This document shows positions 1 to 64,000 of a stretch of 64,000 bases of DNA, in pieces. The position numbers were made by a program, and so were the translations under genes. The notes beneath the pieces were generated by a model. It saw only the letters and a list, made by a program, of their open reading frames with translations, was not told the origin of the DNA and did no database searches. Source of the DNA: Xanthomonas sp. AM6 (lineage in GTDB: Bacteria > Pseudomonadota > Gammaproteobacteria > Xanthomonadales > Xanthomonadaceae); the NCBI RefSeq assembly GCF_025665335.1, contig NZ_CP106869.1:1576501-1640500 (forward strand), given 5' to 3'. Numbering within the stretch: position 1 is the first letter of the stretch; each line of letters starts with the position of its first letter.

Positions 1-147
1 CGCCACCTTGGCCAGCGCCGGCGCCTGCGCGCGGTCGCTGAACACGCCGACCACCTGCGCGTCCAGCGTACCGGCGGCGATCGCGTCGAGCAGCGCCTGC
101 AGGTTGGAGCCGCGGCCGGAGACCAGCACCGCAAGACGGATCGTCAT
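1..147 (-). CDS. purN: Phosphoribosylglycinamide formyltransferase PurN, N-terminal part
   Basis: The 49 residues visible begin MTIRLAVLVSGRGSNLQALL, the nucleotide-binding start of the PurN formyltransferase fold. PurN transfers a formyl group from 10-formyl-THF to GAR in cytosolic purine synthesis. The catalytic Asn-His-Asp residues lie beyond the window edge, so only the fold start is seen. The ATG at 147 lies 3 bases past the stop of the preceding membrane-protein gene, so it is probably co-transcribed with purM. The gene is cut by the window, not by biology. Confidence 0.9.
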   Translation of the reverse strand, partial: MTIRLAVLVSGRGSNLQALLDAIAAGTLDAQVVGVFSDRAQAPALAKVA

Positions 148-150
148 CGG

Positions 151-591
151 CTACGCCTTCCGGAACAGGGCGATGGCGGCCGGGCGCTGCAGCACCAGCA
201 GGGTCCAGACGCCCAGTGCCGTGCCCAGCGGGAAACCCAGGCAGGTCACCATGGCGGTGGCGTTGCACAGCAGCAGCCGGCGGCGCTGGCGCAGCGCACG
301 CGCGGTCAGCACCTTCAGGATCAGCGAGACCAGCCCGAACGCCAGCAGCATCGACAGCAGCACGATCGCGAACACGCCGCCCTGGGCCTGGTCGGGGCTC
401 TGGCCGAGCGCGTTGAGCTCGGCCTCGCGATGCACGCCGAAGGCCAGGAAGCCGCCGACCAGGAGCAGCATCAGGCACTGCAGCCCGGCCATCACGGCGT
501 ACAGCGTCGCCAGGGTGCTCAGCTCGGACTCGGCACGCAGGGTGTCGGCGTGGGCGATGTCCGCAACGGGAAGGGGTGGGGGCAGTGCCAT
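151..591 (-). CDS. Hypothetical three-helix membrane protein between purM and purN
   Basis: This 146-residue protein has three hydrophobic segments at about residues 27-52, 73-97 and 107-134 and a basic RALRQRRR stretch before the last. I do not recognise a family. The start MALPPPLPV was chosen because the upstream extension in the same frame is Arg/Pro-rich and overlaps the previous gene. It sits 10 bases after the DUF2238 gene and 3 bases before purN, so it is probably in the purM transcript. Its function is unknown. Confidence 0.65.
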   Translation of the reverse strand: MALPPPLPVADIAHADTLRAESELSTLATLYAVMAGLQCLMLLLVGGFLAFGVHREAELNALGQSPDQAQGGVFAIVLLSMLLAFGLVSLILKVLTARALRQRRRLLLCNATAMVTCLGFPLGTALGVWTLLVLQRPAAIALFRKA

Positions 592-601
592 CGTCGGTCT
601 T

Positions 602-1228
602 CTAGTGCGGGGAAGGGGGCAGGCGCCCGGCGCGCCGCCACGGCCACGCGCTGGCGCAGCCCAGGGTGGCCAGCAGCATGTCCATGTGCGCATCCCACGG
701 GTCGCCCTGCTGGCCGTTGTAGGACTCGGCCTGCTCGGGCGACAGCAGCAACGCGATCAGCCACTCCAGCCATTCGTAGAGCAGGCTGGCGCACATGATC
801 GCCATCGTCGCCAGCACGAACGCCTGCCGCGCCGACAGCGCAGGCCAGCGCTGCCGGGCGTAGTCGCGCAGCGCCGGCGCGAAGCACAGCCCGAACAGCA
901 GGTGGATCAGGCGGTCGGTGTGGTTGCGCTGCCAGCCGAACGCGGCGTTCGGCGACCAGCCGCCGGTCAGCGCGCGCAGCCACTGGTCGTAGGGCACGTT
1001 GGAATACAGCCAGTGCGCGGCGACGTTGTGCACGTTGATGAACGCGCAGATCGCGGCGAAGTGCGCGTTGCGCAGCGGCCAGCGGCGGTCGTGCCAGACC
1101 AGCCAGGCGAGGCCCAGCACCGCCAGCGAGCTGTGCATGGCCTGTTCGGCCGGCCACAGCGGGTGCACCCAGCTGGCGGCGAACACCGCCAGGGTCAGCG
1201 CCAGCCAGGCGCGCTTGGCCGCCGCCAT
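602..1228 (-). CDS. DUF2238 (YjdF-type) inner-membrane protein
   Basis: The 208-residue product has several hydrophobic segments and the family-typical stretches around NRHTDRLIHLLFG-like (here NHTDRLIHLLFGL), LYEWLEWL and a C-terminal GDPWDAHMDML. These match DUF2238/YjdF membrane proteins, whose function is unknown. The conserved Glu, Trp, Asp and His residues inside membrane segments suggest a functional site, but that is inference. The ATG lies 5 bases after the purM stop, so the gene is probably translated from the purM message. Confidence 0.75.
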   Translation of the reverse strand: MAAAKRAWLALTLAVFAASWVHPLWPAEQAMHSSLAVLGLAWLVWHDRRWPLRNAHFAAICAFINVHNVAAHWLYSNVPYDQWLRALTGGWSPNAAFGWQRNHTDRLIHLLFGLCFAPALRDYARQRWPALSARQAFVLATMAIMCASLLYEWLEWLIALLLSPEQAESYNGQQGDPWDAHMDMLLATLGCASAWPWRRAGRLPPSPH

Positions 1229-1233
1229 GCGGC

Positions 1234-2292
1234 TCAGCCGATGTGCACGCGTTCGCCGGCGCCGGCCGCCACCACCGCGCCGATCTGCCAATGCGCCAGG
1301 CCCAGCGTGTCCAGGCTGCGCTCCAGCGCGGCGACCTGGTCGGGCGCGGCCACCAGCACGAAGCCGATGCCGCAGTTGAAGGTGCGCCACATCTCGCTGT
1401 CGGCGACCGCGCCTTCGCGCTGCAGCCACTCGAACACCGGCGGCAGGGTCCAGGCGCTGGCGCGGATGTCCAGGCCCAGGCCGTCGGGGATCACGCGGAT
1501 GATGTTCTCGGTCAGGCCGCCGCCGGTGATGTGCGCCATCGCGTGGATGCCGTCGGCATGTGCGCCGCGCAGCAGCGACAGGATCGGCTTGACGTACAGC
1601 GCGGTCGGCGCCATCAGCGCGTCGGCCAGGCTGCCGCCGCCGACCTGCAGGTCGGCCGGGCGCCCGGCGCGGTCGTAGATGCGGCGGATCAGCGAGTAGC
1701 CGTTGGAGTGCGGGCCGGAGGAGGCGATGCCGATCAGCACGTCGCCCTGGCGCACCTTGGCGCCGTCCAGCAGCTGCGACTTCTCCACCGCGCCGACGGT
1801 GAAGCCGGCCAGGTCGTACTCGCCCGGCGGGTACATGTCGGGCATTTCCGCGGTCTCGCCGCCGATCAGCGCGCAGCCGGCCAGTTCGCAGCCGCGGGCG
1901 ATGCCGCCGACCACCGCCACCGTGGTCTCCACGTCGAGCTTGCCGGTGGCGAAATAGTCCAGGAAGAACAGCGGTTCGGCGCCCTGCACCAGCACGTCGT
2001 TGACGCACATGCCGACCAGGTCGATGCCGATGCTGTCGTGCCGGCCCAGCTGTTGCGCCAGCTTCAGCTTGGTGCCGACGCCGTCGGTGCCGGACACCAG
2101 CACCGGTTCGCGGTACTTGCCGGACAGGTCGAACAGCGCGCCGAACCCGCCCAGCCCGCCCATCACCTCGGGGCGGAAACTGCGCTTGACCAGGGGTTTG
2201 ATGCGTTCGACCACGGCATTGCCGGCATCGATGTCGACGCCGGCGTCGCGGTAGGTCAACGGGGCGGCGGCGGGGGGCTGGGAAGTGGTCAC
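1234..2292 (-). CDS. purM: Phosphoribosylformylglycinamidine cyclo-ligase PurM (AIR synthetase)
   Basis: PurM converts FGAM plus ATP to aminoimidazole ribonucleotide in cytosolic purine synthesis. The 352-residue length is normal for the family. It opens with [14 protein letters not shown], followed by [25 protein letters not shown] and [21 protein letters not shown], all PurM signatures. A GTG start at 2292 is preferred because an upstream in-frame ATG at 2388 adds a non-homologous leader that runs into the divergent gene. No clear Shine-Dalgarno is visible. The order purM, two membrane proteins, purN is unusual beside the common purM-purN pair. Confidence 0.95.
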
Positions 2293-2387
2293 GGGCGGCG
2301 GCGTCGGCGGAAAGACGGCGATTTTAACAGGCCACGTTGGCGCTACGGCCGCATTCGGGCAACAATTCGCCTCGGATACGCCGAGCA

Positions 2388-3506
2388 ATGGAACCTTCGA
2401 TGCGCCGCAGCCTTGCCTTACTCCTGTCTTTCGCGTTGTGCCTCCCCGCTGCGGCCGCCCTGGCCCAGGCCGGATTGCGCACCGAAGGCGACGTTGCCGG
2501 TGCGCAAGGTCCCTACGACGCCGAGGTGCCGGTCAACAGCCAGGGCGAGGGCGACCGCAACGGCGCCCTGGCGCGCGCGCTGGCCGCGGTGCTGGGCAAG
2601 ATCTCCGGCGACCGCGCGGTGATGGCGCGCCCGGGGGTGCCGCAGGCGCTGCGCAACGCCAAGAACTTCGTCGACAGCTACGACTACCGCCAGGACCAGG
2701 GCACCTCGCCGAGCGGCGCGCCGACCTTCCGCACCGTCCTGGTCGCGCGCTTCCGGCAGAGCGACGTCGACGGCCTGGCCGCGGCGCTGGGCCTGCCGCT
2801 GTGGCCGCAGCCGCGGCCCAAGCCGGTGCTGTGGCTGGCGATCGACGACGGCAGCGGCCCGCGCCTGGTCGGCGTGCAGCAGTCCAATGCCGCGCGCAGC
2901 CTGCTGGACCGCGCGATCGAGCGCGGCTACCGGCTCGGCCTGCCCACCGGCAGCGCTGCCGAGCAGGCCCTGGTCGGCGCGATCTGGCGCCAGGACACCG
3001 CCGCGGTGGCCAACGCCTCGTCCCGCTACAGCCCGCCGATGCAGCTGATCGGCAAGCTGTACCGTGGCAAGTCCGGCGGCTGGACCGCCGACTGGGTGTT
3101 CGTCGACGGCGGCAAGACCCTGTCCAGCTGGTCGGTCAGCGACGCCGACGCGCGCCGGGCCATGGCCGCCGGCGCCGACGGCGCCGCCGATGCACTGGTC
3201 AAGCGCTACGCCAAGGCGGCCAGCGCCGGCCCGGCCGGCGTCTACCGGGTGCTGATCACCGGCATCCGCAGCGCCGACGACTACCTGCGCGTATCGGCGG
3301 TGCTGCAGAACACCTCGGTGGTGCGGCGCATCGTGCCGGTCCAGGCCAGCGGCGACCGCCTGGAGCTGGACCTGGACCTGCTCAGCGGCGTGTCCGGGCT
3401 CAACCGCATGCTCGGCGCCGACAGCCCGCTGCAGCCGGTGACCGCGCCGACCGAGGGCGGCCCGATCATCCTCAACACCGAGCGCACGGAGTACCGGCTC
3501 AAATGA
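2388..3506 (+). CDS. DUF2066 exported protein
   Basis: The product of about 372 residues starts with a signal peptide ([19 protein letters not shown], cleavage near ALAQA) and continues as a soluble DUF2066 protein. Recognisable parts are the [18 protein letters not shown] segment and [23 protein letters not shown]2066 is a family of unknown function usually found beside purM, a permease and hda in gammaproteobacteria, as here. The ATG at 2400 is an equally good start, four codons downstream. Its stop overlaps the next start (ATGA), indicating translational coupling with the permease. Confidence 0.8.
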
Positions 3507-4672
3507 CGCTGTCCCCGGAAGCGGAAATCGCGCTGTTCCTGCGCCGCCTGAAATGGACCGCGGTGATCCTGGGCGCGCTGTGGGTGGTGGCGCTGCTGGC
3601 GCCGATCCTGACCCCGTTCGTGCTGGCGCTGCTGCTGGGCTGGCTCGGCGACCCGCTGGTCGACCGCCTGGAGCGCGCCGGCCGTTCGCGCAACATGGCG
3701 GTGACGCTGGTGTTCGTGCTGATGCTGCTGTTGTTGGTGCTGGCGCTGCTGATCCTGGTGCCGATGCTGGAACGGCAGATCGTCACCTTCATCGAGGTGC
3801 TGCCGCAGGCGCGCGACTGGTTCACCGGCACCGCGATCCCGTGGGCCGAGCAGAAGACCGGGCTGCAGCTGATGGCCTGGCTGGACCCGGAGCGGCTGAT
3901 CGAATGGATCCGCGGCCACTGGCAGCAGGCCGGCGGCGTCGCCGCGACCTTCTTCGGCTACCTGTCGCGCTCGGGCTTCGCGATGGTGACCTGGGTGGTG
4001 AACCTGGTGCTGCTGCCGATCCTGACCTTCTACTTCCTGCGCGATTGGGACATCCTGGTCGAGCGCGTGGCCGCGACCATCCCGCGCAACCACGTGGCCA
4101 CCGTCGGCCGCCTGGCGCGGCAGTCCAACGACGTGCTGGGCGCGTTCATCCGCGGCCAGTTCCTGGTGATGCTGGCGCTGGGCGTGATCTACGCCGGCGG
4201 GCTGAGCCTGATCGGGCTCAACCTGGGCCTGCTGATCGGCATCATCGCCGGCCTGATCAGCTTCATCCCGTACCTGGGCGCGACCACCGGCATCCTGCTG
4301 GCGATCCTGGCGGCGCTGGTGCAGGCCAAGGGCTTCGACCTGCAGCTGCTGATCCTGGTCGGCGTGGTGTTCACCGTCGGCCAGCTGCTGGAGAGCTACG
4401 TGCTGACCCCGCGCATCGTCGGCGACAAGATCGGCCTGCACCCGGTGGCGGTGATCTTCGCGGTGATGGCCGGCGGCCAGCTGTTCGGCTTCCTCGGCAT
4501 GCTGCTGGCGCTGCCGGTGGCGGCGGTGGCCAACGTGCTGCTGCACTACCTGCACGAGCAGTACCGGCAGAGCGAACTGTATGCCGGGGACAAGCCGACG
4601 ATCCTGCTGGAGAGCGGCGCCGAACGGCCGTCGGTGATCGAACTGCCGCCGCGAGGCCCCGAGCAGCCGTGA
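3503..4672 (+). CDS. AI-2E family (PerM-type) membrane permease
   Basis: This 389-residue polytopic protein fits the AI-2E/PerM family (PF01594). It has paired N-terminal helices (about residues 15-35 and 55-80), a soluble middle, and a C-terminal set of helices containing SFIPYLGATTGI, a family hallmark, and ESYVLTPRIVGDKIGLHP. Members export or transport varied small solutes, and the substrate here cannot be told. It overlaps the gene before by ATGA and the next gene by GTGA, so DUF2066, this permease and hda are one translation-coupled operon. Confidence 0.88.
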   Translation: MTLSPEAEIALFLRRLKWTAVILGALWVVALLAPILTPFVLALLLGWLGDPLVDRLERAGRSRNMAVTLVFVLMLLLLVLALLILVPMLERQIVTFIEVLPQARDWFTGTAIPWAEQKTGLQLMAWLDPERLIEWIRGHWQQAGGVAATFFGYLSRSGFAMVTWVVNLVLLPILTFYFLRDWDILVERVAATIPRNHVATVGRLARQSNDVLGAFIRGQFLVMLALGVIYAGGLSLIGLNLGLLIGIIAGLISFIPYLGATTGILLAILAALVQAKGFDLQLLILVGVVFTVGQLLESYVLTPRIVGDKIGLHPVAVIFAVMAGGQLFGFLGMLLALPVAAVANVLLHYLHEQYRQSELYAGDKPTILLESGAERPSVIELPPRGPEQP

Positions 4673-5400
4673 GCGTGCCGCAGCTGCCGCTGGCGTTGCG
4701 CTCTCCGCCGGAGCAGCGCCTGGACCGCTATGTCGGCGCGCCGGCGGGCTTGCTGGCGCAGCTGCAGGCCGTCGCCGACGGCCGCGACGTCGACTGGATC
4801 TACCTGTCCGGCCCGGCCGGCACCGGCAAGACCCACCTGGCGCTGGCGCTGTGCGCGGCGGCCGAGCAGGCCGGGCGCAGCGCCGCCTACCTGCCGCTGC
4901 AGGCCGCCGCCGGACGCCTGCGCGATGCGCTGGAAGCGCTGGAAGGGCGCGACTTGGTCGCGCTGGACGGGCTGGAGGCGATCGCCGGGCAGCGCGAGGA
5001 CGAAGTGGCGCTGTTCGATTTCCACAACCGCGCGCGCAGCGCCGGGGTGACCCTGCTGTACACCGCGCAGGCGATGCCCGACGGCCTGGCGCTGAGCCTG
5101 CCCGACCTGCGCTCGCGGCTGGCGCAGTGCACGCGCATCGCCCTGTCGCCGCTGGACGACACCGGCCGCGCCGCGGTGTTGCGCGAGCGCGCGCAACGCC
5201 GCGGCCTGGTGCTGGAGGATGCGGCGATCGACTGGCTGCTGACCCACGCCGGCCGCGACCTGGCCGGCCTGGTCGCGCTGCTGGAGCGGCTGGACCGAGA
5301 ATCGCTGGCGGCGCAGCGGCGGGTGACGGTGCCGTTCTTGCGGCGGGTGTTGGGAGAGCCGGGATTGGGGAATCGGGATTCGGGATTCGGCAAAGGCTGA
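4669..5400 (+). CDS. hda: DnaA regulatory inactivator Hda
   Basis: Hda is an AAA+ protein that, bound to the sliding clamp, stimulates ATP hydrolysis on DnaA and so limits re-initiation of replication. The 243-residue product carries an N-terminal clamp-binding motif QLPL (residues 5-8), Walker A GPAGTGKT (48-55) and a degenerate Walker B region around VALDGLEAI. The start is GTG, overlapping the permease stop. The last residues, GLGNRDSGFGKG, are encoded by a copy of the intergenic heptad repeat at 5361-5390 and are not part of the family fold, so the natural protein probably ended a little earlier before repeat invasion. Confidence 0.92.
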   Translation: MSVPQLPLALRSPPEQRLDRYVGAPAGLLAQLQAVADGRDVDWIYLSGPAGTGKTHLALALCAAAEQAGRSAAYLPLQAAAGRLRDALEALEGRDLVALDGLEAIAGQREDEVALFDFHNRARSAGVTLLYTAQAMPDGLALSLPDLRSRLAQCTRIALSPLDDTGRAAVLRERAQRRGLVLEDAAIDWLLTHAGRDLAGLVALLERLDRESLAAQRRVTVPFLRRVLGEPGLGNRDSGFGKG

Positions 5401-5535
5401 GCGCGCCGGGGAACGCCTGCTGTGGCTTGCGCCAGGTTTTCCCAAGCCGAATTCGATCGTCCGCCTCGCGCATCGAGCGCAAACGGGCCACTGCAACTCA
5501 GCTGTTGCCGAATCCCGAATCCCGAATCCCGAATC
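5361..5535. repeat. Inverted pair of GGGATTC heptad repeats between hda and murU
   Basis: The left arm (5361-5390) is four heptads of the GGGATTG/GGGAATC/GGGATTC type. The right arm (5508-5535) is four copies of the complementary form, CCGAATC. The arms could pair over a 117-base spacer. Each arm forms the 3' end of a gene: hda from the left, murU from the right, so both proteins end in an RDSGFG-containing tail. No other feature is seen in 5401-5497. Confidence 0.85.
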
Positions 5536-6229
5536 TCAGCTCCGCATCCAACTCCGCCAGCCGCTGCGGCGTCCCCACGTCGGTCCAGCGCCCGCGATGG
5601 TGCAGGCCGTGGATGCGGCCGGCGGCCATGTGCGCGCGCAGGATCGGCGCCAGCGCGAAGCGCGGCGGCGCGGCGTGGGGCGCGATCGGCGGGTCGAACG
5701 CCGCCTGCCAGCCGTCCAGCAGTTCCGGGCGATAGACGCCCACGCCGGCGTAGGTCAGCAGCGCGGCGCCGTCGCTGCGCAGCGTGGCGTCGGCGTGCAG
5801 CGCGAAATCGCCGTGCGCGGCGTAGGCCGGCGGATCGACCATCACCAGTTGCGCCAGCCCGGCCGGGTCCGGCGCCAGCCGCGCGAAATCGAAATCGGTC
5901 CAGATGTCGCCGTTGACCAGCAGGAACGGCGCCGGCCCGAGCAGCGGCAAGGCGTGCAGCATGCCGCCGCCGGTCTCCAGCGGCGTGGCGCCCTCGTAGG
6001 AATAGGCGATGCGCAGGCCGAACGCGCTGCCGTCGCCGAGCGCCTGCGGGAACTGCTCGGCCAGCCACGAGGTATTGACCACCACCTCGCGCACGCCCAG
6101 CGCGGCGAGCTTGCGTAGGTGCCAGACGATCAGCGGCGTGCCGCCCACCGCCAGCAGTGGCTTGGGCGTGCGTTCGGTCAGCGGCCGCATGCGCTCGCCG
6201 AAGCCGGCGGCGAAGATCAGCGCCTTCAT
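5498..6229 (-). CDS. murU: N-acetylmuramate alpha-1-phosphate uridylyltransferase MurU
   Basis: MurU makes UDP-MurNAc from MurNAc-1-phosphate and UTP in the anabolic recycling route that bypasses early (fosfomycin-sensitive) peptidoglycan synthesis. The 243-residue protein has the nucleotidyltransferase start AAGFGERMRPLTERTPKPL and the metal site region NGDIWTDFD. Its start codon overlaps the amgK stop (ATGA), the usual amgK-murU arrangement. The C-terminal FGIRDSGFGNS is translated from the heptad repeat and looks like an acquired tail. A generic sugar-1-phosphate nucleotidyltransferase is the alternative, but the neighbour argues for MurU. Confidence 0.88.
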   Translation of the reverse strand: MKALIFAAGFGERMRPLTERTPKPLLAVGGTPLIVWHLRKLAALGVREVVVNTSWLAEQFPQALGDGSAFGLRIAYSYEGATPLETGGGMLHALPLLGPAPFLLVNGDIWTDFDFARLAPDPAGLAQLVMVDPPAYAAHGDFALHADATLRSDGAALLTYAGVGVYRPELLDGWQAAFDPPIAPHAAPPRFALAPILRAHMAAGRIHGLHHRGRWTDVGTPQRLAELDAELRFGIRDSGFGNS

Positions 6230-7254
6230 GCGGCCGCGGCCGCGCGTTGCGCCAGCGCCGGCTTGATCCGCGTGTGCAGCAACTGCGCCAGCGGCTGCAG
6301 CGCCGGATGCCGCGGCAGCACCTCGTCGAGGTAATCGATGAAGCGCGGCACGTTGTCCAGGTACCAGGCCTTGCCGTCGCGGTAGTTCAGCCGCGCGAAG
6401 ATGCCCAGGTTCTTCAGGTGGCGCTGCACGCCCATCCAGTCGGCGTCGCGCAGGAACTGCGCCAGCGGCGGTACCGCGATCCCGGCCTGCAGCGCGCGCG
6501 CGTGGTAGCGCGCCAGCCACGCGTCGACCCGCGCCAGCGGCCAGCTCACCGTGGTGTCCTTGAACAGGCTGACCGGATCGTAGGCGACCGGGCCGAGCAC
6601 GCAGTCCTGGAAGTCCAGCACCGCCGGGCCGTCGGCCACCGGCATCAGGTTGCGCGGCATGAAGTCGCGGTGCACCAGCACCCGCGGCTGCGCCAGCGCG
6701 TTGTCCATCAGCCGGCGTTGCACCAGTTCCAGCGCCTCCAGGTCGGCGCAGTCCAGTTCCAGGCCCAGGTGCCGGCGCAGGAACCACTCTTCGAACAAAC
6801 CGGCATCGCGCTGCAGCAGCGCCTCGCCGAACACACCCAGCTCCGGCGGCGGCGCGATCGCCTGCAGCCGCAGCAGTTGCCCGAGCGCGGCGTCGAAATG
6901 CGCATCGGCCGAGGTGGCGTCCAGGCTCTGCGCCAGGGTCGGCCCGCCCAGGTCCTCCAGCAGCAGGAAGCCGGCCTCCACGTCCTGCGCCAGGATCGCC
7001 GGCACGCGCACGCCGCCGTGCTGCAGCAGCGCGTGCATGCGCAGCCATGGCCGCACGTCCTCCAGGCCCGGCGGCGAATCCATCAGCACGCGGCTGCGGC
7101 CGGTGCCGTGGCTGCGCCAGTAGCTGCGCCAGCCGGCGTCGACGGATGCGCGCTGCAGCGTCGCCTGCGCGTCGTCCAGCGCGGCGCGCGCCCACGCCAG
7201 GCGCTGCGCCGCGCGCGGCTCGGGGGCATCGGGAAGGTCGGAACTGGAACTCAT
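6226..7254 (-). CDS. amgK: N-acetylmuramate/N-acetylglucosamine kinase AmgK
   Basis: AmgK phosphorylates MurNAc (and GlcNAc) at C1 in the cytosol, giving the substrate for MurU. The 342-residue protein is an aminoglycoside-phosphotransferase-like kinase with the catalytic loop HRDFMPRN (195-202) and the metal-binding DFQD (214-217). The C-terminal part includes YRDGKAWYLDNVPRFIDYL, typical of AmgK. It overlaps murU by four bases, which strengthens the call. The start ATG follows no obvious strong ribosome site. Confidence 0.88.
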   Translation of the reverse strand: MSSSSDLPDAPEPRAAQRLAWARAALDDAQATLQRASVDAGWRSYWRSHGTGRSRVLMDSPPGLEDVRPWLRMHALLQHGGVRVPAILAQDVEAGFLLLEDLGGPTLAQSLDATSADAHFDAALGQLLRLQAIAPPPELGVFGEALLQRDAGLFEEWFLRRHLGLELDCADLEALELVQRRLMDNALAQPRVLVHRDFMPRNLMPVADGPAVLDFQDCVLGPVAYDPVSLFKDTTVSWPLARVDAWLARYHARALQAGIAVPPLAQFLRDADWMGVQRHLKNLGIFARLNYRDGKAWYLDNVPRFIDYLDEVLPRHPALQPLAQLLHTRIKPALAQRAAAAA

Positions 7255-7327
7255 CGGCGCGCCGTGGCGGACAGTGGCCGCACAGCGTAAACGCGCGGCG
7301 CCGGCGTGGCGAGCCGCGCGCCGGACC

Positions 7328-7597
7328 TCAGCGCTTGCCGAGGAACAGCCGCAGCAGCGCGAGCAGGGCGATGGCGCCGAGCAGCGCACCGAGGAAGCCG
7401 GCCGGTTCGCCGCGGCTGTACCAGCCCATGTAGTGGCCGAACCAGCCGGCCACCAGCGCGCCGGCGATGCCGAGCAGGACGGTGAACAGGCAGCCGGAGC
7501 GGCCGCCGCTCGGACCCAGCAGGCGCGCCAGCAGGCCGACCACGAAGCCGACCAAGATGACGTACAGCCAGCTGTCGCTGCCGAACAGGTTGTGCAT
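7328..7597 (-). CDS. GlsB/YeaQ/YmgE-family small membrane protein
   Basis: The 89-residue protein has three hydrophobic helices (about 10-28, 35-55 and 66-85) rich in Gly and Ala, with the family signature LVGFVVGLLARLL and the middle GIAGALVAGWFG. This is the transglycosylase-associated/stress-response membrane family, often induced by stress, with no proven biochemical role. It stands alone between amgK and the M20 peptidase. The 193 bases upstream hold nothing I can identify. Confidence 0.85.
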   Translation of the reverse strand: MHNLFGSDSWLYVILVGFVVGLLARLLGPSGGRSGCLFTVLLGIAGALVAGWFGHYMGWYSRGEPAGFLGALLGAIALLALLRLFLGKR

Positions 7598-7790
7598 GGA
7601 GGCGTCCCGGAGCGTGGAAGTGAAGCCGATCGTGCCAGATTCGGCCGCGGCGCGGCGTCCACGCCGCGGCGGCCGGCGGCGGCCTTAAGCGGCCGTGCAG
7701 GCGCGGCACTCGTCTCCCGCTACAAGGCACCTGGCGCGGATCGGCGACGGCGCGAGGTCGCGGCCGCCGTCGCCGGCGGCCGCCACGCGC

Positions 7791-9281
<1,491 letters not shown>

Positions 9282-9486
9282 CAAGGAACTCCGAATGTCG
9301 CAAAAGAGATGGCGGCCATTCTACGCCGCGGCCGCCGTGTAGGGTTTTTCCTACACGGGGACGCGCCGTTTACCTGCTGTTTGGGAAGGGCGTTGGCGAT
9401 AGGCTGTACCCATGTGGCGAGCGATGCTTTCGACACCGGCAGGAGAGGCCGGTGACGTCCCCATCCAAGTCACAAGGAGTGTTGCC

Positions 9487-9819
9487 ATGCAGTCTTTTAT
9501 CGTGGTCCTGAAGTCTCTGGTCCTGGCGTTGCTGCTGACCGGTTCCGCGTTCGCCGCGGACAAGGTCAACGTCAACTCCGCTAGCGCAGCGGAAATCGAC
9601 CGGGTGTTGCTGAACGTGGGTGCCTCCAAGGCACAGGCGATCGTCGACTACCGACAGGCACACGGACCCTTCAAAAGCGCCGAGGACCTGGCGCTGGTGA
9701 AGGGAATCGGACTCAAGACGGTCGAACGGAACCACGACCGGATCGAAGTGGGAGCCACGAAGGCGACCACGCCGACGGCGGCCAGGACGGCAGCCGCCAA
9801 GCCGGTGGAAAGGCGTTAA
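9487..9819 (+). CDS. ComEA-like exported helix-hairpin-helix protein
   Basis: The 110-residue product has a signal peptide (residues 1-22, ending SAFAAD) and one ComEA-type helix-hairpin-helix region, VNVNSASAAEIDRVL ... GIGLKTVERN, which binds DNA non-specifically. Periplasmic HhH proteins of this type help pull transforming DNA in competent bacteria. The tail is Ala/Thr-rich. A strong AAGGAG ribosome site lies at about 9473-9478 and fixes this start over an in-frame ATG at 9412. No other competence gene is next to it. Confidence 0.85.
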   Translation: MQSFIVVLKSLVLALLLTGSAFAADKVNVNSASAAEIDRVLLNVGASKAQAIVDYRQAHGPFKSAEDLALVKGIGLKTVERNHDRIEVGATKATTPTAARTAAAKPVERR

Positions 9820-10365
9820 AGGGATTTGAGAGCTAAACGGAGTTACGGCAGTAAAGGGATTTAAAGGGAAAAGATACGGCTGGCGCAGGATGCGCGGTCG
9901 CGACCTCGCTGAGCAGGACGCGCAGGGGGGAGGCAGGAAGCCGACAAGGACGTACATCGTCGCCCGGTGTTGCACAGTGACGTGCAGCCGGGCGACGTTT
10001 TTTGTGGGCGACGGTTTTGTGCGCAGCCGGGCGGCGCTCCCGGTTGGTGCCTTCGCGCACAGCCATCTGGTGCGATCGCGCCGTTCCGGGGTGCCTCCAC
10101 CGGCGCTGGTTGCGCAAGGTTAGCGGAGAGCGCGCCCGCCACTGGCGTCGGCCCGAAATCGCCAAGGCCGGGCGCGATTCCCGGTCCGCCAACCGCGGCA
10201 TGCGCTGCCGCGGCTGCAGATGGCGTTGGCGTTCGGCCTCTCGCCTTGGACGCGGTCCCGCGTCGATACGACCCAAGCGGTACGGCGGCCCATCGCCCAA
10301 GCCGGAACGGCGCGGCGCTGTCATGCCGCTGCGTCCGGCCTGCCGCGATCGGGCAGAATGCGCCG
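9820..10365. other. 546-base gap between comEA-like gene and hutD
   Basis: This stretch holds a strong hairpin terminator (9958-10003, listed separately) about 140 bases after the ComEA-like stop. An imperfect second GC hairpin follows around 10010-10040. Open frames here are Arg/Ala-rich and look like random high-GC frames. I see no gene. Confidence 0.5.
9958..10003 (+). terminator. Rho-independent terminator downstream of comEA-like gene
   Basis: Arms CGTCGCCCGG (9958-9967) and CCGGGCGACG (9988-9997) pair perfectly over ten bases, with an inner TGCAC/GTGCA stem in the loop, followed by six T (9998-10003). It is oriented for plus-strand transcripts, so it most likely ends the ComEA-like transcript or a short RNA from the gap. 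Confidence 0.8.
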
Positions 10366-10977
10366 ATGGACTGGTGCACGCTTCCTTCGCGGGTGATCCC
10401 CGCCAACGACTACCGCCGCGAGCGCTGGCGCAACGGACTGGGCTGGACCCGCGAGATCCTGCGCCTGCCGCAGCCCGACGGCGACGACTGGCTGCTGCGC
10501 CTGTCGATCGCCGAGATCGAGCAGGACGCGGCCTTTTCCAGCTTTCCCGGCATCGAGCGGGAACTGGTGCTGCTGCGCGGCGCCGGGCTGCGCCTGCGCT
10601 TCGACGACGGTGCCGTGCATCTGCTGGAGCCGCTGTACGCGCGGCTGCGCTTCGCCGGCGAACGCCTGCTGCGCGGCGAACTGCTCGACGGCCCCACCCA
10701 CGACTTCAACCTGATGTGGCGCCGCGACCGCCTGCACACGCAGCTGCTGCACCGGCCGCTGGTCGGGCCGATGCTGTTCTTCGCCGAGCCGGGAATCAGT
10801 TGGGTCGTTCATCTTCTGGCAGGCCAGGCGCAGTTCGACGCGGACTGCGGATTGCCGCCGCTGGCCGCCGGCGACAGCGCCTGGTTGGCCGCCGGCGCCA
10901 GGCAGCGCTTCGCTTTGAGCGGCGGCGGCGAGCTGCTGGCGATCCGCATCGAGCCGCTGCCGGCGCCCGCCGACTGA
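10366..10977 (+). CDS. HutD family protein
   Basis: The 203-residue product matches the HutD family (PF05962), a cupin-like protein found in histidine-utilisation operons and thought to modulate their output. Recognisable parts are ERWRNGLGWTREI near the N-terminus and PTHDFNLMWRRD in the middle. There is no signal peptide. No hut genes (hutH, hutU, hutI) are visible nearby, so this copy stands alone and its role in histidine metabolism is uncertain. Confidence 0.82.
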   Translation: MDWCTLPSRVIPANDYRRERWRNGLGWTREILRLPQPDGDDWLLRLSIAEIEQDAAFSSFPGIERELVLLRGAGLRLRFDDGAVHLLEPLYARLRFAGERLLRGELLDGPTHDFNLMWRRDRLHTQLLHRPLVGPMLFFAEPGISWVVHLLAGQAQFDADCGLPPLAAGDSAWLAAGARQRFALSGGGELLAIRIEPLPAPAD

Positions 10978-11029
10978 GCCGCCGGCGGCGCGCGCGCGAC
11001 GCTTGCAGCGTCGCCGCCGAGCGCGTCCA

Positions 11030-11806
11030 ATGCGCGAACGCGGCTATCCCGGAGCCGTGGACCGGAACGAACAGGTGGCCTCGGACAACAGCAGGTGGTT
11101 GGCGAACGTATTGGTGGTGGACGACGACGCGGCCTTGCGCGACCGGATTCGCGATTATCTGGCCCGTTTCAACTTGCAGACGCACGATGCCGACAGCGGC
11201 GCGCAGCTGTATGCGCAGCTGGCGGCCGATCGCTACGACGCGGTGCTGCTCAATGCCGGTCTCGGCGGCGGCGAAGGGCTGACCCTGTGCCGGCAACTGC
11301 GCGACCGCGGCGGCATCGCGATCGTGATGATGGCCGACCAGGCCGAGCCGGTGGACCGGGTGATCGGCCTGGACCTGGGCGCGGACGACTACCTGAGCCG
11401 GCCGCTGGACCTGCGCGAACTGGTCGCGCGGCTCAACGCGGTGCTGCGCCGTACCCGCGCCGCGCAGGCGCCGCCGGCGCAGGACGGCGCCTGGCAGGTC
11501 GACGCCTACCGGCACCAGGCGGTGGCGCCGGATGGCCGCGCGATCCCGTTGTCGCCCAGCGAACTGCGGCTGATGGCGGTGTTCCTCGAGCAGCCTGGCA
11601 ACGTGCTCAGCCGCGAGGACCTGCGCGCGGCGATCGGCGACGGCGACGGCAGCGTTCCCCAGGGCGGACGCGGCATCGACCTGCAGGTGTCGCGGCTGCG
11701 GCAGAAGCTGGGCGACGACCCGCTGGTGCCGCAGTGGATCCGCACCGTGCGCGGCAAGGGCTACCTGTTCGAACCGCACCGGCTGGGCATGCCCGCCGCT
11801 CGCTGA
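11030..11806 (+). CDS. OmpR-type response regulator with degenerate receiver
   Basis: The 258-residue protein has a receiver (about 25-142) and a winged-helix DNA-binding domain (about 155-250, with SELRLMAVFLEQPGNVLSRE and VSRLRQKLGDD). The acidic DDD (31-33) is kept, but the phosphoacceptor Asp is Asn75 (codon AAT at 11252), the conserved Thr is Ala102 and the conserved Lys is Arg124. By family knowledge this receiver should not be phosphorylated normally, so it is likely to act without phosphate or through another signal. No histidine kinase is adjacent. A GTG at 11057 is an alternative start. Confidence 0.85.
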   Translation: MRERGYPGAVDRNEQVASDNSRWLANVLVVDDDAALRDRIRDYLARFNLQTHDADSGAQLYAQLAADRYDAVLLNAGLGGGEGLTLCRQLRDRGGIAIVMMADQAEPVDRVIGLDLGADDYLSRPLDLRELVARLNAVLRRTRAAQAPPAQDGAWQVDAYRHQAVAPDGRAIPLSPSELRLMAVFLEQPGNVLSREDLRAAIGDGDGSVPQGGRGIDLQVSRLRQKLGDDPLVPQWIRTVRGKGYLFEPHRLGMPAAR

Positions 11807-12248
11807 GCCTGCGCCGTGCCGCACGCTGGACAGGCGCGGATGGCGGGGGCGTTGGTTTGCGCGCGGGGTCTCGCTGCGGCTGCGGTCGATCCGCTACCGC
11901 TTGCGGCGCGTCGCTCATGGCTGGGCTGGTGGTCGGGCGCGCCCGACATGGCACCGATCGCCCCAGGCACGCGCCCGCACGTCTCCGCAAACCGATGTCT
12001 CGCATCGCGCCGCCGCATTGGCCGCAGCTGCAGTGGGATTTGGATCGCGCGTTTCAGTGTTGATGCAAAGCTGATAGCCGACTGACAAACCCCGTCCCCA
12101 CATCGCCTGCGTCGGGGCGCCGCGTCGGCGTCGCCGGTACCGGATTTTGTGGCACCGCTCGCGACCGGTAGCGAACGCTGCTTGCCGCGTCGCGCGGTGC
12201 GTGCGAATGCCGGGGCCGCACGCAAGCGCTGCGTGTCGCTGCCGCGGC
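11807..12248. other. 442-base gap, no gene recognised
   Basis: The stretch lies between the convergent regulator gene and the flavin reductase gene. It contains open but Arg/Ala-rich frames and no hairpin with a T run that I can see. I see nothing supportable in it. Confidence 0.4.
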
Positions 12249-13880
12249 TCAGTACACGTCGCGCCGATAGCGCCCTTCCAGCAGCAGGGTTTCCTTGCCC
12301 AGCCGACCCAGCACCTCCTCGAGCACCGCGTCCACGCCCGGGGCCATGCCGCGCAGGCTGCCGCAGACGTAGATCGCCGCGCCCTGCGCCACCCATTCGC
12401 GCAGGTCTGGCGCGGCCGCGCGCAGGGCGTCCTGCACGTAGCGGTGCGCGCCGGCGTCGCGCGAGAACACCGCGTCCAGCCGCTGCAGCGCGCCGTGCGC
12501 CAGCCACGCGCGCAGTTCCTCGCCGTAGTGGTCGTCGTGCGCGGCGTGGCGTTCGCCGTACAGCAGCCAGGTGCGGGTCGCGCCGGCGTCGATGCGTGCG
12601 CGCAGGTGCGCGCGCAGCCCGGCGATGCCGGTGCCGTTGCCGATCAGGATCAGCGGCCGCGCCGGATCGGCCGGCGGATGGAAGTTCGGGTTCGGGCGCA
12701 GCCGCAGGGCGATCTCGGCGCCGATCGGCGCTTCGTCGCACAGCCAGCCGCTGCCCAGGCCGGGCGTGCCGTCGGCGCGTAGCGCGCGGCGCAGCAGCAG
12801 GCGCAGCGCGCCGTCGCTGGGCAGCGACGCGATCGAGTATTCGCGGTGCGGCAACGGCTGCAGCTGCGCGGCCAGCGCCGCGGGCGCGGTGCCGGCGGCC
12901 TGCGCCGGATCCGGCAGGTGACTGCGCGCCAGCAGCGCGGCCAGCGTCGTCGGTGCCTGTCCGGGGCGTTGCAGCGTCGCCGTGCCCTCCATGCCGCTGG
13001 CCTGCAGCCAGGCCTGCACCGCGGCCGCGCCATGGCAGGGGCCGACTTCGGCCAGGTCGCCGGCCTGCCAGGCCGGAAGCGGGCCGTCCGCGGGCAGCAA
13101 CGCCAGTTCGAACACCGCGCCGCCGACGCTGCCCGGATTGCACAGGCGCCGCTGCTGCAGGCGCCAGCGCTGGTAGGCCGGCGGGCTCCAGTCGGGTTGC
13201 TCGCTGCCGCCGGCGAGCTGCCCGAGCAGTTGCTGCCAGTGGCGCAGCGCGGCGTCGTCGGCGTTGTCCACGTCGATGCGGTCGAACAGCGGATGCGCGC
13301 CGTGCCGGCGCAACCAGGCATCGAGCCGGCGGCCGAACGCGCAGAACTGGTCGTAGCGGCGATCGCCCAGCGCCAGCACCGCGTAGCGCAGCTGCGGCAG
13401 GGCCTGCGGCTGCGCCATCGTCTTGCGCAGGAACGGCAGCGCGTGGTCGGGCGGGTCGCCTTCGCCGCTGGTGCTGACCACGAACAGCGCCTGGCTGGCG
13501 CCGGCCAGGTCGGCCGCGGCGACGTTGTGCAACGGCAGCAGCCGCACCGGCTGGCCGGCCGCGCGCAATGCCGCGGCGCTGCGCAGCGCCACCTGCTGGG
13601 CGAAGCCGGTCTGGCTGGCCCAGGCCAGCAGCAGCGGCGCGTCGGCCTGCCTGCCGCCGCCTCGCGCGCCGCGGCGGCCGCGCCACCACAGCCACAGGCA
13701 GGCCGCGGCGTAGGCGGCGGTCGCCGATGCCGCGCAGACGATGCGTTGCGGCGACGGCATGCCGCTCCACCATGGCTGCGGATGCAGCCGCAGCAGCGCA
13801 TAGCCGATCGCGCCCAGCAGCGCGAACGTCGCCAGGTGCCCGGCGAGGTTCCAGTTGCGTTGCGAGCGGGGCCGGCTCAT
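12249..13880 (-). CDS. Membrane-anchored flavodoxin/FNR reductase (sulfite-reductase flavoprotein-like)
   Basis: This 543-residue protein has two N-terminal membrane helices (about 14-31 and 47-66), a flavodoxin-like FMN domain (ASQTGFAQ, STSGEGDPPDHALPF, LGDRRYDQFCAFG) and a C-terminal FAD/NADPH domain (REYSIASLPSDG, IGNGTGIAG, YVCGSLRGMAPG). The layout resembles CysJ, but no sulfite reductase hemoprotein is near. It is the last gene of the iron/flavin block and overlaps apbE by four bases. The likely role is to pass electrons from NADPH to membrane or periplasmic partners; which partner is inference. Confidence 0.85.
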   Translation of the reverse strand: MSRPRSQRNWNLAGHLATFALLGAIGYALLRLHPQPWWSGMPSPQRIVCAASATAAYAAACLWLWWRGRRGARGGGRQADAPLLLAWASQTGFAQQVALRSAAALRAAGQPVRLLPLHNVAAADLAGASQALFVVSTSGEGDPPDHALPFLRKTMAQPQALPQLRYAVLALGDRRYDQFCAFGRRLDAWLRRHGAHPLFDRIDVDNADDAALRHWQQLLGQLAGGSEQPDWSPPAYQRWRLQQRRLCNPGSVGGAVFELALLPADGPLPAWQAGDLAEVGPCHGAAAVQAWLQASGMEGTATLQRPGQAPTTLAALLARSHLPDPAQAAGTAPAALAAQLQPLPHREYSIASLPSDGALRLLLRRALRADGTPGLGSGWLCDEAPIGAEIALRLRPNPNFHPPADPARPLILIGNGTGIAGLRAHLRARIDAGATRTWLLYGERHAAHDDHYGEELRAWLAHGALQRLDAVFSRDAGAHRYVQDALRAAAPDLREWVAQGAAIYVCGSLRGMAPGVDAVLEEVLGRLGKETLLLEGRYRRDVY

Positions 13881-14866
13881 GCGTCGAGCAGGGCGGCGAA
13901 GGCGCCGCTGAGCCGCTCCTGCACGCGTTCGCCGTCGCGCAGCAGGAAGCGCGCCGCCAAGCCTTCGCGCTCGGCGCAGGCCAGGCCGGCGTCGGCGCCG
14001 AGCACGCTCAGCGCGGTGGCCCAGGCGTCGGCGCGCATCGCGTCGGCGGCGACCACGCTGACCGCCGCCAGCGTCGCCGCGATCGGCCTGCCGCTGCGCG
14101 GATCCAGGGTGTGGCTGTAGCGCTGGCCGTCCTGTTCGAAGCGGTGCCAGCGGTCGCCGGAGGTGGCGACCGCACGCCCGTCCAGCGCCAGCACCCGCGG
14201 CGGCGTCGCGGCCTGCGCGTCCTCGTCCGGCGCCGACTCGACCAGCACCCGCCACGGTTGCCCATCGGGCTTGCGGCCGTAGCCGTAGAGTTCGCCGCCG
14301 ACCTCGACCAGCGCGCTGCTCACGCCCTGCGCCCACAGTGCGCGCACGGCCAGGTCCACGCCATAGCCCTTGGCGATCGCCGAAAAATCCAGGCGCAGGC
14401 CGCCGGGTTGGCGCAAGGCGCCGCCGGCCTCGTCCACTACCAGCTGCCGCCAGTCGCCGGCGGCGCGCGCCTGGCGCAGCGCCTCGGCGTCGGGCACGCG
14501 GCGGCTGCCGGCGCCGGCGCCGAAGCCCCACAGGCCCAACACCGCGCCGACGGTGGGATCGAACGCGCCGTCGCTGCGCCGGGCGACGTCCAGCGCGCAC
14601 CGCAGCACCTCGGCGAAGGCCGCCGGCAGCGCATGCACGCTGCCGGCCGCGGCGCGGTTGTAGCGGCTGATGTCCGAGTCCGCTTCCCAGGTGCTCATCT
14701 GCGCGACCACCTTGTCCAGCTGCGCCTGGATCGCCGCGTGCAGCGGATGCAGGTCGCGGCGGCGGCGCAGCACCAGCTTCGCACTCCAGGTGGTGCCCAT
14801 GCTCTGCCCGCCGAGCGTGGCGATCTCGGTGTCGGCGTCGGCCTGCATTGCGGACGGCGTGTTCAT
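13877..14866 (-). CDS. apbE: ApbE family FAD:protein FMN transferase
   Basis: ApbE enzymes attach FMN covalently to a Thr or Ser of a target protein, using FAD and Mg. The 329-residue protein has STWEADSDISRYN, the hallmark DFSAIAKGYGVD and the C-terminal DAMRADAWATALSVLG. It lies between the DUF4198 gene and the flavoreductase, so it probably modifies a protein of this block. No signal peptide or lipobox is visible from either this start or the upstream one at 14923, which is odd because ApbE usually works outside the cytoplasm. Confidence 0.9.
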   Translation of the reverse strand: MNTPSAMQADADTEIATLGGQSMGTTWSAKLVLRRRRDLHPLHAAIQAQLDKVVAQMSTWEADSDISRYNRAAAGSVHALPAAFAEVLRCALDVARRSDGAFDPTVGAVLGLWGFGAGAGSRRVPDAEALRQARAAGDWRQLVVDEAGGALRQPGGLRLDFSAIAKGYGVDLAVRALWAQGVSSALVEVGGELYGYGRKPDGQPWRVLVESAPDEDAQAATPPRVLALDGRAVATSGDRWHRFEQDGQRYSHTLDPRSGRPIAATLAAVSVVAADAMRADAWATALSVLGADAGLACAEREGLAARFLLRDGERVQERLSGAFAALLDA

Positions 14867-14927
14867 GCCGCCAGCGACCGCCGCGCGCGGCGGGTGCGGG
14901 CGGCGTCGTCCGCTGTACGCCAATGGC

Positions 14928-15734
14928 TCACTGCGGCAGCACTTCCAGCGTCGCCACGTAGCTGAGCCGGCGCTGCTTGGCCTGCGGCAGCGAGGTCTTG
15001 GCGTCCTCGCTGGTGCTCTGCAGCCAGTACATGCCCGCTTCCGGCCAGGTCACGCTGAAGCCGCCCTGCGCGTCGGTGGTGAGCTTCAGTTCGTCCTGCG
15101 CGTTGCGGTAGCGGGTGCCGCCGCGCACGATCTCCACCGTCAGTCCCGGCGCCGGCTTGCCGTCGATCTGCAGTTTGAAGCTGGCCTTCTCGCCGGCGAA
15201 CAGGTCGTTGGGATGGGTCACCGGCACCAGTTCCAGGCCGCGGCCGCTGGGCTTGAGCGCGGTCTGGCTGGGCGCGCCGTTGGTGACGAAGGTCTCCACC
15301 CGGCCCAGCGACTGCGATACCTGCAGGTCCTTGGCGTCCTTGGGCACTTCGCTGGCGAAGCTGGCGGCGTTGCCGCGCCAGCGCTTGCGCTTGCCGTTCT
15401 CGTCCCAGTTGGCGAACAGGCCGTCGTTGACCAGGGCCAGGCGGTAGGTGCCGGTCTGCGCCAGTTCCAGGTCGAACACGCTGCGGTACTTGCCGGTGGC
15501 CGGGTTCTGCGGCTGCACCGCGCTGCCGTCGGGCGCGGTGATGGCCAGGGTGTCCAGGCGCAGCGGCACATGGTTGAAGTAGAACAGGTCGTTGGACACC
15601 GCCGCATCGACGGTGATCCACGGCCGCTCGCCGGCGAGCACGGTCTGCGAGGGTTGCAGCCAGGCCTTGTGGGCGAGGGCGGAGAACGGCAGGACCGCGG
15701 CGATGGCCAATGCCAGCACGAAAGAACGCTTCAT
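14928..15734 (-). CDS. DUF4198 periplasmic protein
   Basis: The 268-residue product has a signal peptide (residues 1-21, ending SALAH) followed by a DUF4198/NikM-like beta-rich body with HKAWLQPSQ at the mature N-terminus and [17 protein letters not shown]. Such proteins accompany metal uptake or ApbE-linked redox clusters, and an N-terminal His after cleavage can bind metal. That binding is inference here. It is followed by apbE and preceded by the DUF2271 gene with a 33-base gap. Confidence 0.82.
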
Positions 15735-15767
15735 GGACTTGCTCCTTGCGGGAAAGAGGGGGCGGAA

Positions 15768-16280
15768 TTACGGCTTGGCGGTCAGGCGCACCGCGCCCAG
15801 TTCGCTGCTGCCCTGTGCGCTGCCGGTCTCGCCGGCCTTGGCCGGCCAGGCGAACGGGATCTTCAGCAGCTCGCGGCCGCCGACTTCGCGCGCGGCCTCG
15901 ACCACCAGCGTGTACTGGCCCGGCGCCAGGCCCTTGAGCTGCTGCGCGTCGGTGAACGCCAGCGCGTGCTTGCCGGCCGGGCGGGTCGGGCCGCTGACGC
16001 CGTCCACCGGCATCTGCAGCGTGCGCCCGCTGCGCCGCCACCACTGGCGCAGGTCCGGCAGCCACTTGGTGCCGTGGCCTTCGGCGGTGTCCTTGGACTG
16101 GTACCAGACCGCCAGGTTGCGCGCGACCTGCTGGTCGGCGCCTTCCACCCAGATCGCGACGTAGGGGCGGTGGTATTCGGCGACGTTGAGCTTGGGGATC
16201 TCCACGTCCAGTTCCAGCGTGGCCGCATACGCGGGCATCGACAGCAGGCCGCTGAGGGCGATGGTCAGGGTGACGCGCAT
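15768..16280 (-). CDS. DUF2271 periplasmic protein, candidate flavinylated subunit
   Basis: The 170-residue product has a signal peptide (1-20, ending AYAAT) and a DUF2271 domain with YHRPYVAIWVEGAD and KWLPDLRQWW. Residues 93-99 read DGVSGPT, close to the D-x-x-[S/T]-G-A-T motif that ApbE flavinylates, so Thr99 is a candidate FMN site. That is inference from motif similarity and from apbE two genes downstream. The start at 16280 follows GGAG by about ten bases and is preferred over an ATG at 16292. Confidence 0.8.
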   Translation of the reverse strand: MRVTLTIALSGLLSMPAYAATLELDVEIPKLNVAEYHRPYVAIWVEGADQQVARNLAVWYQSKDTAEGHGTKWLPDLRQWWRRSGRTLQMPVDGVSGPTRPAGKHALAFTDAQQLKGLAPGQYTLVVEAAREVGGRELLKIPFAWPAKAGETGSAQGSSELGAVRLTAKP

Positions 16281-16332
16281 GCGAGGCTCCATGGTGGTGA
16301 AAGGCGTGGATCGGGAAAGTCGGTGGATCGGA

Positions 16333-16974
16333 TCAGTGGATCAGCAGCAACGCGATCAGCAGCGGGATCAGCAGCCCCAGCCCGACCAGCGGCCAGGTCA
16401 TGCGTCGCTGCCGCGCATGCAGCTGCAGCAGGAACAGGCCGGTGATGCAGAACACCAGGCAGGCCACCGCGAACAGGTCGATGAACCAGCCCCAGGCCGG
16501 GCCGGCGTTGCGGCCCTTGTGCAGGTCGTTGAAATAGGAGATCCAGCCGCGCTCGGTGCGTTCGTACTCGACCGCGCCGCTGCCGCGGTCGATGCTCAGC
16601 CAGGCGTCGCTGCCGGGGCCGGGCAGCGCCAGGTACACCTCCTCGGCCGACCATTCGGCCGGGCGCCGGCCCAGGCTCAGTTCCAGTTCGCGCTCCAGCC
16701 AGGCCGCCACCGGCCGCGGCAGCGGCGCATCGCCCTCGGCCTGGCCGCCGAGCCGCTGCAGCAGCGCCGGCGGCAGCTGCGCGGTGCGGTTGAGCACCTG
16801 CGGCTTGGCCTCGATGCGCGCGGCGTGGTTGAGGGTCAGCCCGGTGGCGGCGAACAGCAGCATGCCGATCAGGCACAGCGCCGAGCTGATCCAGTGCCAC
16901 TGGTGCAGCGTGCGCAGCCAGAAGCCGCGGCGCTGCTGCGCCGTGGCCAGGTCGGGAGAGGAGGAGTCGGACAA
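16333..16974 (-). CDS. PepSY-associated membrane protein
   Basis: The 213-residue protein has a first membrane helix (about 30-50), a PepSY-like periplasmic domain containing [11 protein letters not shown] and [12 protein letters not shown], and two C-terminal helices. The conserved His residues (LHQWHW, LNH, LHKG) suggest heme ligation across the membrane, as in PepSY-TM ferric reductases; this is inference. It leads the PepSY-DUF2271-DUF4198-ApbE-reductase operon. A Fur-like site and a TAGAAT -10-like hexamer (17005-17010) lie upstream. Confidence 0.83.
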
Positions 16975-17015
16975 CGCGGCAGTCGAGTGGAGTGGGCGGG
17001 ATGCATTCTACATAG

Positions 17016-17034
17016 ATGAGAATTAGTCGCAATT
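17016..17034 (-). promoter_or_regulatory. Fur-box-like site upstream of the PepSY operon
   Basis: The plus-strand sequence ATGAGAATTAGTCGCAATT resembles bacterial Fur boxes and matches 14 of 19 positions with the site at 20337. It lies about 40 bases upstream of the PepSY start, next to a TAGAAT hexamer. It suggests iron repression of the operon. Confidence 0.55.
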
Positions 17035-17124
17035 GCGCGCAGCGGCCGCGGCCGCATGCGCCGCCCGGGAACCGTTCGGGCCGCCCCGTCAACGCAGCGG
17101 CGCGGCGCGCGTTGACCGCCGGCG

Positions 17125-17817
17125 TCAGGTTTCGGACCAGTCGCGCAACAGGTTGTGGTAGACGTTGCTCAGCCGCAGCAGTGCGGCGGCGTCGGCCTTG
17201 GCCGCGGTCAGCGCCTGGATCGAGGTGTCCAGTTCGAACAGCAGCTGCCGGCGGCTGGCGTCGCGCACCAGGCTCTGCACCCAGAAGAACGAGGCCAGCC
17301 GCGCGCCGCGGGTGACCGGCAGCACGCGGTGCAGGCTGCTGGACGGATACAGGATCAGGTCGCCGGCCGGCAGCTTCACCTCGTGCTCGCCGTAGGTGTC
17401 GCTGATGACCAGTTCGCCGCCGTCGTAGTCCTCCGGCGCGGACAGGAACAGGGTGCAGGACAGGTCGGTGCGCAGGGTCAGCGCCGGCTGCGTGGCGCTG
17501 GCGGGCAGGGTCATCACCGAGCCGTCGACGTGGAAGCCGTATTCGCCGCCGCCTTCGTAGCGGTTGAAGCGCGGCGGGACCGTGCGCAGCGGCAGCGCCG
17601 CGGCGAAATACAGCGGGCTGCGCGCCAGCGCGTTGAGCACCGCCTGGCCGAGTTCGTGCTTGAGCGGCGAGGCGTCGGGCAGTTGCAGGTTGCGCTTGAC
17701 CTGCGCGCCCTGCGCGCCGACGGTCTCGCGGCCGTCGGTCCAGTCGGCGCCGGCTAGCGCCTGGCGGAAGCGCGCGACTTCGTCGGCGCTGAGGATATTG
17801 GGGACGTGCAGCAGCAT
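17125..17817 (-). CDS. piuC: PiuC-type Fe(II)/2-oxoglutarate hydroxylase (PKHD family)
   Basis: The 230-residue enzyme is a PKHD-type prolyl-4-hydroxylase-like dioxygenase. The iron ligands are His96 and Asp98 (FHVDGS) and His163 (LHRVLP), with Arg173 as the probable 2-oxoglutarate contact. PiuC enzymes sit beside catecholate siderophore receptors and affect use of iron or siderophores. Here it follows the TonB receptor by 65 bases on the same strand, the usual pairing. It is cytosolic with no signal peptide. Confidence 0.88.
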
Positions 17818-17882
17818 GGGGCGCTCCGGCGGCGGCCGCCTTCCGGAAGGCGGCCGCCGCGCGTCGGTGGGCGAAGCCGCGG

Positions 17883-20189
17883 TCAGAACTTGATGTTGGC
17901 CGTCAGCATCGCCGAGCGCGGCGCGCCGGGCGTGTAGCGGAAGCCGCTCTTGTTGATGGCCGCGACGTAGTCCTTGTCGAACACGTTGTACACGTTCAGG
18001 CGCAGATCGAAGTGATCGTTGATCGGATAGGTCAGCACCGCGTCCCACACGGTATACGACTTGACGAACGCCGGCGTGCCGACCGCGCCGTCGGTGCCGC
18101 GCTTCATCTCGCCGGAGTAGCGCGCGCCGCCGCCAACGGTCAGGCCGAACGGCAGGGTGTAGGTGGTCCACGCGGTGAACGCGCTGTCCGGCGTGTAGGC
18201 CAGGTCCGTGCTGCCGTCCTGCGAGACCTTGGCGCCTTCGATCACCTGCGCGTCCAGCTTGGTGTAGCCGGTGGAGACCGCCCAGTTGTCGCTGAGCTTG
18301 CCGACCGCCGACAGCTCCACGCCCTTCACCCGCTTCTTGCCGGTCTGGTAGTAGAGCCCGTCGCTGCCCTGCGCGATTTCGTTGCTGACGTCGGTCTGGA
18401 ACAGCGCCATGGTCACGAACAGGCCGTCGTCCAGGAAGTTCCACTTGGTGCCGATCTCGGCGGTCTTGGCCTTCTGCGGGTCGAAGCGCGGGTTGTTGGC
18501 GTTGTTGGCCGAGGCGCTCAGCTCCAGCGCGCTGCCGCCGGGAGGCTGCTGCGAGATCGCGTAGTTGGCGTACAGGCTGACGTTCTCGGCCGCCTTGTAG
18601 ACCGCGCCGAGCTTCCAGCTGAACAGCGTGTCGGAAATGTCCGCGTCCACGCCGACCGCGGTAGTGCAGGGCACCGCGGTGGAGGTGGCGGTGGTGCAGG
18701 TCAGGCTGTTGAAGTCGGTCTTGTAATGGTCCGCGCGCACCCCGGCGGTGACCAGGAAGCTGTCGCCGAACTTCAGCGTGTCGAAGGCGTAGGCCGAGAA
18801 CGTGGTGGTGGTGCCCTTGCTGTGCGCGCCGTTGCGCGCGGTGGCCAGTGGCGTGGTGTTCCAGTCCGGGGCGTAGACGTTGGCCGGGTTGGCGGCCAGC
18901 CACGCGGTACGGTCGACGATGTTGTGGCCCCAGCTCTCCAGTTCCTCGCGCGTGGCTTCCACGCCGGTGCTGAGGTTGTGCTGCACCGCGCCGGTGGCGA
19001 AGTCCACGCGCAGGTTCAGCTGGTCGGTGACGATGGTGTACTGCTGGTCCTTGAAGGTGGGCAGGCTGCGCGCCACGGTCCAGGTCGAGGTGTCGGCGGG
19101 GTTGGGCGTGCGCAGGTTGGCGGTGTTGGGCATGAACGCGAACAGCAGGTAGTCCTGTTCGTTGCGGCCCCAGCGCGCAGTGTTGGTCAGCTTGACCGTG
19201 TCGGAGAAGTCGTGCTCGAAGCGGAAGGTCGCCATCTTCGCGGTCACGTCGTCGTGGTCGTAGCGGGTGCCGTAGAAGTTCTCGCGGTCCACGCGCGGGG
19301 CGGCGGACAGCCACGGACGCGCGGGATCGGGCGAGGAGTAGCCGGGCAGGCCGATGGTCGGCACGCCGCCGTCGGGCACGTTGTCCTGCTTCACGTACAG
19401 CAGGTCGAGGAAGTAGCGGGTGTCGCTGCCCAGGCCGAACGCCAGCGACGTGGCCAGGCCCCAGCGCTTGTTGTTGACGTGGTCGCGGCCGATCGCGTCG
19501 CTGTCCTGGCCCATCACGTTGACCCGCAACGCGCTGCTGGCGCCCAGGGTCTGGTTCCAGTCGGCAGTCACGCGCCGCTGGTCGTCGCTGCCGCCGGACA
19601 GCGCGCCGCTGACCGCGTCGGTCAGGGTCGCTTCCTTGCTCACCAGGTTGATCGCGCCGGTCGGCGCGCTGCGGCCGTTGTCGGTGCCGGCCGGGCCCTT
19701 GGCGACTTCGATCTGCTCGATGTTGAACACGTCGCGCGAGATCGAGCCCAGGTCGCGCACGCCGTCGACGAAGATGCTGCTGGAGCTGTCGAAGCCGCGC
19801 ATGTAGATCGCATCGCCGGTGGTGGTGTTGCCGTTCTCGCCGACGTAGAAGGTGCCCACGCCGGGGCTGTTGCGCAGCGCCTCGGTCAGCGTGGTGGCGC
19901 CCTGCTCGTTGAACAGGTCCTTGCTGATCACGTTGATCGTCTGCGGGGTGTCGATCAGCGGCTGGGTGAACTTGGGCGAGGCCGGCGCCTCCACCAGGTA
20001 GCGCTTGGCGCGCTGCACTTCGACGTCGACCTTGTCGAGGGTGGTGGGCTGGTCGGCGGCCGCGGCATCGGCGGCGAGCGTGGGCGGGGACAGCAGGCTC
20101 AGGCCGCTCAGCAGCGCGGCGGCGGTGAGGGTCTGGGCGGACACCTGGCGGGAAACGGCGTGCTTGCGGCTCTTGATCGGGAAGGTCAT
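17883..20189 (-). CDS. TonB-dependent catecholate-type siderophore receptor (Fiu/PiuA-like)
   Basis: The 768-residue outer-membrane receptor has a signal peptide (to about ALAAD), a TonB-box-like stretch near TLDKVDVEV, a plug domain ([38 protein letters not shown]) and a 22-strand-type barrel ending in IKF. The plug phrases and neighbouring piuC match Fiu/PiuA catecholate receptors. It takes up ferric siderophore using TonB energy. A Fur-like site and a perfect palindrome lie 150-180 bases upstream. Confidence 0.92.
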
Positions 20190-20336
20190 GGACGGTTCGG
20201 CTATGCAGGATGAAAGGGCGGTCCGCAGCGCACGCAGCCGCGCCCCGGAGGGCAGGCCGTACGCAGGATCGGGGGTGGCCAGAGGGCTGGCTGCCGCTGG
20301 CCGCTTGACGCGGACATCCGGTCTATTTCCGCGCAA

Positions 20337-20355
20337 ATGCGAATTGTTTGCAATA
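20337..20355 (-). promoter_or_regulatory. Fur-box-like site upstream of the TonB receptor
   Basis: ATGCGAATTGTTTGCAATA shares the pattern ATGnGAATTnnTnGCAAT with the site at 17016. It lies about 148 bases upstream of the receptor start, so iron repression is likely. Confidence 0.5.
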
Positions 20356-20371
20356 CCTTTCGTGGTATTGC
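20350..20371. promoter_or_regulatory. Perfect inverted repeat upstream of the TonB receptor
   Basis: GCAATACC (20350-20357) and GGTATTGC (20364-20371) pair perfectly over a six-base spacer and overlap the end of the Fur-like site. No T run follows, so an operator is more likely than a terminator. The rest of the gap 20190-20479 shows nothing else. Confidence 0.45.
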
Positions 20372-20479
20372 GACGCATGGCGGCACGTGCCGGCATCGCC
20401 GGCAACTGCCGCGCGGGGCTTTCCGCCGTTCATAACGCGCTGAAAAGAAAGGAGATTGTGTCGCCTGGCGCGCGCCCGG

Positions 20480-20812
20480 TCAGTCGCGGTCGTCGCGGGT
20501 CCAGATCCCGCCGTGCTCGGACTTCACCGGGAACTTGGGCACCGGACTGTAGGCCGGTGCGCACAGCGGGCGGCCGTCGCGCACGTCGAAGCGAGCACCG
20601 TGCAGCACGCATTCGATGCTGCCTTCGGCGGCATCGAAGCTGCCGGGGGACAGCTCGTAGTCCTCGTGGCTGCAGCGGTCCTCCAGCGCGTAGTAGGCGC
20701 CGTCGAAGTTGAACACCACGATCGGCGTGGCGGTGACCTCGTCCCAGACCGTGGCGGTCTCGCCCGGCAGCAGCGCGCCGTCGGCGCAGACGAAGGTCCA
20801 GGTCTCGCTCAT
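20480..20812 (-). CDS. Rieske-type [2Fe-2S] ferredoxin
   Basis: The 110-residue protein has one Rieske fold with ligands Cys47 and His49 (CSHEDY) and Cys68 and His71 (CVLHG). It resembles small NirD/biphenyl-dioxygenase-type ferredoxins that pass single electrons. It is the last gene of the SUF-direction group and overlaps the acetyltransferase gene by four bases. A role as electron donor or cluster carrier for SUF is inference. Confidence 0.88.
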   Translation of the reverse strand: MSETWTFVCADGALLPGETATVWDEVTATPIVVFNFDGAYYALEDRCSHEDYELSPGSFDAAEGSIECVLHGARFDVRDGRPLCAPAYSPVPKFPVKSEHGGIWTRDDRD

Positions 20813-21345
20813 GCGGCGCTGCCCAGCGGTTTCTCCAGTACCTCGAAGCGCAGGTCGTCGCGCTTGGGCGCGCCGAAGCGTTCGTCGCCGTAGGGGAAGG
20901 GCTTCTTGATCCCGGTGCGGCGGTAGCCGCGGCGCTCGTAGAACGCGATCAGCTCCTCGCGCACGTCGATCACCGTCATCTGCATCGCCGGCAACCGCCA
21001 TTCCTGCCAGGCGATGCGCTCGGCCTCGGCCAGCACGGTCTTGCCCAGGCCGCCGCCCTGCGCCTGCGGCTGCACCGAGAACATGCCGAAATAGCCGGTG
21101 CCGCCATCGTCGGCGACGTGCGCGCAGGCGATCAGTTCGCCGTCGCGCTCGGCCAGCAGCACCACGCTGCGCGGGCGCAGGATGTCGGCGCGCAACACCT
21201 CGCGGTCGATGCGGTTGCCGTCGAGCAGATCGGCCTCGGTGGTCCAGCCGACGCGGCTGCTGTCCCCACGGTAGGCCGAGGTGACCAGCGCCGCGATGGC
21301 CTCGATGTCGGCGACGGTGGCGGTGCGGAAGGTGAGGGTGTGCAT
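20809..21345 (-). CDS. GNAT family N-acetyltransferase in the SUF group
   Basis: The 178-residue protein has the GNAT acetyl-CoA loop as QAQGGGLGKTVLAEAE and a C-terminal FYERRGYRRTG, the usual end of the fold. Its substrate is unknown. It lies between sufS and the Rieske gene, 102 bases after sufS with a heptad repeat hairpin between, and overlaps the Rieske gene by four bases. Whether it is part of SUF function or only a co-located gene cannot be told. Confidence 0.88.
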   Translation of the reverse strand: MHTLTFRTATVADIEAIAALVTSAYRGDSSRVGWTTEADLLDGNRIDREVLRADILRPRSVVLLAERDGELIACAHVADDGGTGYFGMFSVQPQAQGGGLGKTVLAEAERIAWQEWRLPAMQMTVIDVREELIAFYERRGYRRTGIKKPFPYGDERFGAPKRDDLRFEVLEKPLGSAA

Positions 21346-21369
21346 GGGGCGATTTTAAGCCTGGCGGCC

Positions 21370-21445
21370 GGGATTCGGGAGTGGGGATTCGGGATTGGCC
21401 AAGGCGGCGCTTTTTTACCAATCCCGAATCCCCAATCCCCGCTCC
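21370..21445. repeat. Heptad repeat inverted pair between sufS and the acetyltransferase gene
   Basis: The left arm 21383-21398 (GGGGATTCGGGATTGG) is perfectly complementary to 21418-21433. Further degenerate heptads flank both. The 19-base loop contains six T. The element could form a long hairpin in the operon message. Confidence 0.85.
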
Positions 21446-21447
21446 AA

Positions 21448-22701
21448 TCAGCCGAGCAGCTTACGTACCTTCAGCAACGCCGCCACGAAGCGCTCGATCT
21501 CGGCATGCGTGTTGTAGAACGCCAGCGAGGCGCGGCAGGTGGCGGCGACGCCGTAGAACTGCAGCAGCGGGTGCGCGCAGTGCTGGCCCGAGCGCACCGC
21601 CACGCCTTCCAGGTCGAGCAGGGTGGCCAGGTCGTGCGCGTGTGCGCCCTCGACCAGGAACGACACCACCGCCGCCTTGCCCGGCGCGGTGCCGAAGATG
21701 CGCAGCCCGTCGATCTTGCGCAGTTCCTCGGTGAAGTGCGCCAGCAGTTCGGCCTCGCGCGCTTCCACGTGTTCCAGGCCCAGCGCGCTCAGGTAGTCCA
21801 CCGCCGCGCCCAGGCCGACGAAGCCGGCGATGTTCGGCGTGCCGGCCTCGAACTTGTGCGGCGGCTCGTTGAACACGGTGCCGTCGAAGCTGACTTCCTT
21901 GATCATCTCGCCGCCGCCGATGAACGGCGGCATCGCCTGCAGGTGTTCGCGCCGCGCCCACAGCGCGCCGGTGCCGGTGGGGCCGCACATCTTGTGCCCG
22001 GTGATGGCGTAGAAGTCGCAGCCGATCGCGGCCACGTCCAGGGCGCGGTGCGGCGCGGCCTGCGAGCCGTCGATGACGCTGACGATGCCGCGCTTGCGCG
22101 CCTCGCGGCAGATCTCGCGCACCGGATTGACCGTGCCCAGCACGTTGGAGACGTGGGTCAGCGCCAGCAGCTTCACGTCCGCGGTCATCGCCTTGCGCAG
22201 CGCGTCCAGGTCCAGCGCGCCGTCGGCGGTGATCTCTGCGACCTTGATGGTGGCGCCGGTGCGCTGCGCGACCAGCTGCCACGGCACGATGTTGGCGTGG
22301 TGCTCCATCCGCGACACCAGGATGCTGTCGCCGGCCTTGAGCCGCGGCAGCGCCCACGAATAGGCCACCAGGTTCAGCGCGAAGGTGGTGCCGCTGCACA
22401 GCACCAGTTCATCGGCGCGCACGTTGAGGAAGCGCGCCAGTTTGGCCCGGGCGCCTTCGTAGGCGTCGGTGGCCTCGGTGCCGAGCGCGTGCACCGCGCG
22501 GCTGACGTTGGCGTTGTAGCGCCGGTAGAACTCGTCCAGCGCCGCGATCACCTGCAGCGGCTTCTGCCCGGTGTTGGCGTTGTCGAAATAGATCAGCGGC
22601 TTGCTGTGCACCTGCCGCATCAGCAGCGGGAAATCGCTGCGGATCTTGTCCCAGTCCGGCGCCTGCGCCGGCGCCGCCTCATGCGTGGCCACGCTGCTCA
22701 T
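21448..22701 (-). CDS. sufS: Cysteine desulfurase SufS
   Basis: SufS takes sulfur from L-cysteine with pyridoxal phosphate and passes it to the SUF scaffold. The 417-residue protein has the PLP lysine in ITGHKMCGPTG, the His-rich MEHHANIVPW and the catalytic Cys in RSGQHCAHPLL, as in group II desulfurases. No sufE or sufU is visible in the window, so the sulfur-transfer partner must be elsewhere or absent. The start overlaps sufD by four bases. Confidence 0.96.
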   Translation of the reverse strand: MSSVATHEAAPAQAPDWDKIRSDFPLLMRQVHSKPLIYFDNANTGQKPLQVIAALDEFYRRYNANVSRAVHALGTEATDAYEGARAKLARFLNVRADELVLCSGTTFALNLVAYSWALPRLKAGDSILVSRMEHHANIVPWQLVAQRTGATIKVAEITADGALDLDALRKAMTADVKLLALTHVSNVLGTVNPVREICREARKRGIVSVIDGSQAAPHRALDVAAIGCDFYAITGHKMCGPTGTGALWARREHLQAMPPFIGGGEMIKEVSFDGTVFNEPPHKFEAGTPNIAGFVGLGAAVDYLSALGLEHVEAREAELLAHFTEELRKIDGLRIFGTAPGKAAVVSFLVEGAHAHDLATLLDLEGVAVRSGQHCAHPLLQFYGVAATCRASLAFYNTHAEIERFVAALLKVRKLLG

Positions 22702-23956
22702 GCCACGCCCGCGGCGGCCAGCGCCTGGTCCAGGCGCGTGACCAGGAACTCGGCCAGCGGCGCATCCAGCACGCGCAGCGGTTCGCGGCAGAACGCGGCG
22801 GTCAGCAACTGCTGCGCGCGTTCGCGCGGCAGCCCGCGCGAGCGCAGGTAGAACAGCGCGTTGGCGTCGAGCTGGCCGACGGTGGCGCCGTGCGCGGCCT
22901 TGACCTCGTCGGCGTCGATCACCAGCACCGGCTGGGTGTCGATCTCGGCATCGGCGGACAGCAGCAGGTTCTTGTTGGACAGGTTGGCGTCGCTGCCGTC
23001 GGCGCCGGCGCGGATGTGGATGCCGCCATGGAACACGACCCGGCTGCGCGCCGCGGCAACGCCGCGCCACAGCAGCTCGCAGGCGGTGTCGCGGGCGATG
23101 TGCTCGATGCCCAGGCGGGTGTCGATCTGGCGGCGGCCGTTGCCCAGCAGTACGCCGTTGGCGATGAGCCGCGCGCTGTCGCCTTCCAGGCGCACGTTGA
23201 GCTCGTGCCGCGACAGCGCGCCGCCCAGTTCCAGGTCGATGCGCCGGTACTGCGCGTCGCGCGCCAGCACCGCGTCGGTGCGCAGCAGCGCGGTGACGCC
23301 GGCCGCGTCGGCCTGCACCCGCGCGTGCGCCAGCTGCGCGCCGGCAGCCAGGTGCACGTGCGCCAGGGTGTTGCTCAGGTGCGCGGCGTCGCCGGCGTGC
23401 AGGTGATGCTCGACCAGCGACAGCGACGCGTCCTGGCGCAGTTCGATCAGATGGCGGTGGTGCCAGGCGTGGTCGCCGGCGCCGGCGGTGGACACGAACA
23501 CCAGGTGCAGCGGCACCGCGACCTGCACGCCGGCGTCCACGCGCAGCACGCTGCCTTCGTCGGCCAGCGCCGCGTTGAGTTGCGCGAACACCTCGTCGCT
23601 GCGCTCGAAGCGGCGGCCGAGGAAGCGCATCGCGTCGTCGCCGCTGCGCAGGATCGCGGACAGGCGTTGCAGTTCGACCCCGGCGGGCAGGCCGGCCAGG
23701 TCGGACAGCGCGTCGCTGGCGCGGCCGTTGACGAACACCAGCCGCGGCGCGGGAATGCCGTCGACGATGGCCGCATCCACCGCTGGCGCCGCGTCCGGCG
23801 CGGGGCTGAAGCTGCGCCGCTCCAGCGCGCGCAGCGAGGTGTACTTCCACGCCTCGCTGCGCGGGCCGGGCAGGCCTTCGCGCAGCGCCTGTTCCAGCGG
23901 CGCGCGGCGTGCGCCGTCGCCACGGAAGGCGGCGGCCAGGGAGTCGAGCAGGGCGC

Positions 23957-23960
<4 letters not shown>
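22698..23960 (-). CDS. sufD: Fe-S cluster assembly protein SufD
   Basis: SufD is part of the SufBC2D scaffold that builds Fe-S clusters. The 420-residue protein has the family N-terminal GPRSEAWKYTSLRAL and the C-terminal HGATVGQLDANALFYLRSRG. It overlaps sufC upstream and sufS downstream by four bases each, showing tight coupling. Confidence 0.95.
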
Positions 23961-24724
<764 letters not shown>

Positions 24725-24826
24725 GGGAATTGGGGATCGAGAATGGGGGATAGGTAAAAGCAAGTGCCGCAGTGCGGAAGAATCGGGAAGAGAACCGATT
24801 CCCGATTCTCCATTCCCGATTCCCCG
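24725..24826. repeat. Degenerate heptad repeat pair between sufB and sufC
   Basis: The left arm (about 24726-24753) has GGGGATCGAGAATGGGGG-type units and the right arm (about 24800-24826) has the complementary form around TTCCCGATTCTCC. The units are more diverged than at 21370 or 41710. The element sits inside the SUF operon. Confidence 0.75.
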
Positions 24827-24837
24827 CTCGGTGGGCG

Positions 24838-26280
<1,443 letters not shown>

Positions 26281-26296
26281 GGGGGCTGCCTACAGG

Positions 26297-26755
26297 TCAG
26301 GTGGTCGCGAAACGCACGGCGATCGGGCGCCGTTTGGTTTCGCCGGAAGAGGGAAGCGGGTGCAGCATCTGCGCCAGGGTCACGCCGCGCAGCGCGTCGG
26401 CGACCACGTCGTTGATCAGCCGCCAGTTGGAGCGCACCCCGCATTTCTGCGCGATGCTGCACTGGCTTTCCTGGTGGCTGCATTCGGTGATCGCCAGCGG
26501 GCCTTCCATCGCCTCGACGATCTGGATCAGGGTGATGGCATCGGCCGGCCGCGCCAGCCGGTAACCGCCGTGCACGCCGCGCAGGCCTTCGACCAGTCCG
26601 GCCTGGGCCAGCGGCTTGAGCAGCTTGCTGACGGTGGGCGGCTCCAGCCCGGACTGCTCGGCCAGCTCGGTCGCGCTCAGCACCTCGCCGGGACGTGCGG
26701 CAAGCACGGTCAGCACGACGGTGGCGTAATCGGTCAACTTGGTGACGCGGAGCAT
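26297..26755 (-). CDS. Rrf2/IscR-type SUF regulator
   Basis: The 152-residue protein has an N-terminal winged helix (about 1-70, with SATELAEQSGLEPPTVSKLLKP-type recognition region) and three Cys (92, 99, 105) in the place where IscR binds a [2Fe-2S] cluster. It is known in related genomes as the SUF-system Fe-S assembly regulator. As first gene of the operon it probably senses cluster supply and controls its own transcription. The spacing of Cys supports cluster binding but is not proof. Confidence 0.9.
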   Translation of the reverse strand: MLRVTKLTDYATVVLTVLAARPGEVLSATELAEQSGLEPPTVSKLLKPLAQAGLVEGLRGVHGGYRLARPADAITLIQIVEAMEGPLAITECSHQESQCSIAQKCGVRSNWRLINDVVADALRGVTLAQMLHPLPSSGETKRRPIAVRFATT

Positions 26756-26787
26756 GGGGAAAACGGCCGGATTTCAATGCGGACCGA

Positions 26788-26817
26788 AATTGTACGCTTT
26801 TGCGGCGCCGGCGTCCA
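26788..26817 (-). promoter_or_regulatory. Candidate sigma-70 promoter of the SUF operon
   Basis: On the minus strand TTGGAC (26817-26812) and TACAAT (26793-26788) are 18 bases apart, 33 bases upstream of the regulator ATG. It is the best -35/-10 pair seen in this gap. The Rrf2 protein probably binds around it. Confidence 0.6.
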
Positions 26818-26935
26818 AGCCGTGCGTTCATGTTTCCCTGGCGCCGCCAGCGGCACCGTCGCCGGCCGATCGGCAGGGCTTGGGATCGCCGCCGATGTGC
26901 GCCAGAATCACCGCTTTCCCGTTCCGGACCGCCGC

Positions 26936-27403
26936 ATGCCCCGCAAGATCGCCGCCCGCAAGTCCCGCATCCATGGCAACGGCGTGTTCGCCGTGCTGCC
27001 GCTCAAGAAAGGCGAGCGGGTCATCGAATACAAGGGCCGCCGCCGCACCCATGCCGAAGTGGACCGCGACGAGGCCGGCGACGTCGAGACCGGCCACACC
27101 TTCCTGTTCACCCTCAGCGACGACTACGTGATCGACGCCAACTACGAGGGCAACGACGCGCGCTGGATCAACCACAGCTGCGCGCCGAACTGCGAGGCAG
27201 TGATCGTCGAGGCCGAAGGCGACGACCGCCGCCAGGACAAGGTGGTGATCGAGGCGTTGCGCGACATCAAGCCGGGCGAGGAGCTGACCTACAACTACGG
27301 CATCACCCTGGGCGAGCGGCACACGCCGCGGCTGAAGAAGATCTGGGAATGCCGCTGCGGCGCGAAGAACTGCACCGGCACCATGCTGCAGCCCAAGCGC
27401 TGA
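26936..27403 (+). CDS. SET-domain protein-lysine methyltransferase
   Basis: This 155-residue protein is a minimal SET domain: the start SRIHGNGVFA (10-19), NHSCAPN (79-85) that binds S-adenosylmethionine, the catalytic Tyr in ELTYNYG (116-122), and a post-SET cluster CRCGAKNCTG (Cys139, 141, 146) that would bind zinc. All active-site motifs are intact. SET enzymes are mainly eukaryotic; bacterial ones methylate unknown targets. It is divergent from the SUF operon. Candidate targets include the lysine-rich HU protein at 31.1 kb, but that is speculation. Confidence 0.88.
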   Translation: MPRKIAARKSRIHGNGVFAVLPLKKGERVIEYKGRRRTHAEVDRDEAGDVETGHTFLFTLSDDYVIDANYEGNDARWINHSCAPNCEAVIVEAEGDDRRQDKVVIEALRDIKPGEELTYNYGITLGERHTPRLKKIWECRCGAKNCTGTMLQPKR

Positions 27404-27493
27404 GCGCGCCTGCACGTCGCATCGACGTGCGGTTCACGACGTTGCAACCGCCGCGCTCCTACGGTGACGCTCCCCCATGCACAGGAGTTTCCC

Positions 27494-28039
27494 ATGAGCG
27501 CAGCACCTTCCCTTGCCGGCAAGCACGTCGCGTTCCTGGCCACCGACGGCTTCGAGCAGTCCGAGTTGCAGGAACCCAAGCGCCTGCTGGAATCGTGGGG
27601 CGCGCAGGTCGACGTGATCGCGCCCGGCGACGCGTCCAGCATCCGCGGCTGGAACAAGAAGGACTGGGGCGACAGCGTGCCGGTCGACAAGCGCCTGGAG
27701 CAGGCCGATGCCGGCGCCTACGACGCGCTGGTGCTGCCCGGTGGCGTGATCAATCCGGACAACCTGCGCACCGAGGCCGGCGCGATCCGCTTCATCCAGG
27801 CATTCGCCAGCGCCGGCAAGCCGGTCGCGGCGATCTGCCATGGCCCCTGGCTGCTGGCCGAGAGCGGCTTGGTGCGCGACAAGCAGGTGACCTCGTGGCC
27901 GTCGGTCAAGACCGACCTGAGCAATGCCGGCGGCCGCTGGCAGGACGCCGAGGTGGTGGTGGACGGCAACCTGATCACTAGCCGCAAGCCGGACGACATC
28001 CCGGCGTTCGCGGCGGCGGTGGCCAAGGCGCTGGGCTGA
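27494..28039 (+). CDS. DJ-1/PfpI family protein (type 1 glutamine amidotransferase-like)
   Basis: The 181-residue cytosolic protein belongs to the PfpI/DJ-1 family, with the nucleophile elbow AAICHGPWLL and the partner Glu in DGFEQSELQEP. Members act as deglycases, chaperones or stress proteins. A strong AGGAG at about 27481-27485 fixes the start at 27494 over an in-frame start at 27464. A perfect terminator follows at 28063. Confidence 0.9.
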   Translation: MSAAPSLAGKHVAFLATDGFEQSELQEPKRLLESWGAQVDVIAPGDASSIRGWNKKDWGDSVPVDKRLEQADAGAYDALVLPGGVINPDNLRTEAGAIRFIQAFASAGKPVAAICHGPWLLAESGLVRDKQVTSWPSVKTDLSNAGGRWQDAEVVVDGNLITSRKPDDIPAFAAAVAKALG

Positions 28040-28062
28040 GTCGGCGCAGTCTCCGTAACGGG

Positions 28063-28089
28063 AAACGGCGGCCCGCGGGCCGCCGTTTT
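28063..28089 (+). terminator. Rho-independent terminator after the PfpI-family gene
   Basis: AAACGGCGGCCC (28063-28074) and GGGCCGCCGTTT (28077-28088) are perfect complements, ending in a four-T run (28086-28089). It is 24 bases after the stop codon. Confidence 0.8.
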
Positions 28090-28148
28090 GTATAGAAGGG
28101 CTTCCCCCGGCTGGGGAACGAAACAGCCGGGTCGATCGCCGGGAACGT

Positions 28149-28225
28149 GTCGCGGCTGAAGCCGCTCCTACAGTGCACCAGTTGGCTGGCCGGGCCCCTT
28201 TTGTAGGAGCGGCTTCAGCCGCGAC
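28149..28225. repeat. REP pair (REPIN-like) with GTAG head
   Basis: Two 24-base arms (28149-28172 and 28202-28225) are perfect inverted copies, each with the head TGTAGGAGC and an inner GCGGCT/AGCCGC palindrome, separated by 29 bases. This is the form of REP doublets moved by RAYT transposases. No RAYT gene is in the window. The rest of the gap 28040-28392 shows nothing else. Confidence 0.85.
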
Positions 28226-28392
28226 GGCATCCGAAGTCTGACGCTGTCCGCAACCGATCCGGTTCCGACAGAACTCCCCGCCGATCGTCGCGGCTAGAGC
28301 GCGTGCGCGACGCGTACCGAAACCAGCGTGCAGTTTTTCGCGCCCTGTTCCGCGTCACGCAGCGCCATCGCATCACCTGCAGCCGTGCAGGC

Positions 28393-28989
28393 TCATTGAC
28401 CCGACAGCGCCCCGGCCGGCACCAGCTGGCTGATGTCCTGGTTGAAGTGCACCACCAGCTTGCCGTTCTCCACCGCCGCCGACTGGATCTGCACGTTGCC
28501 CATCACCGCGGCCAGCGCCGGATCCAGTTTGTAGATCGGTTCCTTGCGCGCGTAGTCGTCCAGCCACACGTTGAGCAGCTCGCGGGTGTTGGCGTCGAGC
28601 TTGCCGCCACTGGCGGCCGGGCGGAAATCGTCGATGGTCGGCGCCTGCAGGTGGAAGCCCTGGGTCTGCTGCTCGTAGCGCAGCGCGCTGGTCAGCAGCA
28701 CCGTGCCCAACGGGGTCGGCGCGCCGCCGCCGGTGGCCATGCTCAGGTCGAACTGCATCTTCAGCCGGTCGCCCGGCGGCAGCGACAGCTTGGGGTCGCG
28801 AATGGTCATCTTGACCAAGCCGCCGAGCGCCTTGTGCGTCTGCGGGAAGCTGCCGTCCAGATAATGCTGCACATCGGCGGCGCCGACGCTGACCTGCTTG
28901 CCCTGGATCATGGGCTCGGCGTGCAGTTGCGACGCGGTGGCGAGAATCAGCAGCGCGGCAGCGCGCAGGATCGGCAGGCGAAGCTTCAT
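28393..28989 (-). CDS. DUF1439 exported protein
   Basis: The 198-residue protein has a signal peptide (1-24, ending QLHAEP) and a DUF1439/YceB-like body with VQHYLDGSFP and the C-terminal NGKLVVHFN. YceB proteins are often lipoproteins, but no lipobox Cys is present here. Function is unknown. The ATG at 28989 was chosen because it begins the signal peptide; the open frame upstream is not coding-like. Confidence 0.78.
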   Translation of the reverse strand: MKLRLPILRAAALLILATASQLHAEPMIQGKQVSVGAADVQHYLDGSFPQTHKALGGLVKMTIRDPKLSLPPGDRLKMQFDLSMATGGGAPTPLGTVLLTSALRYEQQTQGFHLQAPTIDDFRPAASGGKLDANTRELLNVWLDDYARKEPIYKLDPALAAVMGNVQIQSAAVENGKLVVHFNQDISQLVPAGALSGQ

Positions 28990-29247
28990 GGTGTGGCGCC
29001 TTGGCGGGATAAGAGGGTCAACATAACCGCAGCGGGTGAATGCGCGATTAGCGAAACGGGGCGGTGGAGGCGGATCGTGCATGCCATGGCGCCGCAGCGG
29101 TCCGCCGCGCGCGGAACACCGTGGGAGATCACGGCAGGCTGCAGCCGTACCCACGCGCGACAATCGCGGCAGACGACACGCGTGGTGCATGGCGTTGCGC
29201 ATCCTCGCCAGCCTGGCGCACGTGCGCAGACGGCGCACGTGCGCAAG

Positions 29248-29550
29248 CTAGGTCGTCACGCTCGGCGCCAGCCGCGCGAGGATCGCGTCCAGCGACGGGC
29301 GCAGCGGCGCCAGCAGCGCCTGCGCCTCGCCGTCGCTGCGCTCGCTCAGCCCGCGCAGCAGTTGGGTACCGACGGTCAGCGCGGCGCGCTCGTCGCCGTG
29401 CAGCCCCGGATGGCGCTGCGCCGCTTCCAGCAGGCGCATCCAGTCCTGCCGGCAGCGGGCCTCGAATTCGATGGTGCAGCGGCCTTGGCATTGCAGCCCG
29501 TCGGCCTCGATCGGCGTGACGGTGATGCGGTAGCGTTGGGAGGCGGTCAT
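29248..29550 (-). CDS. DUF3861 small cytosolic protein
   Basis: The 100-residue protein starts MTASQRYRITVTPIEAD, the usual opening of DUF3861, and has no signal peptide. The C-terminal half (TVGTQLLRGLSERS) is helical. Function is unknown. It stands alone; the 258 bases before the DUF1439 gene show no clear signal. Confidence 0.65.
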   Translation of the reverse strand: MTASQRYRITVTPIEADGLQCQGRCTIEFEARCRQDWMRLLEAAQRHPGLHGDERAALTVGTQLLRGLSERSDGEAQALLAPLRPSLDAILARLAPSVTT

Positions 29551-29653
29551 GGGCGTGCGCAGGGGCGGGTGGTGAACCCAAGATAGGCGCCGACCGCCGC
29601 CGCCACGAGGGGGATGGCCGCGACGCTCTGTTCCAGCGGCTTCCGTGACGGGT

Positions 29654-30214
29654 TCAGCGCGCTGCGCGCAGCAGCGGCAACGGATCGTAGGCGCCGCCTT
29701 CGGCATAGACGCCGTAGTGCAGGTGCGGCGGCGTGCCGCGCGCATTGCCGCTGTCGCCGACGCTGCCGAGCGGGTCGCCGGCCTCGACCAGGTCGCCGAC
29801 CTGCAGGCCTGGCGCCCAGTCCTGCAGGTGCGCGTAGTAATGGCGCTGCCGGGCCGGGCCTAGCACCCAGACCTGGCGCCCGCCCAGGCCGCGGTCGGCG
29901 ACCGCCACCACGATGCCGCGGGTGGCCGACAGCACCGGCGTGCCGCGCTTGGCGAAGATGTCCACGCCGGCATGCTGGCGGTCGCGGCCGCGCGGCGCGC
30001 CGAAGGTGGCGGCGACGCGGCGCGGGTCCACGCCTTGCACCGGCATGTGCAGCGCGGCCGGCGGCGGCTGCCGCGCCAGTTCCCAGCCGACCCGCACGCG
30101 CAGCGCCCACGGCTGCCGCCAGGCCCATGCCAGCGACAACGCGAGACCGGCCAGCACCGCGAGGCGCAACAGCCAGCGGCGCAGCCGCCGCGCCGGCGAG
30201 GGCGCCGCCGTCAT
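29654..30214 (-). CDS. M23 (LytM) family peptidase, membrane-anchored
   Basis: The 186-residue protein has an N-terminal membrane anchor (about 15-33) and one LytM domain. Zinc ligands are in HAGVDIFA (His and Asp) and HLHYGV (second His), so it looks catalytically active on peptidoglycan crosslinks or as an amidase activator. It is preceded by the DUF533 gene with three bases between, so they are probably one transcript. Confidence 0.88.
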   Translation of the reverse strand: MTAAPSPARRLRRWLLRLAVLAGLALSLAWAWRQPWALRVRVGWELARQPPPAALHMPVQGVDPRRVAATFGAPRGRDRQHAGVDIFAKRGTPVLSATRGIVVAVADRGLGGRQVWVLGPARQRHYYAHLQDWAPGLQVGDLVEAGDPLGSVGDSGNARGTPPHLHYGVYAEGGAYDPLPLLRAAR

Positions 30215-30217
30215 CGG

Positions 30218-30916
30218 CTACTGGTCGCCCTGGGCCGCGGCCTGCTGCTGCAGGTGCTGTTTCAAGCCCTCGTCGATGCCGAGCTGGCGCGCCAGCTCGT
30301 CCAGGTAGCTGCGTTCCATGAAGCTCTGCTCGTCGGCGGCGAGCAGGCTGGCCAGGTACATCTCCGAGGCGATTTCCGGGGTCGTCGCGGCCTGCGCCAC
30401 CTCGGCCGGGTCCAGCGGCTTCTCCAGTTCCGCATGCAGCCAGCGCTGCACGTCCTCGTCGCCGTTGAGCCGGGTGAACTCGCCTTCGATCAGTTCGCGT
30501 TCGCGCGTATCGATATGGCCGTCGGCCTTGGCCGCGGCGACCAGCGCGCGCAGGATGGCCTGGCTGTGCTGCTCCACCTCCAGCGGCGGCAGCCGGTCCA
30601 GGGTCTGCGGTTCCGGCGCGGCGGCGCCGAGCTGCTGGCGCTTGTAGTCGCCGTAGGCGCGGTAGGCCATCACCCCGAGCGCGGCCAGGCCGCCGTAGGT
30701 GGCCAGCTTGCGCGTGGTGCGGTTCTTGCCCAGCAGCAGGCCGAGCGCGCCGCCGCTCAGGGCGCCCTTGCCGAAGTCGGCGTTGAGCATGCCGCCGAGG
30801 CCGCCGCCCTTGGCGGAGGCGCCTGCAGCGGCGGGCGTGCCGGTCTTGGCCATGGCCTGGCCGGCGGCGCCCTGCGCCGATTGCAGCAGTTGGTCGAGAA
30901 AGCCCTGTAGCTTCAT
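30218..30916 (-). CDS. DUF533 (YebE/TerB-like) protein
   Basis: The 232-residue protein has a Gly/Ala-rich start with a membrane-like glycine stretch (GKGALSGGALGLLLG and LATYGGLAALGVMAY) and a C-terminal TerB-like helical domain containing AAAKADGHIDTRERELIEG, an acidic metal-binding-like loop. The family is DUF533 (YebE), linked to envelope stress in enterobacteria; function unproven. It is followed closely by the M23 gene. Confidence 0.85.
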   Translation of the reverse strand: MKLQGFLDQLLQSAQGAAGQAMAKTGTPAAAGASAKGGGLGGMLNADFGKGALSGGALGLLLGKNRTTRKLATYGGLAALGVMAYRAYGDYKRQQLGAAAPEPQTLDRLPPLEVEQHSQAILRALVAAAKADGHIDTRERELIEGEFTRLNGDEDVQRWLHAELEKPLDPAEVAQAATTPEIASEMYLASLLAADEQSFMERSYLDELARQLGIDEGLKQHLQQQAAAQGDQ

Positions 30917-31005
30917 GCACGCATTTCCTGTCGATGGGAGGCGCAGGTATAGCGGGCGTCGCCTTAGCGGCCTGTCAATCCCGTTGCCGGCGCCGGCGAG
31001 CGCGC

Positions 31006-31036
31006 AAAAAAAACGAGACGGCGCGGGCCGTCTCGT
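31006..31036 (-). terminator. Rho-independent terminator of the HU gene
   Basis: ACGAGACGGC (31013-31022) and GCCGTCTCGT (31027-31036) pair perfectly over a four-base loop, with an eight-A tract (31006-31013) that becomes a T run in the minus-strand RNA. It lies 31 bases after the HU stop. Confidence 0.88.
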
Positions 31037-31067
31037 CGGTGTGCTTGCCTGGATCAGGCGTCGCTGC

Positions 31068-31466
31068 TCAGAGCGCGGCGTCCTTGAGCTTCTTCAGCGG
31101 GCGCACCTTCAGCTTGGTGGTGGCCGGCTTGGCGGCGAACCACTGCTCTTCCTTGGTGAACGGGTTGATGCCCTTGCGCTTCGGCTTGGCCGGCACGCTG
31201 ACGGCGGTGATCTTGAGCAGGCCCGGCAGGGTGAACGAACCGGCGCCCTTCTTGTTGACCGAACCGGCCACGGCCTGCTCGAGCGAGGCCATCACCGCGC
31301 GCACGTCCTTGGCGATGACGCCGCTGGTTTCGGCGATATGCGCGACGAGTGCGGACTTGCTCAGTGCGTCCTTGATCGGCTTGGGAGCGGCCGGCTTGGC
31401 GGCGGTCTTGGTGGCTACTTTCTTCGCTGCCTTTTTCGGGGCAGCCTTTTTCGCGGTCTTTGCCAT
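31068..31466 (-). CDS. HU-family DNA-binding protein with lysine/alanine-rich N-terminal tail
   Basis: The 132-residue protein has a basic tail (about residues 1-35, rich in K, A, P) followed by an HU/IHF domain (about 36-132, with KSALVAHIAETSG and GINPFTKEEQWFAAK). HU bends and compacts DNA. The tail resembles histone H1 and the C-terminal tails of mycobacterial HU, but at the N-terminus. It probably adds non-specific DNA binding and could be a target for lysine modification; both are inference. A promoter-like pair lies upstream. Confidence 0.92.
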   Translation of the reverse strand: MAKTAKKAAPKKAAKKVATKTAAKPAAPKPIKDALSKSALVAHIAETSGVIAKDVRAVMASLEQAVAGSVNKKGAGSFTLPGLLKITAVSVPAKPKRKGINPFTKEEQWFAAKPATTKLKVRPLKKLKDAAL

Positions 31467-31526
31467 GATGTCCTGATTCCGTAAACGATAGGTGGTTGGG
31501 TCGCGCCGACCCCGTCGGCATGGCGA

Positions 31527-31555
31527 AATGTAGGGCATGTGCTACGCCGCGCCAA
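31527..31555 (-). promoter_or_regulatory. Candidate promoter of the HU gene
   Basis: On the minus strand TTGGCG (31555-31550) and TACATT (31532-31527) are 17 bases apart, about 60 bases before the HU ATG. A GGGTCG/CGACCC hairpin (31498-31512) falls in the predicted leader. Confidence 0.4.
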
Positions 31556-31580
31556 TAGGCAAACGGCAAAAAACACCGAA

Positions 31581-31606
31581 AAAAACCCGGTGCCGGGTCT
31601 TTTTTG
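31581..31606. terminator. Bidirectional terminator-like hairpin in a divergent gap
   Basis: ACCCG (31585-31589) and CGGGT (31594-31598) form a short stem flanked by an A run on the left and a T run on the right, so it could stop transcription both ways. It lies between divergent genes where no terminator is needed, hinting at a short unannotated transcript. Confidence 0.5.
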
Positions 31607-32007
31607 CGTCGCCGGGCGGCTTTGGCTCGGAAAAACGGCAGCGTACCGCCGTCGGGGACGCGTCGCGCCGATGCCCTCGGGCGCGCGAGGCGTGCTCGCC
31701 TGGCGCGTCGCGAACGCCGTCTGCGGCGTGGCTGTCCGCCTCTGCGGCGGCGCCCGCATGCGGGCGCGCCGCCGACGCTGGCGCGGTCCGCCTGTCGCGC
31801 ACGCGTGTGGCCGCGTGCGGATTGCCGTCGCCATCGGCCGTCGTCGAGCCGGCCATGCCGGTGCGCAGCGCGCAGCCATGGGCGCAGCGAACCAGATGGC
31901 ATGGCGCGGGAATCGTCTGTCGCCGGTGGCTCGGCGCGCTGCGCCGCACAAGGCCGTAACGCGTTCTGCCTTATCGTGCCGGTCTCATCCACCGACAGGA
32001 GCACCGC

Positions 32008-32439
32008 ATGGGCATTTCGCGTCACGCCACCGCGCATTGGGAAGGCGACCTCAAGAGCGGCAAGGGCCAACTGAGCACGCCGCAGAGCGGGTTGCTGGAG
32101 AACACCCGCTACGCCTTCAGCAGCCGCTTCGGCGACGAGAAGGGCACCAACCCGGAAGAACTGATCGCCGCCGCACACGCCGGTTGCTTCACCATGGCGC
32201 TGTCGGCCAAGTTGAGCGAGGCCGGGTTCCCGCCGACCTCGCTGGACACGCGCGCCGAAGTCGACCTGTCGATGGAGGGCGGTCCGCAGCTGTCGCAGAT
32301 CCGGCTCAAGGTCAAGGCGGTGGTCCCGAACATCGAGGCCGCGCAGTTCCGCGCGCTGGCCGACGACGCCAAGCAGAACTGCCCGGTGTCCAAGGCGCTC
32401 AGCGCCGTGCCGATCAGCCTGGAAGCGGACCTGGGTTGA
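32008..32439 (+). CDS. OsmC family peroxiredoxin
   Basis: The 143-residue protein matches the OsmC subfamily: ATAHWEGDLKSGKG at the start, NPEELIAAAHAGCFTMALS with the first redox Cys, and DAKQNCPVSKALS with the second. OsmC reduces organic hydroperoxides in the cytosol. Both Cys are present, so it is probably active. It is a single gene divergent from HU. Confidence 0.94.
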   Translation: MGISRHATAHWEGDLKSGKGQLSTPQSGLLENTRYAFSSRFGDEKGTNPEELIAAAHAGCFTMALSAKLSEAGFPPTSLDTRAEVDLSMEGGPQLSQIRLKVKAVVPNIEAAQFRALADDAKQNCPVSKALSAVPISLEADLG

Positions 32440-32706
32440 GCGTGGCGGCCCGGTGCCCGCCGGGCCGCGCGCTTTCGAAACGCCGTCTTGTCCCGGCCGC
32501 GCCTGCGCTGCGCCAGGCGCGGCCTGCCGCTTCGGTGCGTTGCCGGGCGCGTTCCAGCGGCGAACGCGCATAAGCGCATTAGCGTCCGTGTAGCGGCAGC
32601 TGTCGCCGCGCTAAACAGTCGGCGCCGGCCGGTCCCAATTCAGTCGTGTTTCACCGGCGCGGACCGAGCATGCGGTTGCGCGATCCACGCGCCTGGAATC
32701 CTCGCC

Positions 32707-33324
32707 ATGAACAAGCTCTCGACCCGTCTTCTGACCGCCGCGCTCGCCGTGGGCGTGGTCGGCTCCGCCGCTGCGCAGGACTACGGCCGCTACGACGACT
32801 ATCGCGACCGCGGCTATTCGGGCAACGGCGCCTACGACTACGCCCGCGTGGTGCGTGCCGACCCGGTCATCGTGCCGGTGCGCGGGCCGCGCGAGACCAC
32901 CGAGCGCTGCTACGAACGCCCGGCCTCCGACGAATACGTCGAGAACGGCTACCGCAGCGGCTACTACAGCGATGGCTATCGCGGCAACGACGGCGGGCGC
33001 AGCGCCGCCACCGTGGTCGGCGGCATCGCCGGCGCGTTGCTGGGCAGCCGCGTCGGCGGCGGCAGCGGGCGTTTCGTCGGCACCGCGGTCGGTACCATGG
33101 TCGGCGGCCTGGCCGGGCGCTCGATCTACGACAGCAACGCGCGCACCACGGTGCGGACCGGCTCGGTCAGCGTCTGCGAGCCGGTGGCCTATCGCAGCGA
33201 AAGCTACGACCGGGTGGACGGCTACGACGTGACCTACGAGTACGGCGGCCGCTACTACCACACCCATACCACGCAGCGTCCGGGCGACCGCATCCGCGTG
33301 CGGGTGGACGTGCTGCCGGATTGA
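32707..33324 (+). CDS. Glycine-zipper 2TM exported protein
   Basis: The 205-residue protein has a signal peptide (1-23, ending SAAAQ), a Tyr/Arg/Asp-rich region (QDYGRYDDYRDRGYSG) and a glycine zipper (VVGGIAGALLGSRVGG ... GTMVGGLAGRSI). Such Rickettsia-17kDa/glycine-zipper proteins sit in or near the outer membrane. No lipobox is seen. The exact role is unknown. Upstream 32440-32706 shows no clear signal. Confidence 0.85.
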   Translation: MNKLSTRLLTAALAVGVVGSAAAQDYGRYDDYRDRGYSGNGAYDYARVVRADPVIVPVRGPRETTERCYERPASDEYVENGYRSGYYSDGYRGNDGGRSAATVVGGIAGALLGSRVGGGSGRFVGTAVGTMVGGLAGRSIYDSNARTTVRTGSVSVCEPVAYRSESYDRVDGYDVTYEYGGRYYHTHTTQRPGDRIRVRVDVLPD

Positions 33325-33646
33325 TCGGCGCCTGCGTGGCGGGAGGGCTCCGGTCATGCTGCCCATAGATCGCCGGCGTAGCGCATCACGGTAGGGCGGG
33401 AGCGGCGGCTGTCTGCACAAGCGGCATGGGTCGTCTTGGCCGATGTGGCGCATGCCGGCACGCCGCTGCCCGCTGCACCGCTGCCTGCAGCGCTTCGCTT
33501 GGCGTCGTGCCAATAGCTGCTCTCGCTACCGACGCAGGCGGAAATGCCCCCGCAAGCGAGGCAGTGGCAGCAGCCGGCACCAGCGGCTTGCTCCTCTTAG
33601 AATGCGCCGCAGCGGTCCCCGACGTCCTCCGAAGCTGCGGTGAGCC
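33325..33646. other. 322-base gap, no gene recognised
   Basis: The stretch between the glycine-zipper gene and the acetyltransferase gene has only Ala/Arg-rich open frames and no hairpin with a T run that I can see. Confidence 0.4.
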
Positions 33647-34093
33647 ATGAAACTGCGTATTGCAACGCCGGCCGACGGCGCCGCCTTGAACAGGTTAAAG
33701 CGCGAGGCGTCGCTGGTGGCCGACGAGTACAGGCAGGCGCTCCTGGCCCATCCCGACTTGCTGCGTGTTCCCGAGGACCAGTTGCGCGCGGGCGCGGTGC
33801 TGCTTGCCGAACACGGGCGCGACATCGTCGGGTTCGCCGCGGTGGGTCGGCGGGAGGACGGAATCGAACTGGAAGGCTTGTTCGTCGCCCCGTCCCACTG
33901 GAGGCGGGGAGTGGGGCGGCGATTGGTCCAGGGCGCGGCCACCGAGTTCGGTGGCGATGCGCCGGTCGCCGTCCATGTCGTGGCAAGCCCGGACGCGGTG
34001 GCGTTCTACCAAGCCTGCGGTTTCGACGTCGTTTCCGATACGACGACACGGTTCGGCCCGGCCATCGTCATGCGGCGCGCCGGGACGCGCTGA
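33647..34093 (+). CDS. GNAT family N-acetyltransferase
   Basis: The 148-residue protein is a single GNAT domain with the acetyl-CoA loop in SHWRRGVGRRLVQGA and the C-terminal AFYQACGFDVV. The substrate is unknown. It starts MKLRIATPADGAAL, a typical GNAT opening. It stands alone, convergent to the PhzF gene. Confidence 0.88.
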   Translation: MKLRIATPADGAALNRLKREASLVADEYRQALLAHPDLLRVPEDQLRAGAVLLAEHGRDIVGFAAVGRREDGIELEGLFVAPSHWRRGVGRRLVQGAATEFGGDAPVAVHVVASPDAVAFYQACGFDVVSDTTTRFGPAIVMRRAGTR

Positions 34094-34210
34094 GCAACCG
34101 CAGGAACGGCGCGGCCGGCGCTGCGGTGCCTGGCCGCTTCGAGGCGAGTGCCAAGCCCTTGGCCGCTGGTCCTTCTTGGATTGCCGTAAGGCAGGCGACT
34201 CCGTTCCGGC

Positions 34211-35089
34211 TCAGCGCCAGTCGATGCGGCCATCGATGACGGTCTGCACCTGGCCGCCGGACCAGACCTCGCCGGCGCTGTCCACGCTCAGGGTCAGCAA
34301 GGCGTCGTGGCCGACCTCGCGGCCCTGGCTGGCGACGTAGCGGCCGTCGCGGCCGGGCAGGGCGTGGCGATGGTCCAGCCATGCCGCGAGCACCGCGTTG
34401 GCGGCGCCCGACGCGGCGTCCTCGAAGCGGCGGCCGTTGCCGACGAAGGCGCGCACGGCAAGTTCGTAATCCTGGCCGCCGGCACGCGCGTAGGCGAACA
34501 CGCCCATGCTGCCGGTGCTCTCGGCCAATGCGGCAACCGCGTCCCAGTCGGGCGCCAGGCCGCGCAGCGTGGCCTCGTCGGCGACGTCGACCAGCCACCA
34601 GCGCCTGCCTCCGTCCATCAGCACCGGCGGCTGCGTGCCGAGCGTCCAGCCGCGCAGCGCGGCGGCCAGGCGCGGATCCGCGGCATCGGCGGTCTCCGCC
34701 ACCCGTGCGCGCGGGGTACGGATCGCGATGCTGCGCACGCCGCCGTCCACGTCCACCCGCAGCGGCAGCAGCCCGGCGACGCCTTCCTGCACCAACAGGC
34801 CGTCCCTGGGCGCGGCGATGCCGGCCTCCAGCACCGCATGCGCGGTGCCGACGCTGGGATGGCCGGCGAACGGCACCTCCTTCTGCGGACTGAACATGCG
34901 GATGCCGTAGCTGGCGCCCGGCTGCGTGGCCGGGAACACGAAGGTGGTCTCCGGCAGCCGCGTCCAGCGCGCGATCGCCTGCATGGCCGCCGCGTCCAGG
35001 CCCTGCGCATCCAGCACCACGGCCAGCGGGTTGCCGGCGCCGGGGCGCGGGGAGAACACATCCAGTTGCAGGAAACGGCGCGTGGTCAT
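34211..35089 (-). CDS. PhzF family isomerase/epimerase-like protein
   Basis: The 292-residue protein belongs to the PhzF/YddE family with a diaminopimelate-epimerase-like fold. Family motifs are LDVFSPRPGAGNPLAVV, the catalytic Glu in LPETTFVF, GHPSVGTAHAVL and FEDAASGAANAVLAAWL. Outside phenazine clusters the substrate is unknown. The start at 35089 is preferred to one three codons upstream. The long frame that continues upstream on this strand is antisense to lysA, murL and murD2 and is not coding. Confidence 0.9.
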   Translation of the reverse strand: MTTRRFLQLDVFSPRPGAGNPLAVVLDAQGLDAAAMQAIARWTRLPETTFVFPATQPGASYGIRMFSPQKEVPFAGHPSVGTAHAVLEAGIAAPRDGLLVQEGVAGLLPLRVDVDGGVRSIAIRTPRARVAETADAADPRLAAALRGWTLGTQPPVLMDGGRRWWLVDVADEATLRGLAPDWDAVAALAESTGSMGVFAYARAGGQDYELAVRAFVGNGRRFEDAASGAANAVLAAWLDHRHALPGRDGRYVASQGREVGHDALLTLSVDSAGEVWSGGQVQTVIDGRIDWR

Positions 35090-35251
35090 GGCGGGCATTC
35101 GCGAGTGGGGCGCGCAGCTTAGCAATCGGCGTGCGCGCCGGTGCGCCCGCGCTTTGCCGGCAACCCCCAGCAAGCGCCGGGCTTGGCATAGAATCGCAGG
35201 TTCCGCCCGGCGTTCCGGGCCTCTTTCCCTCCACCAGACCCCCCACACGAA

Positions 35252-37861
35252 ATGTCCTCTTCCCCCCACGTCGATCGTTGGATCGTCCTCAAGTTCGGCG
35301 GCACCTCGGTGTCGCGTCGTCATCGCTGGGACACGATCGGAACGCTGGCGAAAAAACGCGCCGACGAGACCGGCGCGCGGGTGCTGGTGGTGGTGTCGGC
35401 GCTGTCGGGGGTGACCAACGAACTGACCGCCATCGCCGACGGCAGCGCCGACAGCGCGCAGCGCGTGGCCGCGCTGGAGCAGCGCCACCGCCAGTTCCTG
35501 GGCGAGCTGGAACTGGACGCCGACGCCGTACTCGGCGAACGCCTGGCGGCGCTGCGCGGGTTGCTGGACGACCCGCGCGCGGCGGCGCGCACGCTGGACT
35601 GGCAGGCCGAGGTGCTGGGCCAGGGCGAATTGCTGTCCTCCACGCTGGGTGCGGCCTACCTGCGCGCCAGCGGCCTGGACATCGGCTGGATGGACGCGCG
35701 CCAGTGGCTGGACGCGCTGCCACCGCAGCCCAACCAGAGCGAGTGGTCCAAGCGGCTGTCGGTGTCGTGCCAGTGGCAGTCCGACGCCGCCTGGCGCGAG
35801 CGCTTCGTCGCCCAGCCGGCGCGGATGCTGATCACCCAGGGCTTCATCTCCCGGCACCAAGACGGCGGCACCGCGATCCTCGGCCGCGGCGGCTCGGACA
35901 CCTCGGCGGCGTACTTCGGCGCGCTGCTCGGCGCCAGCCGGGTGGAGATCTGGACCGACGTGCCGGGCATGTTCAGCGCCAACCCGCGCGAGGTGCCGGA
36001 CGCGCGCCTGCTGACCCGGCTGGACTATTACGAGGCGCAGGAAATCGCCACCACCGGCGCCAAGGTGCTGCACCCGCGCTCGATCAAGCCGTGCCGCGAC
36101 GGCGGCGTGCCGATGGCGATCCTGGACACCGAGCGCCCAGAGCTGCCCGGCACCAGCATCGACGGCAACGCGCGCACCGTGCCCGGGGTCAAGGCGATCA
36201 GCCGCCGCAACGGCATCGTGCTGGTGTCGATGGAAGGTATCGGCATGTGGCAGCAGGTCGGCTTCCTGGCCGACGTGTTCGCGCGCTTCGCCAAGCACGG
36301 GCTGTCGGTGGACCTGATCGGCTCGGCCGAGACCAACGTCACCGTGTCGCTGGACCCCAGCGAGAACCTGGTCAACACCGACGTGCTGGCGGCGCTGTCG
36401 GCCGACCTGGCGGAGATCTGCCGGGTCAAGATCATCGTGCCGTGCGCGGCGATCACCCTGGTCGGGCGCGGCATGCGCTCGCTGCTGCACAAGCTCTCGG
36501 ACGTGTGGGCCACGTTCGGCAAGGAGCGCGTGCACATGATCTCGCAGTCGTCCAACGACCTGAACCTGACCTTCGTCATCGACGAGGCCGATGCCGACGG
36601 CCTGCTGCCGATCCTGCACGCCGAGCTGATCGACAGCGGCGCGATGCCGGTGGAGGAGACCGAGGTGTTCGGCCCGCGCTGGCGCGAGATCACCGGCAGC
36701 GTGCGCGCGCGGCCCACGCCGTGGTGGCACGCCGAGCGCGCGCACCTGTTGCGCCTGGCGCAGGCCGGCACGCCGCGCTACGTCTACCACCTGCCGACCT
36801 TGCGCGAGCGCGCCCGCGCGCTGCAGGCGATCGCGCCGATCGACCAGCGCTACTACGCGATCAAGGCCAACTCGCACCCGGCGCTCCTGGAGGCGCTGGT
36901 CGCCGAAGGCTTCGGCCTGGAATGCGTGTCGCACGGCGAACTGCGCCGGGTGTTCGACACGTTGCCGGAGCTGTCGCCGCGGCGCGTGCTGTTCACCCCC
37001 AGCTTCGCGCCGAAGGCCGAGTACGAAGCCGCGTTCGCGCTGGGGGTGACCGTCACCGTCGACAACGTCGAGCTGCTGCAGCGCTGGCCGGAGCTGTTCC
37101 GCGGCCGCAGCCTGTGGCTGCGCATCGACCTGGGCCATGGCGACGGCCACCACGAGAAGGTCAACACCGGCGGCAAGGCCTCCAAGTTCGGGCTGTCGGC
37201 CACGCGGGTGGACGAATTCGTCGAGGCCGCGCGCAGCCTGGACATCCGCATCGTTGGCGTGCACGCGCACCTGGGCAGCGGCGTGGAGACCGCGCAGCAC
37301 TGGCGGCGCATGTGCGACGAACTGGCCGGCTTCGCGCGCCGCATCGGCAGCGTGGAAGTCATCGACATCGGCGGCGGCCTGCCGATCGCGTACAGCGCCG
37401 ACGACGAGCCGTTCGACCTGGACGCCTGGGCGCAGGGCCTGGCCGAGGTCAAGGCGGTGCATCCGGCGTTCCGCCTGGCGATCGAGCCGGGCCGCTACCT
37501 GGTCGCCGAGTGCGGCGTGCTGCTGACCCGCGCCACCCAGGTGATCGACAAGGACGGCATCCGCCGGGTCGGCCTGGACGCGGGCATGAACGCGCTGGTG
37601 CGTCCGGCGCTGTACGACGCCTGGCACGACGTGGCCAACCTCAGCCGGCTGCAGGACCAGGCCGATGCGGTGTTCGACGTGGTCGGCCCGATCTGCGAAT
37701 CCAGCGACGTGTTCGGCAAGCGCCGCCGGCTGCCGGCCGCCACCGCGCCGGACGACGTGATGCTGATCGCCGACGCCGGCGCCTACGGCTACGCGATGGC
37801 CAGCACCTACAACCAGCGCGAGCTGCCGCGGGAGGACGTGATCGATGCGCCCGCAGGCTGA
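35252..37861 (+). CDS. lysA: Bifunctional aspartokinase/diaminopimelate decarboxylase, C-terminus frameshifted
   Basis: This 869-residue fusion has an aspartokinase half (about 1-470: KFGGTSVS, GRGGSDTSAAYFGALLGA, ACT region) and a PLP decarboxylase half (about 500-869: YAIKANSHPALLEAL, HLGSGVETAQ, GGGLPIAY, CESSDVFGK). It runs the first and last steps of lysine synthesis. The frame stops at 37861 after VIDAPAG. The next frame continues from 37858 as LRPIFLRRRAHRDRLAALRREC and stops at 37935, matching the family's usual C-terminal R-R-R end. One missing base, real or a sequencing error, explains this. Confidence 0.93.
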   Translation: MSSSPHVDRWIVLKFGGTSVSRRHRWDTIGTLAKKRADETGARVLVVVSALSGVTNELTAIADGSADSAQRVAALEQRHRQFLGELELDADAVLGERLAALRGLLDDPRAAARTLDWQAEVLGQGELLSSTLGAAYLRASGLDIGWMDARQWLDALPPQPNQSEWSKRLSVSCQWQSDAAWRERFVAQPARMLITQGFISRHQDGGTAILGRGGSDTSAAYFGALLGASRVEIWTDVPGMFSANPREVPDARLLTRLDYYEAQEIATTGAKVLHPRSIKPCRDGGVPMAILDTERPELPGTSIDGNARTVPGVKAISRRNGIVLVSMEGIGMWQQVGFLADVFARFAKHGLSVDLIGSAETNVTVSLDPSENLVNTDVLAALSADLAEICRVKIIVPCAAITLVGRGMRSLLHKLSDVWATFGKERVHMISQSSNDLNLTFVIDEADADGLLPILHAELIDSGAMPVEETEVFGPRWREITGSVRARPTPWWHAERAHLLRLAQAGTPRYVYHLPTLRERARALQAIAPIDQRYYAIKANSHPALLEALVAEGFGLECVSHGELRRVFDTLPELSPRRVLFTPSFAPKAEYEAAFALGVTVTVDNVELLQRWPELFRGRSLWLRIDLGHGDGHHEKVNTGGKASKFGLSATRVDEFVEAARSLDIRIVGVHAHLGSGVETAQHWRRMCDELAGFARRIGSVEVIDIGGGLPIAYSADDEPFDLDAWAQGLAEVKAVHPAFRLAIEPGRYLVAECGVLLTRATQVIDKDGIRRVGLDAGMNALVRPALYDAWHDVANLSRLQDQADAVFDVVGPICESSDVFGKRRRLPAATAPDDVMLIADAGAYGYAMASTYNQRELPREDVIDAPAG

Positions 37862-37948
37862 GACCCATCTTCCTGCGCCGCCGCGCGCACCGCGACCGGC
37901 TCGCCGCGCTGCGGCGCGAATGCCGGTCCACCTGATTCCGGATACGCC

Positions 37949-39304
37949 ATGACCGCTTTCGACAAACAGCAGATCACCACCTTCCGCTTCGTGCGCTGCG
38001 CGTTCGACGCCGACAGCGGCGTGGCGCGCCTGGTCTATGCCTTCGACCAGGGCCCGGAGCTGGTGGAGACGATCACCGTGCCCGGCGCGCCGTTCGTGCT
38101 GGACGCGGCGCGCGCGCAGGCGGTGCAGCGCGCGCTGCGCCTGCTGCACCTGATCGCCGGGGTCAGCTACTACAAGGCCGCGGTGCCGCCGCGGATCGCC
38201 ATCGACGACTACGCGATCGACGCCGACACCGCCGCGCTGCTGGACAGCGTGTACCTGCATGGCCTGGGCGAGTTCGCCTACCGCAACGGCCTGGACCTGC
38301 ACGGCAAGATCCGGTTCCCCGCGACGGCGCCGGCGGGCGAGGGCGCGGCGGCGCTGGGCCTGCGCGCGCACGCGCTGGTCGCGATCGGCGGCGGCAAGGA
38401 TTCGCTGGTCAGCATCGAGGCGCTGCGCGCGGCCGGGGTGGAGCAGACCGTGGCCTGGATCGGCGGTTCGCAGCTGATCCGCGCCTGCGCCGAACGCACC
38501 GCGCTGCCGACCTTGAACATCGGCCGCGCGCTGGCGCCGGAGCTGTTCGAACTGAACCGGCAGGGCGCGTGGAACGGGCATATCCCGGTGACCGCGGTGA
38601 ACTCGGCGATCCTGGTGTTCGCCGCGCTGCTGCACGACGCCGGCCAGGTGGTGTTCTCCAACGAGCACTCGGCCAGCTACGGCAGCCAGATCGCCGGCAC
38701 CGGCGAGGTCAATCACCAGTGGTCCAAGGGCTGGGCGTTCGAGCAGGCGTTCGGCGCGCAGGTGCAGCGCTACGTGGCCGCGGACCTGCGCTACTACTCG
38801 CTGCTGCGCCCGCTGTCGGAGCTGGCGGTGGCGCGCCAGTTCGCCAAGAACGACCACTACGACGCGCATTTCTCCAGCTGCAACCGCAACTTCCACATCC
38901 TCGGCGAGCGCCCGGCGCACCGCTGGTGCGGGGTCTGCCCGAAGTGCCATTTCGTGTTCCTGGCGCTGGCGCCGTTCATGCCCAAGACGCGGCTGGTGCG
39001 GATCTTCGGCCGCAACCTGCTCGACGACGCGGCGCAGGCGCCGGGTTTCGACGCGCTGCTGGAGTTCCAGGACCACAAGCCGTTCGAATGCGTCGGCGAG
39101 GGCCGCGAATCGCGCGCGGCGATGGCCACGCTGGCTGCGCGCGCGGAATGGAAGGAGGACGCGCTGGTGGCGCGTTTCATCCGCGAGATCCAGCCGCAGC
39201 TGGACGCCGAAGACCTGCGCGTGGAGCCGCTGCTGGCGCTGGACGCGCAGCACCGCATCCCGGCCGAACTGTGGGAACGCGTGCGTGCGAATTTCGCAGC
39301 TTGA
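37949..39304 (+). CDS. murL: UDP-MurNAc-L-Ala-L-Glu epimerase MurL
   Basis: MurL epimerises the terminal L-Glu of UDP-MurNAc-L-Ala-L-Glu to D-Glu using ATP, replacing glutamate racemase in peptidoglycan synthesis. The 451-residue protein has a PP-loop-like IGGGKDS (146-152), [10 protein letters not shown] and a Cys-rich [12 protein letters not shown] near the C-terminus. It overlaps murD2 by 20 bases, the known MurD2-MurL pair of Xanthomonas. If the lysA frameshift is repaired, the lysA stop is 13 bases upstream, so all three would form one operon. Confidence 0.92.
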
Positions 39305-40718
39305 GGGGTTGCGCGTCGCGCTGTGGGGCTGGGGCCGCGAGGGGCGGGCGGCGTACGCCGCGGTGCGCGGCCGGGAATGTGGAATGGGGAATGGGGAATC
39401 GGCGGCGGCGCTGCCGCTGACGGTGTTCTGTTCGGCTGACGAGGCGGCGTCGCTGGCGGCGTTGGGCGATCCGGCGCTGCGCGTGGAGACCGAGGCCAGC
39501 GCCGAGCGGCTGGCGGCGTTCGATGTGGTGATCAAGTCGCCGGGGATCAGTCCGTACCGGGCCGAGGCGCAGGCCGCGGTGGCGGCCGGCACGCGCTTCC
39601 TCGGCGGTACCGCGCTGTGGTTCGCCGAGCACGCCGGCGCCGACGGCGTGGTGCCGGGCAGCGTCTGCGTCACCGGCACCAAGGGCAAGAGCACCAGCAC
39701 CGCACTGCTGGCGCACCTGCTGCGCGCCGGCGGGCATCGCACCGGGCTGGTCGGCAACATCGGCCTGCCGCTGCTGGAAGTGCTGGCGCCGCCGCAGCCG
39801 CCGGACTACTGGGCGATCGAGCTGTCCAGCTACCAGACCGGCGACGTGGCGCGCAGCGGCGCGCGGCCGCAGCTGGCGCTGGTGCTGAACCTGTTCCCGG
39901 AGCACCTGGACTGGCATGGCAGCCAGGCGCGCTACATCGAGGACAAGCTGGCGCTGGTGACCCAGGCGCGGCCGCGCATCGCGCTGCTCAACGCCGCCGA
40001 TCCGCAGTTGGCGGCGCTGGCGCTGGCCGACAGCGAGGTGCGCTGGTTCAACCGCGAGGACGGCTGGCACATGCGCGGCGACGTGGTGCATCGCGGCGAC
40101 GTGGCGGTGTTCGACAGCGCGCGGGTGCCGCTGCCGGGCCGGCACAATCGCGGCAACCTGTGCGCGGTGCTGGCGGCGATCGAGGCGCTGGGCCTGGACG
40201 CGGCGGCGCTGGCGCCGGCCGCGGCGCAGTTCCGGCCGTTGCCGAACCGGCTGCAGACGCTGGGCGAGCGCGACGGCATCGCCTACGTCAACGATTCGAT
40301 CAGCACCACGCCGCACGCCACGCTGGCGGCGCTGGACTGCTTCCGCGGGCGCCGCATCGCGCTGCTGGTCGGCGGCCACGACCGCGGCCTGGACTGGCAG
40401 GACTTCGCCGAACGCATGCGCGCCGGCGCGCCGCTGGAGATCGTCACCATGGGCGCCAACGGCCCGCGCATCCACGCGCTGCTGGCGCCGCAGGCCGCGG
40501 CCGGCGGTTTCGGCCTGCACGCCGCGGCGGACCTGCCGGCGGCGCTGGCGCGGGCGCGCGACGCCCTGGGCGCGGCTGGCGGCGTGGTGCTGCTGTCGCC
40601 GGGCGCGCCCAGCTTCGGCGCCTACCGCGACTACGTCGCGCGCGGCCGCCATTTCGCCGAACTGGCCGGGTTCGACCCGGAGGCGATCAGTGCGATTCCG
40701 GGGCTGGGCATCGCCTGA
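39285..40718 (+). CDS. murD2: UDP-MurNAc-L-Ala--L-Glu ligase MurD2
   Basis: MurD2 joins L-Glu to UDP-MurNAc-L-Ala, giving the substrate of MurL. The 477-residue Mur ligase has the P-loop GTKGKST (131-137), [16 protein letters not shown] and [12 protein letters not shown] start at 39285 overlaps murL. Residues 29-40 ([11 protein letters not shown] region) are encoded by a heptad repeat, an insertion in the N-terminal UDP-binding domain absent from the fold's core. The frame stays open, so the enzyme is probably active. Confidence 0.92.
39371..39402 (+). repeat. Heptad repeat inside the murD2 coding region
   Basis: Units of the GGGAATG/GGGAATC type run for about 32 bases in frame within murD2, at residues 29-40 of the protein. 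This is the only copy of the family found within a conserved domain rather than at a gene end or between genes. Confidence 0.8.
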
Positions 40719-40800
40719 GCCGGTTGCTCCTGCAGTGGGTTGGCGCGCACGCCGCTTATCAGGTGCCGTGCCTGGAGCGCTTCGATCGATGATGCTGTCC

Positions 40801-40866
40801 GTGGGAGCGGCTCCAGTCGCGACGGGCACTACCGATAAAGCCCGTCGCGACTGAAGTCGCTCCCAC
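40801..40866. repeat. REP pair (REPIN-like) with GTGG head
   Basis: Arms 40801-40827 and 40840-40866 are inverted copies matching at 25 of 27 positions, each headed GTGGGAGCG, with 12 bases between. It is a variant of the GTAG element at 28149. It lies between murD2 and the hydrolase gene and could act as a terminator. Confidence 0.85.
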
Positions 40867-40902
40867 AGTAGACTGCCGGCTGGTTCCGATGGGAGAGACG
40901 CG

Positions 40903-41697
40903 ATGCGCACTCGTTCGATGCGGTGGATCGGCCTGCTGGGCCTGGCCCTGGCGTTGCCGTTGCCGGCGCTGGCCGCGATGCAGGCCAAGCCGGTGGAATG
41001 GAAGGTCGGCAAGGACAGCTTCAGCGGCGTGCTGGTCTACGACGACGGCGACCACGACAAGCGCCCGGGCCTAGTAATGGTGCCGAACTGGCGCGGCGTC
41101 AACGCGTCGGCGATCGAAAAAGCCAAGCAACTCGCCGGAGACGACTACGTGGTGCTGGTGGCCGACGTCTACGGCAAGGGCAAGCGCCCGGCCAACGACA
41201 CCGAAGCCGGGCAGTTCGCCGGCGCGCTGAAAAAGGATCCGCCGACGCTGCGCGCGCGTGCATTGAAGGCGGTCGAGGTGCTGAAGGCGCAGGCCGGCAA
41301 GGCGCCGCTGGACGCCACGCGGATCGGCGCGGTCGGCTTCTGCTTCGGCGGCAGCACGGTGCTGGAACTGGTGCGCGCCGGCGCGCCGCTGGACGGGGTG
41401 GTCAGCCTGCACGGCGGCCTGTCCACGCCATCGCCGGCGGCCGCGGGCAGCGCGAAGACGCCGCTGCTGGTGCTCAACGGCGCCGACGACAAGAGCGTGA
41501 GCCGCGACGACATCGCCGCCTTCGAGCAGGAAATGAACGCGGCCGGCGCCGACTGGCAGTTCGTCAACTTCAGCGGCGCCGTGCACTGCTTCGCCGAGGC
41601 CGACGCCAACAGCCCGCCGGGTTGCCAGTACAACCCGCGTGCGGCCAAGCGGGCGTACCGGATGCTGCACGAGTTCTTTGAGGAGCGGTGGGATTAG
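40903..41697 (+). CDS. Exported dienelactone hydrolase family protein
   Basis: The 264-residue protein has a signal peptide (about 1-25, ending LALAAM-like ALAAM) and an alpha/beta hydrolase fold of the DLH family. The nucleophile is Cys147 in GFCFGG; Asp in NGADDKSV and His in GAVHCFAE complete the triad. DLH enzymes cleave lactones and esters, but the substrate of exported forms is unknown. It is a single gene after the REP pair. Confidence 0.88.
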   Translation: MRTRSMRWIGLLGLALALPLPALAAMQAKPVEWKVGKDSFSGVLVYDDGDHDKRPGLVMVPNWRGVNASAIEKAKQLAGDDYVVLVADVYGKGKRPANDTEAGQFAGALKKDPPTLRARALKAVEVLKAQAGKAPLDATRIGAVGFCFGGSTVLELVRAGAPLDGVVSLHGGLSTPSPAAAGSAKTPLLVLNGADDKSVSRDDIAAFEQEMNAAGADWQFVNFSGAVHCFAEADANSPPGCQYNPRAAKRAYRMLHEFFEERWD

Positions 41698-41709
41698 GGC
41701 TTGGGGGCC

Positions 41710-41860
41710 GGGATTCGGGATTGGGGGTTCGGGATTGGAGATTCGCAAAGGCCAATCCCGATCACCGATCCGGTCCCGCAGCGACCGGGTTTGGAATTCG
41801 TAATCCGTCAAACGCGACTCTGCCGCCCTTGCGAATCCCCAATCCCGAATCCCCAATCCC
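41710..41860. repeat. Heptad repeat inverted pair after the hydrolase gene
   Basis: The left arm (41710-41746) has five GGGATTC/GGGATTG-type units and the right arm (41831-41860) the complementary GAATCCC/CAATCCC units. A single extra unit is at 41751-41761. The element fills most of the gap between the convergent hydrolase and polyprenyl synthase genes and may end both transcripts. Confidence 0.88.
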
Positions 41861-41884
41861 ATCCGGCGCGCCCCGCGCGCCGGA

Positions 41885-42883
41885 TCAATGCCTGCGTTCG
41901 ACCGCGTAGCGCGCCAGGCCGCGCAATGCGGCCACCGCTTCGCTCTCGGGCAGGCCGTCCAGCGCGCGTTCGGCGGCGGCGGCGTATTCGGCGGCGCGGC
42001 GCCGGCTGTAGTCGAGCCCGCCGCTGGCCTGGATCGCCGCCAGCACTTCCGGCATCGCCTCCGCATCGCCCTGTTCGACGATGTGGCGCAGGCGCTGGCG
42101 GGTGGCGGCGTCGGCATGGGCCATCGCGTGGATCAGCGGCAGCGTGGCCTTGCCCTCGGCCAGGTCGTCGCCCAGGTTCTTGCCCAGGTCGGCGGCATCG
42201 GCGGTGTAGTCCAGCACGTCGTCGGCGATCTGGAACGCATAGCCCAGGTGCATGCCGTAGTCGTACAGCCGCTGCTGCACTTCTGCCGACGCGCCCGAGG
42301 CCATCGCCCCGAGCCGGGTGCCGGCGGCGAACAGCACCGCGGTCTTGCGCTCGATCACGCGCAGGTAGGCGGCCTCGTCGGTATCGGGGTTGTGCACGTG
42401 CAGCAGCTGCAGCACCTCGCCTTCGGCGATGCGGTTGGTGGTGTCGGCCAGCAGCCGCATCACCGCCATGTCGTCCAGTTCGACCATCAGCTGGAAGCTG
42501 CGCGAATACAGGAAATCGCCGACCAGCACGCTGGGCGCGTTGCCCCACAGCGCGTTGGCGGTGCTGCGGCCGCGGCGCAGGTCCGATTCGTCGACCACGT
42601 CGTCGTGCAGCAGGGTCGAGGTGTGGATGAACTCGACGATCACCGCCAGCTGGTGGTGCACCGGCCCGCCGCCGGCGCAGGCGCGCCCGGCCAGCATCAC
42701 CAGCATCGGCCGCAGGCGCTTGCCGCCGGCGGAGACGATGTGCTCGGCGATCTGGTTGATCAGCACCACGTCCGAAGCCAGACGGCGGCGGATCAGGGCA
42801 TCGGCGGCGCTCATGTCGGGCGCCGCCAGCGCCTGGATCTGAGGCAGCCCCAGGGCGGGGCGGAGGTCTTCGGCGAGGCTCAT
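41885..42883 (-). CDS. ispB: Polyprenyl (octaprenyl-type) diphosphate synthase
   Basis: The 332-residue enzyme extends isoprenoid chains for the ubiquinone side chain. The first Asp-rich motif is DDVVD (94-98) and the second DDVLD (221-225), with GGKRLRP (53-59) for IPP binding. Small residues before the first motif indicate a long-chain product, probably C40. It is divergent from ssb. Confidence 0.92.
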   Translation of the reverse strand: MSLAEDLRPALGLPQIQALAAPDMSAADALIRRRLASDVVLINQIAEHIVSAGGKRLRPMLVMLAGRACAGGGPVHHQLAVIVEFIHTSTLLHDDVVDESDLRRGRSTANALWGNAPSVLVGDFLYSRSFQLMVELDDMAVMRLLADTTNRIAEGEVLQLLHVHNPDTDEAAYLRVIERKTAVLFAAGTRLGAMASGASAEVQQRLYDYGMHLGYAFQIADDVLDYTADAADLGKNLGDDLAEGKATLPLIHAMAHADAATRQRLRHIVEQGDAEAMPEVLAAIQASGGLDYSRRRAAEYAAAAERALDGLPESEAVAALRGLARYAVERRH

Positions 42884-42960
42884 GCGGTCGTACTGAGGGG
42901 AATGCAGGGATTATAGGCCACCCCGGCAGGGGCAAGTCTGACGCCTGAACCGGGGGAAGG

Positions 42961-42988
42961 CTGATATCCGCCGCCAGCCCGGTATAAT
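42961..42988 (+). promoter_or_regulatory. Candidate promoter of ssb
   Basis: A perfect -10 TATAAT (42983-42988) lies 88 bases before the ssb ATG, with CTGATA 16 bases upstream as a 4/6 match to -35. Confidence 0.6.
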
Positions 42989-43075
42989 TCACTGTCTACG
43001 TCCGTTCCCGAGCGGGCGCCCCCATCCGACCTGCCCGCGCCCGAGCGGGTTCACCATCCCGAACGGAAGAATTCC

Positions 43076-43594
43076 ATGGCCCGCGGCATCAACAAAGTCA
43101 TCCTCGTCGGCAACCTCGGCAACGATCCCGACACCAAGTACACCCAGTCCGGCATGGCGATCACCCGTATCAGCCTGGCCACCACCAGCGTGCGCAAGGA
43201 CAAGGACGGCAACCAGCAGGAGCGCACTGAATGGCACCGTGTGGTGTTCTTCGGCAAGCTCGGCGAGATCGCCGGCGAGTACCTGCGCAAGGGCAGCTCG
43301 GTCTACGTCGAAGGCTCGATCCGCTACGACAAGTACACCGGCCAGGACGGCGTGGAGAAGTACTCCACCGACATCGTCGCCGACGAGATGCAGATGCTGG
43401 GCGGCCGCGGCGAAGGCGGTGGCGGCGGTGGTGCCGGCATGGGCGGCGATCGCCCGCAGCGCTCGGCCCCGCCGCGCCAGGAACGCCCGAACCAGGGCGG
43501 CGGCGGCCAGGACTACGCCCCGCGCCGCCAGCAGCCGGCGCCGCAGCAGTCCGCGCCGATGGACGATTTCGCCGACGACGACATCCCGTTCTGA
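43076..43594 (+). CDS. ssb: Single-stranded DNA-binding protein
   Basis: SSB coats single-stranded DNA in replication, repair and recombination. The 172-residue protein has an OB fold (about 1-110, [19 protein letters not shown]), a Gly/Gln/Pro-rich linker and the acidic tip DDDIPF that docks partner proteins. Length and tip are normal. It has its own promoter and a good terminator. Confidence 0.97.
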
Positions 43595-43633
43595 ACCACG
43601 CGTGGCAGCAAGTGGTGATGGACATCCGAAGAG

Positions 43634-43663
43634 AGCCCCGTTTTTACGGGGCTTTTCTTTTTT
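43634..43663 (+). terminator. Rho-independent terminator of ssb
   Basis: AGCCCCGT (43634-43641) and ACGGGGCT (43646-43653) pair over a four-T loop, followed by a T-rich tract to 43663. It is 39 bases after the ssb stop. Confidence 0.9.
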
Positions 43664-44197
43664 CGATGATTCTTCCTCGGTGAAAGTCCGACAGGGCTGC
43701 AGCTTCGACAGTCGGCGAAACAAACGCGGATCAACACGCCATCGCTTGGGTGGACGCGCAGGCCGCGATCGAACGTGTCAAAGGCACCCCCAGCGCCCAG
43801 CCGCAATCCAGGCGCTCGTCCACGGTGCCGGGCAAGTTCTTCTCGAAGGCAGTGCCTGAATCGGCCCAGTTCGAACGCGGCGTCACTGGTCCGGCCACGA
43901 TCGGGTAGGGGCGGCGAACACGCCGGGCGTCGGCAATGGGGACCGAGGTGGGTAGGAGCTTGCGTGCCGAAGCGGCTTCCTGAGCCGCCTATGCGAAAGG
44001 CACCTAGTGGTCCACCTCCATGGGCTATCCGAAATTCCACCACCGTCCTGCAGCGACCGGCGCGACGACGTTGTGCCCTGCAGCATGGGTTTTCGTGCAC
44101 TGCGTCTTGCAAAAAAACGAATCTCTCCTTTATGGTGCAATCGATTGCATTGCGGCAATCGTCAGCGTTTGATGCCGGTTGGGAGGCCGGAAAGCGG
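43664..44197. other. Gap between ssb terminator and the keto-sugar operon
   Basis: A GTAGGAGC-headed single REP-like half site lies near 43951. An open frame around 43740-43908 has no recognisable family. The LacI-type palindrome at 44136 is the only clear regulatory site. Confidence 0.45.
44136..44149. promoter_or_regulatory. Palindromic operator for the LacI regulator, plus-strand operon
   Basis: TGCAATCGATTGCA is a perfect 14-base palindrome with the central CG typical of LacI/GalR operators. It lies 49 bases before the first gene of the plus-strand operon. The identical sequence is at 52849 before the other operon. Confidence 0.8.
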
Positions 44198-45094
44198 ATG
44201 TCCATCCAATCGATCGGACCGGCGCCGGCCCCGGGATTCACGCGGCGAGATGCGCTGCGCATTGCCGTGGCCGGCAGCCTTGGGTTGGGCGCTGCGGGCG
44301 TGCTGCCTGCGTTTGCCGCTGCCGCGCCGCTCAAAGGCAACATGAAGCATTCCGTCGCCCGCTGGACGTTCCCGCAGCAGTCGATCGCCCAGCTTTGCCA
44401 GACGGTGAAAGGCATCGGTTTCGCCGCCATCGATCTGGTCGGCCCGGCGGATTGGCCGACGCTGAAGGCGAATGGCGTGTACAGCTCGATGTGCAACGGC
44501 GCGGAACTGGGCCTGGACAAGGGCTTCGCCGGCCGCCAGTTCCACGACCAGCTGGTCGAGCGCTACACGCGGCACATCGACCTGGTGGCCGATGCCGGTT
44601 ATCGCAACCTCATCTGTTTTTCCGGCAATCGCAACGGCATGGACCCTCAGGAAGGCATGGCCCACGCCGAGGCGGGGCTCAAGCGCATCCTCGGGCATGC
44701 CGAGAAGCGCGGCGTCGTGCTGGTGATGGAGCTGCTGAACTCCAGGGTCGATCATCCCGACTACCTGTGCGACCACTCCGCATGGGGCGTCGAGCTGTGC
44801 CGGCGGATCGGCTCGGAGCATTTCGGCCTGCTGTACGACATCTACCACATGCAGATCATGGAGGGCGACATCATCGCCACCATCGGCAAGCATCATGCGT
44901 TCTTCAAGCATTACCACACCGCGGGCGTGCCTGGCCGGCACGAGATCGGAGACGATCAGGAACTCCACTATCCCGCCATCTGTCGCGCGATCCGCGATAC
45001 CGGTTTCGACGGCTATCTGGCGCAGGAATTCATGCCTGCGGCGCCGGATCCCGTCGGCTCGCTGCGCGAGGCGATCCGCCTCTGCGACGTCTGA
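44198..45094 (+). CDS. Tat-exported TIM-barrel sugar isomerase/epimerase (hydroxypyruvate isomerase-like)
   Basis: The 298-residue protein has a Tat signal (RR at 16-17, FTRRDALR, then a hydrophobic stretch ending near PAFAA) and a xylose-isomerase-like TIM barrel. Probable metal ligands are in VMELLN, YDIYHMQ, HYHTAG and AQEFMP. It resembles hydroxypyruvate isomerase (Hyi), but export points to a periplasmic sugar substrate. It is the first gene of the operon with the GMC dehydrogenase. An in-frame ATG upstream would place the operator inside the gene and is rejected. Confidence 0.85.
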   Translation: MSIQSIGPAPAPGFTRRDALRIAVAGSLGLGAAGVLPAFAAAAPLKGNMKHSVARWTFPQQSIAQLCQTVKGIGFAAIDLVGPADWPTLKANGVYSSMCNGAELGLDKGFAGRQFHDQLVERYTRHIDLVADAGYRNLICFSGNRNGMDPQEGMAHAEAGLKRILGHAEKRGVVLVMELLNSRVDHPDYLCDHSAWGVELCRRIGSEHFGLLYDIYHMQIMEGDIIATIGKHHAFFKHYHTAGVPGRHEIGDDQELHYPAICRAIRDTGFDGYLAQEFMPAAPDPVGSLREAIRLCDV

Positions 45095-45124
45095 AACGAT
45101 ATCCACCCAGGTGAAGTAGAACCC

Positions 45125-46810
45125 ATGGCAGACAATCACTACGACGCCATCGTCGTCGGCTCGGGAATCAGTGGCGGTTGGGCGGCGAAGGAACTGACCG
45201 AGAAAGGCCTCAAGGTCCTGATGCTGGAACGCGGCCGCAACATCGAACACGTCAAGGACTACGTCAACGCGATGAAGGAGGCGTGGGATTTCCCGCACCA
45301 CAACCGGCCGACCCAGGCGATGAAGGCCGACTACCCGGTGCTGATGCGCGACTACGGCCTGGTCGAGAATCTGCAGGGGATGTGGGCCAACGAAAAGGAA
45401 TCGCCCTACACCGAGATCAAGCGGTTCGACTGGTTCCGCGGCTATCACGTGGGCGGCCGCTCGCTGATGTGGGGACGGCAGAGCTATCGCCTGTCGGACC
45501 TGGATTTCCAGGCGAACCTCAAGGACGGCATCGCCATCGACTGGCCGATCCGTTACGCCGACATCGCGCCCTGGTACGACTACGTGGAGAAGTTCGCCGG
45601 CATCGCCGGCACGCGCGAGGGCCTGGACGTGTTGCCCGACGGCGAGTTCCTGCCGCCGATCCCTTTGAACATCGTCGAGAAGGACGTGGCCGCGCGGATC
45701 AAGAAGGCCTTTGGCGGGACCAGGCACCTGATCCACTCGCGCACCGCGAACATCACCGAGCCCAAGGTCGAGCAGGGCCGCGTCAACTGCCAGTACCGCA
45801 ACAAGTGCATCCTGGGCTGCCCCTACGGCGCCTACTTCTCGACCCAGTCGGCGACGCTGCCGGCGGCCATGAAGACCGGCAACCTGACCTTGCGGCCCTT
45901 CTCGATCGTCAAGGAAGTGCTCTACGACAAGGACCGCAAGCGTGCGCGGGGCGTGGAGATCATCGATGCCGAGAGCGGACAGACCTACCAGTACACGGCC
46001 AACGTCATCTTCCTCAACGCGTCCTCCTTCAATTCGACCTGGCTGCTGATGAACTCGGCCACCGATGTCTGGGAAGGCGGGCTGGGGTCTTCGTCCGGCG
46101 AGCTGGGGCACAACGTGATGGACCATCATTTCGGCGCCGGTGCCGCCGGCCGGGTCGAGGGCTACGACGACAAGTACTACTTCGGCCGTCGTCCCTGCGG
46201 CTTCTACATTCCCCGTTTCCGCAACGTCGCCGCGGACAAGCGCGGCTACCTGCGCGGGTTCGGCTACCAGGGCGGCGCCAGCCGCACCGGGTGGTCGCGC
46301 GAGATCGCCGAGCTGAACATCGGCGCCGACCTGAAGGACGCGCTGACCCTGCCGGGCGAATGGCGCATCGGCATGACTGGATTCGGCGAAATGCTGCCTC
46401 ACCACGACAACACGATTCGCCTGGACCGGCACCGCAAGGACAAATGGGGGCTGCCGGTGCTGGCGATGGACGTGTCCCTGCGCGCGAACGAAAAGGCCAT
46501 GCGCAAGGACATGGCCGCCGATGCCGCCGAGATGCTGGAGGCCGCCGGCGTCAAGGACGTGCAGATGCACGATGACGATTACGCCCCGGGCAAGGGCATC
46601 CACGAGATGGGCACCGCGCGCATGGGCCGTGACCGAAAAAACTCCGTGCTGAACCAGCACAACCAGGTCTGGGACGCGCCGAATGTCTACGTGACCGACG
46701 GCGCCTGCATGACCTCCAGCGCCTGCGTGAATCCCTCGCTGACCTACATGGCGCTGACGGCACGGGCAGCGGACCATGCCGTGCGCGAACTGAAAGCGGG
46801 GAACCTGTGA
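45125..46810 (+). CDS. GMC-type FAD oxidoreductase, catalytic subunit of a membrane sugar dehydrogenase
   Basis: The 561-residue flavoprotein has the FAD-binding GSGISGGWAA (12-21), a C-x5-C-x3-C cluster (Cys222, 228, 232) in the position where FAD-glucose dehydrogenases bind a 3Fe-4S cluster, and active-site His and Asn in HEMGTARM and CVNPSLTYMAL. It lacks its own signal, so it probably travels through Tat with the small subunit encoded next. Family members oxidise glucose or glucosides, at C1 or C3. The context with DUF1080 and isomerases favours C3 oxidation; that is inference. Confidence 0.9.
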   Translation: MADNHYDAIVVGSGISGGWAAKELTEKGLKVLMLERGRNIEHVKDYVNAMKEAWDFPHHNRPTQAMKADYPVLMRDYGLVENLQGMWANEKESPYTEIKRFDWFRGYHVGGRSLMWGRQSYRLSDLDFQANLKDGIAIDWPIRYADIAPWYDYVEKFAGIAGTREGLDVLPDGEFLPPIPLNIVEKDVAARIKKAFGGTRHLIHSRTANITEPKVEQGRVNCQYRNKCILGCPYGAYFSTQSATLPAAMKTGNLTLRPFSIVKEVLYDKDRKRARGVEIIDAESGQTYQYTANVIFLNASSFNSTWLLMNSATDVWEGGLGSSSGELGHNVMDHHFGAGAAGRVEGYDDKYYFGRRPCGFYIPRFRNVAADKRGYLRGFGYQGGASRTGWSREIAELNIGADLKDALTLPGEWRIGMTGFGEMLPHHDNTIRLDRHRKDKWGLPVLAMDVSLRANEKAMRKDMAADAAEMLEAAGVKDVQMHDDDYAPGKGIHEMGTARMGRDRKNSVLNQHNQVWDAPNVYVTDGACMTSSACVNPSLTYMALTARAADHAVRELKAGNL

Positions 46811-47385
46811 TGGATCGCCGCGAACTGCTGAAGATGATCGTCGCCGCCACGGGCGCGGCCATGGTCGGCCTGCCCGCGCTCGTCCACGGACAGGCGCCGG
46901 CCGAGGGCGCGAAGAACGCCTTCTCCGCCGCCGAGGTCGGCACGCTGGACGAGATCGCCGAGACCATCCTGCCGCGAACCAAGACGCCGGGGGCGAAGGA
47001 CGCCGGCGTCGGTGCGTTCATGGCGCGATTCGTCACCGATTGCTACACCGCCGAGCAGCAGGCGGCGTTCCGCGCCGGCCTGGCCGACATCGACAAACGC
47101 GCCGGCGGCCGATTCGTGTCGCTCGCGCCGCAGGCCCGCACCGAGCTGCTGCGCGCCCTGGATGCGGAAGCCAGGAAACACCTCGTCACCGTGACCGACA
47201 CCGGCACTGCCAAAGCGGCGGACGCGATGCCGCATCCCTTCACGATGATCAAGCAGCTGGCCATCTTCAGCTTCTTCACCTCGAAGGTCGCCGCGACCGA
47301 AGTGTTGCAGTACGTCGCCGTGCCGGGTCGCTACGACGGCGACCTCGCCTATGCCCCCGGTACGCCCGCTTGGGCGACCAACTGA
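46810..47385 (+). CDS. Gluconate 2-dehydrogenase subunit 3-like small subunit with Tat signal
   Basis: The 191-residue protein has a Tat signal (MDRRELLKMI, RR at 3-4, cleavage near VHGQA) and a helical body of the gluconate 2-dehydrogenase subunit 3 family (DEIAETILPRTKTPGA, FFTSKVAATEVLQY). It serves as a chaperone that carries the GMC subunit out of the cell and anchors it. Its start overlaps the GMC stop (TGATG), so the two are coupled. Confidence 0.9.
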   Translation: MDRRELLKMIVAATGAAMVGLPALVHGQAPAEGAKNAFSAAEVGTLDEIAETILPRTKTPGAKDAGVGAFMARFVTDCYTAEQQAAFRAGLADIDKRAGGRFVSLAPQARTELLRALDAEARKHLVTVTDTGTAKAADAMPHPFTMIKQLAIFSFFTSKVAATEVLQYVAVPGRYDGDLAYAPGTPAWATN

Positions 47386-47429
47386 TGGACCGCAACGATC
47401 CGCCCATGCGCCACTTCCCCGGAAACACG

Positions 47430-48173
47430 ATGACCAGATCCCTCCTGATGGCGGCCTGCCTGCTGGCCGCGGCGCCTGCGTTCGCGCAGGCCAGCGACGA
47501 CCCCGCGCGCGATCCGAAGAAGACCGAGGTGTGGAAACCCGTGCCCGCGATGGTGGCCACGCCCCCGGGCCGCGCGCCCTCCGACGCGATCGTGCTGTTC
47601 GACGGCAAGGATCTCTCCGCCTGGGAGTCGGAGCAGGGCGGACGCGTGCCCTGGCTCGTCGCCGACGGCGCGCTGACCGTGGTTCCGGGAAGCAAGGGCA
47701 TCCGGACCAAGCAGCGCTTCTGCGACATCCAGCTGCACGTCGAGTGGCGCACGCCCACCGCGACGCGGGGGTTCGAAGGCCAGCAGCGGGGGAACAGCGG
47801 CATCTTCCTGCAGGACCTGTATGAGCTGCAGGTGCTCGACAGCTACAACAACCCGACCTATGCCAACGGCCAGGCCGGCGCGATCTACAAGCAGGCCATT
47901 CCGCTGGTGAACGCCTCGCGTGCGCCGGGCCAGTGGCAGGTCTACGACGTCATCTGGAAGGCGCCCCGCTTTTCGCAGGGCGGCGGGCTCACGTCACCCG
48001 CGCGCATCACCGTCCTGCACAACGGCGTCCTGGTGCAGGACGACACCGTCGTGTCGGGCAAGACCGAGTACATCGGCGCGCCGTCGTACGCGCCACATGC
48101 GTGCGCGCCGATCTCCCTGCAGGAGCACGATTCCAAGGTCAGCTACCGCAACATCTGGGTGCGCGAACTGTAG
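47430..48173 (+). CDS. DUF1080 exported protein, probable 3-keto-glycoside hydrolase
   Basis: The 247-residue protein has a signal peptide (1-20, ending AFAQA) and a concanavalin-like DUF1080 (3-keto-disaccharide hydrolase) domain. Family stretches are IVLFDGKDLSAWE, GNSGIFLQDLYELQVLDS, GAIYKQ and SLQEHDSKVSYRNIWVREL. Known members cleave glycosides oxidised at C3. GGAA upstream supports the start at 47430; an ATG at 47385 overlapping the previous stop is possible. It is the last gene of the plus operon. Confidence 0.88.
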   Translation: MTRSLLMAACLLAAAPAFAQASDDPARDPKKTEVWKPVPAMVATPPGRAPSDAIVLFDGKDLSAWESEQGGRVPWLVADGALTVVPGSKGIRTKQRFCDIQLHVEWRTPTATRGFEGQQRGNSGIFLQDLYELQVLDSYNNPTYANGQAGAIYKQAIPLVNASRAPGQWQVYDVIWKAPRFSQGGGLTSPARITVLHNGVLVQDDTVVSGKTEYIGAPSYAPHACAPISLQEHDSKVSYRNIWVREL

Positions 48174-48200
48174 CGCCGGCGCGCAGCCGGCGCCGGCATC

Positions 48201-48497
48201 CTATTGCGCCAGGAAGCTGGCAAGGTCGTCGACGTCCTGTTGGGACAGCTGGGGAAAGGGCGGCATCAAGCCGCCGCCCTTCCTGATCTTCTCCTTGATC
48301 TGCGCCGACTCCAGCCGCTTGCCCACGTCGATGAGCGCGGGGAACGCGCCCGGGACGCCCGCGCGATTGGCGCCGTGGCAGGCCGTGCAGTTCGTTGCGT
48401 AGAGCCGCGCGCCGGCCGCAGGGTCCTCCTTGGACCATGCCGTGGTCGCAAGCGTCGCCCCCAGCAGAACCGCGGCCACTGTCAGAATCGTTTTCAA
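48201..48497 (-). CDS. Small c-type cytochrome
   Basis: The 98-residue protein has a signal peptide (1-22, ending AWSKE) and one heme motif CTACH with a distal Met in GGLMPPFP. It is the last gene of the minus operon, convergent to the DUF1080 gene, and is the likely electron acceptor of the GMC dehydrogenase in the periplasm. The electron link is inference from context. Confidence 0.9.
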   Translation of the reverse strand: MKTILTVAAVLLGATLATTAWSKEDPAAGARLYATNCTACHGANRAGVPGAFPALIDVGKRLESAQIKEKIRKGGGLMPPFPQLSQQDVDDLASFLAQ

Positions 48498-48515
48498 ATG
48501 TGGCTCCTTCTTGGG

Positions 48516-49382
48516 CTAGCGACGTGCACTGGCGGGCACGTTGGCTGGCAGGTGTTCACGCAGGTAGTCCGCGCCGGTCCGGATGACCGTGGCCGGGTCG
48601 CGCGGACGGTCGTGCTCGATGATGTACCAGCGCACGCCGGCGCCCGCCGCGGCAGGCAGGATCGCGTTCCAGCCCAGGACGCCCTTGCCCACGGCGGCGA
48701 AGCCGCCCTCGTCCTCGGCCTGGCCTTTCGGCGCGTTGTCCTTGGCGTGTACCGCGAACATGCGGCCCTTGAACTTGCCCAGCATCGCCGCCGGGTCGTA
48801 GCCCGCACGCGCGACCCAGGCCAGATCCAGCTCGGTCTCGAGCTCGGGGCCGGCCGCCGCGAACAGCAATTCGAGCCCCGTCTTGCCATTGAAGTCGACC
48901 AGCTCGAAGTCGTGGTTGTGGTAGGCCAGGCGCATGCCCTTGGCCTGCAATCGCTTCGCGATCTGGCCCAGTTCCTTGCCCAAGGCGGTCCAGCCCGCGG
49001 CATCGGCCGGCCGATCCTTCTCGGCCAGGTACGGCACCACCAGTGTCGTGTTGCCGATCGACCGATTGAAGGTCACCACGCCGTCCAGGTCCTTGCGCAG
49101 ATCGGCCAGTTGCACGTGGGACGAGATCGCCTTGATCGCATACCTGTCCAGCAGTTGCTTGAGTTCCGCAGCGCTGACGTTCTGCGTGCCGACCGTTTCC
49201 ACCGCGCCCACGCCGGCGTCGTGGACGATCTTCAACTGCTGGTCCAGCGAGCCGGCGTTGCGCAGCGTGTACATCTGCACTGCGATGGGTTTTTGCGGGC
49301 CGGCGGCGTCGCGTGCGAAGGCGGGCAGGGCGGCGAGGAACAGCAGTGCGAGCGTCGCGGTCCTGCGTGCAGGGGTGTTCAT
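48516..49382 (-). CDS. Exported TIM-barrel sugar phosphate isomerase/epimerase family protein
   Basis: The 288-residue protein has a Sec-type signal peptide (to about PAFARD) and a xylose-isomerase-like barrel. Possible metal ligands lie in YHNHDFELV, ELDLAWVARAG, VHAKDN and IIEHDRP. Export suggests it works on free 3-keto sugars or their enediols in the periplasm. It starts after a GGAGG ribosome site. It lies 19 bases from the Gfo/Idh gene and 18 from the cytochrome gene. Confidence 0.87.
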   Translation of the reverse strand: MNTPARRTATLALLFLAALPAFARDAAGPQKPIAVQMYTLRNAGSLDQQLKIVHDAGVGAVETVGTQNVSAAELKQLLDRYAIKAISSHVQLADLRKDLDGVVTFNRSIGNTTLVVPYLAEKDRPADAAGWTALGKELGQIAKRLQAKGMRLAYHNHDFELVDFNGKTGLELLFAAAGPELETELDLAWVARAGYDPAAMLGKFKGRMFAVHAKDNAPKGQAEDEGGFAAVGKGVLGWNAILPAAAGAGVRWYIIEHDRPRDPATVIRTGADYLREHLPANVPASARR

Positions 49383-49401
49383 CAAGAAGTCCTCCCGGGA
49401 T

Positions 49402-50526
49402 TCAACCGATGGATGTCCAGGCGCGCGTCCTGGCCGATGTGATGACGCGATCGACGATCAGCGCCGAGCGCAATCCGTCTTCGAAGGTGGGCAGGCCTTC
49501 CGGCCGCCCGCCTTCGATGGCGCGATAGGTGTCGGCGACGAACGCCTCGAAGCAATCGCCGTAGCCCTGCGCGTGCCCGGCCGGCAACGTCGCCAGCCGG
49601 CGCTGTTCGGCGCTGCCGGCGCCCGGCCCGCGCACGAAGATTTCCTCGCGCTGGTCGGGCAGGCCGATCCACAGCCGTTCGGCGTCTTCCTGGTCGAACG
49701 CCACGCTGGCCCTGGCGCCATCGATCTCGAACCAGAGGCGGTTGCGGCGTCCCGCCGAGACCTGGCTGACCGTCAACGAAGCCAGCGTGCCCGCGCCGGT
49801 CCTGAACATCGCCGCGGCCACGTCCTCGCTCGATACCGCCTGCATCGCGCCGCCCGCCGCCGGCGTGGTGAAGCTCTGCCCGGTGAGGGTGCCGCGCTCG
49901 GCGATCACGGTCGCGAACGCCGCGCTGACGTCGACGAAACGCTCGCCGCCGACCCATTCCACCAGGTCGCACCAGTGCGAGCCGATGTCGGCGAACACGC
50001 GCGAGGCGCCGCCCAGCGCCGGGTCCACGCGCCAGTTGTTGCTGGCGGGATCCAGCAGCCAGTCCTGCAGGTAGCTGCCGTGGATCAGGCGCAGCGGCCC
50101 CAGTTCGCCCTGCGCGATGCGGGCGCGCGCCTCGCGGACCACCGGGTGGTAGCGGTAGACGAAGGGCACCGTGGCGACCAGTCCGGTCGAGGCGGCCAAT
50201 GCCGCCAATGCCTGGGCGTCTTCCAGCGTCGTGGCCAGCGGCTTTTCGCAGATCACGTGCTTGCCGGCTTCCAGCGCCGCCTGCGCCATGGCGCGGTGCA
50301 GATGGTTGGGCGTGCACACGTGCACGACCTGCACCTGCGGATCGGCGACGACGTCTTCGATGTCGCGATAGGCGCGCGGGACATCCCACGACTGCGCCAC
50401 CTCGCGTGCGCGTTGCGGGGAAGAGGCGACGACGCCGCGGACCGCGGCGCCGGCCAGCAGCGCCGCGCGACGATGCACGGCGCCGATCATGCCCGTGCCG
50501 ACGATGGCGATTCCAAGTTTGCTCAT
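49402..50526 (-). CDS. Gfo/Idh/MocA family oxidoreductase
   Basis: The 374-residue cytosolic protein has an N-terminal Rossmann domain (VGTGMIGAVH), the EKPLA motif with the catalytic Lys, and a C-terminal domain containing FADIGSHWCDLVEW with the His used by Idh-type enzymes. Family members oxidise or reduce sugars at C1 to C5, including 3-keto-glucose reduction. Here it probably reduces the imported 3-keto sugar. It lacks a signal, placing this step in the cytosol. Confidence 0.92.
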   Translation of the reverse strand: MSKLGIAIVGTGMIGAVHRRAALLAGAAVRGVVASSPQRAREVAQSWDVPRAYRDIEDVVADPQVQVVHVCTPNHLHRAMAQAALEAGKHVICEKPLATTLEDAQALAALAASTGLVATVPFVYRYHPVVREARARIAQGELGPLRLIHGSYLQDWLLDPASNNWRVDPALGGASRVFADIGSHWCDLVEWVGGERFVDVSAAFATVIAERGTLTGQSFTTPAAGGAMQAVSSEDVAAAMFRTGAGTLASLTVSQVSAGRRNRLWFEIDGARASVAFDQEDAERLWIGLPDQREEIFVRGPGAGSAEQRRLATLPAGHAQGYGDCFEAFVADTYRAIEGGRPEGLPTFEDGLRSALIVDRVITSARTRAWTSIG

Positions 50527-50536
50527 CGGTGGGTTC

Positions 50537-51754
50537 TCAGCGCGTGGAGGGGGCGGCCGCGACGACCGGCCGGTCGCGGAACAGCAACAGGAAGGCGACC
50601 AGCACGGCCAGCGCCACGCCTGCCGGGAACAGCCAGATCTGCTGCCAGTCCGGGCCCGCCGCCGTGGTGTAGTGCTCCACCACCGCGCCGGACAGGAACG
50701 TGCCGATCAACATGCCCACGCCGTACGTGGCCAGGGTGATGAACCCCTGCGCGCTGCTGCGCGCGGCGGGGCCGGCATGCGCATCGGTGTAGATCTGGCC
50801 GGTGACGAAGAAGAAGTCGTAGCAGATGCCGTGCAGCACGATGCCGATCACCAGCAGGGAGAAGCCGCCGCCCGCATCGCCGAAGGCGAACATGGCGTAG
50901 CGCACCACCCACGCCGCCATGCCCAGCGCCAGCATGGTCTTGACCCCCAGCCGCACGAACAGGAACGGCATGACCAGCATCAGCAGGACTTCGGACACCT
51001 GGCCCAGCGATTGCAGGCCGGCCGCGCCGCGCACGCCCAGATCGTTGAGATACGGGTTGGTGAAGTTGTAGTAGAACGCCAGCGGCACGCAGATGGCGAT
51101 GGACGCCAGGAAGAACACCAGATAGGAGCGCGACTTCAGCAGCCGCAGCGAGTCCAGTCCCAGGATCTGCCCCAGCCCGGCGTCGCGCTGTTGCGCCAGC
51201 GGCGGCGTGTGCGGCAGGGTGAAGGCGTACAGGCCCAGGGCCAGCGACGCGATCGCCGCCATCCGGAACGTCAGCTCGAGCCGGTGCGCCTGTTCCCAGC
51301 CCAGCCAGCCGATCAGCACGCCCGCCACGATCCAGCCGACGCTGCCGGCCACCCGCACCGGCGGAAACTGCTTTTCAGGCGATTGCATGTGCCGCATCGC
51401 CACGCTGTTGGCCAGCGCCAGCGTCGGCATGAACAGCAGCATGTACACCATGACGCAGGCGGAGAACATGCCGAAGCTCGTCGCCGTGGACGCCAGCCAC
51501 ATCAGCACCGCGCCGGCGAGGTGCAGCACCGCGAGGATGCGCTGCGCCGCGAAGTAGCGATCGGCGATCAGGCCGACCAGGAACGGCGCCACGATGGCGC
51601 CGATGGACTGGCTGAGGAAGGCCGTCGCCACCTGGCTCGCGCTGGCCTGCAGGGGACCCTGCACCAGGTACGTCCCCAGGGTCACGAACCACGCCCCCCA
51701 GATGAAGAACTGCAGAAACATCATCGCGCCCAAGCGCGGCATGGTGTGCGTCAT
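50537..51754 (-). CDS. MFS transporter, nucleoside:H+ symporter-like
   Basis: The 405-residue protein has about 12 membrane helices and matches the nucleoside:H+ symporter group (NupG-like, PF03825): MMFLQFFIWGAWFVTLGTYL at the start, GLIADRYFAAQRIL after helix 2. In sugar clusters these proteins import unusual sugars and not nucleosides, so here a 3-keto sugar or glycoside is a likely substrate. That is inference. It lies 10 bases before the Gfo/Idh gene. Confidence 0.85.
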   Translation of the reverse strand: MTHTMPRLGAMMFLQFFIWGAWFVTLGTYLVQGPLQASASQVATAFLSQSIGAIVAPFLVGLIADRYFAAQRILAVLHLAGAVLMWLASTATSFGMFSACVMVYMLLFMPTLALANSVAMRHMQSPEKQFPPVRVAGSVGWIVAGVLIGWLGWEQAHRLELTFRMAAIASLALGLYAFTLPHTPPLAQQRDAGLGQILGLDSLRLLKSRSYLVFFLASIAICVPLAFYYNFTNPYLNDLGVRGAAGLQSLGQVSEVLLMLVMPFLFVRLGVKTMLALGMAAWVVRYAMFAFGDAGGGFSLLVIGIVLHGICYDFFFVTGQIYTDAHAGPAARSSAQGFITLATYGVGMLIGTFLSGAVVEHYTTAAGPDWQQIWLFPAGVALAVLVAFLLLFRDRPVVAAAPSTR

Positions 51755-51781
51755 GGCTTCCCCTCCCAGGGCGGTATCGGC

Positions 51782-52834
51782 TCAGGTCCCCAGCATGCGG
51801 CGCAGCGATTGCGGATCGGCGCCGCTGTCGGCAAAGTCGTCGAAGGCGCGTTCGGTCACGCGGATGATGTGGTCGCGGATGAACGCGGCACCCTCCCGCG
51901 CGCCGTCTTCCGGATGCTTCAGGCAGCACTCCCACTCCAGCACCGCCCAGCCCGGGAAATCGTATTGCGCGAACTTCGAGAAGATCGCCTTGAAGTCGAT
52001 CTGGCCATCGCCGAGCGAGCGGAACCGCCCCGGACGATCGATCCAGTCCTGGTAACCGGCATAGACGCCGCTGCGCGCGCTGGCGCGATACTCCGCGTCC
52101 TTGACGTGGAAGATGCCGATGCGCTGGTGATACCGGTCGATGAAGCCCAGGTAGTCCATCTGCTGCAGCAGCAGGTGGCTGGGGTCGTACAGGATCCTGG
52201 CGCGCGGGTGGTGGTCGACCACCTCCAGGAAGCGCTCGAAGGTCGCGCCGTCGTGCAGGTCCTCGCCCGGGTGGATCTCGAAGCACAGGTCCACGCCGCA
52301 GGCGTCGAAGGCGTCCAGGATGGGGCGCCAGCGGCGGCCGAGTTCGGCGAAGGCCTCGTCCACCAGGCCGGGCGGGCGTTGCGGCCAGGGATAGAAGTAG
52401 GGCCAGGCCAGCGCACCGGAGAACGTGGCGTGCGCGGTCAGTCCCAGGCGCTGGCTGGCCTTGGCGGCCATCTTCAACTGCTCCACCGCCCAGGCCTGGC
52501 GGGCGGCGGGATCGCCGCGCTTGTCCGGCGGTGCGAAGCCGTCGAACAGGCTGTCGTAGGCGGGGTGGACGGCGACCAGCTGCCCCTGCAGGTGGGTGGA
52601 CAGCTCGGTGATCTGCAGGCCGTGCCCGGCCAGCATGCCGGCGACGTCGTCGCAGTACGCCTGGCTCTGCGCGGCCTGGGCCAGATCGAACAGGGGGGGC
52701 GTGCTGGTCGGTACTTGTACGCCAGAATAACCCAGGCCCGCGGCCCACCCGGCCAGCGTGTCCAAGCGATCGAAGGGAGGTTTGTCGCCGATGAACTGCG
52801 CCAGGAACAGCGCTGGACCCTTGAGCGTCTTCAA
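51782..52834 (-). CDS. Cytosolic TIM-barrel sugar isomerase/epimerase
   Basis: The 350-residue protein is a xylose-isomerase-like barrel without signal peptide. Metal-binding candidates are in CFEIHPGEDLH, YDPSHLLLQQ, FHVKDAEYR and VLEWECC. It is the first gene of the minus operon. A TTG start at 52834 (KTLKGPALFLAQFIGD) is preferred because a longer frame to 52888 would include the operator palindrome at 52849. It may act on the imported keto sugar with the Gfo/Idh enzyme. Confidence 0.87.
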   Translation of the reverse strand: MKTLKGPALFLAQFIGDKPPFDRLDTLAGWAAGLGYSGVQVPTSTPPLFDLAQAAQSQAYCDDVAGMLAGHGLQITELSTHLQGQLVAVHPAYDSLFDGFAPPDKRGDPAARQAWAVEQLKMAAKASQRLGLTAHATFSGALAWPYFYPWPQRPPGLVDEAFAELGRRWRPILDAFDACGVDLCFEIHPGEDLHDGATFERFLEVVDHHPRARILYDPSHLLLQQMDYLGFIDRYHQRIGIFHVKDAEYRASARSGVYAGYQDWIDRPGRFRSLGDGQIDFKAIFSKFAQYDFPGWAVLEWECCLKHPEDGAREGAAFIRDHIIRVTERAFDDFADSGADPQSLRRMLGT

Positions 52835-52848
52835 CGTGATTCGCCTGA

Positions 52849-52862
52849 TGCAATCGATTGCA
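52849..52862. promoter_or_regulatory. Palindromic operator for the LacI regulator, minus-strand operon
   Basis: TGCAATCGATTGCA, identical to the site at 44136, lies 14 bases before the TTG start of the isomerase gene and 67 bases before lacI-type gene's ATG. It could control both this operon and the regulator gene. Confidence 0.8.
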
Positions 52863-52929
52863 TTTATCCTAGCATGGGCCTCCCGCAAGACCCGTTGTGC
52901 ACTGCACAGCAGAAAGAAGAACTAACGCC

Positions 52930-53934
52930 ATGGCAACCATTTACGACATCGCAAGGCAGGTCGGCGTCTCCGCCGGCACGGTGTCGCGTGCGCTTTCCCG
53001 GCCGGAAAAAGTCCTGCCGGCCACGCGCACGCGCATCGAGCAGGCCGCCGCCGCGCTGGGCTATGTCCCCAACACGGTCGCCAGGACGCTCAAGACCCAG
53101 CGCAGCGGCAAGATCCTGGTCACCGTCCCGGACATCGCCAATCCGTTCTTCGCCCAGATCCTGCAGGGCGCGGAGGAAGCGGCGCAGGCGGTCGGCTACG
53201 CCGTCCTGCTGGGCGATACCCAGCACCAGCCCGACCGCGAGGAGCGCTACGCGCAGATGCTCCGGCGCAACGAGGCCGACGGCCTGATCGTGCTGGGGCA
53301 CCGCCTGCCGCCGACGGCGCGCGCGATCGTCAAGCAACTGGGCGCCGCCGCGCCGGTGGTCAACGGATGCGAGTTCGACCCGGCGCTGGGCATCCCCAGC
53401 GTCCACATCGACAACGCGGCCGCCGCGCGCGCCGTGATGGAACATCTGTATGGACTGGGCCACGAGCGGATCGCCGTGGTGGGCGGCCCGCCCGACAACC
53501 CCCTGCACCGGCAGCGACTGGAAGGGGCCCGCGCCGCCGGCAAGGCGCGCGGCCGCCTGCGCAACCTGACCGTCGTGCCGGGCGACTTCTCCGTGGAATC
53601 CGGCCATGCGGCCGCGATGGCGCTGTTGGCCCGCGCGCCCGTGCCGACCGCGATCTTCTGCTTCAGCGACCAGATGGCGCTGGGCGCCCTGGCGGCCTGC
53701 CGGGACCTGGGCATCCGCGTGCCGGATGAGCTGTCCATCGTCGGCTTCGACGACCTGGCGTCGTCCCGTTACCTCACGCCCCCGTTGACGACCATCCGGC
53801 AACCCATGCGGGAGATCGGTGTCCGCGCGGTCAACCTGCTGCTCGCCATCATCGAAAGCGCGGATGTGCCGCTTCAGCAGACGCTGGATTTCCGCTTGAT
53901 GTTGCGCGGGTCGACGGGCGCGCCGAAGCGGTAG
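52930..53934 (+). CDS. LacI family transcriptional regulator of the keto-sugar regulon
   Basis: The 334-residue protein has an N-terminal LacI helix-turn-helix (ATIYDIARQVGVSAGTVSRAL) with the hinge NTVARTLKT, and a periplasmic-binding-like sugar domain (VPDIANPFFAQIL, SIVGFDDLASSRYLTPPLTT). It is divergent from the minus operon and the shared palindrome is within 70 bases of its start, so it is very likely the repressor of both operons. The inducer is probably a sugar of the pathway. ATG at 52930 is preferred over GTG at 52897. Confidence 0.93.
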   Translation: MATIYDIARQVGVSAGTVSRALSRPEKVLPATRTRIEQAAAALGYVPNTVARTLKTQRSGKILVTVPDIANPFFAQILQGAEEAAQAVGYAVLLGDTQHQPDREERYAQMLRRNEADGLIVLGHRLPPTARAIVKQLGAAAPVVNGCEFDPALGIPSVHIDNAAAARAVMEHLYGLGHERIAVVGGPPDNPLHRQRLEGARAAGKARGRLRNLTVVPGDFSVESGHAAAMALLARAPVPTAIFCFSDQMALGALAACRDLGIRVPDELSIVGFDDLASSRYLTPPLTTIRQPMREIGVRAVNLLLAIIESADVPLQQTLDFRLMLRGSTGAPKR

Positions 53935-54438
53935 GGGAGGCGCAGGGGCAGCGGGGTCTGTTGGCGCAGTTCCCAACAACGAACTTGGCGCCTGCCAGCC
54001 ACTTTTTTGACTGGTTTTCCGGATTCGGTCGATCTCCAAGCGGCGCTGATCACGCAACCCTTGCGACGCGTCATTGCGGCGTTCTGGACCCACTGCCGGC
54101 GTCCGGTAGATGTGCACACCCCTTCCGAGGCTGTTCGCGTCACAGCCCAGGTTCGACAGGAAGGTCCGCTTTTGCGGGCCTTCTCCGTTCGCCAGGTCGA
54201 AAGTGAGGCGTGGGGTGTACGTCGGCATCTGCAGTGCGCACCCCATTCGACGCATGGAGCGTCGGCGCGGGCTGCGCGCGACAGCCTGATCGATGCGGCC
54301 GGGCGCCTGATCCTGGCGGGGTGGGTGCAGGGTCCGAGGCGCCGCCGCGCCGCCGCCGACGCTCGCCTTGCGTCGCGGAGCGCGCGCCGTATTACACTTT
54401 TGCCGCAAGCCAAACCAACATGGATACAGGGGATCAGG
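53935..54438. other. 504-base gap between LacI regulator and S9 peptidase
   Basis: A hairpin GAAGGTCCGC/GCGGGCCTTC (about 54160-54183) with a four-T loop but no T run after it may end the lacI transcript. An open frame on the minus strand (53874-54539) is basic, lacks a family and overlaps two genes, so I do not call it. Confidence 0.45.
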
Positions 54439-56433
54439 ATGAGTGGAAGACTGGGGGCAGTCGCGTTGTGCTGTGTGCTGGGGATGGGGATCGGAATGGG
54501 GAGCGCGCAGGCGCAGGTGGACCTGGCGCCGTTCCTCAAGCAGGAACAGGTCGGCGAACTGAAGCTGTCGCCGACCGGCGAATATTACGCGGCCACCGTG
54601 CCGTTGGCGGACCGGACCGCGCTGGCGGTGATGCGCCGCTCCGACAGCAAGATCGTCGGCAGTTTCTCGATGGAGAAGAACACCCATGTCTCCGACTTCG
54701 AGTGGGTCAACGACACGCGCGTGTTGTTCAACATGGATATCAAGATCGGGGCGATGGATGAGCCACGTCCCACCGGCGAGTTGTTCGCGATCAATGCCGA
54801 CGGCAGCGCGGCCGAACTGCTGGTGGGCCAGCGCGTCACCGGCAGCGGTCCGGGCACGCTGATCCAGACCAAGAAGGTGGAGGACGTCATCGCGCACATG
54901 GTCGGTCGGTTGCCCGGCGACGACCGCAATGTGGTGATCCAGGTGCGTCCTTTCAGCGTCACCAGGGATCCATACAGCCGCACCGAAGTGCTGGACGTGT
55001 ACAGCGGCCGGCGGCGGCCGCTGGTCGGCTCGCCGAAGGTGCGCGGGGCCAGCTTCTACAGCGACGAGCAAGGCAAGGTGCGTTTTGCCGTGGGCGCCGA
55101 TGCGGACCGAGCCAGCAAACTGTTCTACCGCGACGCGCAGGGCAGCGACTGGCGCCTGCTCAACGACGAGAATCTCAGCCATCACGCCGAATGGCCGATC
55201 GGTTTTTCCGAAGACGGGCGAACCGCTTATCTGCAGGTCCAACAGGACAAGGGTAGCGACGCGATCGTGGCCTGGAACGTGGACAGCAACGAGCGCAAGG
55301 TGGTGGCGCGCGATGCCCTGGCCGATCCGAGCCGGGTCATGTATCGCCACGGCAGCCGTGTTCCGGTGGGCATCGAGGTCCTCGGCGACAAGCCGCGCAG
55401 CCTGTTCTTCGACCCGGCCTCGCCCGAGGCCAAGACCCAGCGCTCGCTGGAAGCGGCATTCCCGGGGCAGGCGGTCTACGTCACCTCCAGCACCCGCGAC
55501 GGTCGATTCAACCTGGTGCAGGTGCAGTCCGGACGCAATCCCGGCGAGTTCTATCTGTTCGATACCGTGGCGAAGAAGGCGGATTTCGCATTCGCCAGCC
55601 GTGCCGCGTTGCAGCCGCCGAAGCTGGCCGAGGTGCGACCGATCGCGTTGCAGGCGCGCGACGGCCTGCCGCTGCACGGCTTCGTGACCCTGCCTGCGGC
55701 GGCCGCGTCCGGCAAGGTGCCGATGGTGGTGATGCCACATGGCGGGCCGTTCGGCGTGTTCGACAGCGGCCTGTTTGATCAGGACGCGCAGATCCTGGCA
55801 GGTGCCGGTTATGCGGTGCTGCAGGTCAACTATCGCGGCTCCTCCAATTACGGCCGTGCCTTCCTGCAGGCCGGCGGTGGCGAATGGGGCGGTGCGATGC
55901 AGGACGACGTGACCGACGCCACGCGTTGGGCGATCGCCCAGGGCATCGCCGATCCTGCACGCATCTGCATGTACGGCGCCAGCTACGGTGCTTATGCGTC
56001 GCTGATGGGGGTGGCCAAGGAACCGGCGCTGTACCGCTGTGCGGCCGGCTACGTCGGCGTCTACGATTTGCCGATGCTGTACGTCAGGGGCGACACCCAG
56101 CAGCGCGATTCCGGCAGGACGTTTCTGCGCGAATGGGTGGGGACGAGCGACGAATTGGCCGCGGTGTCGCCGGTCAATCTCGCCGACAAGATCAAGGTGC
56201 CGGTGTTCCTGGCGGCCGGTGGCGAGGACGAAACTGCGCCCATCCAGCATTCGAAAAAGATGGAGGCGGCGCTGAAGAAGGCAGGGGTGCCTGTGGAGAC
56301 GCTGTACGTCCCGACCGAGGGCCACGGCTTCTACACCGAAGAACACCGGCGCGAGTTCTACACCAAATTGCTGGCCTTCCTGAGCCGCTCGCTGGGCGGT
56401 GCGCAGGCCGCAGCACCGGCACCTGCGCGCTAG
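54439..56433 (+). CDS. S9 family serine peptidase (prolyl oligopeptidase type), exported
   Basis: The 664-residue enzyme has a signal peptide (1-25, ending SAQAQ), a beta-propeller-like N-terminal part and a C-terminal alpha/beta hydrolase domain with nucleophile Ser in GASYGAY, Asp in GGEDETAP and His in GHGFYTEEH. S9C-type peptidases remove short peptides from the N-terminus of substrates, often proline-containing. It is followed, on the opposite strand, by a POT peptide transporter, so peptide use is likely. Confidence 0.9.
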   Translation: MSGRLGAVALCCVLGMGIGMGSAQAQVDLAPFLKQEQVGELKLSPTGEYYAATVPLADRTALAVMRRSDSKIVGSFSMEKNTHVSDFEWVNDTRVLFNMDIKIGAMDEPRPTGELFAINADGSAAELLVGQRVTGSGPGTLIQTKKVEDVIAHMVGRLPGDDRNVVIQVRPFSVTRDPYSRTEVLDVYSGRRRPLVGSPKVRGASFYSDEQGKVRFAVGADADRASKLFYRDAQGSDWRLLNDENLSHHAEWPIGFSEDGRTAYLQVQQDKGSDAIVAWNVDSNERKVVARDALADPSRVMYRHGSRVPVGIEVLGDKPRSLFFDPASPEAKTQRSLEAAFPGQAVYVTSSTRDGRFNLVQVQSGRNPGEFYLFDTVAKKADFAFASRAALQPPKLAEVRPIALQARDGLPLHGFVTLPAAAASGKVPMVVMPHGGPFGVFDSGLFDQDAQILAGAGYAVLQVNYRGSSNYGRAFLQAGGGEWGGAMQDDVTDATRWAIAQGIADPARICMYGASYGAYASLMGVAKEPALYRCAAGYVGVYDLPMLYVRGDTQQRDSGRTFLREWVGTSDELAAVSPVNLADKIKVPVFLAAGGEDETAPIQHSKKMEAALKKAGVPVETLYVPTEGHGFYTEEHRREFYTKLLAFLSRSLGGAQAAAPAPAR

Positions 56434-56515
56434 GCCTGCCCGCAAGCCGCATGTCCTGCACGTTCCGCGGCCCGGCCTCCGGCCGGGCCGCGGCGCTTCC
56501 GGCACCTGTCCCCGC

Positions 56516-58282
56516 TCAGCGCACCCCATGCATCATCCGCCGCAGCAGCGGCGCGGCGAGGAAGGCCAGGACCGCGCAGCCGACGCCGATCCACAGCATC
56601 AGCCAGAACAGGTGCGCGTACCTGGCCGCGGCGTCGGCGACGTTCAGGGCCTCGCCTTCCGGCACATCGATCGCGGCCAGCTTGCCGAACAGCGCGGCCA
56701 GCGCTTCGGAAAAGGCGGTGGCCAGGAACCAGGTGCCCATCATCAGGCTGACCACGCGCGGCACGGCGAGCTGGGTGACCGCCGACAGGCCGACCGGCGA
56801 CAGGCACATCTCGCCGGCTTCCAGCACCAGGTAGGCCAGCACCAGCCACCACACGCTGGCCATCTGTCCGCTGGCGCCGACCTGCTGCGCGGCCAGCGCC
56901 AGCGGCACGAACGACAGGCCGGCCAGCAGCAGGCCCATCGCCGACTTGGCCGGCTTGGACGGCTCGCGGCCACGCCGCTCCAGCCACGCCCACAGCGCGG
57001 CGAACAGCGGCGCCAGCAGCACCAGGAACAATGCGCCCAGGTAGGTCAGCGAACCGGCGGTCTGCGGCAGCACCAGGCAGTCGCGGACCAGGAACAGCAG
57101 CATCAGCGCGCTCACCGCAACGAACAGCACGCGTGGCGCGGCCGATGCCGGGCGGCGGTCGGACAGCGATGCGGCCAGCACGAAGCCCAGCGGCGCCAGC
57201 AGCAGCGAGGCGATCGACCACGGCAACGGGGTGCCGTCGCGGATCACCAGCGACGGCACGATGTCCTTGGTCATCAGCCGGTCGGTGAAGGTGACCCAGG
57301 AGCCGTAGGTCTGCTCGTACAGGGTGAAGTACACCAGCGCCATCGCGATCAGCACCATCAGCGCGATCATCTGCTGGCGCTGCACCGGCGCGCACTGGGT
57401 GCCGGTGAACCAGGCGAACCACAGCAGCACGGCGCCGAGCACCAGCAGCATCAGCAGCAGCGCCAGCGAGATCTCCCCGCCCAGGCTGAAGGCGCCGTTG
57501 GCTGCGGCCCACATCAACCCGGCCACGGGCAGCACGCCGAGCGCCGCGGCCAGGTAGATCGCCCATTCGCGCGGCAGGCCGACCACGCGCTGGCGCAGCA
57601 GCGCCGGTTGCGCCGGCTCGGCATGGCCGTGCAGGTATTTCTGGCCCCACAGGAACATGCCCAGTCCGAGCAGCATGCCGATGCCGGCGGCGCCGAAGCC
57701 GTAGCGCCAGCCGTAGGCTTCGCCGAGGAAGCCGCACACCAGCGAGGCGAACAGCGCGCCGAGGTTGATGCCGGCGTAGAACAGCGAGAAGCCAGAGTCG
57801 CGGCGCGGATCGTCGGGCGCATACAGCTTGCCGACGATGGTGGAGATGTTCGGCTTGAGGAAGCCCACGCCCATGATGATCAGCGCCAGCGACAGATAGG
57901 TCGCGCCCAGCGACGCGGTGTCGCGCACCACCTCGCCGCCGACCCGGGTGGCGGCGTGGCCTTCGAAGGCCATGCCGACGTGGCCGAGCACCAGCAGGAT
58001 GCCGCCGAACACCACCGCCTTGCGCATGCCCAGCCAGCGGTCGGCGAGCAGGCCGCCGATCACCGGCACGCAATACACCAGGCCGCCGTAGGCGCCGAGC
58101 AGGTCGAGCCCGGCCTTGTCGCCGAACAGGTGGTACTTGGTCAGGTACAGCAGCAACAGCGCCTTCATGCCGTAGAAGGAGAAGCGCTCCCACATCTCGG
58201 TGAAGAAGCAGACGTAGACGCCCTTGGGATGGCCGAGGAAGTCGTCGCGCGCGTCGCGCAGCGGCAGGAGGGAGGCGGACAC
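56516..58282 (-). CDS. POT/PTR2 family proton-dependent oligopeptide transporter
   Basis: The 588-residue protein has 12-14 helices and the POT signatures FFTEMWERFSFYGMKALLLL (start of helix 1, ExxERFxYY-like motif) and GAYGGLVYCVPVIGGLLADRWLG. It takes up di- and tripeptides with protons. Length and motifs are normal. It is convergent to the first S9 peptidase and divergent from the OPT transporter. Confidence 0.95.
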   Translation of the reverse strand: MSASLLPLRDARDDFLGHPKGVYVCFFTEMWERFSFYGMKALLLLYLTKYHLFGDKAGLDLLGAYGGLVYCVPVIGGLLADRWLGMRKAVVFGGILLVLGHVGMAFEGHAATRVGGEVVRDTASLGATYLSLALIIMGVGFLKPNISTIVGKLYAPDDPRRDSGFSLFYAGINLGALFASLVCGFLGEAYGWRYGFGAAGIGMLLGLGMFLWGQKYLHGHAEPAQPALLRQRVVGLPREWAIYLAAALGVLPVAGLMWAAANGAFSLGGEISLALLLMLLVLGAVLLWFAWFTGTQCAPVQRQQMIALMVLIAMALVYFTLYEQTYGSWVTFTDRLMTKDIVPSLVIRDGTPLPWSIASLLLAPLGFVLAASLSDRRPASAAPRVLFVAVSALMLLFLVRDCLVLPQTAGSLTYLGALFLVLLAPLFAALWAWLERRGREPSKPAKSAMGLLLAGLSFVPLALAAQQVGASGQMASVWWLVLAYLVLEAGEMCLSPVGLSAVTQLAVPRVVSLMMGTWFLATAFSEALAALFGKLAAIDVPEGEALNVADAAARYAHLFWLMLWIGVGCAVLAFLAAPLLRRMMHGVR

Positions 58283-58693
58283 GACGGGCCTTGGCGGAGT
58301 AGGGCAGCGGCGGAGTATAGGCGCGCCGGCGGCGGTTGGCTGGGCTGCAGCCGCAGGGGCGGGCCGGGTGGCGGGAGGTGCGATGCGTGCCGTCAGCCGC
58401 TCTTCCTTCTTCCGCGGGAGAAGGTGCCCCGCAGGGGCAGACGAGGGTACGGCAGCCAGTGCAGCGAGTGCTCGCGCTGTGCGCCCGGACCCTCACCCCA
58501 ACCCCCTCTCTCTCCCCGGTGGGAGGGGGCTGGCCGCCGTGCACGCGATCTCCCAGCCCAATCCCAATCCCCAATCCCCAATCCCCAATCCCAGCCGCCC
58601 AACACATGTGCCACAAGCTGGGCGCCGAGACGCTGGACTTGCCTGGCCCCAGACGCTAGCGTGGAAAACGTTTTTGTCGTTTCAGGGGTAACC
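58283..58693. repeat. Repeat mosaic between the divergent peptide transporter genes
   Basis: The gap holds a CCTCACCCCAACCCCC-type block (58490-58530) with arms CCCCCTC (58502-58508) and GAGGGGG (58523-58529), and a run of CCCAATC heptads (58557-58593), the reverse form of the GGGATTG repeat. A dispersed imperfect TTCCGCGGGAGAAGG block lies at about 58410-58430. I see no gene. Confidence 0.75.
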
Positions 58694-60634
58694 ATGAACA
58701 ACGCTGCTGCACCGCGTCAGCTCACTTTCCGCGCGGTCGTGCTGGCGATCGTGCTGGCGGTCGTGCTGTCCGCCGCCAACGCCTATCTCGGCCTGTTCGC
58801 CGGCCTGACCATCGCCACCGCGATCCCTGCCGCGGTGGTGTCGATGGGCGTGCTGCGCCTGCTCGGCGGCGGCACCATCCTGGAGAACAACATCGTGCAG
58901 ACCGGCGCCTCGGCCGGTTCGTCGATCGCCGCGGGGGTGATCTTCACCATCCCGGCGCTGGTGATCATGGGCTACTGGCCGGACTTCAAGTACTGGTGGG
59001 TGCTCGGCATCGCCGGCATGGGCGGCCTGCTCGGGGTGCTGTTCTCGGTGCCGCTGCGGCGCTCGATGATCGTCGAGGACCCGCTGCCGTTCCCCGAGGG
59101 CAAGGCCGCGGCCGAAGTGCTCAAGGCCGGCGAGAACCCCGGGCCGGGGCTGAAGATCCTGGCGCTGTCGGCGCTGATCGGCGGGGTGGTCAAGCTGGGC
59201 GCGGCCAGCGGCCTGAAGGTGATCCCCGATACCTGGGCGCAGGCCACCTACCTGGGCAGCAGCAGGCTGGTCGGCTACGTCGGCACCAACCTGTCGCCGG
59301 CGCTGCTCGGGGTCGGCTACATCGTCGGGCTCAACGTCGGCATCGTGGTGCTGTCCGGCTCGATCCTGTCCTGGCACATCGCCATTCCGCTGTACCAGCA
59401 GTTCTTCATGGGGTCCGATCCGGCGCTGGCGCAGAGCCTGGCCACCGCGCCGGCGGCCGACGCGGCGTTCGCGATCTGGGCGGCCAAGGTGCGATACCTG
59501 GGCGTGGGCGCGATGCTGATCGGCGGCGTGTGGACGCTGTTCTCGCTGCGCAAGTCGCTGCTGTCCGGGGTCAAGAGCGGCTTCGCCGCCGCGGGCAAGA
59601 GCGCCGCCGGCACGGTCGTCGCCGACACCGACCGCGACCTGCCGATGAAGTGGATGCTGGTGGCGTTGCTGCTGTGCACGCTGCCGCTGCTGGGCCTTTA
59701 CCAGGCGATCGTCGGCCAGTGGCACGTCAGTATTCCGATGACCCTCATCATGATCGTCGCCGGCTTCCTGTTCGTTTCGGTGTCCGGTTACCTGGCCGGG
59801 CTGATCGGTTCGTCGAACAACCCGGTGTCGGGCATCACCATCTCCACCATCCTGTTCGCCTCGGCGGTGCTGGTGCTGCTGCTCGGGCGCGATTCGCCGA
59901 TCGGCGCGGTCGCCGCGATCATGATCGGCGCAGTGGTGTGCTGCGCTGCAGCGGTGGGCGGCGACAACCTGCAAGATCTGAAAACGGGTTATCTGGTCGG
60001 GGCCACGCCGTGGAAGCAGCAATTGATGCTGGCCATCGGTGCGTTCTCCTGCGCGCTGATCATGGCGCCGGTGCTGAACCTGCTGGCCGAGGCGTATGGC
60101 ATCGGCAGCAAGACCTTGCCGGCGCCGCAGGCGATGCTGATGGCTTCTGTCGCCAAGGGCTTGTTCGGTGGCGATCTGCCCTGGACGATGATCGCCATCG
60201 GTACTGGCGTCGGCGCAGTGATCATCGCCTTTGACGAGTGGCTGAAAAAGTCCGGCAAGCGCTTCCGCGTGCCGGTGCTGGCCGCGGCGATCGGCATCTA
60301 CCTGCCGCTGGAACTGATGGTGCCGATCTTCTTCGGCGGCCTGATCAGCTATCTGGTCGAGCGCTTCCACAAGATCCGCGCCGACGACGAGGACGGCCGC
60401 GACCGCGTGCACCGCCCCGGCGTGTTGTTTGCCGCCGGCCTGATCACTGGCGAGGCATTGATGGGTATCGGCATCGCGCTTCCGATCGTTATTACCAACA
60501 ACAAGGACGTGCTTGCACTCCCTGAGGCCTACCATCTGAACCAGTGGTATGGCCTGGTATTGCTCGCCTTCGTCGGCTGGCTGCTGTACCGCACCGGCAA
60601 GAAGGGCGAACCGACGGCGCCGCCGTCCGCGTAA
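58694..60634 (+). CDS. OPT family oligopeptide transporter
   Basis: The 646-residue protein is a polytopic OPT family (PF03169) transporter with NAYLGLFAGLTIATAIPAAV at the start, NNIVQTGASAGSSIAAGV, and SSNNPVSGITISTI in the second half. OPT proteins import tetra- and longer peptides or metal-peptide complexes. Its strand and position suggest a partnership with the S9 peptidases. It ends before a clear terminator at 60661. Confidence 0.93.
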   Translation: MNNAAAPRQLTFRAVVLAIVLAVVLSAANAYLGLFAGLTIATAIPAAVVSMGVLRLLGGGTILENNIVQTGASAGSSIAAGVIFTIPALVIMGYWPDFKYWWVLGIAGMGGLLGVLFSVPLRRSMIVEDPLPFPEGKAAAEVLKAGENPGPGLKILALSALIGGVVKLGAASGLKVIPDTWAQATYLGSSRLVGYVGTNLSPALLGVGYIVGLNVGIVVLSGSILSWHIAIPLYQQFFMGSDPALAQSLATAPAADAAFAIWAAKVRYLGVGAMLIGGVWTLFSLRKSLLSGVKSGFAAAGKSAAGTVVADTDRDLPMKWMLVALLLCTLPLLGLYQAIVGQWHVSIPMTLIMIVAGFLFVSVSGYLAGLIGSSNNPVSGITISTILFASAVLVLLLGRDSPIGAVAAIMIGAVVCCAAAVGGDNLQDLKTGYLVGATPWKQQLMLAIGAFSCALIMAPVLNLLAEAYGIGSKTLPAPQAMLMASVAKGLFGGDLPWTMIAIGTGVGAVIIAFDEWLKKSGKRFRVPVLAAAIGIYLPLELMVPIFFGGLISYLVERFHKIRADDEDGRDRVHRPGVLFAAGLITGEALMGIGIALPIVITNNKDVLALPEAYHLNQWYGLVLLAFVGWLLYRTGKKGEPTAPPSA

Positions 60635-60660
60635 ATTGGCCTCCACTCAAACAACGCACG

Positions 60661-60690
60661 AAGCCCGGCCCATCGCCGGGCTTTGTGTTT
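60661..60690 (+). terminator. Terminator after the OPT gene
   Basis: AAGCCCGGC (60661-60669) and GCCGGGCTT (60675-60683) form a perfect nine-base stem with a five-base loop, followed by a T-rich stretch. Confidence 0.8.
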
Positions 60691-60878
60691 GTGTTGCGCA
60701 GCGCACTGGCGCTGCGCGTGGCAGTGCGTGCGCAAAAGCCTGTCCGTCGCGCCCCCGCGTGTCGCGATCGATCGCACCACGCGTAGAAGTTGCGGCACTG
60801 CAGCGACACTGCTCCGTTGCATCCGATCCTGCATCGCTGCAGCCTTGCAACCGAACCTGCCGCCGTTGACGCTGTTGC

Positions 60879-60934
60879 GGTCCCCGGTCCCCGGTCCCCG
60901 GTCCCCGGTCCCCGGTCCCCGGTCCCCGGTCCCG
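60879..60934. repeat. Tandem GGTCCCC heptamer array
   Basis: Seven GGTCCCC units and one GGTCCCG run without spacers in the gap 60635-61022 before the second S9 peptidase. The perfect copies suggest recent expansion or slippage. Apart from the terminator at 60661, nothing else is seen in this gap. Confidence 0.9.
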
Positions 60935-61022
60935 GCTGTCCCGTCTCCATGACTTCATGCCTTTGCACCCCACCCACCTACACGCCTACCATCGGCGTTT
61001 TACCGCGTTCCGGAGACACCCG

Positions 61023-63104
61023 ATGACCTTGCGCTACGCCTTGCTGCCCCTGTGCCTGCTGACCGCGCTGCCTGCGCTGGCGGCGACCCGCGGTTTCGAT
61101 GTCCGCGACATGGTGGCGCTGGACCGGGTGTCCTCGCCGTTGCTGACGCCCGACGGCGGCACCGTGATCTTCGCCAAGCGGCAAGTGGACAAGGCCAGCG
61201 ACAAGGCCAGCACCGGGCTGTGGGTGCGCAACCTGCGCACCCGCGATGCGGCGCCGCCGAAGCGGCTGACCCCGGACGGCTGGAACGTCAATTCGCCGGA
61301 GCTGTCGGCCGACGGCAGGACCGTGTACTTCCTCAGCGCCAAGTCCGGCCGCCAGCAGCTGTACGCGCTGCCGCTGGCCGGCGGCGCGCCGCGCCAGCTC
61401 ACCGATTTCGCGCTGGACGTGGACAGCTACCGCATCGCCCCGCAAGGCGACCGCGTCGCCTTCAGTGCCGGCGTGTTCCAGGACTGCGGCTCGGACCTGG
61501 GCTGCACGCAGAAGCGCCTGGACGCGACCAAGAACGCCAAGGCCAGCGGCGTGGTGTTCGACCAGTTGTTCGTGCGCCATTGGGACGCGTGGAACGACGG
61601 CCGCCGCAACAGCCTGTTCGTCGCGCCGCTGCCCGGCGACGCGAAGGCCAAGCCGGTGGTCGGCGCCTCGGCGATCAGCGTCACCCTGGCCGGCGACATT
61701 CCGTCCAAGCCGTTCGGCGGCAGCGAGGACTACACCTGGGCGCCGGACGGGCAGTCGCTGGTGGCCAGCGTGCGCGTGGCCGGGCGCGAGGAGCCATGGT
61801 CGACCAACTTCGACCTGTACCGGCTGGACGCGGCGGGCAAGGCGGCACCGGTCAACCTGACCGCGGCCAACCCGGCCTGGGACGCCGGCCCGGTGTTCTC
61901 GCCCGACGGCAAGACCCTGTACTACCGCGCGATGAAGCGCCCCGGTTTCGAGGCCGACCGCTTCGGCCTGATGGCGATGGACCTGGCCAGCGGCAAGACC
62001 CGCGAGATCGCGCCGAAGTGGGACCGCTCGGCCGACAGCATCCAGGTATCGGCCGACGGCAAGACCCTGTACGTGCCGGCGCAGGAAATGGGCCAGCATC
62101 CGCTGTTCGAGATCGATGTCGCCGACGGCGGCGTGTCGCAGATGGTCGGCGGCAACAGCGTGGCCGAGTTCGACATCAAGGGCGGCACCCTGGCGGTGAT
62201 GACCAATTCACTGCAGACCGGCAACCAGCTGTTCACCGCGCCGATCATGCAGGAGGCCGGCGCCACCGAGATGCGCGCGATCACCCCCAGCGCCGGCGAG
62301 ATGCTGCCCGACGTGAAGTTCGGCGAGGCCGAGCAGTTCTCGTTCAAGGGCTGGAACGACGAGACCGTGCACGGCTACGTGGTCAAGCCGTGGAACTACC
62401 AGGAAGGCAAGACCTATCCGGTGGCGTTCCTGATCCACGGCGGCCCGCAGGGCAGCTTCGGCAACGGCTGGAGCTATCGCTGGAATCCGCAGACCTACGC
62501 GGGGCAGGGCTATGCGGTGGTGATGATCGATTTCCACGGCTCCACCGGCTACGGCCAGGCGTTCACCGATGCGATCAGCCAGCACTGGGGCGACCGCCCG
62601 CTGGAAGACCTGCAGAAGGGCTGGGCCGCGGCGCAGAAGCAGTACAAGTTCCTCGACGGCGGCAAGGCCTGCGCGCTCGGCGCCAGCTACGGCGGCTTCA
62701 TGGTCAACTGGATCGCCGGCAACTGGAACGCGCCGTTCAAGTGCCTGGTCAACCACGACGGTGTGTTCGACCAGCGCATGATGGGCTACGCCACCGAGGA
62801 GCTGTGGTTCACCGAGTGGGAGCAGGGCGGCACGCCGTACCAGAAGGCCGCGAACTACGAGAAGTTCAACCCGGTCAACCACGTGGCCGACTGGAAGAAG
62901 CCGATGCTGATCATCCACGGCCAGCTCGACTTCCGCATCCCGGTGGAGCAGGGCCTGGCCGCATTCGGCGCCGCGCAGCGCCAGGGCATCGAATCGAAGT
63001 TCCTGTACTTCCCGGACGAGAACCACTGGGTGCTGAAGCCGGACAACAGCATCCTGTGGCACGACACGGTCAATGCCTGGTTGAAGCAGCATATCGGGCA
63101 GTGA
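61023..63104 (+). CDS. S9 family serine peptidase (dipeptidyl/acylaminoacyl-type), exported
   Basis: The 693-residue enzyme has a signal peptide (1-21, ending LAAT), a propeller-like N-terminal half with repeated DG/SPDG-like stretches (LTPDGGTVIF, ELSADGRTVYFL, FSPDGKTLYY) and a C-terminal catalytic half with Ser in GASYGGF, Asp in HGQLDFRIP and His in ENHWVLK. It is a second S9C-type peptidase of the same peptide-use block. Heptad repeats follow its stop. Confidence 0.92.
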   Translation: MTLRYALLPLCLLTALPALAATRGFDVRDMVALDRVSSPLLTPDGGTVIFAKRQVDKASDKASTGLWVRNLRTRDAAPPKRLTPDGWNVNSPELSADGRTVYFLSAKSGRQQLYALPLAGGAPRQLTDFALDVDSYRIAPQGDRVAFSAGVFQDCGSDLGCTQKRLDATKNAKASGVVFDQLFVRHWDAWNDGRRNSLFVAPLPGDAKAKPVVGASAISVTLAGDIPSKPFGGSEDYTWAPDGQSLVASVRVAGREEPWSTNFDLYRLDAAGKAAPVNLTAANPAWDAGPVFSPDGKTLYYRAMKRPGFEADRFGLMAMDLASGKTREIAPKWDRSADSIQVSADGKTLYVPAQEMGQHPLFEIDVADGGVSQMVGGNSVAEFDIKGGTLAVMTNSLQTGNQLFTAPIMQEAGATEMRAITPSAGEMLPDVKFGEAEQFSFKGWNDETVHGYVVKPWNYQEGKTYPVAFLIHGGPQGSFGNGWSYRWNPQTYAGQGYAVVMIDFHGSTGYGQAFTDAISQHWGDRPLEDLQKGWAAAQKQYKFLDGGKACALGASYGGFMVNWIAGNWNAPFKCLVNHDGVFDQRMMGYATEELWFTEWEQGGTPYQKAANYEKFNPVNHVADWKKPMLIIHGQLDFRIPVEQGLAAFGAAQRQGIESKFLYFPDENHWVLKPDNSILWHDTVNAWLKQHIGQ

Positions 63105-63111
63105 GGGAGCA

Positions 63112-63248
63112 GGGATTCGGGATCGGGGATCGGGGCTGCGCAAGCGGTGGCTGAGCCTGCGTCCCTCTGTTGCCTAACGGGCGCGGCGGGCGAGCCCGCG
63201 CGCGCTGCCCGCCGTTCCGAGTCCCCGTTCTCCATTCCCTAGTCCCGG
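63112..63248. repeat. Degenerate heptad pair after the second S9 peptidase
   Basis: GGGATTCGGGATCGGGG-type units (63112-63135) and a diverged complementary stretch (about 63218-63248, around CTCCATTCCCTAGTCCCGG) flank about 80 bases. They fit the same repeat family but with more substitutions. Confidence 0.7.
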
Positions 63249-63262
63249 CTGCCGAGATCCCG

Positions 63263-64000
63263 ATGCCCAACGATGCCCTGATCCACAACGACATCGTCAT
63301 CTTCGGCCTGATCGCCGCCACGCTGGGGGCGGTGTTCTGGACCGCGGCGCGGCCCAGCGGGTTCTGGAAGCGCTTCTACGCCGTGGTGCCGGCGCTGTTG
63401 CTGTGCTACCTGATTCCCGGCATCTACAACACCGTGGGGCTGATCGACGGGCAGCACAACCGCCTGTACGACCCGGTCGCGCGCGACGTGCTGCTGCCGG
63501 CGGCGCTGGTGCTGCTCACCCTCACCGTCGACCTGAAGGGCATCCTGCGGCTGGGACCCAAGCTGGTGGCGATGTACCTGGGCGCGTCCTTCAGCATCAT
63601 GCTCGGCGCGGTGGTCGCGTTCCAGCTGATGAAGTGGCTGCATCCGGCCACGGTGGCCGGCGACACCTGGGCCGGCATGGCCGCGCTGGCCGGCAGCTGG
63701 ATCGGCGGCGGCGCCAACATGCTGGCGATGCGCGAGGTGTTCGCGGTCGACGCCACCACCTTCGGCCAGTTCGCGGTGGTCGATGTCGGGGTCGGTTACG
63801 TGTGGATGGCGCTGCTGATCTTCCTCGCCCCGCGCGCGGCGGCGATCGATGCGCGCAGCGGCGCCGACACCCGCGGCATCGACGATCTGAAACGGCGCAT
63901 CGCGCAGTTCCAGGCGCAGCACGAGCGCGTGGCCAGCCTGACCGACCTGATGCTGATCGTCGGCGTCGCCTTCGGCGCGGTCGGCCTGGCGCATGCGATC
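63263..64000 (+). CDS. DUF819 family membrane protein, 5' part
   Basis: The first 246 residues of a polytopic DUF819 (YjcL-like) protein are visible, with LIHNDIVIFGLIAATLGAVF and GSWIGGGANMLAMREVF, a family signature. Function is unknown; the fold resembles a sodium-symporter type. The gene is cut by the end of the window. Confidence 0.88.
   Translation, partial: MPNDALIHNDIVIFGLIAATLGAVFWTAARPSGFWKRFYAVVPALLLCYLIPGIYNTVGLIDGQHNRLYDPVARDVLLPAALVLLTLTVDLKGILRLGPKLVAMYLGASFSIMLGAVVAFQLMKWLHPATVAGDTWAGMAALAGSWIGGGANMLAMREVFAVDATTFGQFAVVDVGVGYVWMALLIFLAPRAAAIDARSGADTRGIDDLKRRIAQFQAQHERVASLTDLMLIVGVAFGAVGLAHAI

What the first reader, a model, noticed from the sequence alone, without database searches (positions are those of the whole stretch)
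44136..53934. Complete candidate 3-keto-glycoside catabolic regulon
Two divergent operons and one LacI gene contain a GMC dehydrogenase, its Tat small subunit, a cytochrome c, a DUF1080 keto-glycoside hydrolase, three TIM-barrel isomerases, a sugar-type MFS importer and a Gfo/Idh oxidoreductase. Signals place oxidation, hydrolysis and two isomerases in the periplasm and the last isomerase and oxidoreductase in the cytosol. This orders a pathway: oxidise glycoside at C3, cleave, isomerise, import, reduce. Each part is known separately; this full arrangement in a Xanthomonas-like genome may be undescribed.
Basis: partly seen in the sequence, partly recalled or inferred. Interest (0 to 1): 0.85.

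Follow-up and report, generated by a model that had tools for sequence, protein, structure and literature searches.

The report
Oxidise-eliminate-hydrate-reduce glycoside gene cluster

Summary
All ten genes are present and intact, but the two enzyme operons converge rather than diverge, and two of the three 'isomerases' are misread. The exported TIM barrel at 48516-49382 is 58.8% identical to the A. tumefaciens O-glycoside beta-eliminase (PDB 8BVK), with its metal and catalytic residues kept. The cytosolic one at 51782-52834 is 73.0% identical to PDB 8RO4, named 2-hydroxy-3-keto-glucal hydratase. The DUF1080 protein has the fold of solved 3-keto-glycoside eliminase/hydratases. Likely order: C3 oxidation and beta-elimination in the periplasm, import, hydration, reduction to glucose. 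The regulon is well supported: TGCAATCGATTGCA (up to 1 mismatch) occurs only twice in the 4.92-Mb genome, once before each operon, and the pair is kept in relatives. Hydratase, eliminase and the third TIM barrel occur in the same 13 of 99 family genomes. The chemistry and a similar gene set are published (PMC10628242, PMC9007349), so this is a new member of a known kind. The least explored point is what crosses the membrane: in 48 of 49 loci the eliminase looks exported and an importer (MFS or ABC) lies nearby; in the one where it does not, neither importer was found. No activity was tested.

The parts
44136..44149 (.). LacI-type operator TGCAATCGATTGCA before the first operon
   Evidence: one of only two places with up to 1 mismatch in the genome; a site with up to 2 mismatches lies before TIM1 in 21 of 22 Xanthomonadaceae loci, the other contig (L014) ends first
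44198..45094 (+). TIM1: Tat-type exported xylose-isomerase-like TIM barrel, probably a keto-sugar isomerase or epimerase
45125..46810 (+). GMC flavoprotein, probable glycoside 3-dehydrogenase catalytic subunit
   Evidence: PF05199 and PF00732; 75-76% identical to the GMC gene beside OGE in 7 Agrobacterium-group loci; single copy at E 0.001 in own genome
46810..47385 (+). Tat-type small subunit of the dehydrogenase (gluconate 2-dehydrogenase subunit 3 family)
   Evidence: PF13618, E 1.5e-32; twin-arginine N-terminus read by eye
47430..48173 (+). Exported DUF1080 (3keto-disac_hyd) protein, probable 3-keto-glycoside eliminase/hydratase
   Evidence: PF06439, E 7.4e-44; only PF06439 match in the genome; PDB 4qhz E 1e-74; profile links to 8tda and 8rr2 at E 4-5e-5; fold of 8rr2, 9fbe, 8v31, 8tda
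48201..48497 (-). Exported single-haem cytochrome c, likely electron acceptor (TTG start)
   Evidence: PF13442, E 5.1e-16; matched in 19 of 22 Xanthomonadaceae loci, not in L015, L020, L021
48516..49382 (-). OGE: exported TIM barrel, probable O-glycoside beta-eliminase
   Evidence: PDB 8bvk E 1.1e-95; 58.8% identity over 250 positions; E39, H66, H132, H134, E161, D163, H189, E233 of AtOGE all kept
49402..50526 (-). Cytosolic Gfo/Idh/MocA oxidoreductase, probable 3-keto-glucose reductase
   Evidence: PF01408, E 7.1e-33; best NCBIfam model is levoglucosan dehydrogenase but far below cut-off; best PDB 6a3f
50537..51754 (-). MFS (Nuc_H_symport) importer, inferred to carry the elimination product
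   Evidence: PF03825, E 2.1e-115; of 49 loci with HYD at 55% identity or more, 33 have this MFS gene, 15 an Rbs-type ABC transporter instead, 1 neither, none both
51782..52834 (-). HYD: cytosolic TIM barrel, probable 2-hydroxy-3-keto-glucal hydratase (TTG start)
   Evidence: PDB 8ro4 E 9.7e-181, residues 1-349 aligned; 73.0% identity over 348 positions
52849..52862 (.). LacI-type operator TGCAATCGATTGCA between hyd and lacI
   Evidence: a site with up to 2 mismatches just before hyd in 22 of 22 Xanthomonadaceae loci
52930..53934 (+). LacI-family regulator
   Evidence: PF00356 and PF13377; CytR is the best NCBIfam model but below its cut-off, 317.8 against 436 bits

Best explanation
A LacI-controlled, non-hydrolytic glycoside-degradation module. 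In the periplasm a GMC dehydrogenase with a Tat small subunit oxidises C3 of a glucoside and passes electrons to a c-type cytochrome. An exported OGE-type TIM barrel splits off the aglycone by metal-assisted beta-elimination, giving 2-hydroxy-3-keto-glucal. The exported DUF1080 protein is a second eliminase/hydratase, perhaps for alpha-linked substrates. The product is imported by the MFS protein, hydrated by HYD to 3-keto-glucose and reduced by the Gfo/Idh protein to glucose. The Tat-exported TIM1 probably epimerises or isomerises 3-keto sugars. Shown here: gene content, homology, kept active-site residues, operator pair, co-inheritance. Inferred: every reaction, electron transfer, the transported compound, the alpha/beta split and the role of TIM1.
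For: OGE and HYD match solved, named enzymes, with OGE active-site residues kept. An A. tumefaciens operon with the same four steps is published. DUF1080 has the fold of solved eliminase/hydratases. OGE is fused in frame to a DUF1080 domain in 3 of 81 loci. The operator pair is unique in the genome and kept in relatives. HYD, TIM1 and OGE occur in the same 13 of 99 family genomes. Importer beside HYD is MFS or ABC, never both.
Against: No activity was measured. The Gfo/Idh protein is only 27-35% identical (best tblastn segments) to the Gfo proteins of the non-Xanthomonadaceae loci that hold HYD at 55% or more, 28-31% in Agrobacterium, so it may be a different reductase. AtOGE Asn52, named in the published simulation as activating His134, is Lys here. 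The window DUF1080 is only about 20% identical to the characterised eliminase/hydratases and its model is mediocre (pLDDT 70.8). The published evidence for the hydratase step is called preliminary. Localisation rests on N-termini judged by eye and hydrophobicity. No promoter-like site was found.
Confidence: 0.85

Rival explanations
1. One reading: DUF1080 hydrolyses the 3-keto-glycoside and the three TIM barrels isomerise the released 3-keto sugar before import and reduction.
For: Pfam names DUF1080 '3-keto-disaccharide hydrolase' and PMC9007349 proposes a 3'-ketolactose hydrolase. TIM1 does look like an isomerase or epimerase.
Against: Two of the three TIM barrels match a beta-eliminase and a hydratase far better than any isomerase, with the eliminase residues kept. 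Solved DUF1080 relatives are titled eliminase/hydratase. Two Pseudomonas genomes with OGE, HYD and the MFS gene have no PF06439 match; seven Agrobacterium-group genomes have only distant ones, 29.8-34.3 bits, though above Pfam's cut-off of 26.8.
Confidence: 0.08
2. The four-step chemistry holds, but the natural substrate is lactose or another galactoside, as for lacABC of Caulobacter, with TIM1 as a 3-keto-sugar 4-epimerase. This rival concerns the substrate, so it is not exclusive of the best explanation.
Against: Z for 6wn6 is not above that of other isomerases (3ngf 24.5, 1k77 23.5). The A. tumefaciens eliminase, from a cluster without TIM1, was shown on the 3-keto form of the beta-glucoside phlorizin. 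Caulobacter sequences were not compared here.
Confidence: 0.2
3. Levoglucosan or another anhydrosugar is the substrate, as in Bacillus smithii lgdA/B1/B2/C.
For: The Gfo/Idh protein is nearest the levoglucosan dehydrogenase family and that pathway has the same four steps.
Against: Gfo scores 192.6 against a 650-bit cut-off for levoglucosan dehydrogenase. The four published lgd genes include no GMC dehydrogenase with a Tat subunit.
Confidence: 0.05

Closest known systems
Agrobacterium tumefaciens GlycDH-AtOGE-AtHYD-Gfo operon (Nat Commun 2023, PMC10628242; first author Kastner is recalled)
   Same: Dehydrogenase, eliminase, hydratase and Gfo reductase together in the paper. In 7 Agrobacterium-group loci LacI, HYD, Gfo, OGE, GMC and the small subunit lie in one run. 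Window OGE is 58.8% identical to 8BVK, HYD 73.0% to 8RO4, GMC 75-76% to those loci
   Different: Those loci show no TIM1, DUF1080 or cytochrome match in the cluster and have an Rbs-type ABC transporter, not MFS; Gfo only 28-31% identical
Caulobacter crescentus lacABC / CCNA_01705 cluster and Halomonas titanicae BH1 cluster (PLoS Genet 2022, PMC9007349; first author Price is recalled)
   Same: Dehydrogenase, DUF1080, transporter, two epimerase-type proteins and reductase together. The BH1 locus L028 has OGE-TIM1-GMC-small subunit-DUF1080 and MFS-HYD-Gfo-LacI
   Different: Other gene order, Gfo only 30% identical and no cytochrome match in L028; Caulobacter sequences not compared here
Bacillus smithii levoglucosan pathway lgdA-B1-B2-C (Kuritani 2020, PMC7676230)
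   Same: Oxidation, beta-elimination, hydration, reduction (abstract and discussion read)
   Different: Acts on an anhydrosugar with a levoglucosan dehydrogenase as first step, in a Bacillus; no GMC dehydrogenase among its four genes
Bacteroides/Alistipes DUF1080 3-keto-glycoside eliminase/hydratases (PDB 8rr2, 9fbe, 8tda, 8v31)
   Same: DUF1080 fold
   Different: About 20% identity; known here from PDB titles only, the paper I tried for was not held

Membership tests
OGE-type O-glycoside beta-eliminase | Homology to AtOGE over the whole barrel | tested here: met
   residues 31-280 aligned, E 1.1e-95, 58.8% identity
OGE-type O-glycoside beta-eliminase | Metal ligands His132, Asp163, His189, Glu233 and catalytic His134 | tested here: met
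   all kept in the window and in 22 of 22 Xanthomonadaceae loci. Asn52 is Lys in the window and in those 22; among 24 other homologues it takes 8 different residues (Asn in 9), so I do not take it as defining
OGE-type O-glycoside beta-eliminase | Releases aglycone and 2-hydroxy-3-keto-glucal from a 3-keto-beta-glucoside | not testable with these tools
   needs an enzyme assay
2-hydroxy-3-keto-glucal hydratase (8ro4) | Full-length homology | tested here: met
   residues 1-349 of 350 aligned, 73.0% identity
2-hydroxy-3-keto-glucal hydratase (8ro4) | Hydratase activity | not testable with these tools
   needs an enzyme assay
Four-step oxidise-eliminate-hydrate-reduce operon | Dehydrogenase, eliminase, hydratase and reductase genes together | tested here: met
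   by homology
Four-step oxidise-eliminate-hydrate-reduce operon | Reductase orthologous to the A. tumefaciens Gfo | tested here: inconclusive
   same superfamily, 28-31% identity to the Gfo of Agrobacterium-group loci
lacABC/DUF1080 cluster of Caulobacter | GMC dehydrogenase, partner subunits, DUF1080, transporter, epimerase-type proteins and reductase together | tested here: met
   gene kinds agree with the paper's text
lacABC/DUF1080 cluster of Caulobacter | Sequence orthology to the Caulobacter genes and lactose use | not tested
   no Caulobacter locus was fetched
DUF1080 3-keto-glycoside eliminase/hydratase | PF06439 domain and fold | tested here: met
DUF1080 3-keto-glycoside eliminase/hydratase | Catalytic residues of the characterised members | not tested
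   no source paper was available
Ketose 3-epimerase / hydroxypyruvate isomerase (for TIM1) | TIM-barrel fold and a Glu-Asp-His-Glu metal quartet | tested here: inconclusive
Hydroxypyruvate isomerase equivalog (for TIM1) | TIGR03234 cut-off of 353.45 bits | tested here: not met
   87 bits
Levoglucosan dehydrogenase (for Gfo) | NF052479 cut-off of 650 bits | tested here: not met
   192.6 bits
Nucleoside permease (for MFS) | TIGR00889 cut-off of 446.1 bits | tested here: not met
   370.1 bits
LacI regulon | Same palindromic operator before each operon | tested here: met
LacI regulon | Regulator binds it and is released by an inducer | not testable with these tools
   needs a binding assay

The most novel reading that the evidence does not exclude
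The pathway is cut in two by the inner membrane so that the reactive enone 2-hydroxy-3-keto-glucal, not a sugar or glycoside, is the imported nutrient. Of 49 loci with HYD, OGE has an export-type N-terminus in 48, and the same 48 carry an importer of one of two unrelated kinds (Nuc_H_symport MFS in 33, Rbs-type ABC in 15); the one locus whose OGE starts without a signal (L052) is the one where neither importer was found. HYD shows no export signal. The DUF1080 protein, fused to OGE in some relatives, would add a second periplasmic cleavage route for the other anomer. This would give two transporter families a new substrate.
Probability: 0.4. Interest if true: 0.55.

Novelty: new member of a known kind. 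Interest (0 to 1): 0.35.

Why it matters
Xanthomonas and relatives carry a complete, single-regulator version of a non-hydrolytic glycoside pathway whose genes, in the one annotated Xanthomonas record I looked at, bear generic names such as 'sugar phosphate isomerase/epimerase', 'nucleoside permease' and 'TIM barrel protein'. If the membrane split is right, it names importers for an unusual enone sugar and suggests how such bacteria could use glycosides with many aglycones without a specific glycosidase for each.

Tried and rejected

'OGE exported in every lineage' was my first wording; on recounting it is 48 of 49 by a crude rule (best mean hydropathy of 10 residues 1.84 or more before the barrel). 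In L071, L074 and L079 the OGE-like protein is only 34-35% identical to the window OGE and its N-terminus is twin-arginine type. HYD N-termini could be seen in 47 of 49 (L027 and L031 are cut at the locus end); L003, L004, L010 and a few others have upstream in-frame starts that would add a somewhat hydrophobic stretch (up to 2.08 in L004), which I reject because the aligned start lies downstream. In L052 no transporter family was found among 16 frames scanned, but a family-3 glycoside hydrolase follows HYD; other frames were not scanned.

'No DUF1080 in Agrobacterium' was also too strong: each of the 7 genomes has a distant PF06439 match above the curated cut-off elsewhere, 29.8-34.3 bits. 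The completeness of those 9 genomes was not told. Of the two Pseudomonas genomes, the locus of one (L054) ends inside OGE, and neither L047 nor L054 shows a GMC match within the locus, so the oxidising enzyme there is unknown.

Genomic context: ssb lies beyond TIM1 in 9 of 22 Xanthomonadaceae loci, and the S9 peptidase beyond lacI in 2 of 22 and in L088. One cluster-less genome (G011) has ssb and the S9 gene about 6.2 kb apart with another large frame between; loss or gain was not worked out. Cluster proteins searched against 3.5-kb pieces around ssb in six cluster-less genomes gave only ssb, but those pieces are short.

Papers: full-text searches; the listings were capped (one search showed 20 of 3,451), and none of the titles listed was about this cluster in Xanthomonas; the library lacks most subscription journals. 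Arellano 2010 and the recalled Nature 2024 gut-pathway paper were not held. The paper behind 8RO4 was not seen.
Full report
Observation. The ten genes are present and intact. On the + strand from 44198 to 48173 run TIM1, the GMC protein, its small subunit and the DUF1080 protein. On the - strand from 52834 down to 48201 run HYD, an MFS protein, a Gfo/Idh protein, OGE and a small cytochrome c. lacI lies at 52930-53934 on the + strand. The two enzyme operons therefore converge near 48.2 kb; the word 'divergent' fits only lacI against the second operon. Pfam supports each domain name.

Two 'isomerases' are not isomerases by homology. The exported TIM barrel (48516-49382) matches PDB 8bvk at E 1.1e-95, which PMC10628242 identifies as the O-glycoside beta-eliminase AtOGE (passages read). 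Residues Glu39, His66, His132, His134, Glu161, Asp163, His189 and Glu233 are all kept in the window and in 22 of 22 Xanthomonadaceae loci. Asn52, named in the published simulation, is Lys in the window and those 22 loci and variable among 24 other homologues. Identity is 58.8% over 250 positions. The cytosolic TIM barrel (51782-52834) matches PDB 8ro4, named 2-hydroxy-3-keto-glucal hydratase, over residues 1-349 of 350 at E 9.7e-181, 73.0% identical. In the paper AtOGE cleaves 3-keto-phlorizin, and the hydratase and Gfo steps rest on what the authors call preliminary evidence (sections 7 and 14 read).

DUF1080. It is the only PF06439 match in the genome. Its nearest solved relative is 4qhz, titled putative glycosyl hydrolase. 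A profile reaches 8tda and 8rr2 at E 4-5e-5. By fold it joins 8rr2 and 9fbe, titled 3-keto-glycoside eliminase/hydratase, and 8v31 and 8tda, titled 3-keto-2-hydroxy-glucal hydratase, at about 20% identity (model pLDDT 70.8). In two Luteimonas loci and one Truepera MAG, of 81 loci examined (L001 being the window's own), OGE is fused in frame to a DUF1080 domain, which supports a shared task.

Regulon. TGCAATCGATTGCA occurs at 44136 and 52849. With up to one mismatch it occurs nowhere else in the 4.92-Mb genome, and the control pattern occurs zero times. In 22 Xanthomonadaceae loci a site with up to 2 mismatches lies just before hyd in 22 of 22 and before TIM1 in 21 of 22; the remaining contig (L014) ends before TIM1. 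In the other loci of that script the sites near these genes have 3 mismatches or are absent, except one with 1 mismatch before OGE in L049.

Distribution. Of the 22 Xanthomonadaceae loci, 18 hold all ten genes, L014 lacks TIM1 at a contig end, and L015, L020 and L021 show no cytochrome match. In a draw of 99 family genomes, the window's own included, HYD, TIM1 and OGE at E 1e-50 occur in the same 13 genomes, from 8 of 54 genera; in two of these the OGE match counts one TAG inside, not examined further. Within the genus HYD is in 14 of 20 genomes, own included. HYD relatives lie on 310 of 72,556 plasmid records, and a 508-kb X. sacchari record annotated as a plasmid carries the whole cluster. 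The module is patchy and behaves as a block.

Transport and compartments. Of 49 loci with HYD at 55% identity or more, 33 have the MFS gene, 15 have an Rbs-type ABC transporter, none has both and one (L052) has neither (ABC parts identified). By hydropathy OGE has an export-type N-terminus in 48 of the 49; the exception is again L052, where it starts directly at the barrel. HYD, seen at its N-terminus in 47 of 49, shows no signal at its aligned start. No transporter family was found among 16 frames scanned in L052. Two Pseudomonas genomes with OGE, HYD and MFS have no PF06439 match at all; seven Agrobacterium-group genomes have distant ones of 29.8-34.3 bits, above the curated cut-off. Where no DUF1080 enzyme acts in the periplasm, the product of exported OGE must cross the membrane to reach HYD unless it hydrates on its own. 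From this I infer that 2-hydroxy-3-keto-glucal is the imported compound. This is inference only. The word periplasm has 0 occurrences in the main text of PMC10628242; later papers were not seen.

Known context. [quoted passage not shown] locus L028 is that strain and has all the window's gene kinds but the cytochrome. The levoglucosan pathway of B. smithii uses the same four reactions (abstract and discussion read). The finding is therefore a new member of a known kind. Its value lies in correcting the enzyme roles, in the single-LacI operator pair, and in the transport question.

Limits. No activity was tested, no signal-peptide program was run, the Gfo orthology is uncertain, Caulobacter sequences were not compared, and two papers sought were not held.

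Noticed in passing
L020:9908-11383 and L021 (Luteimonas), L046 (Truepera MAG): OGE is fused in frame to a DUF1080 domain; in L020 a second GMC gene follows directly.
   Followed up: partly
L029, L034, L035, L038-L042 and L022, L024, L025, L031, L033, L037, L049: An Rbs-type ABC transporter stands where the MFS gene would be beside HYD.
   Followed up: yes
L052:10019-14319 (Rhodoferax MAG): OGE without an export signal, HYD and a family-3 glycoside hydrolase in a row, with neither importer found.
   Followed up: partly
L088 (NZ_CP010410.1 208730-227779): The whole cluster lies on a 508-kb X. sacchari record annotated as a plasmid, with the same neighbours (ssb, S9 peptidase, oligopeptide symporter) as in the window, so the plasmid label may deserve a check.
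   Followed up: no
window 44001-48000: GC is 65.8%, the lowest of the sixteen 4-kb bins; the others run from 66.4% to 74.0%.
   Followed up: no
G088 and G114 (same family): A second HYD-like gene, 63-64% identical to the window HYD, lies elsewhere in these genomes.
   Followed up: no
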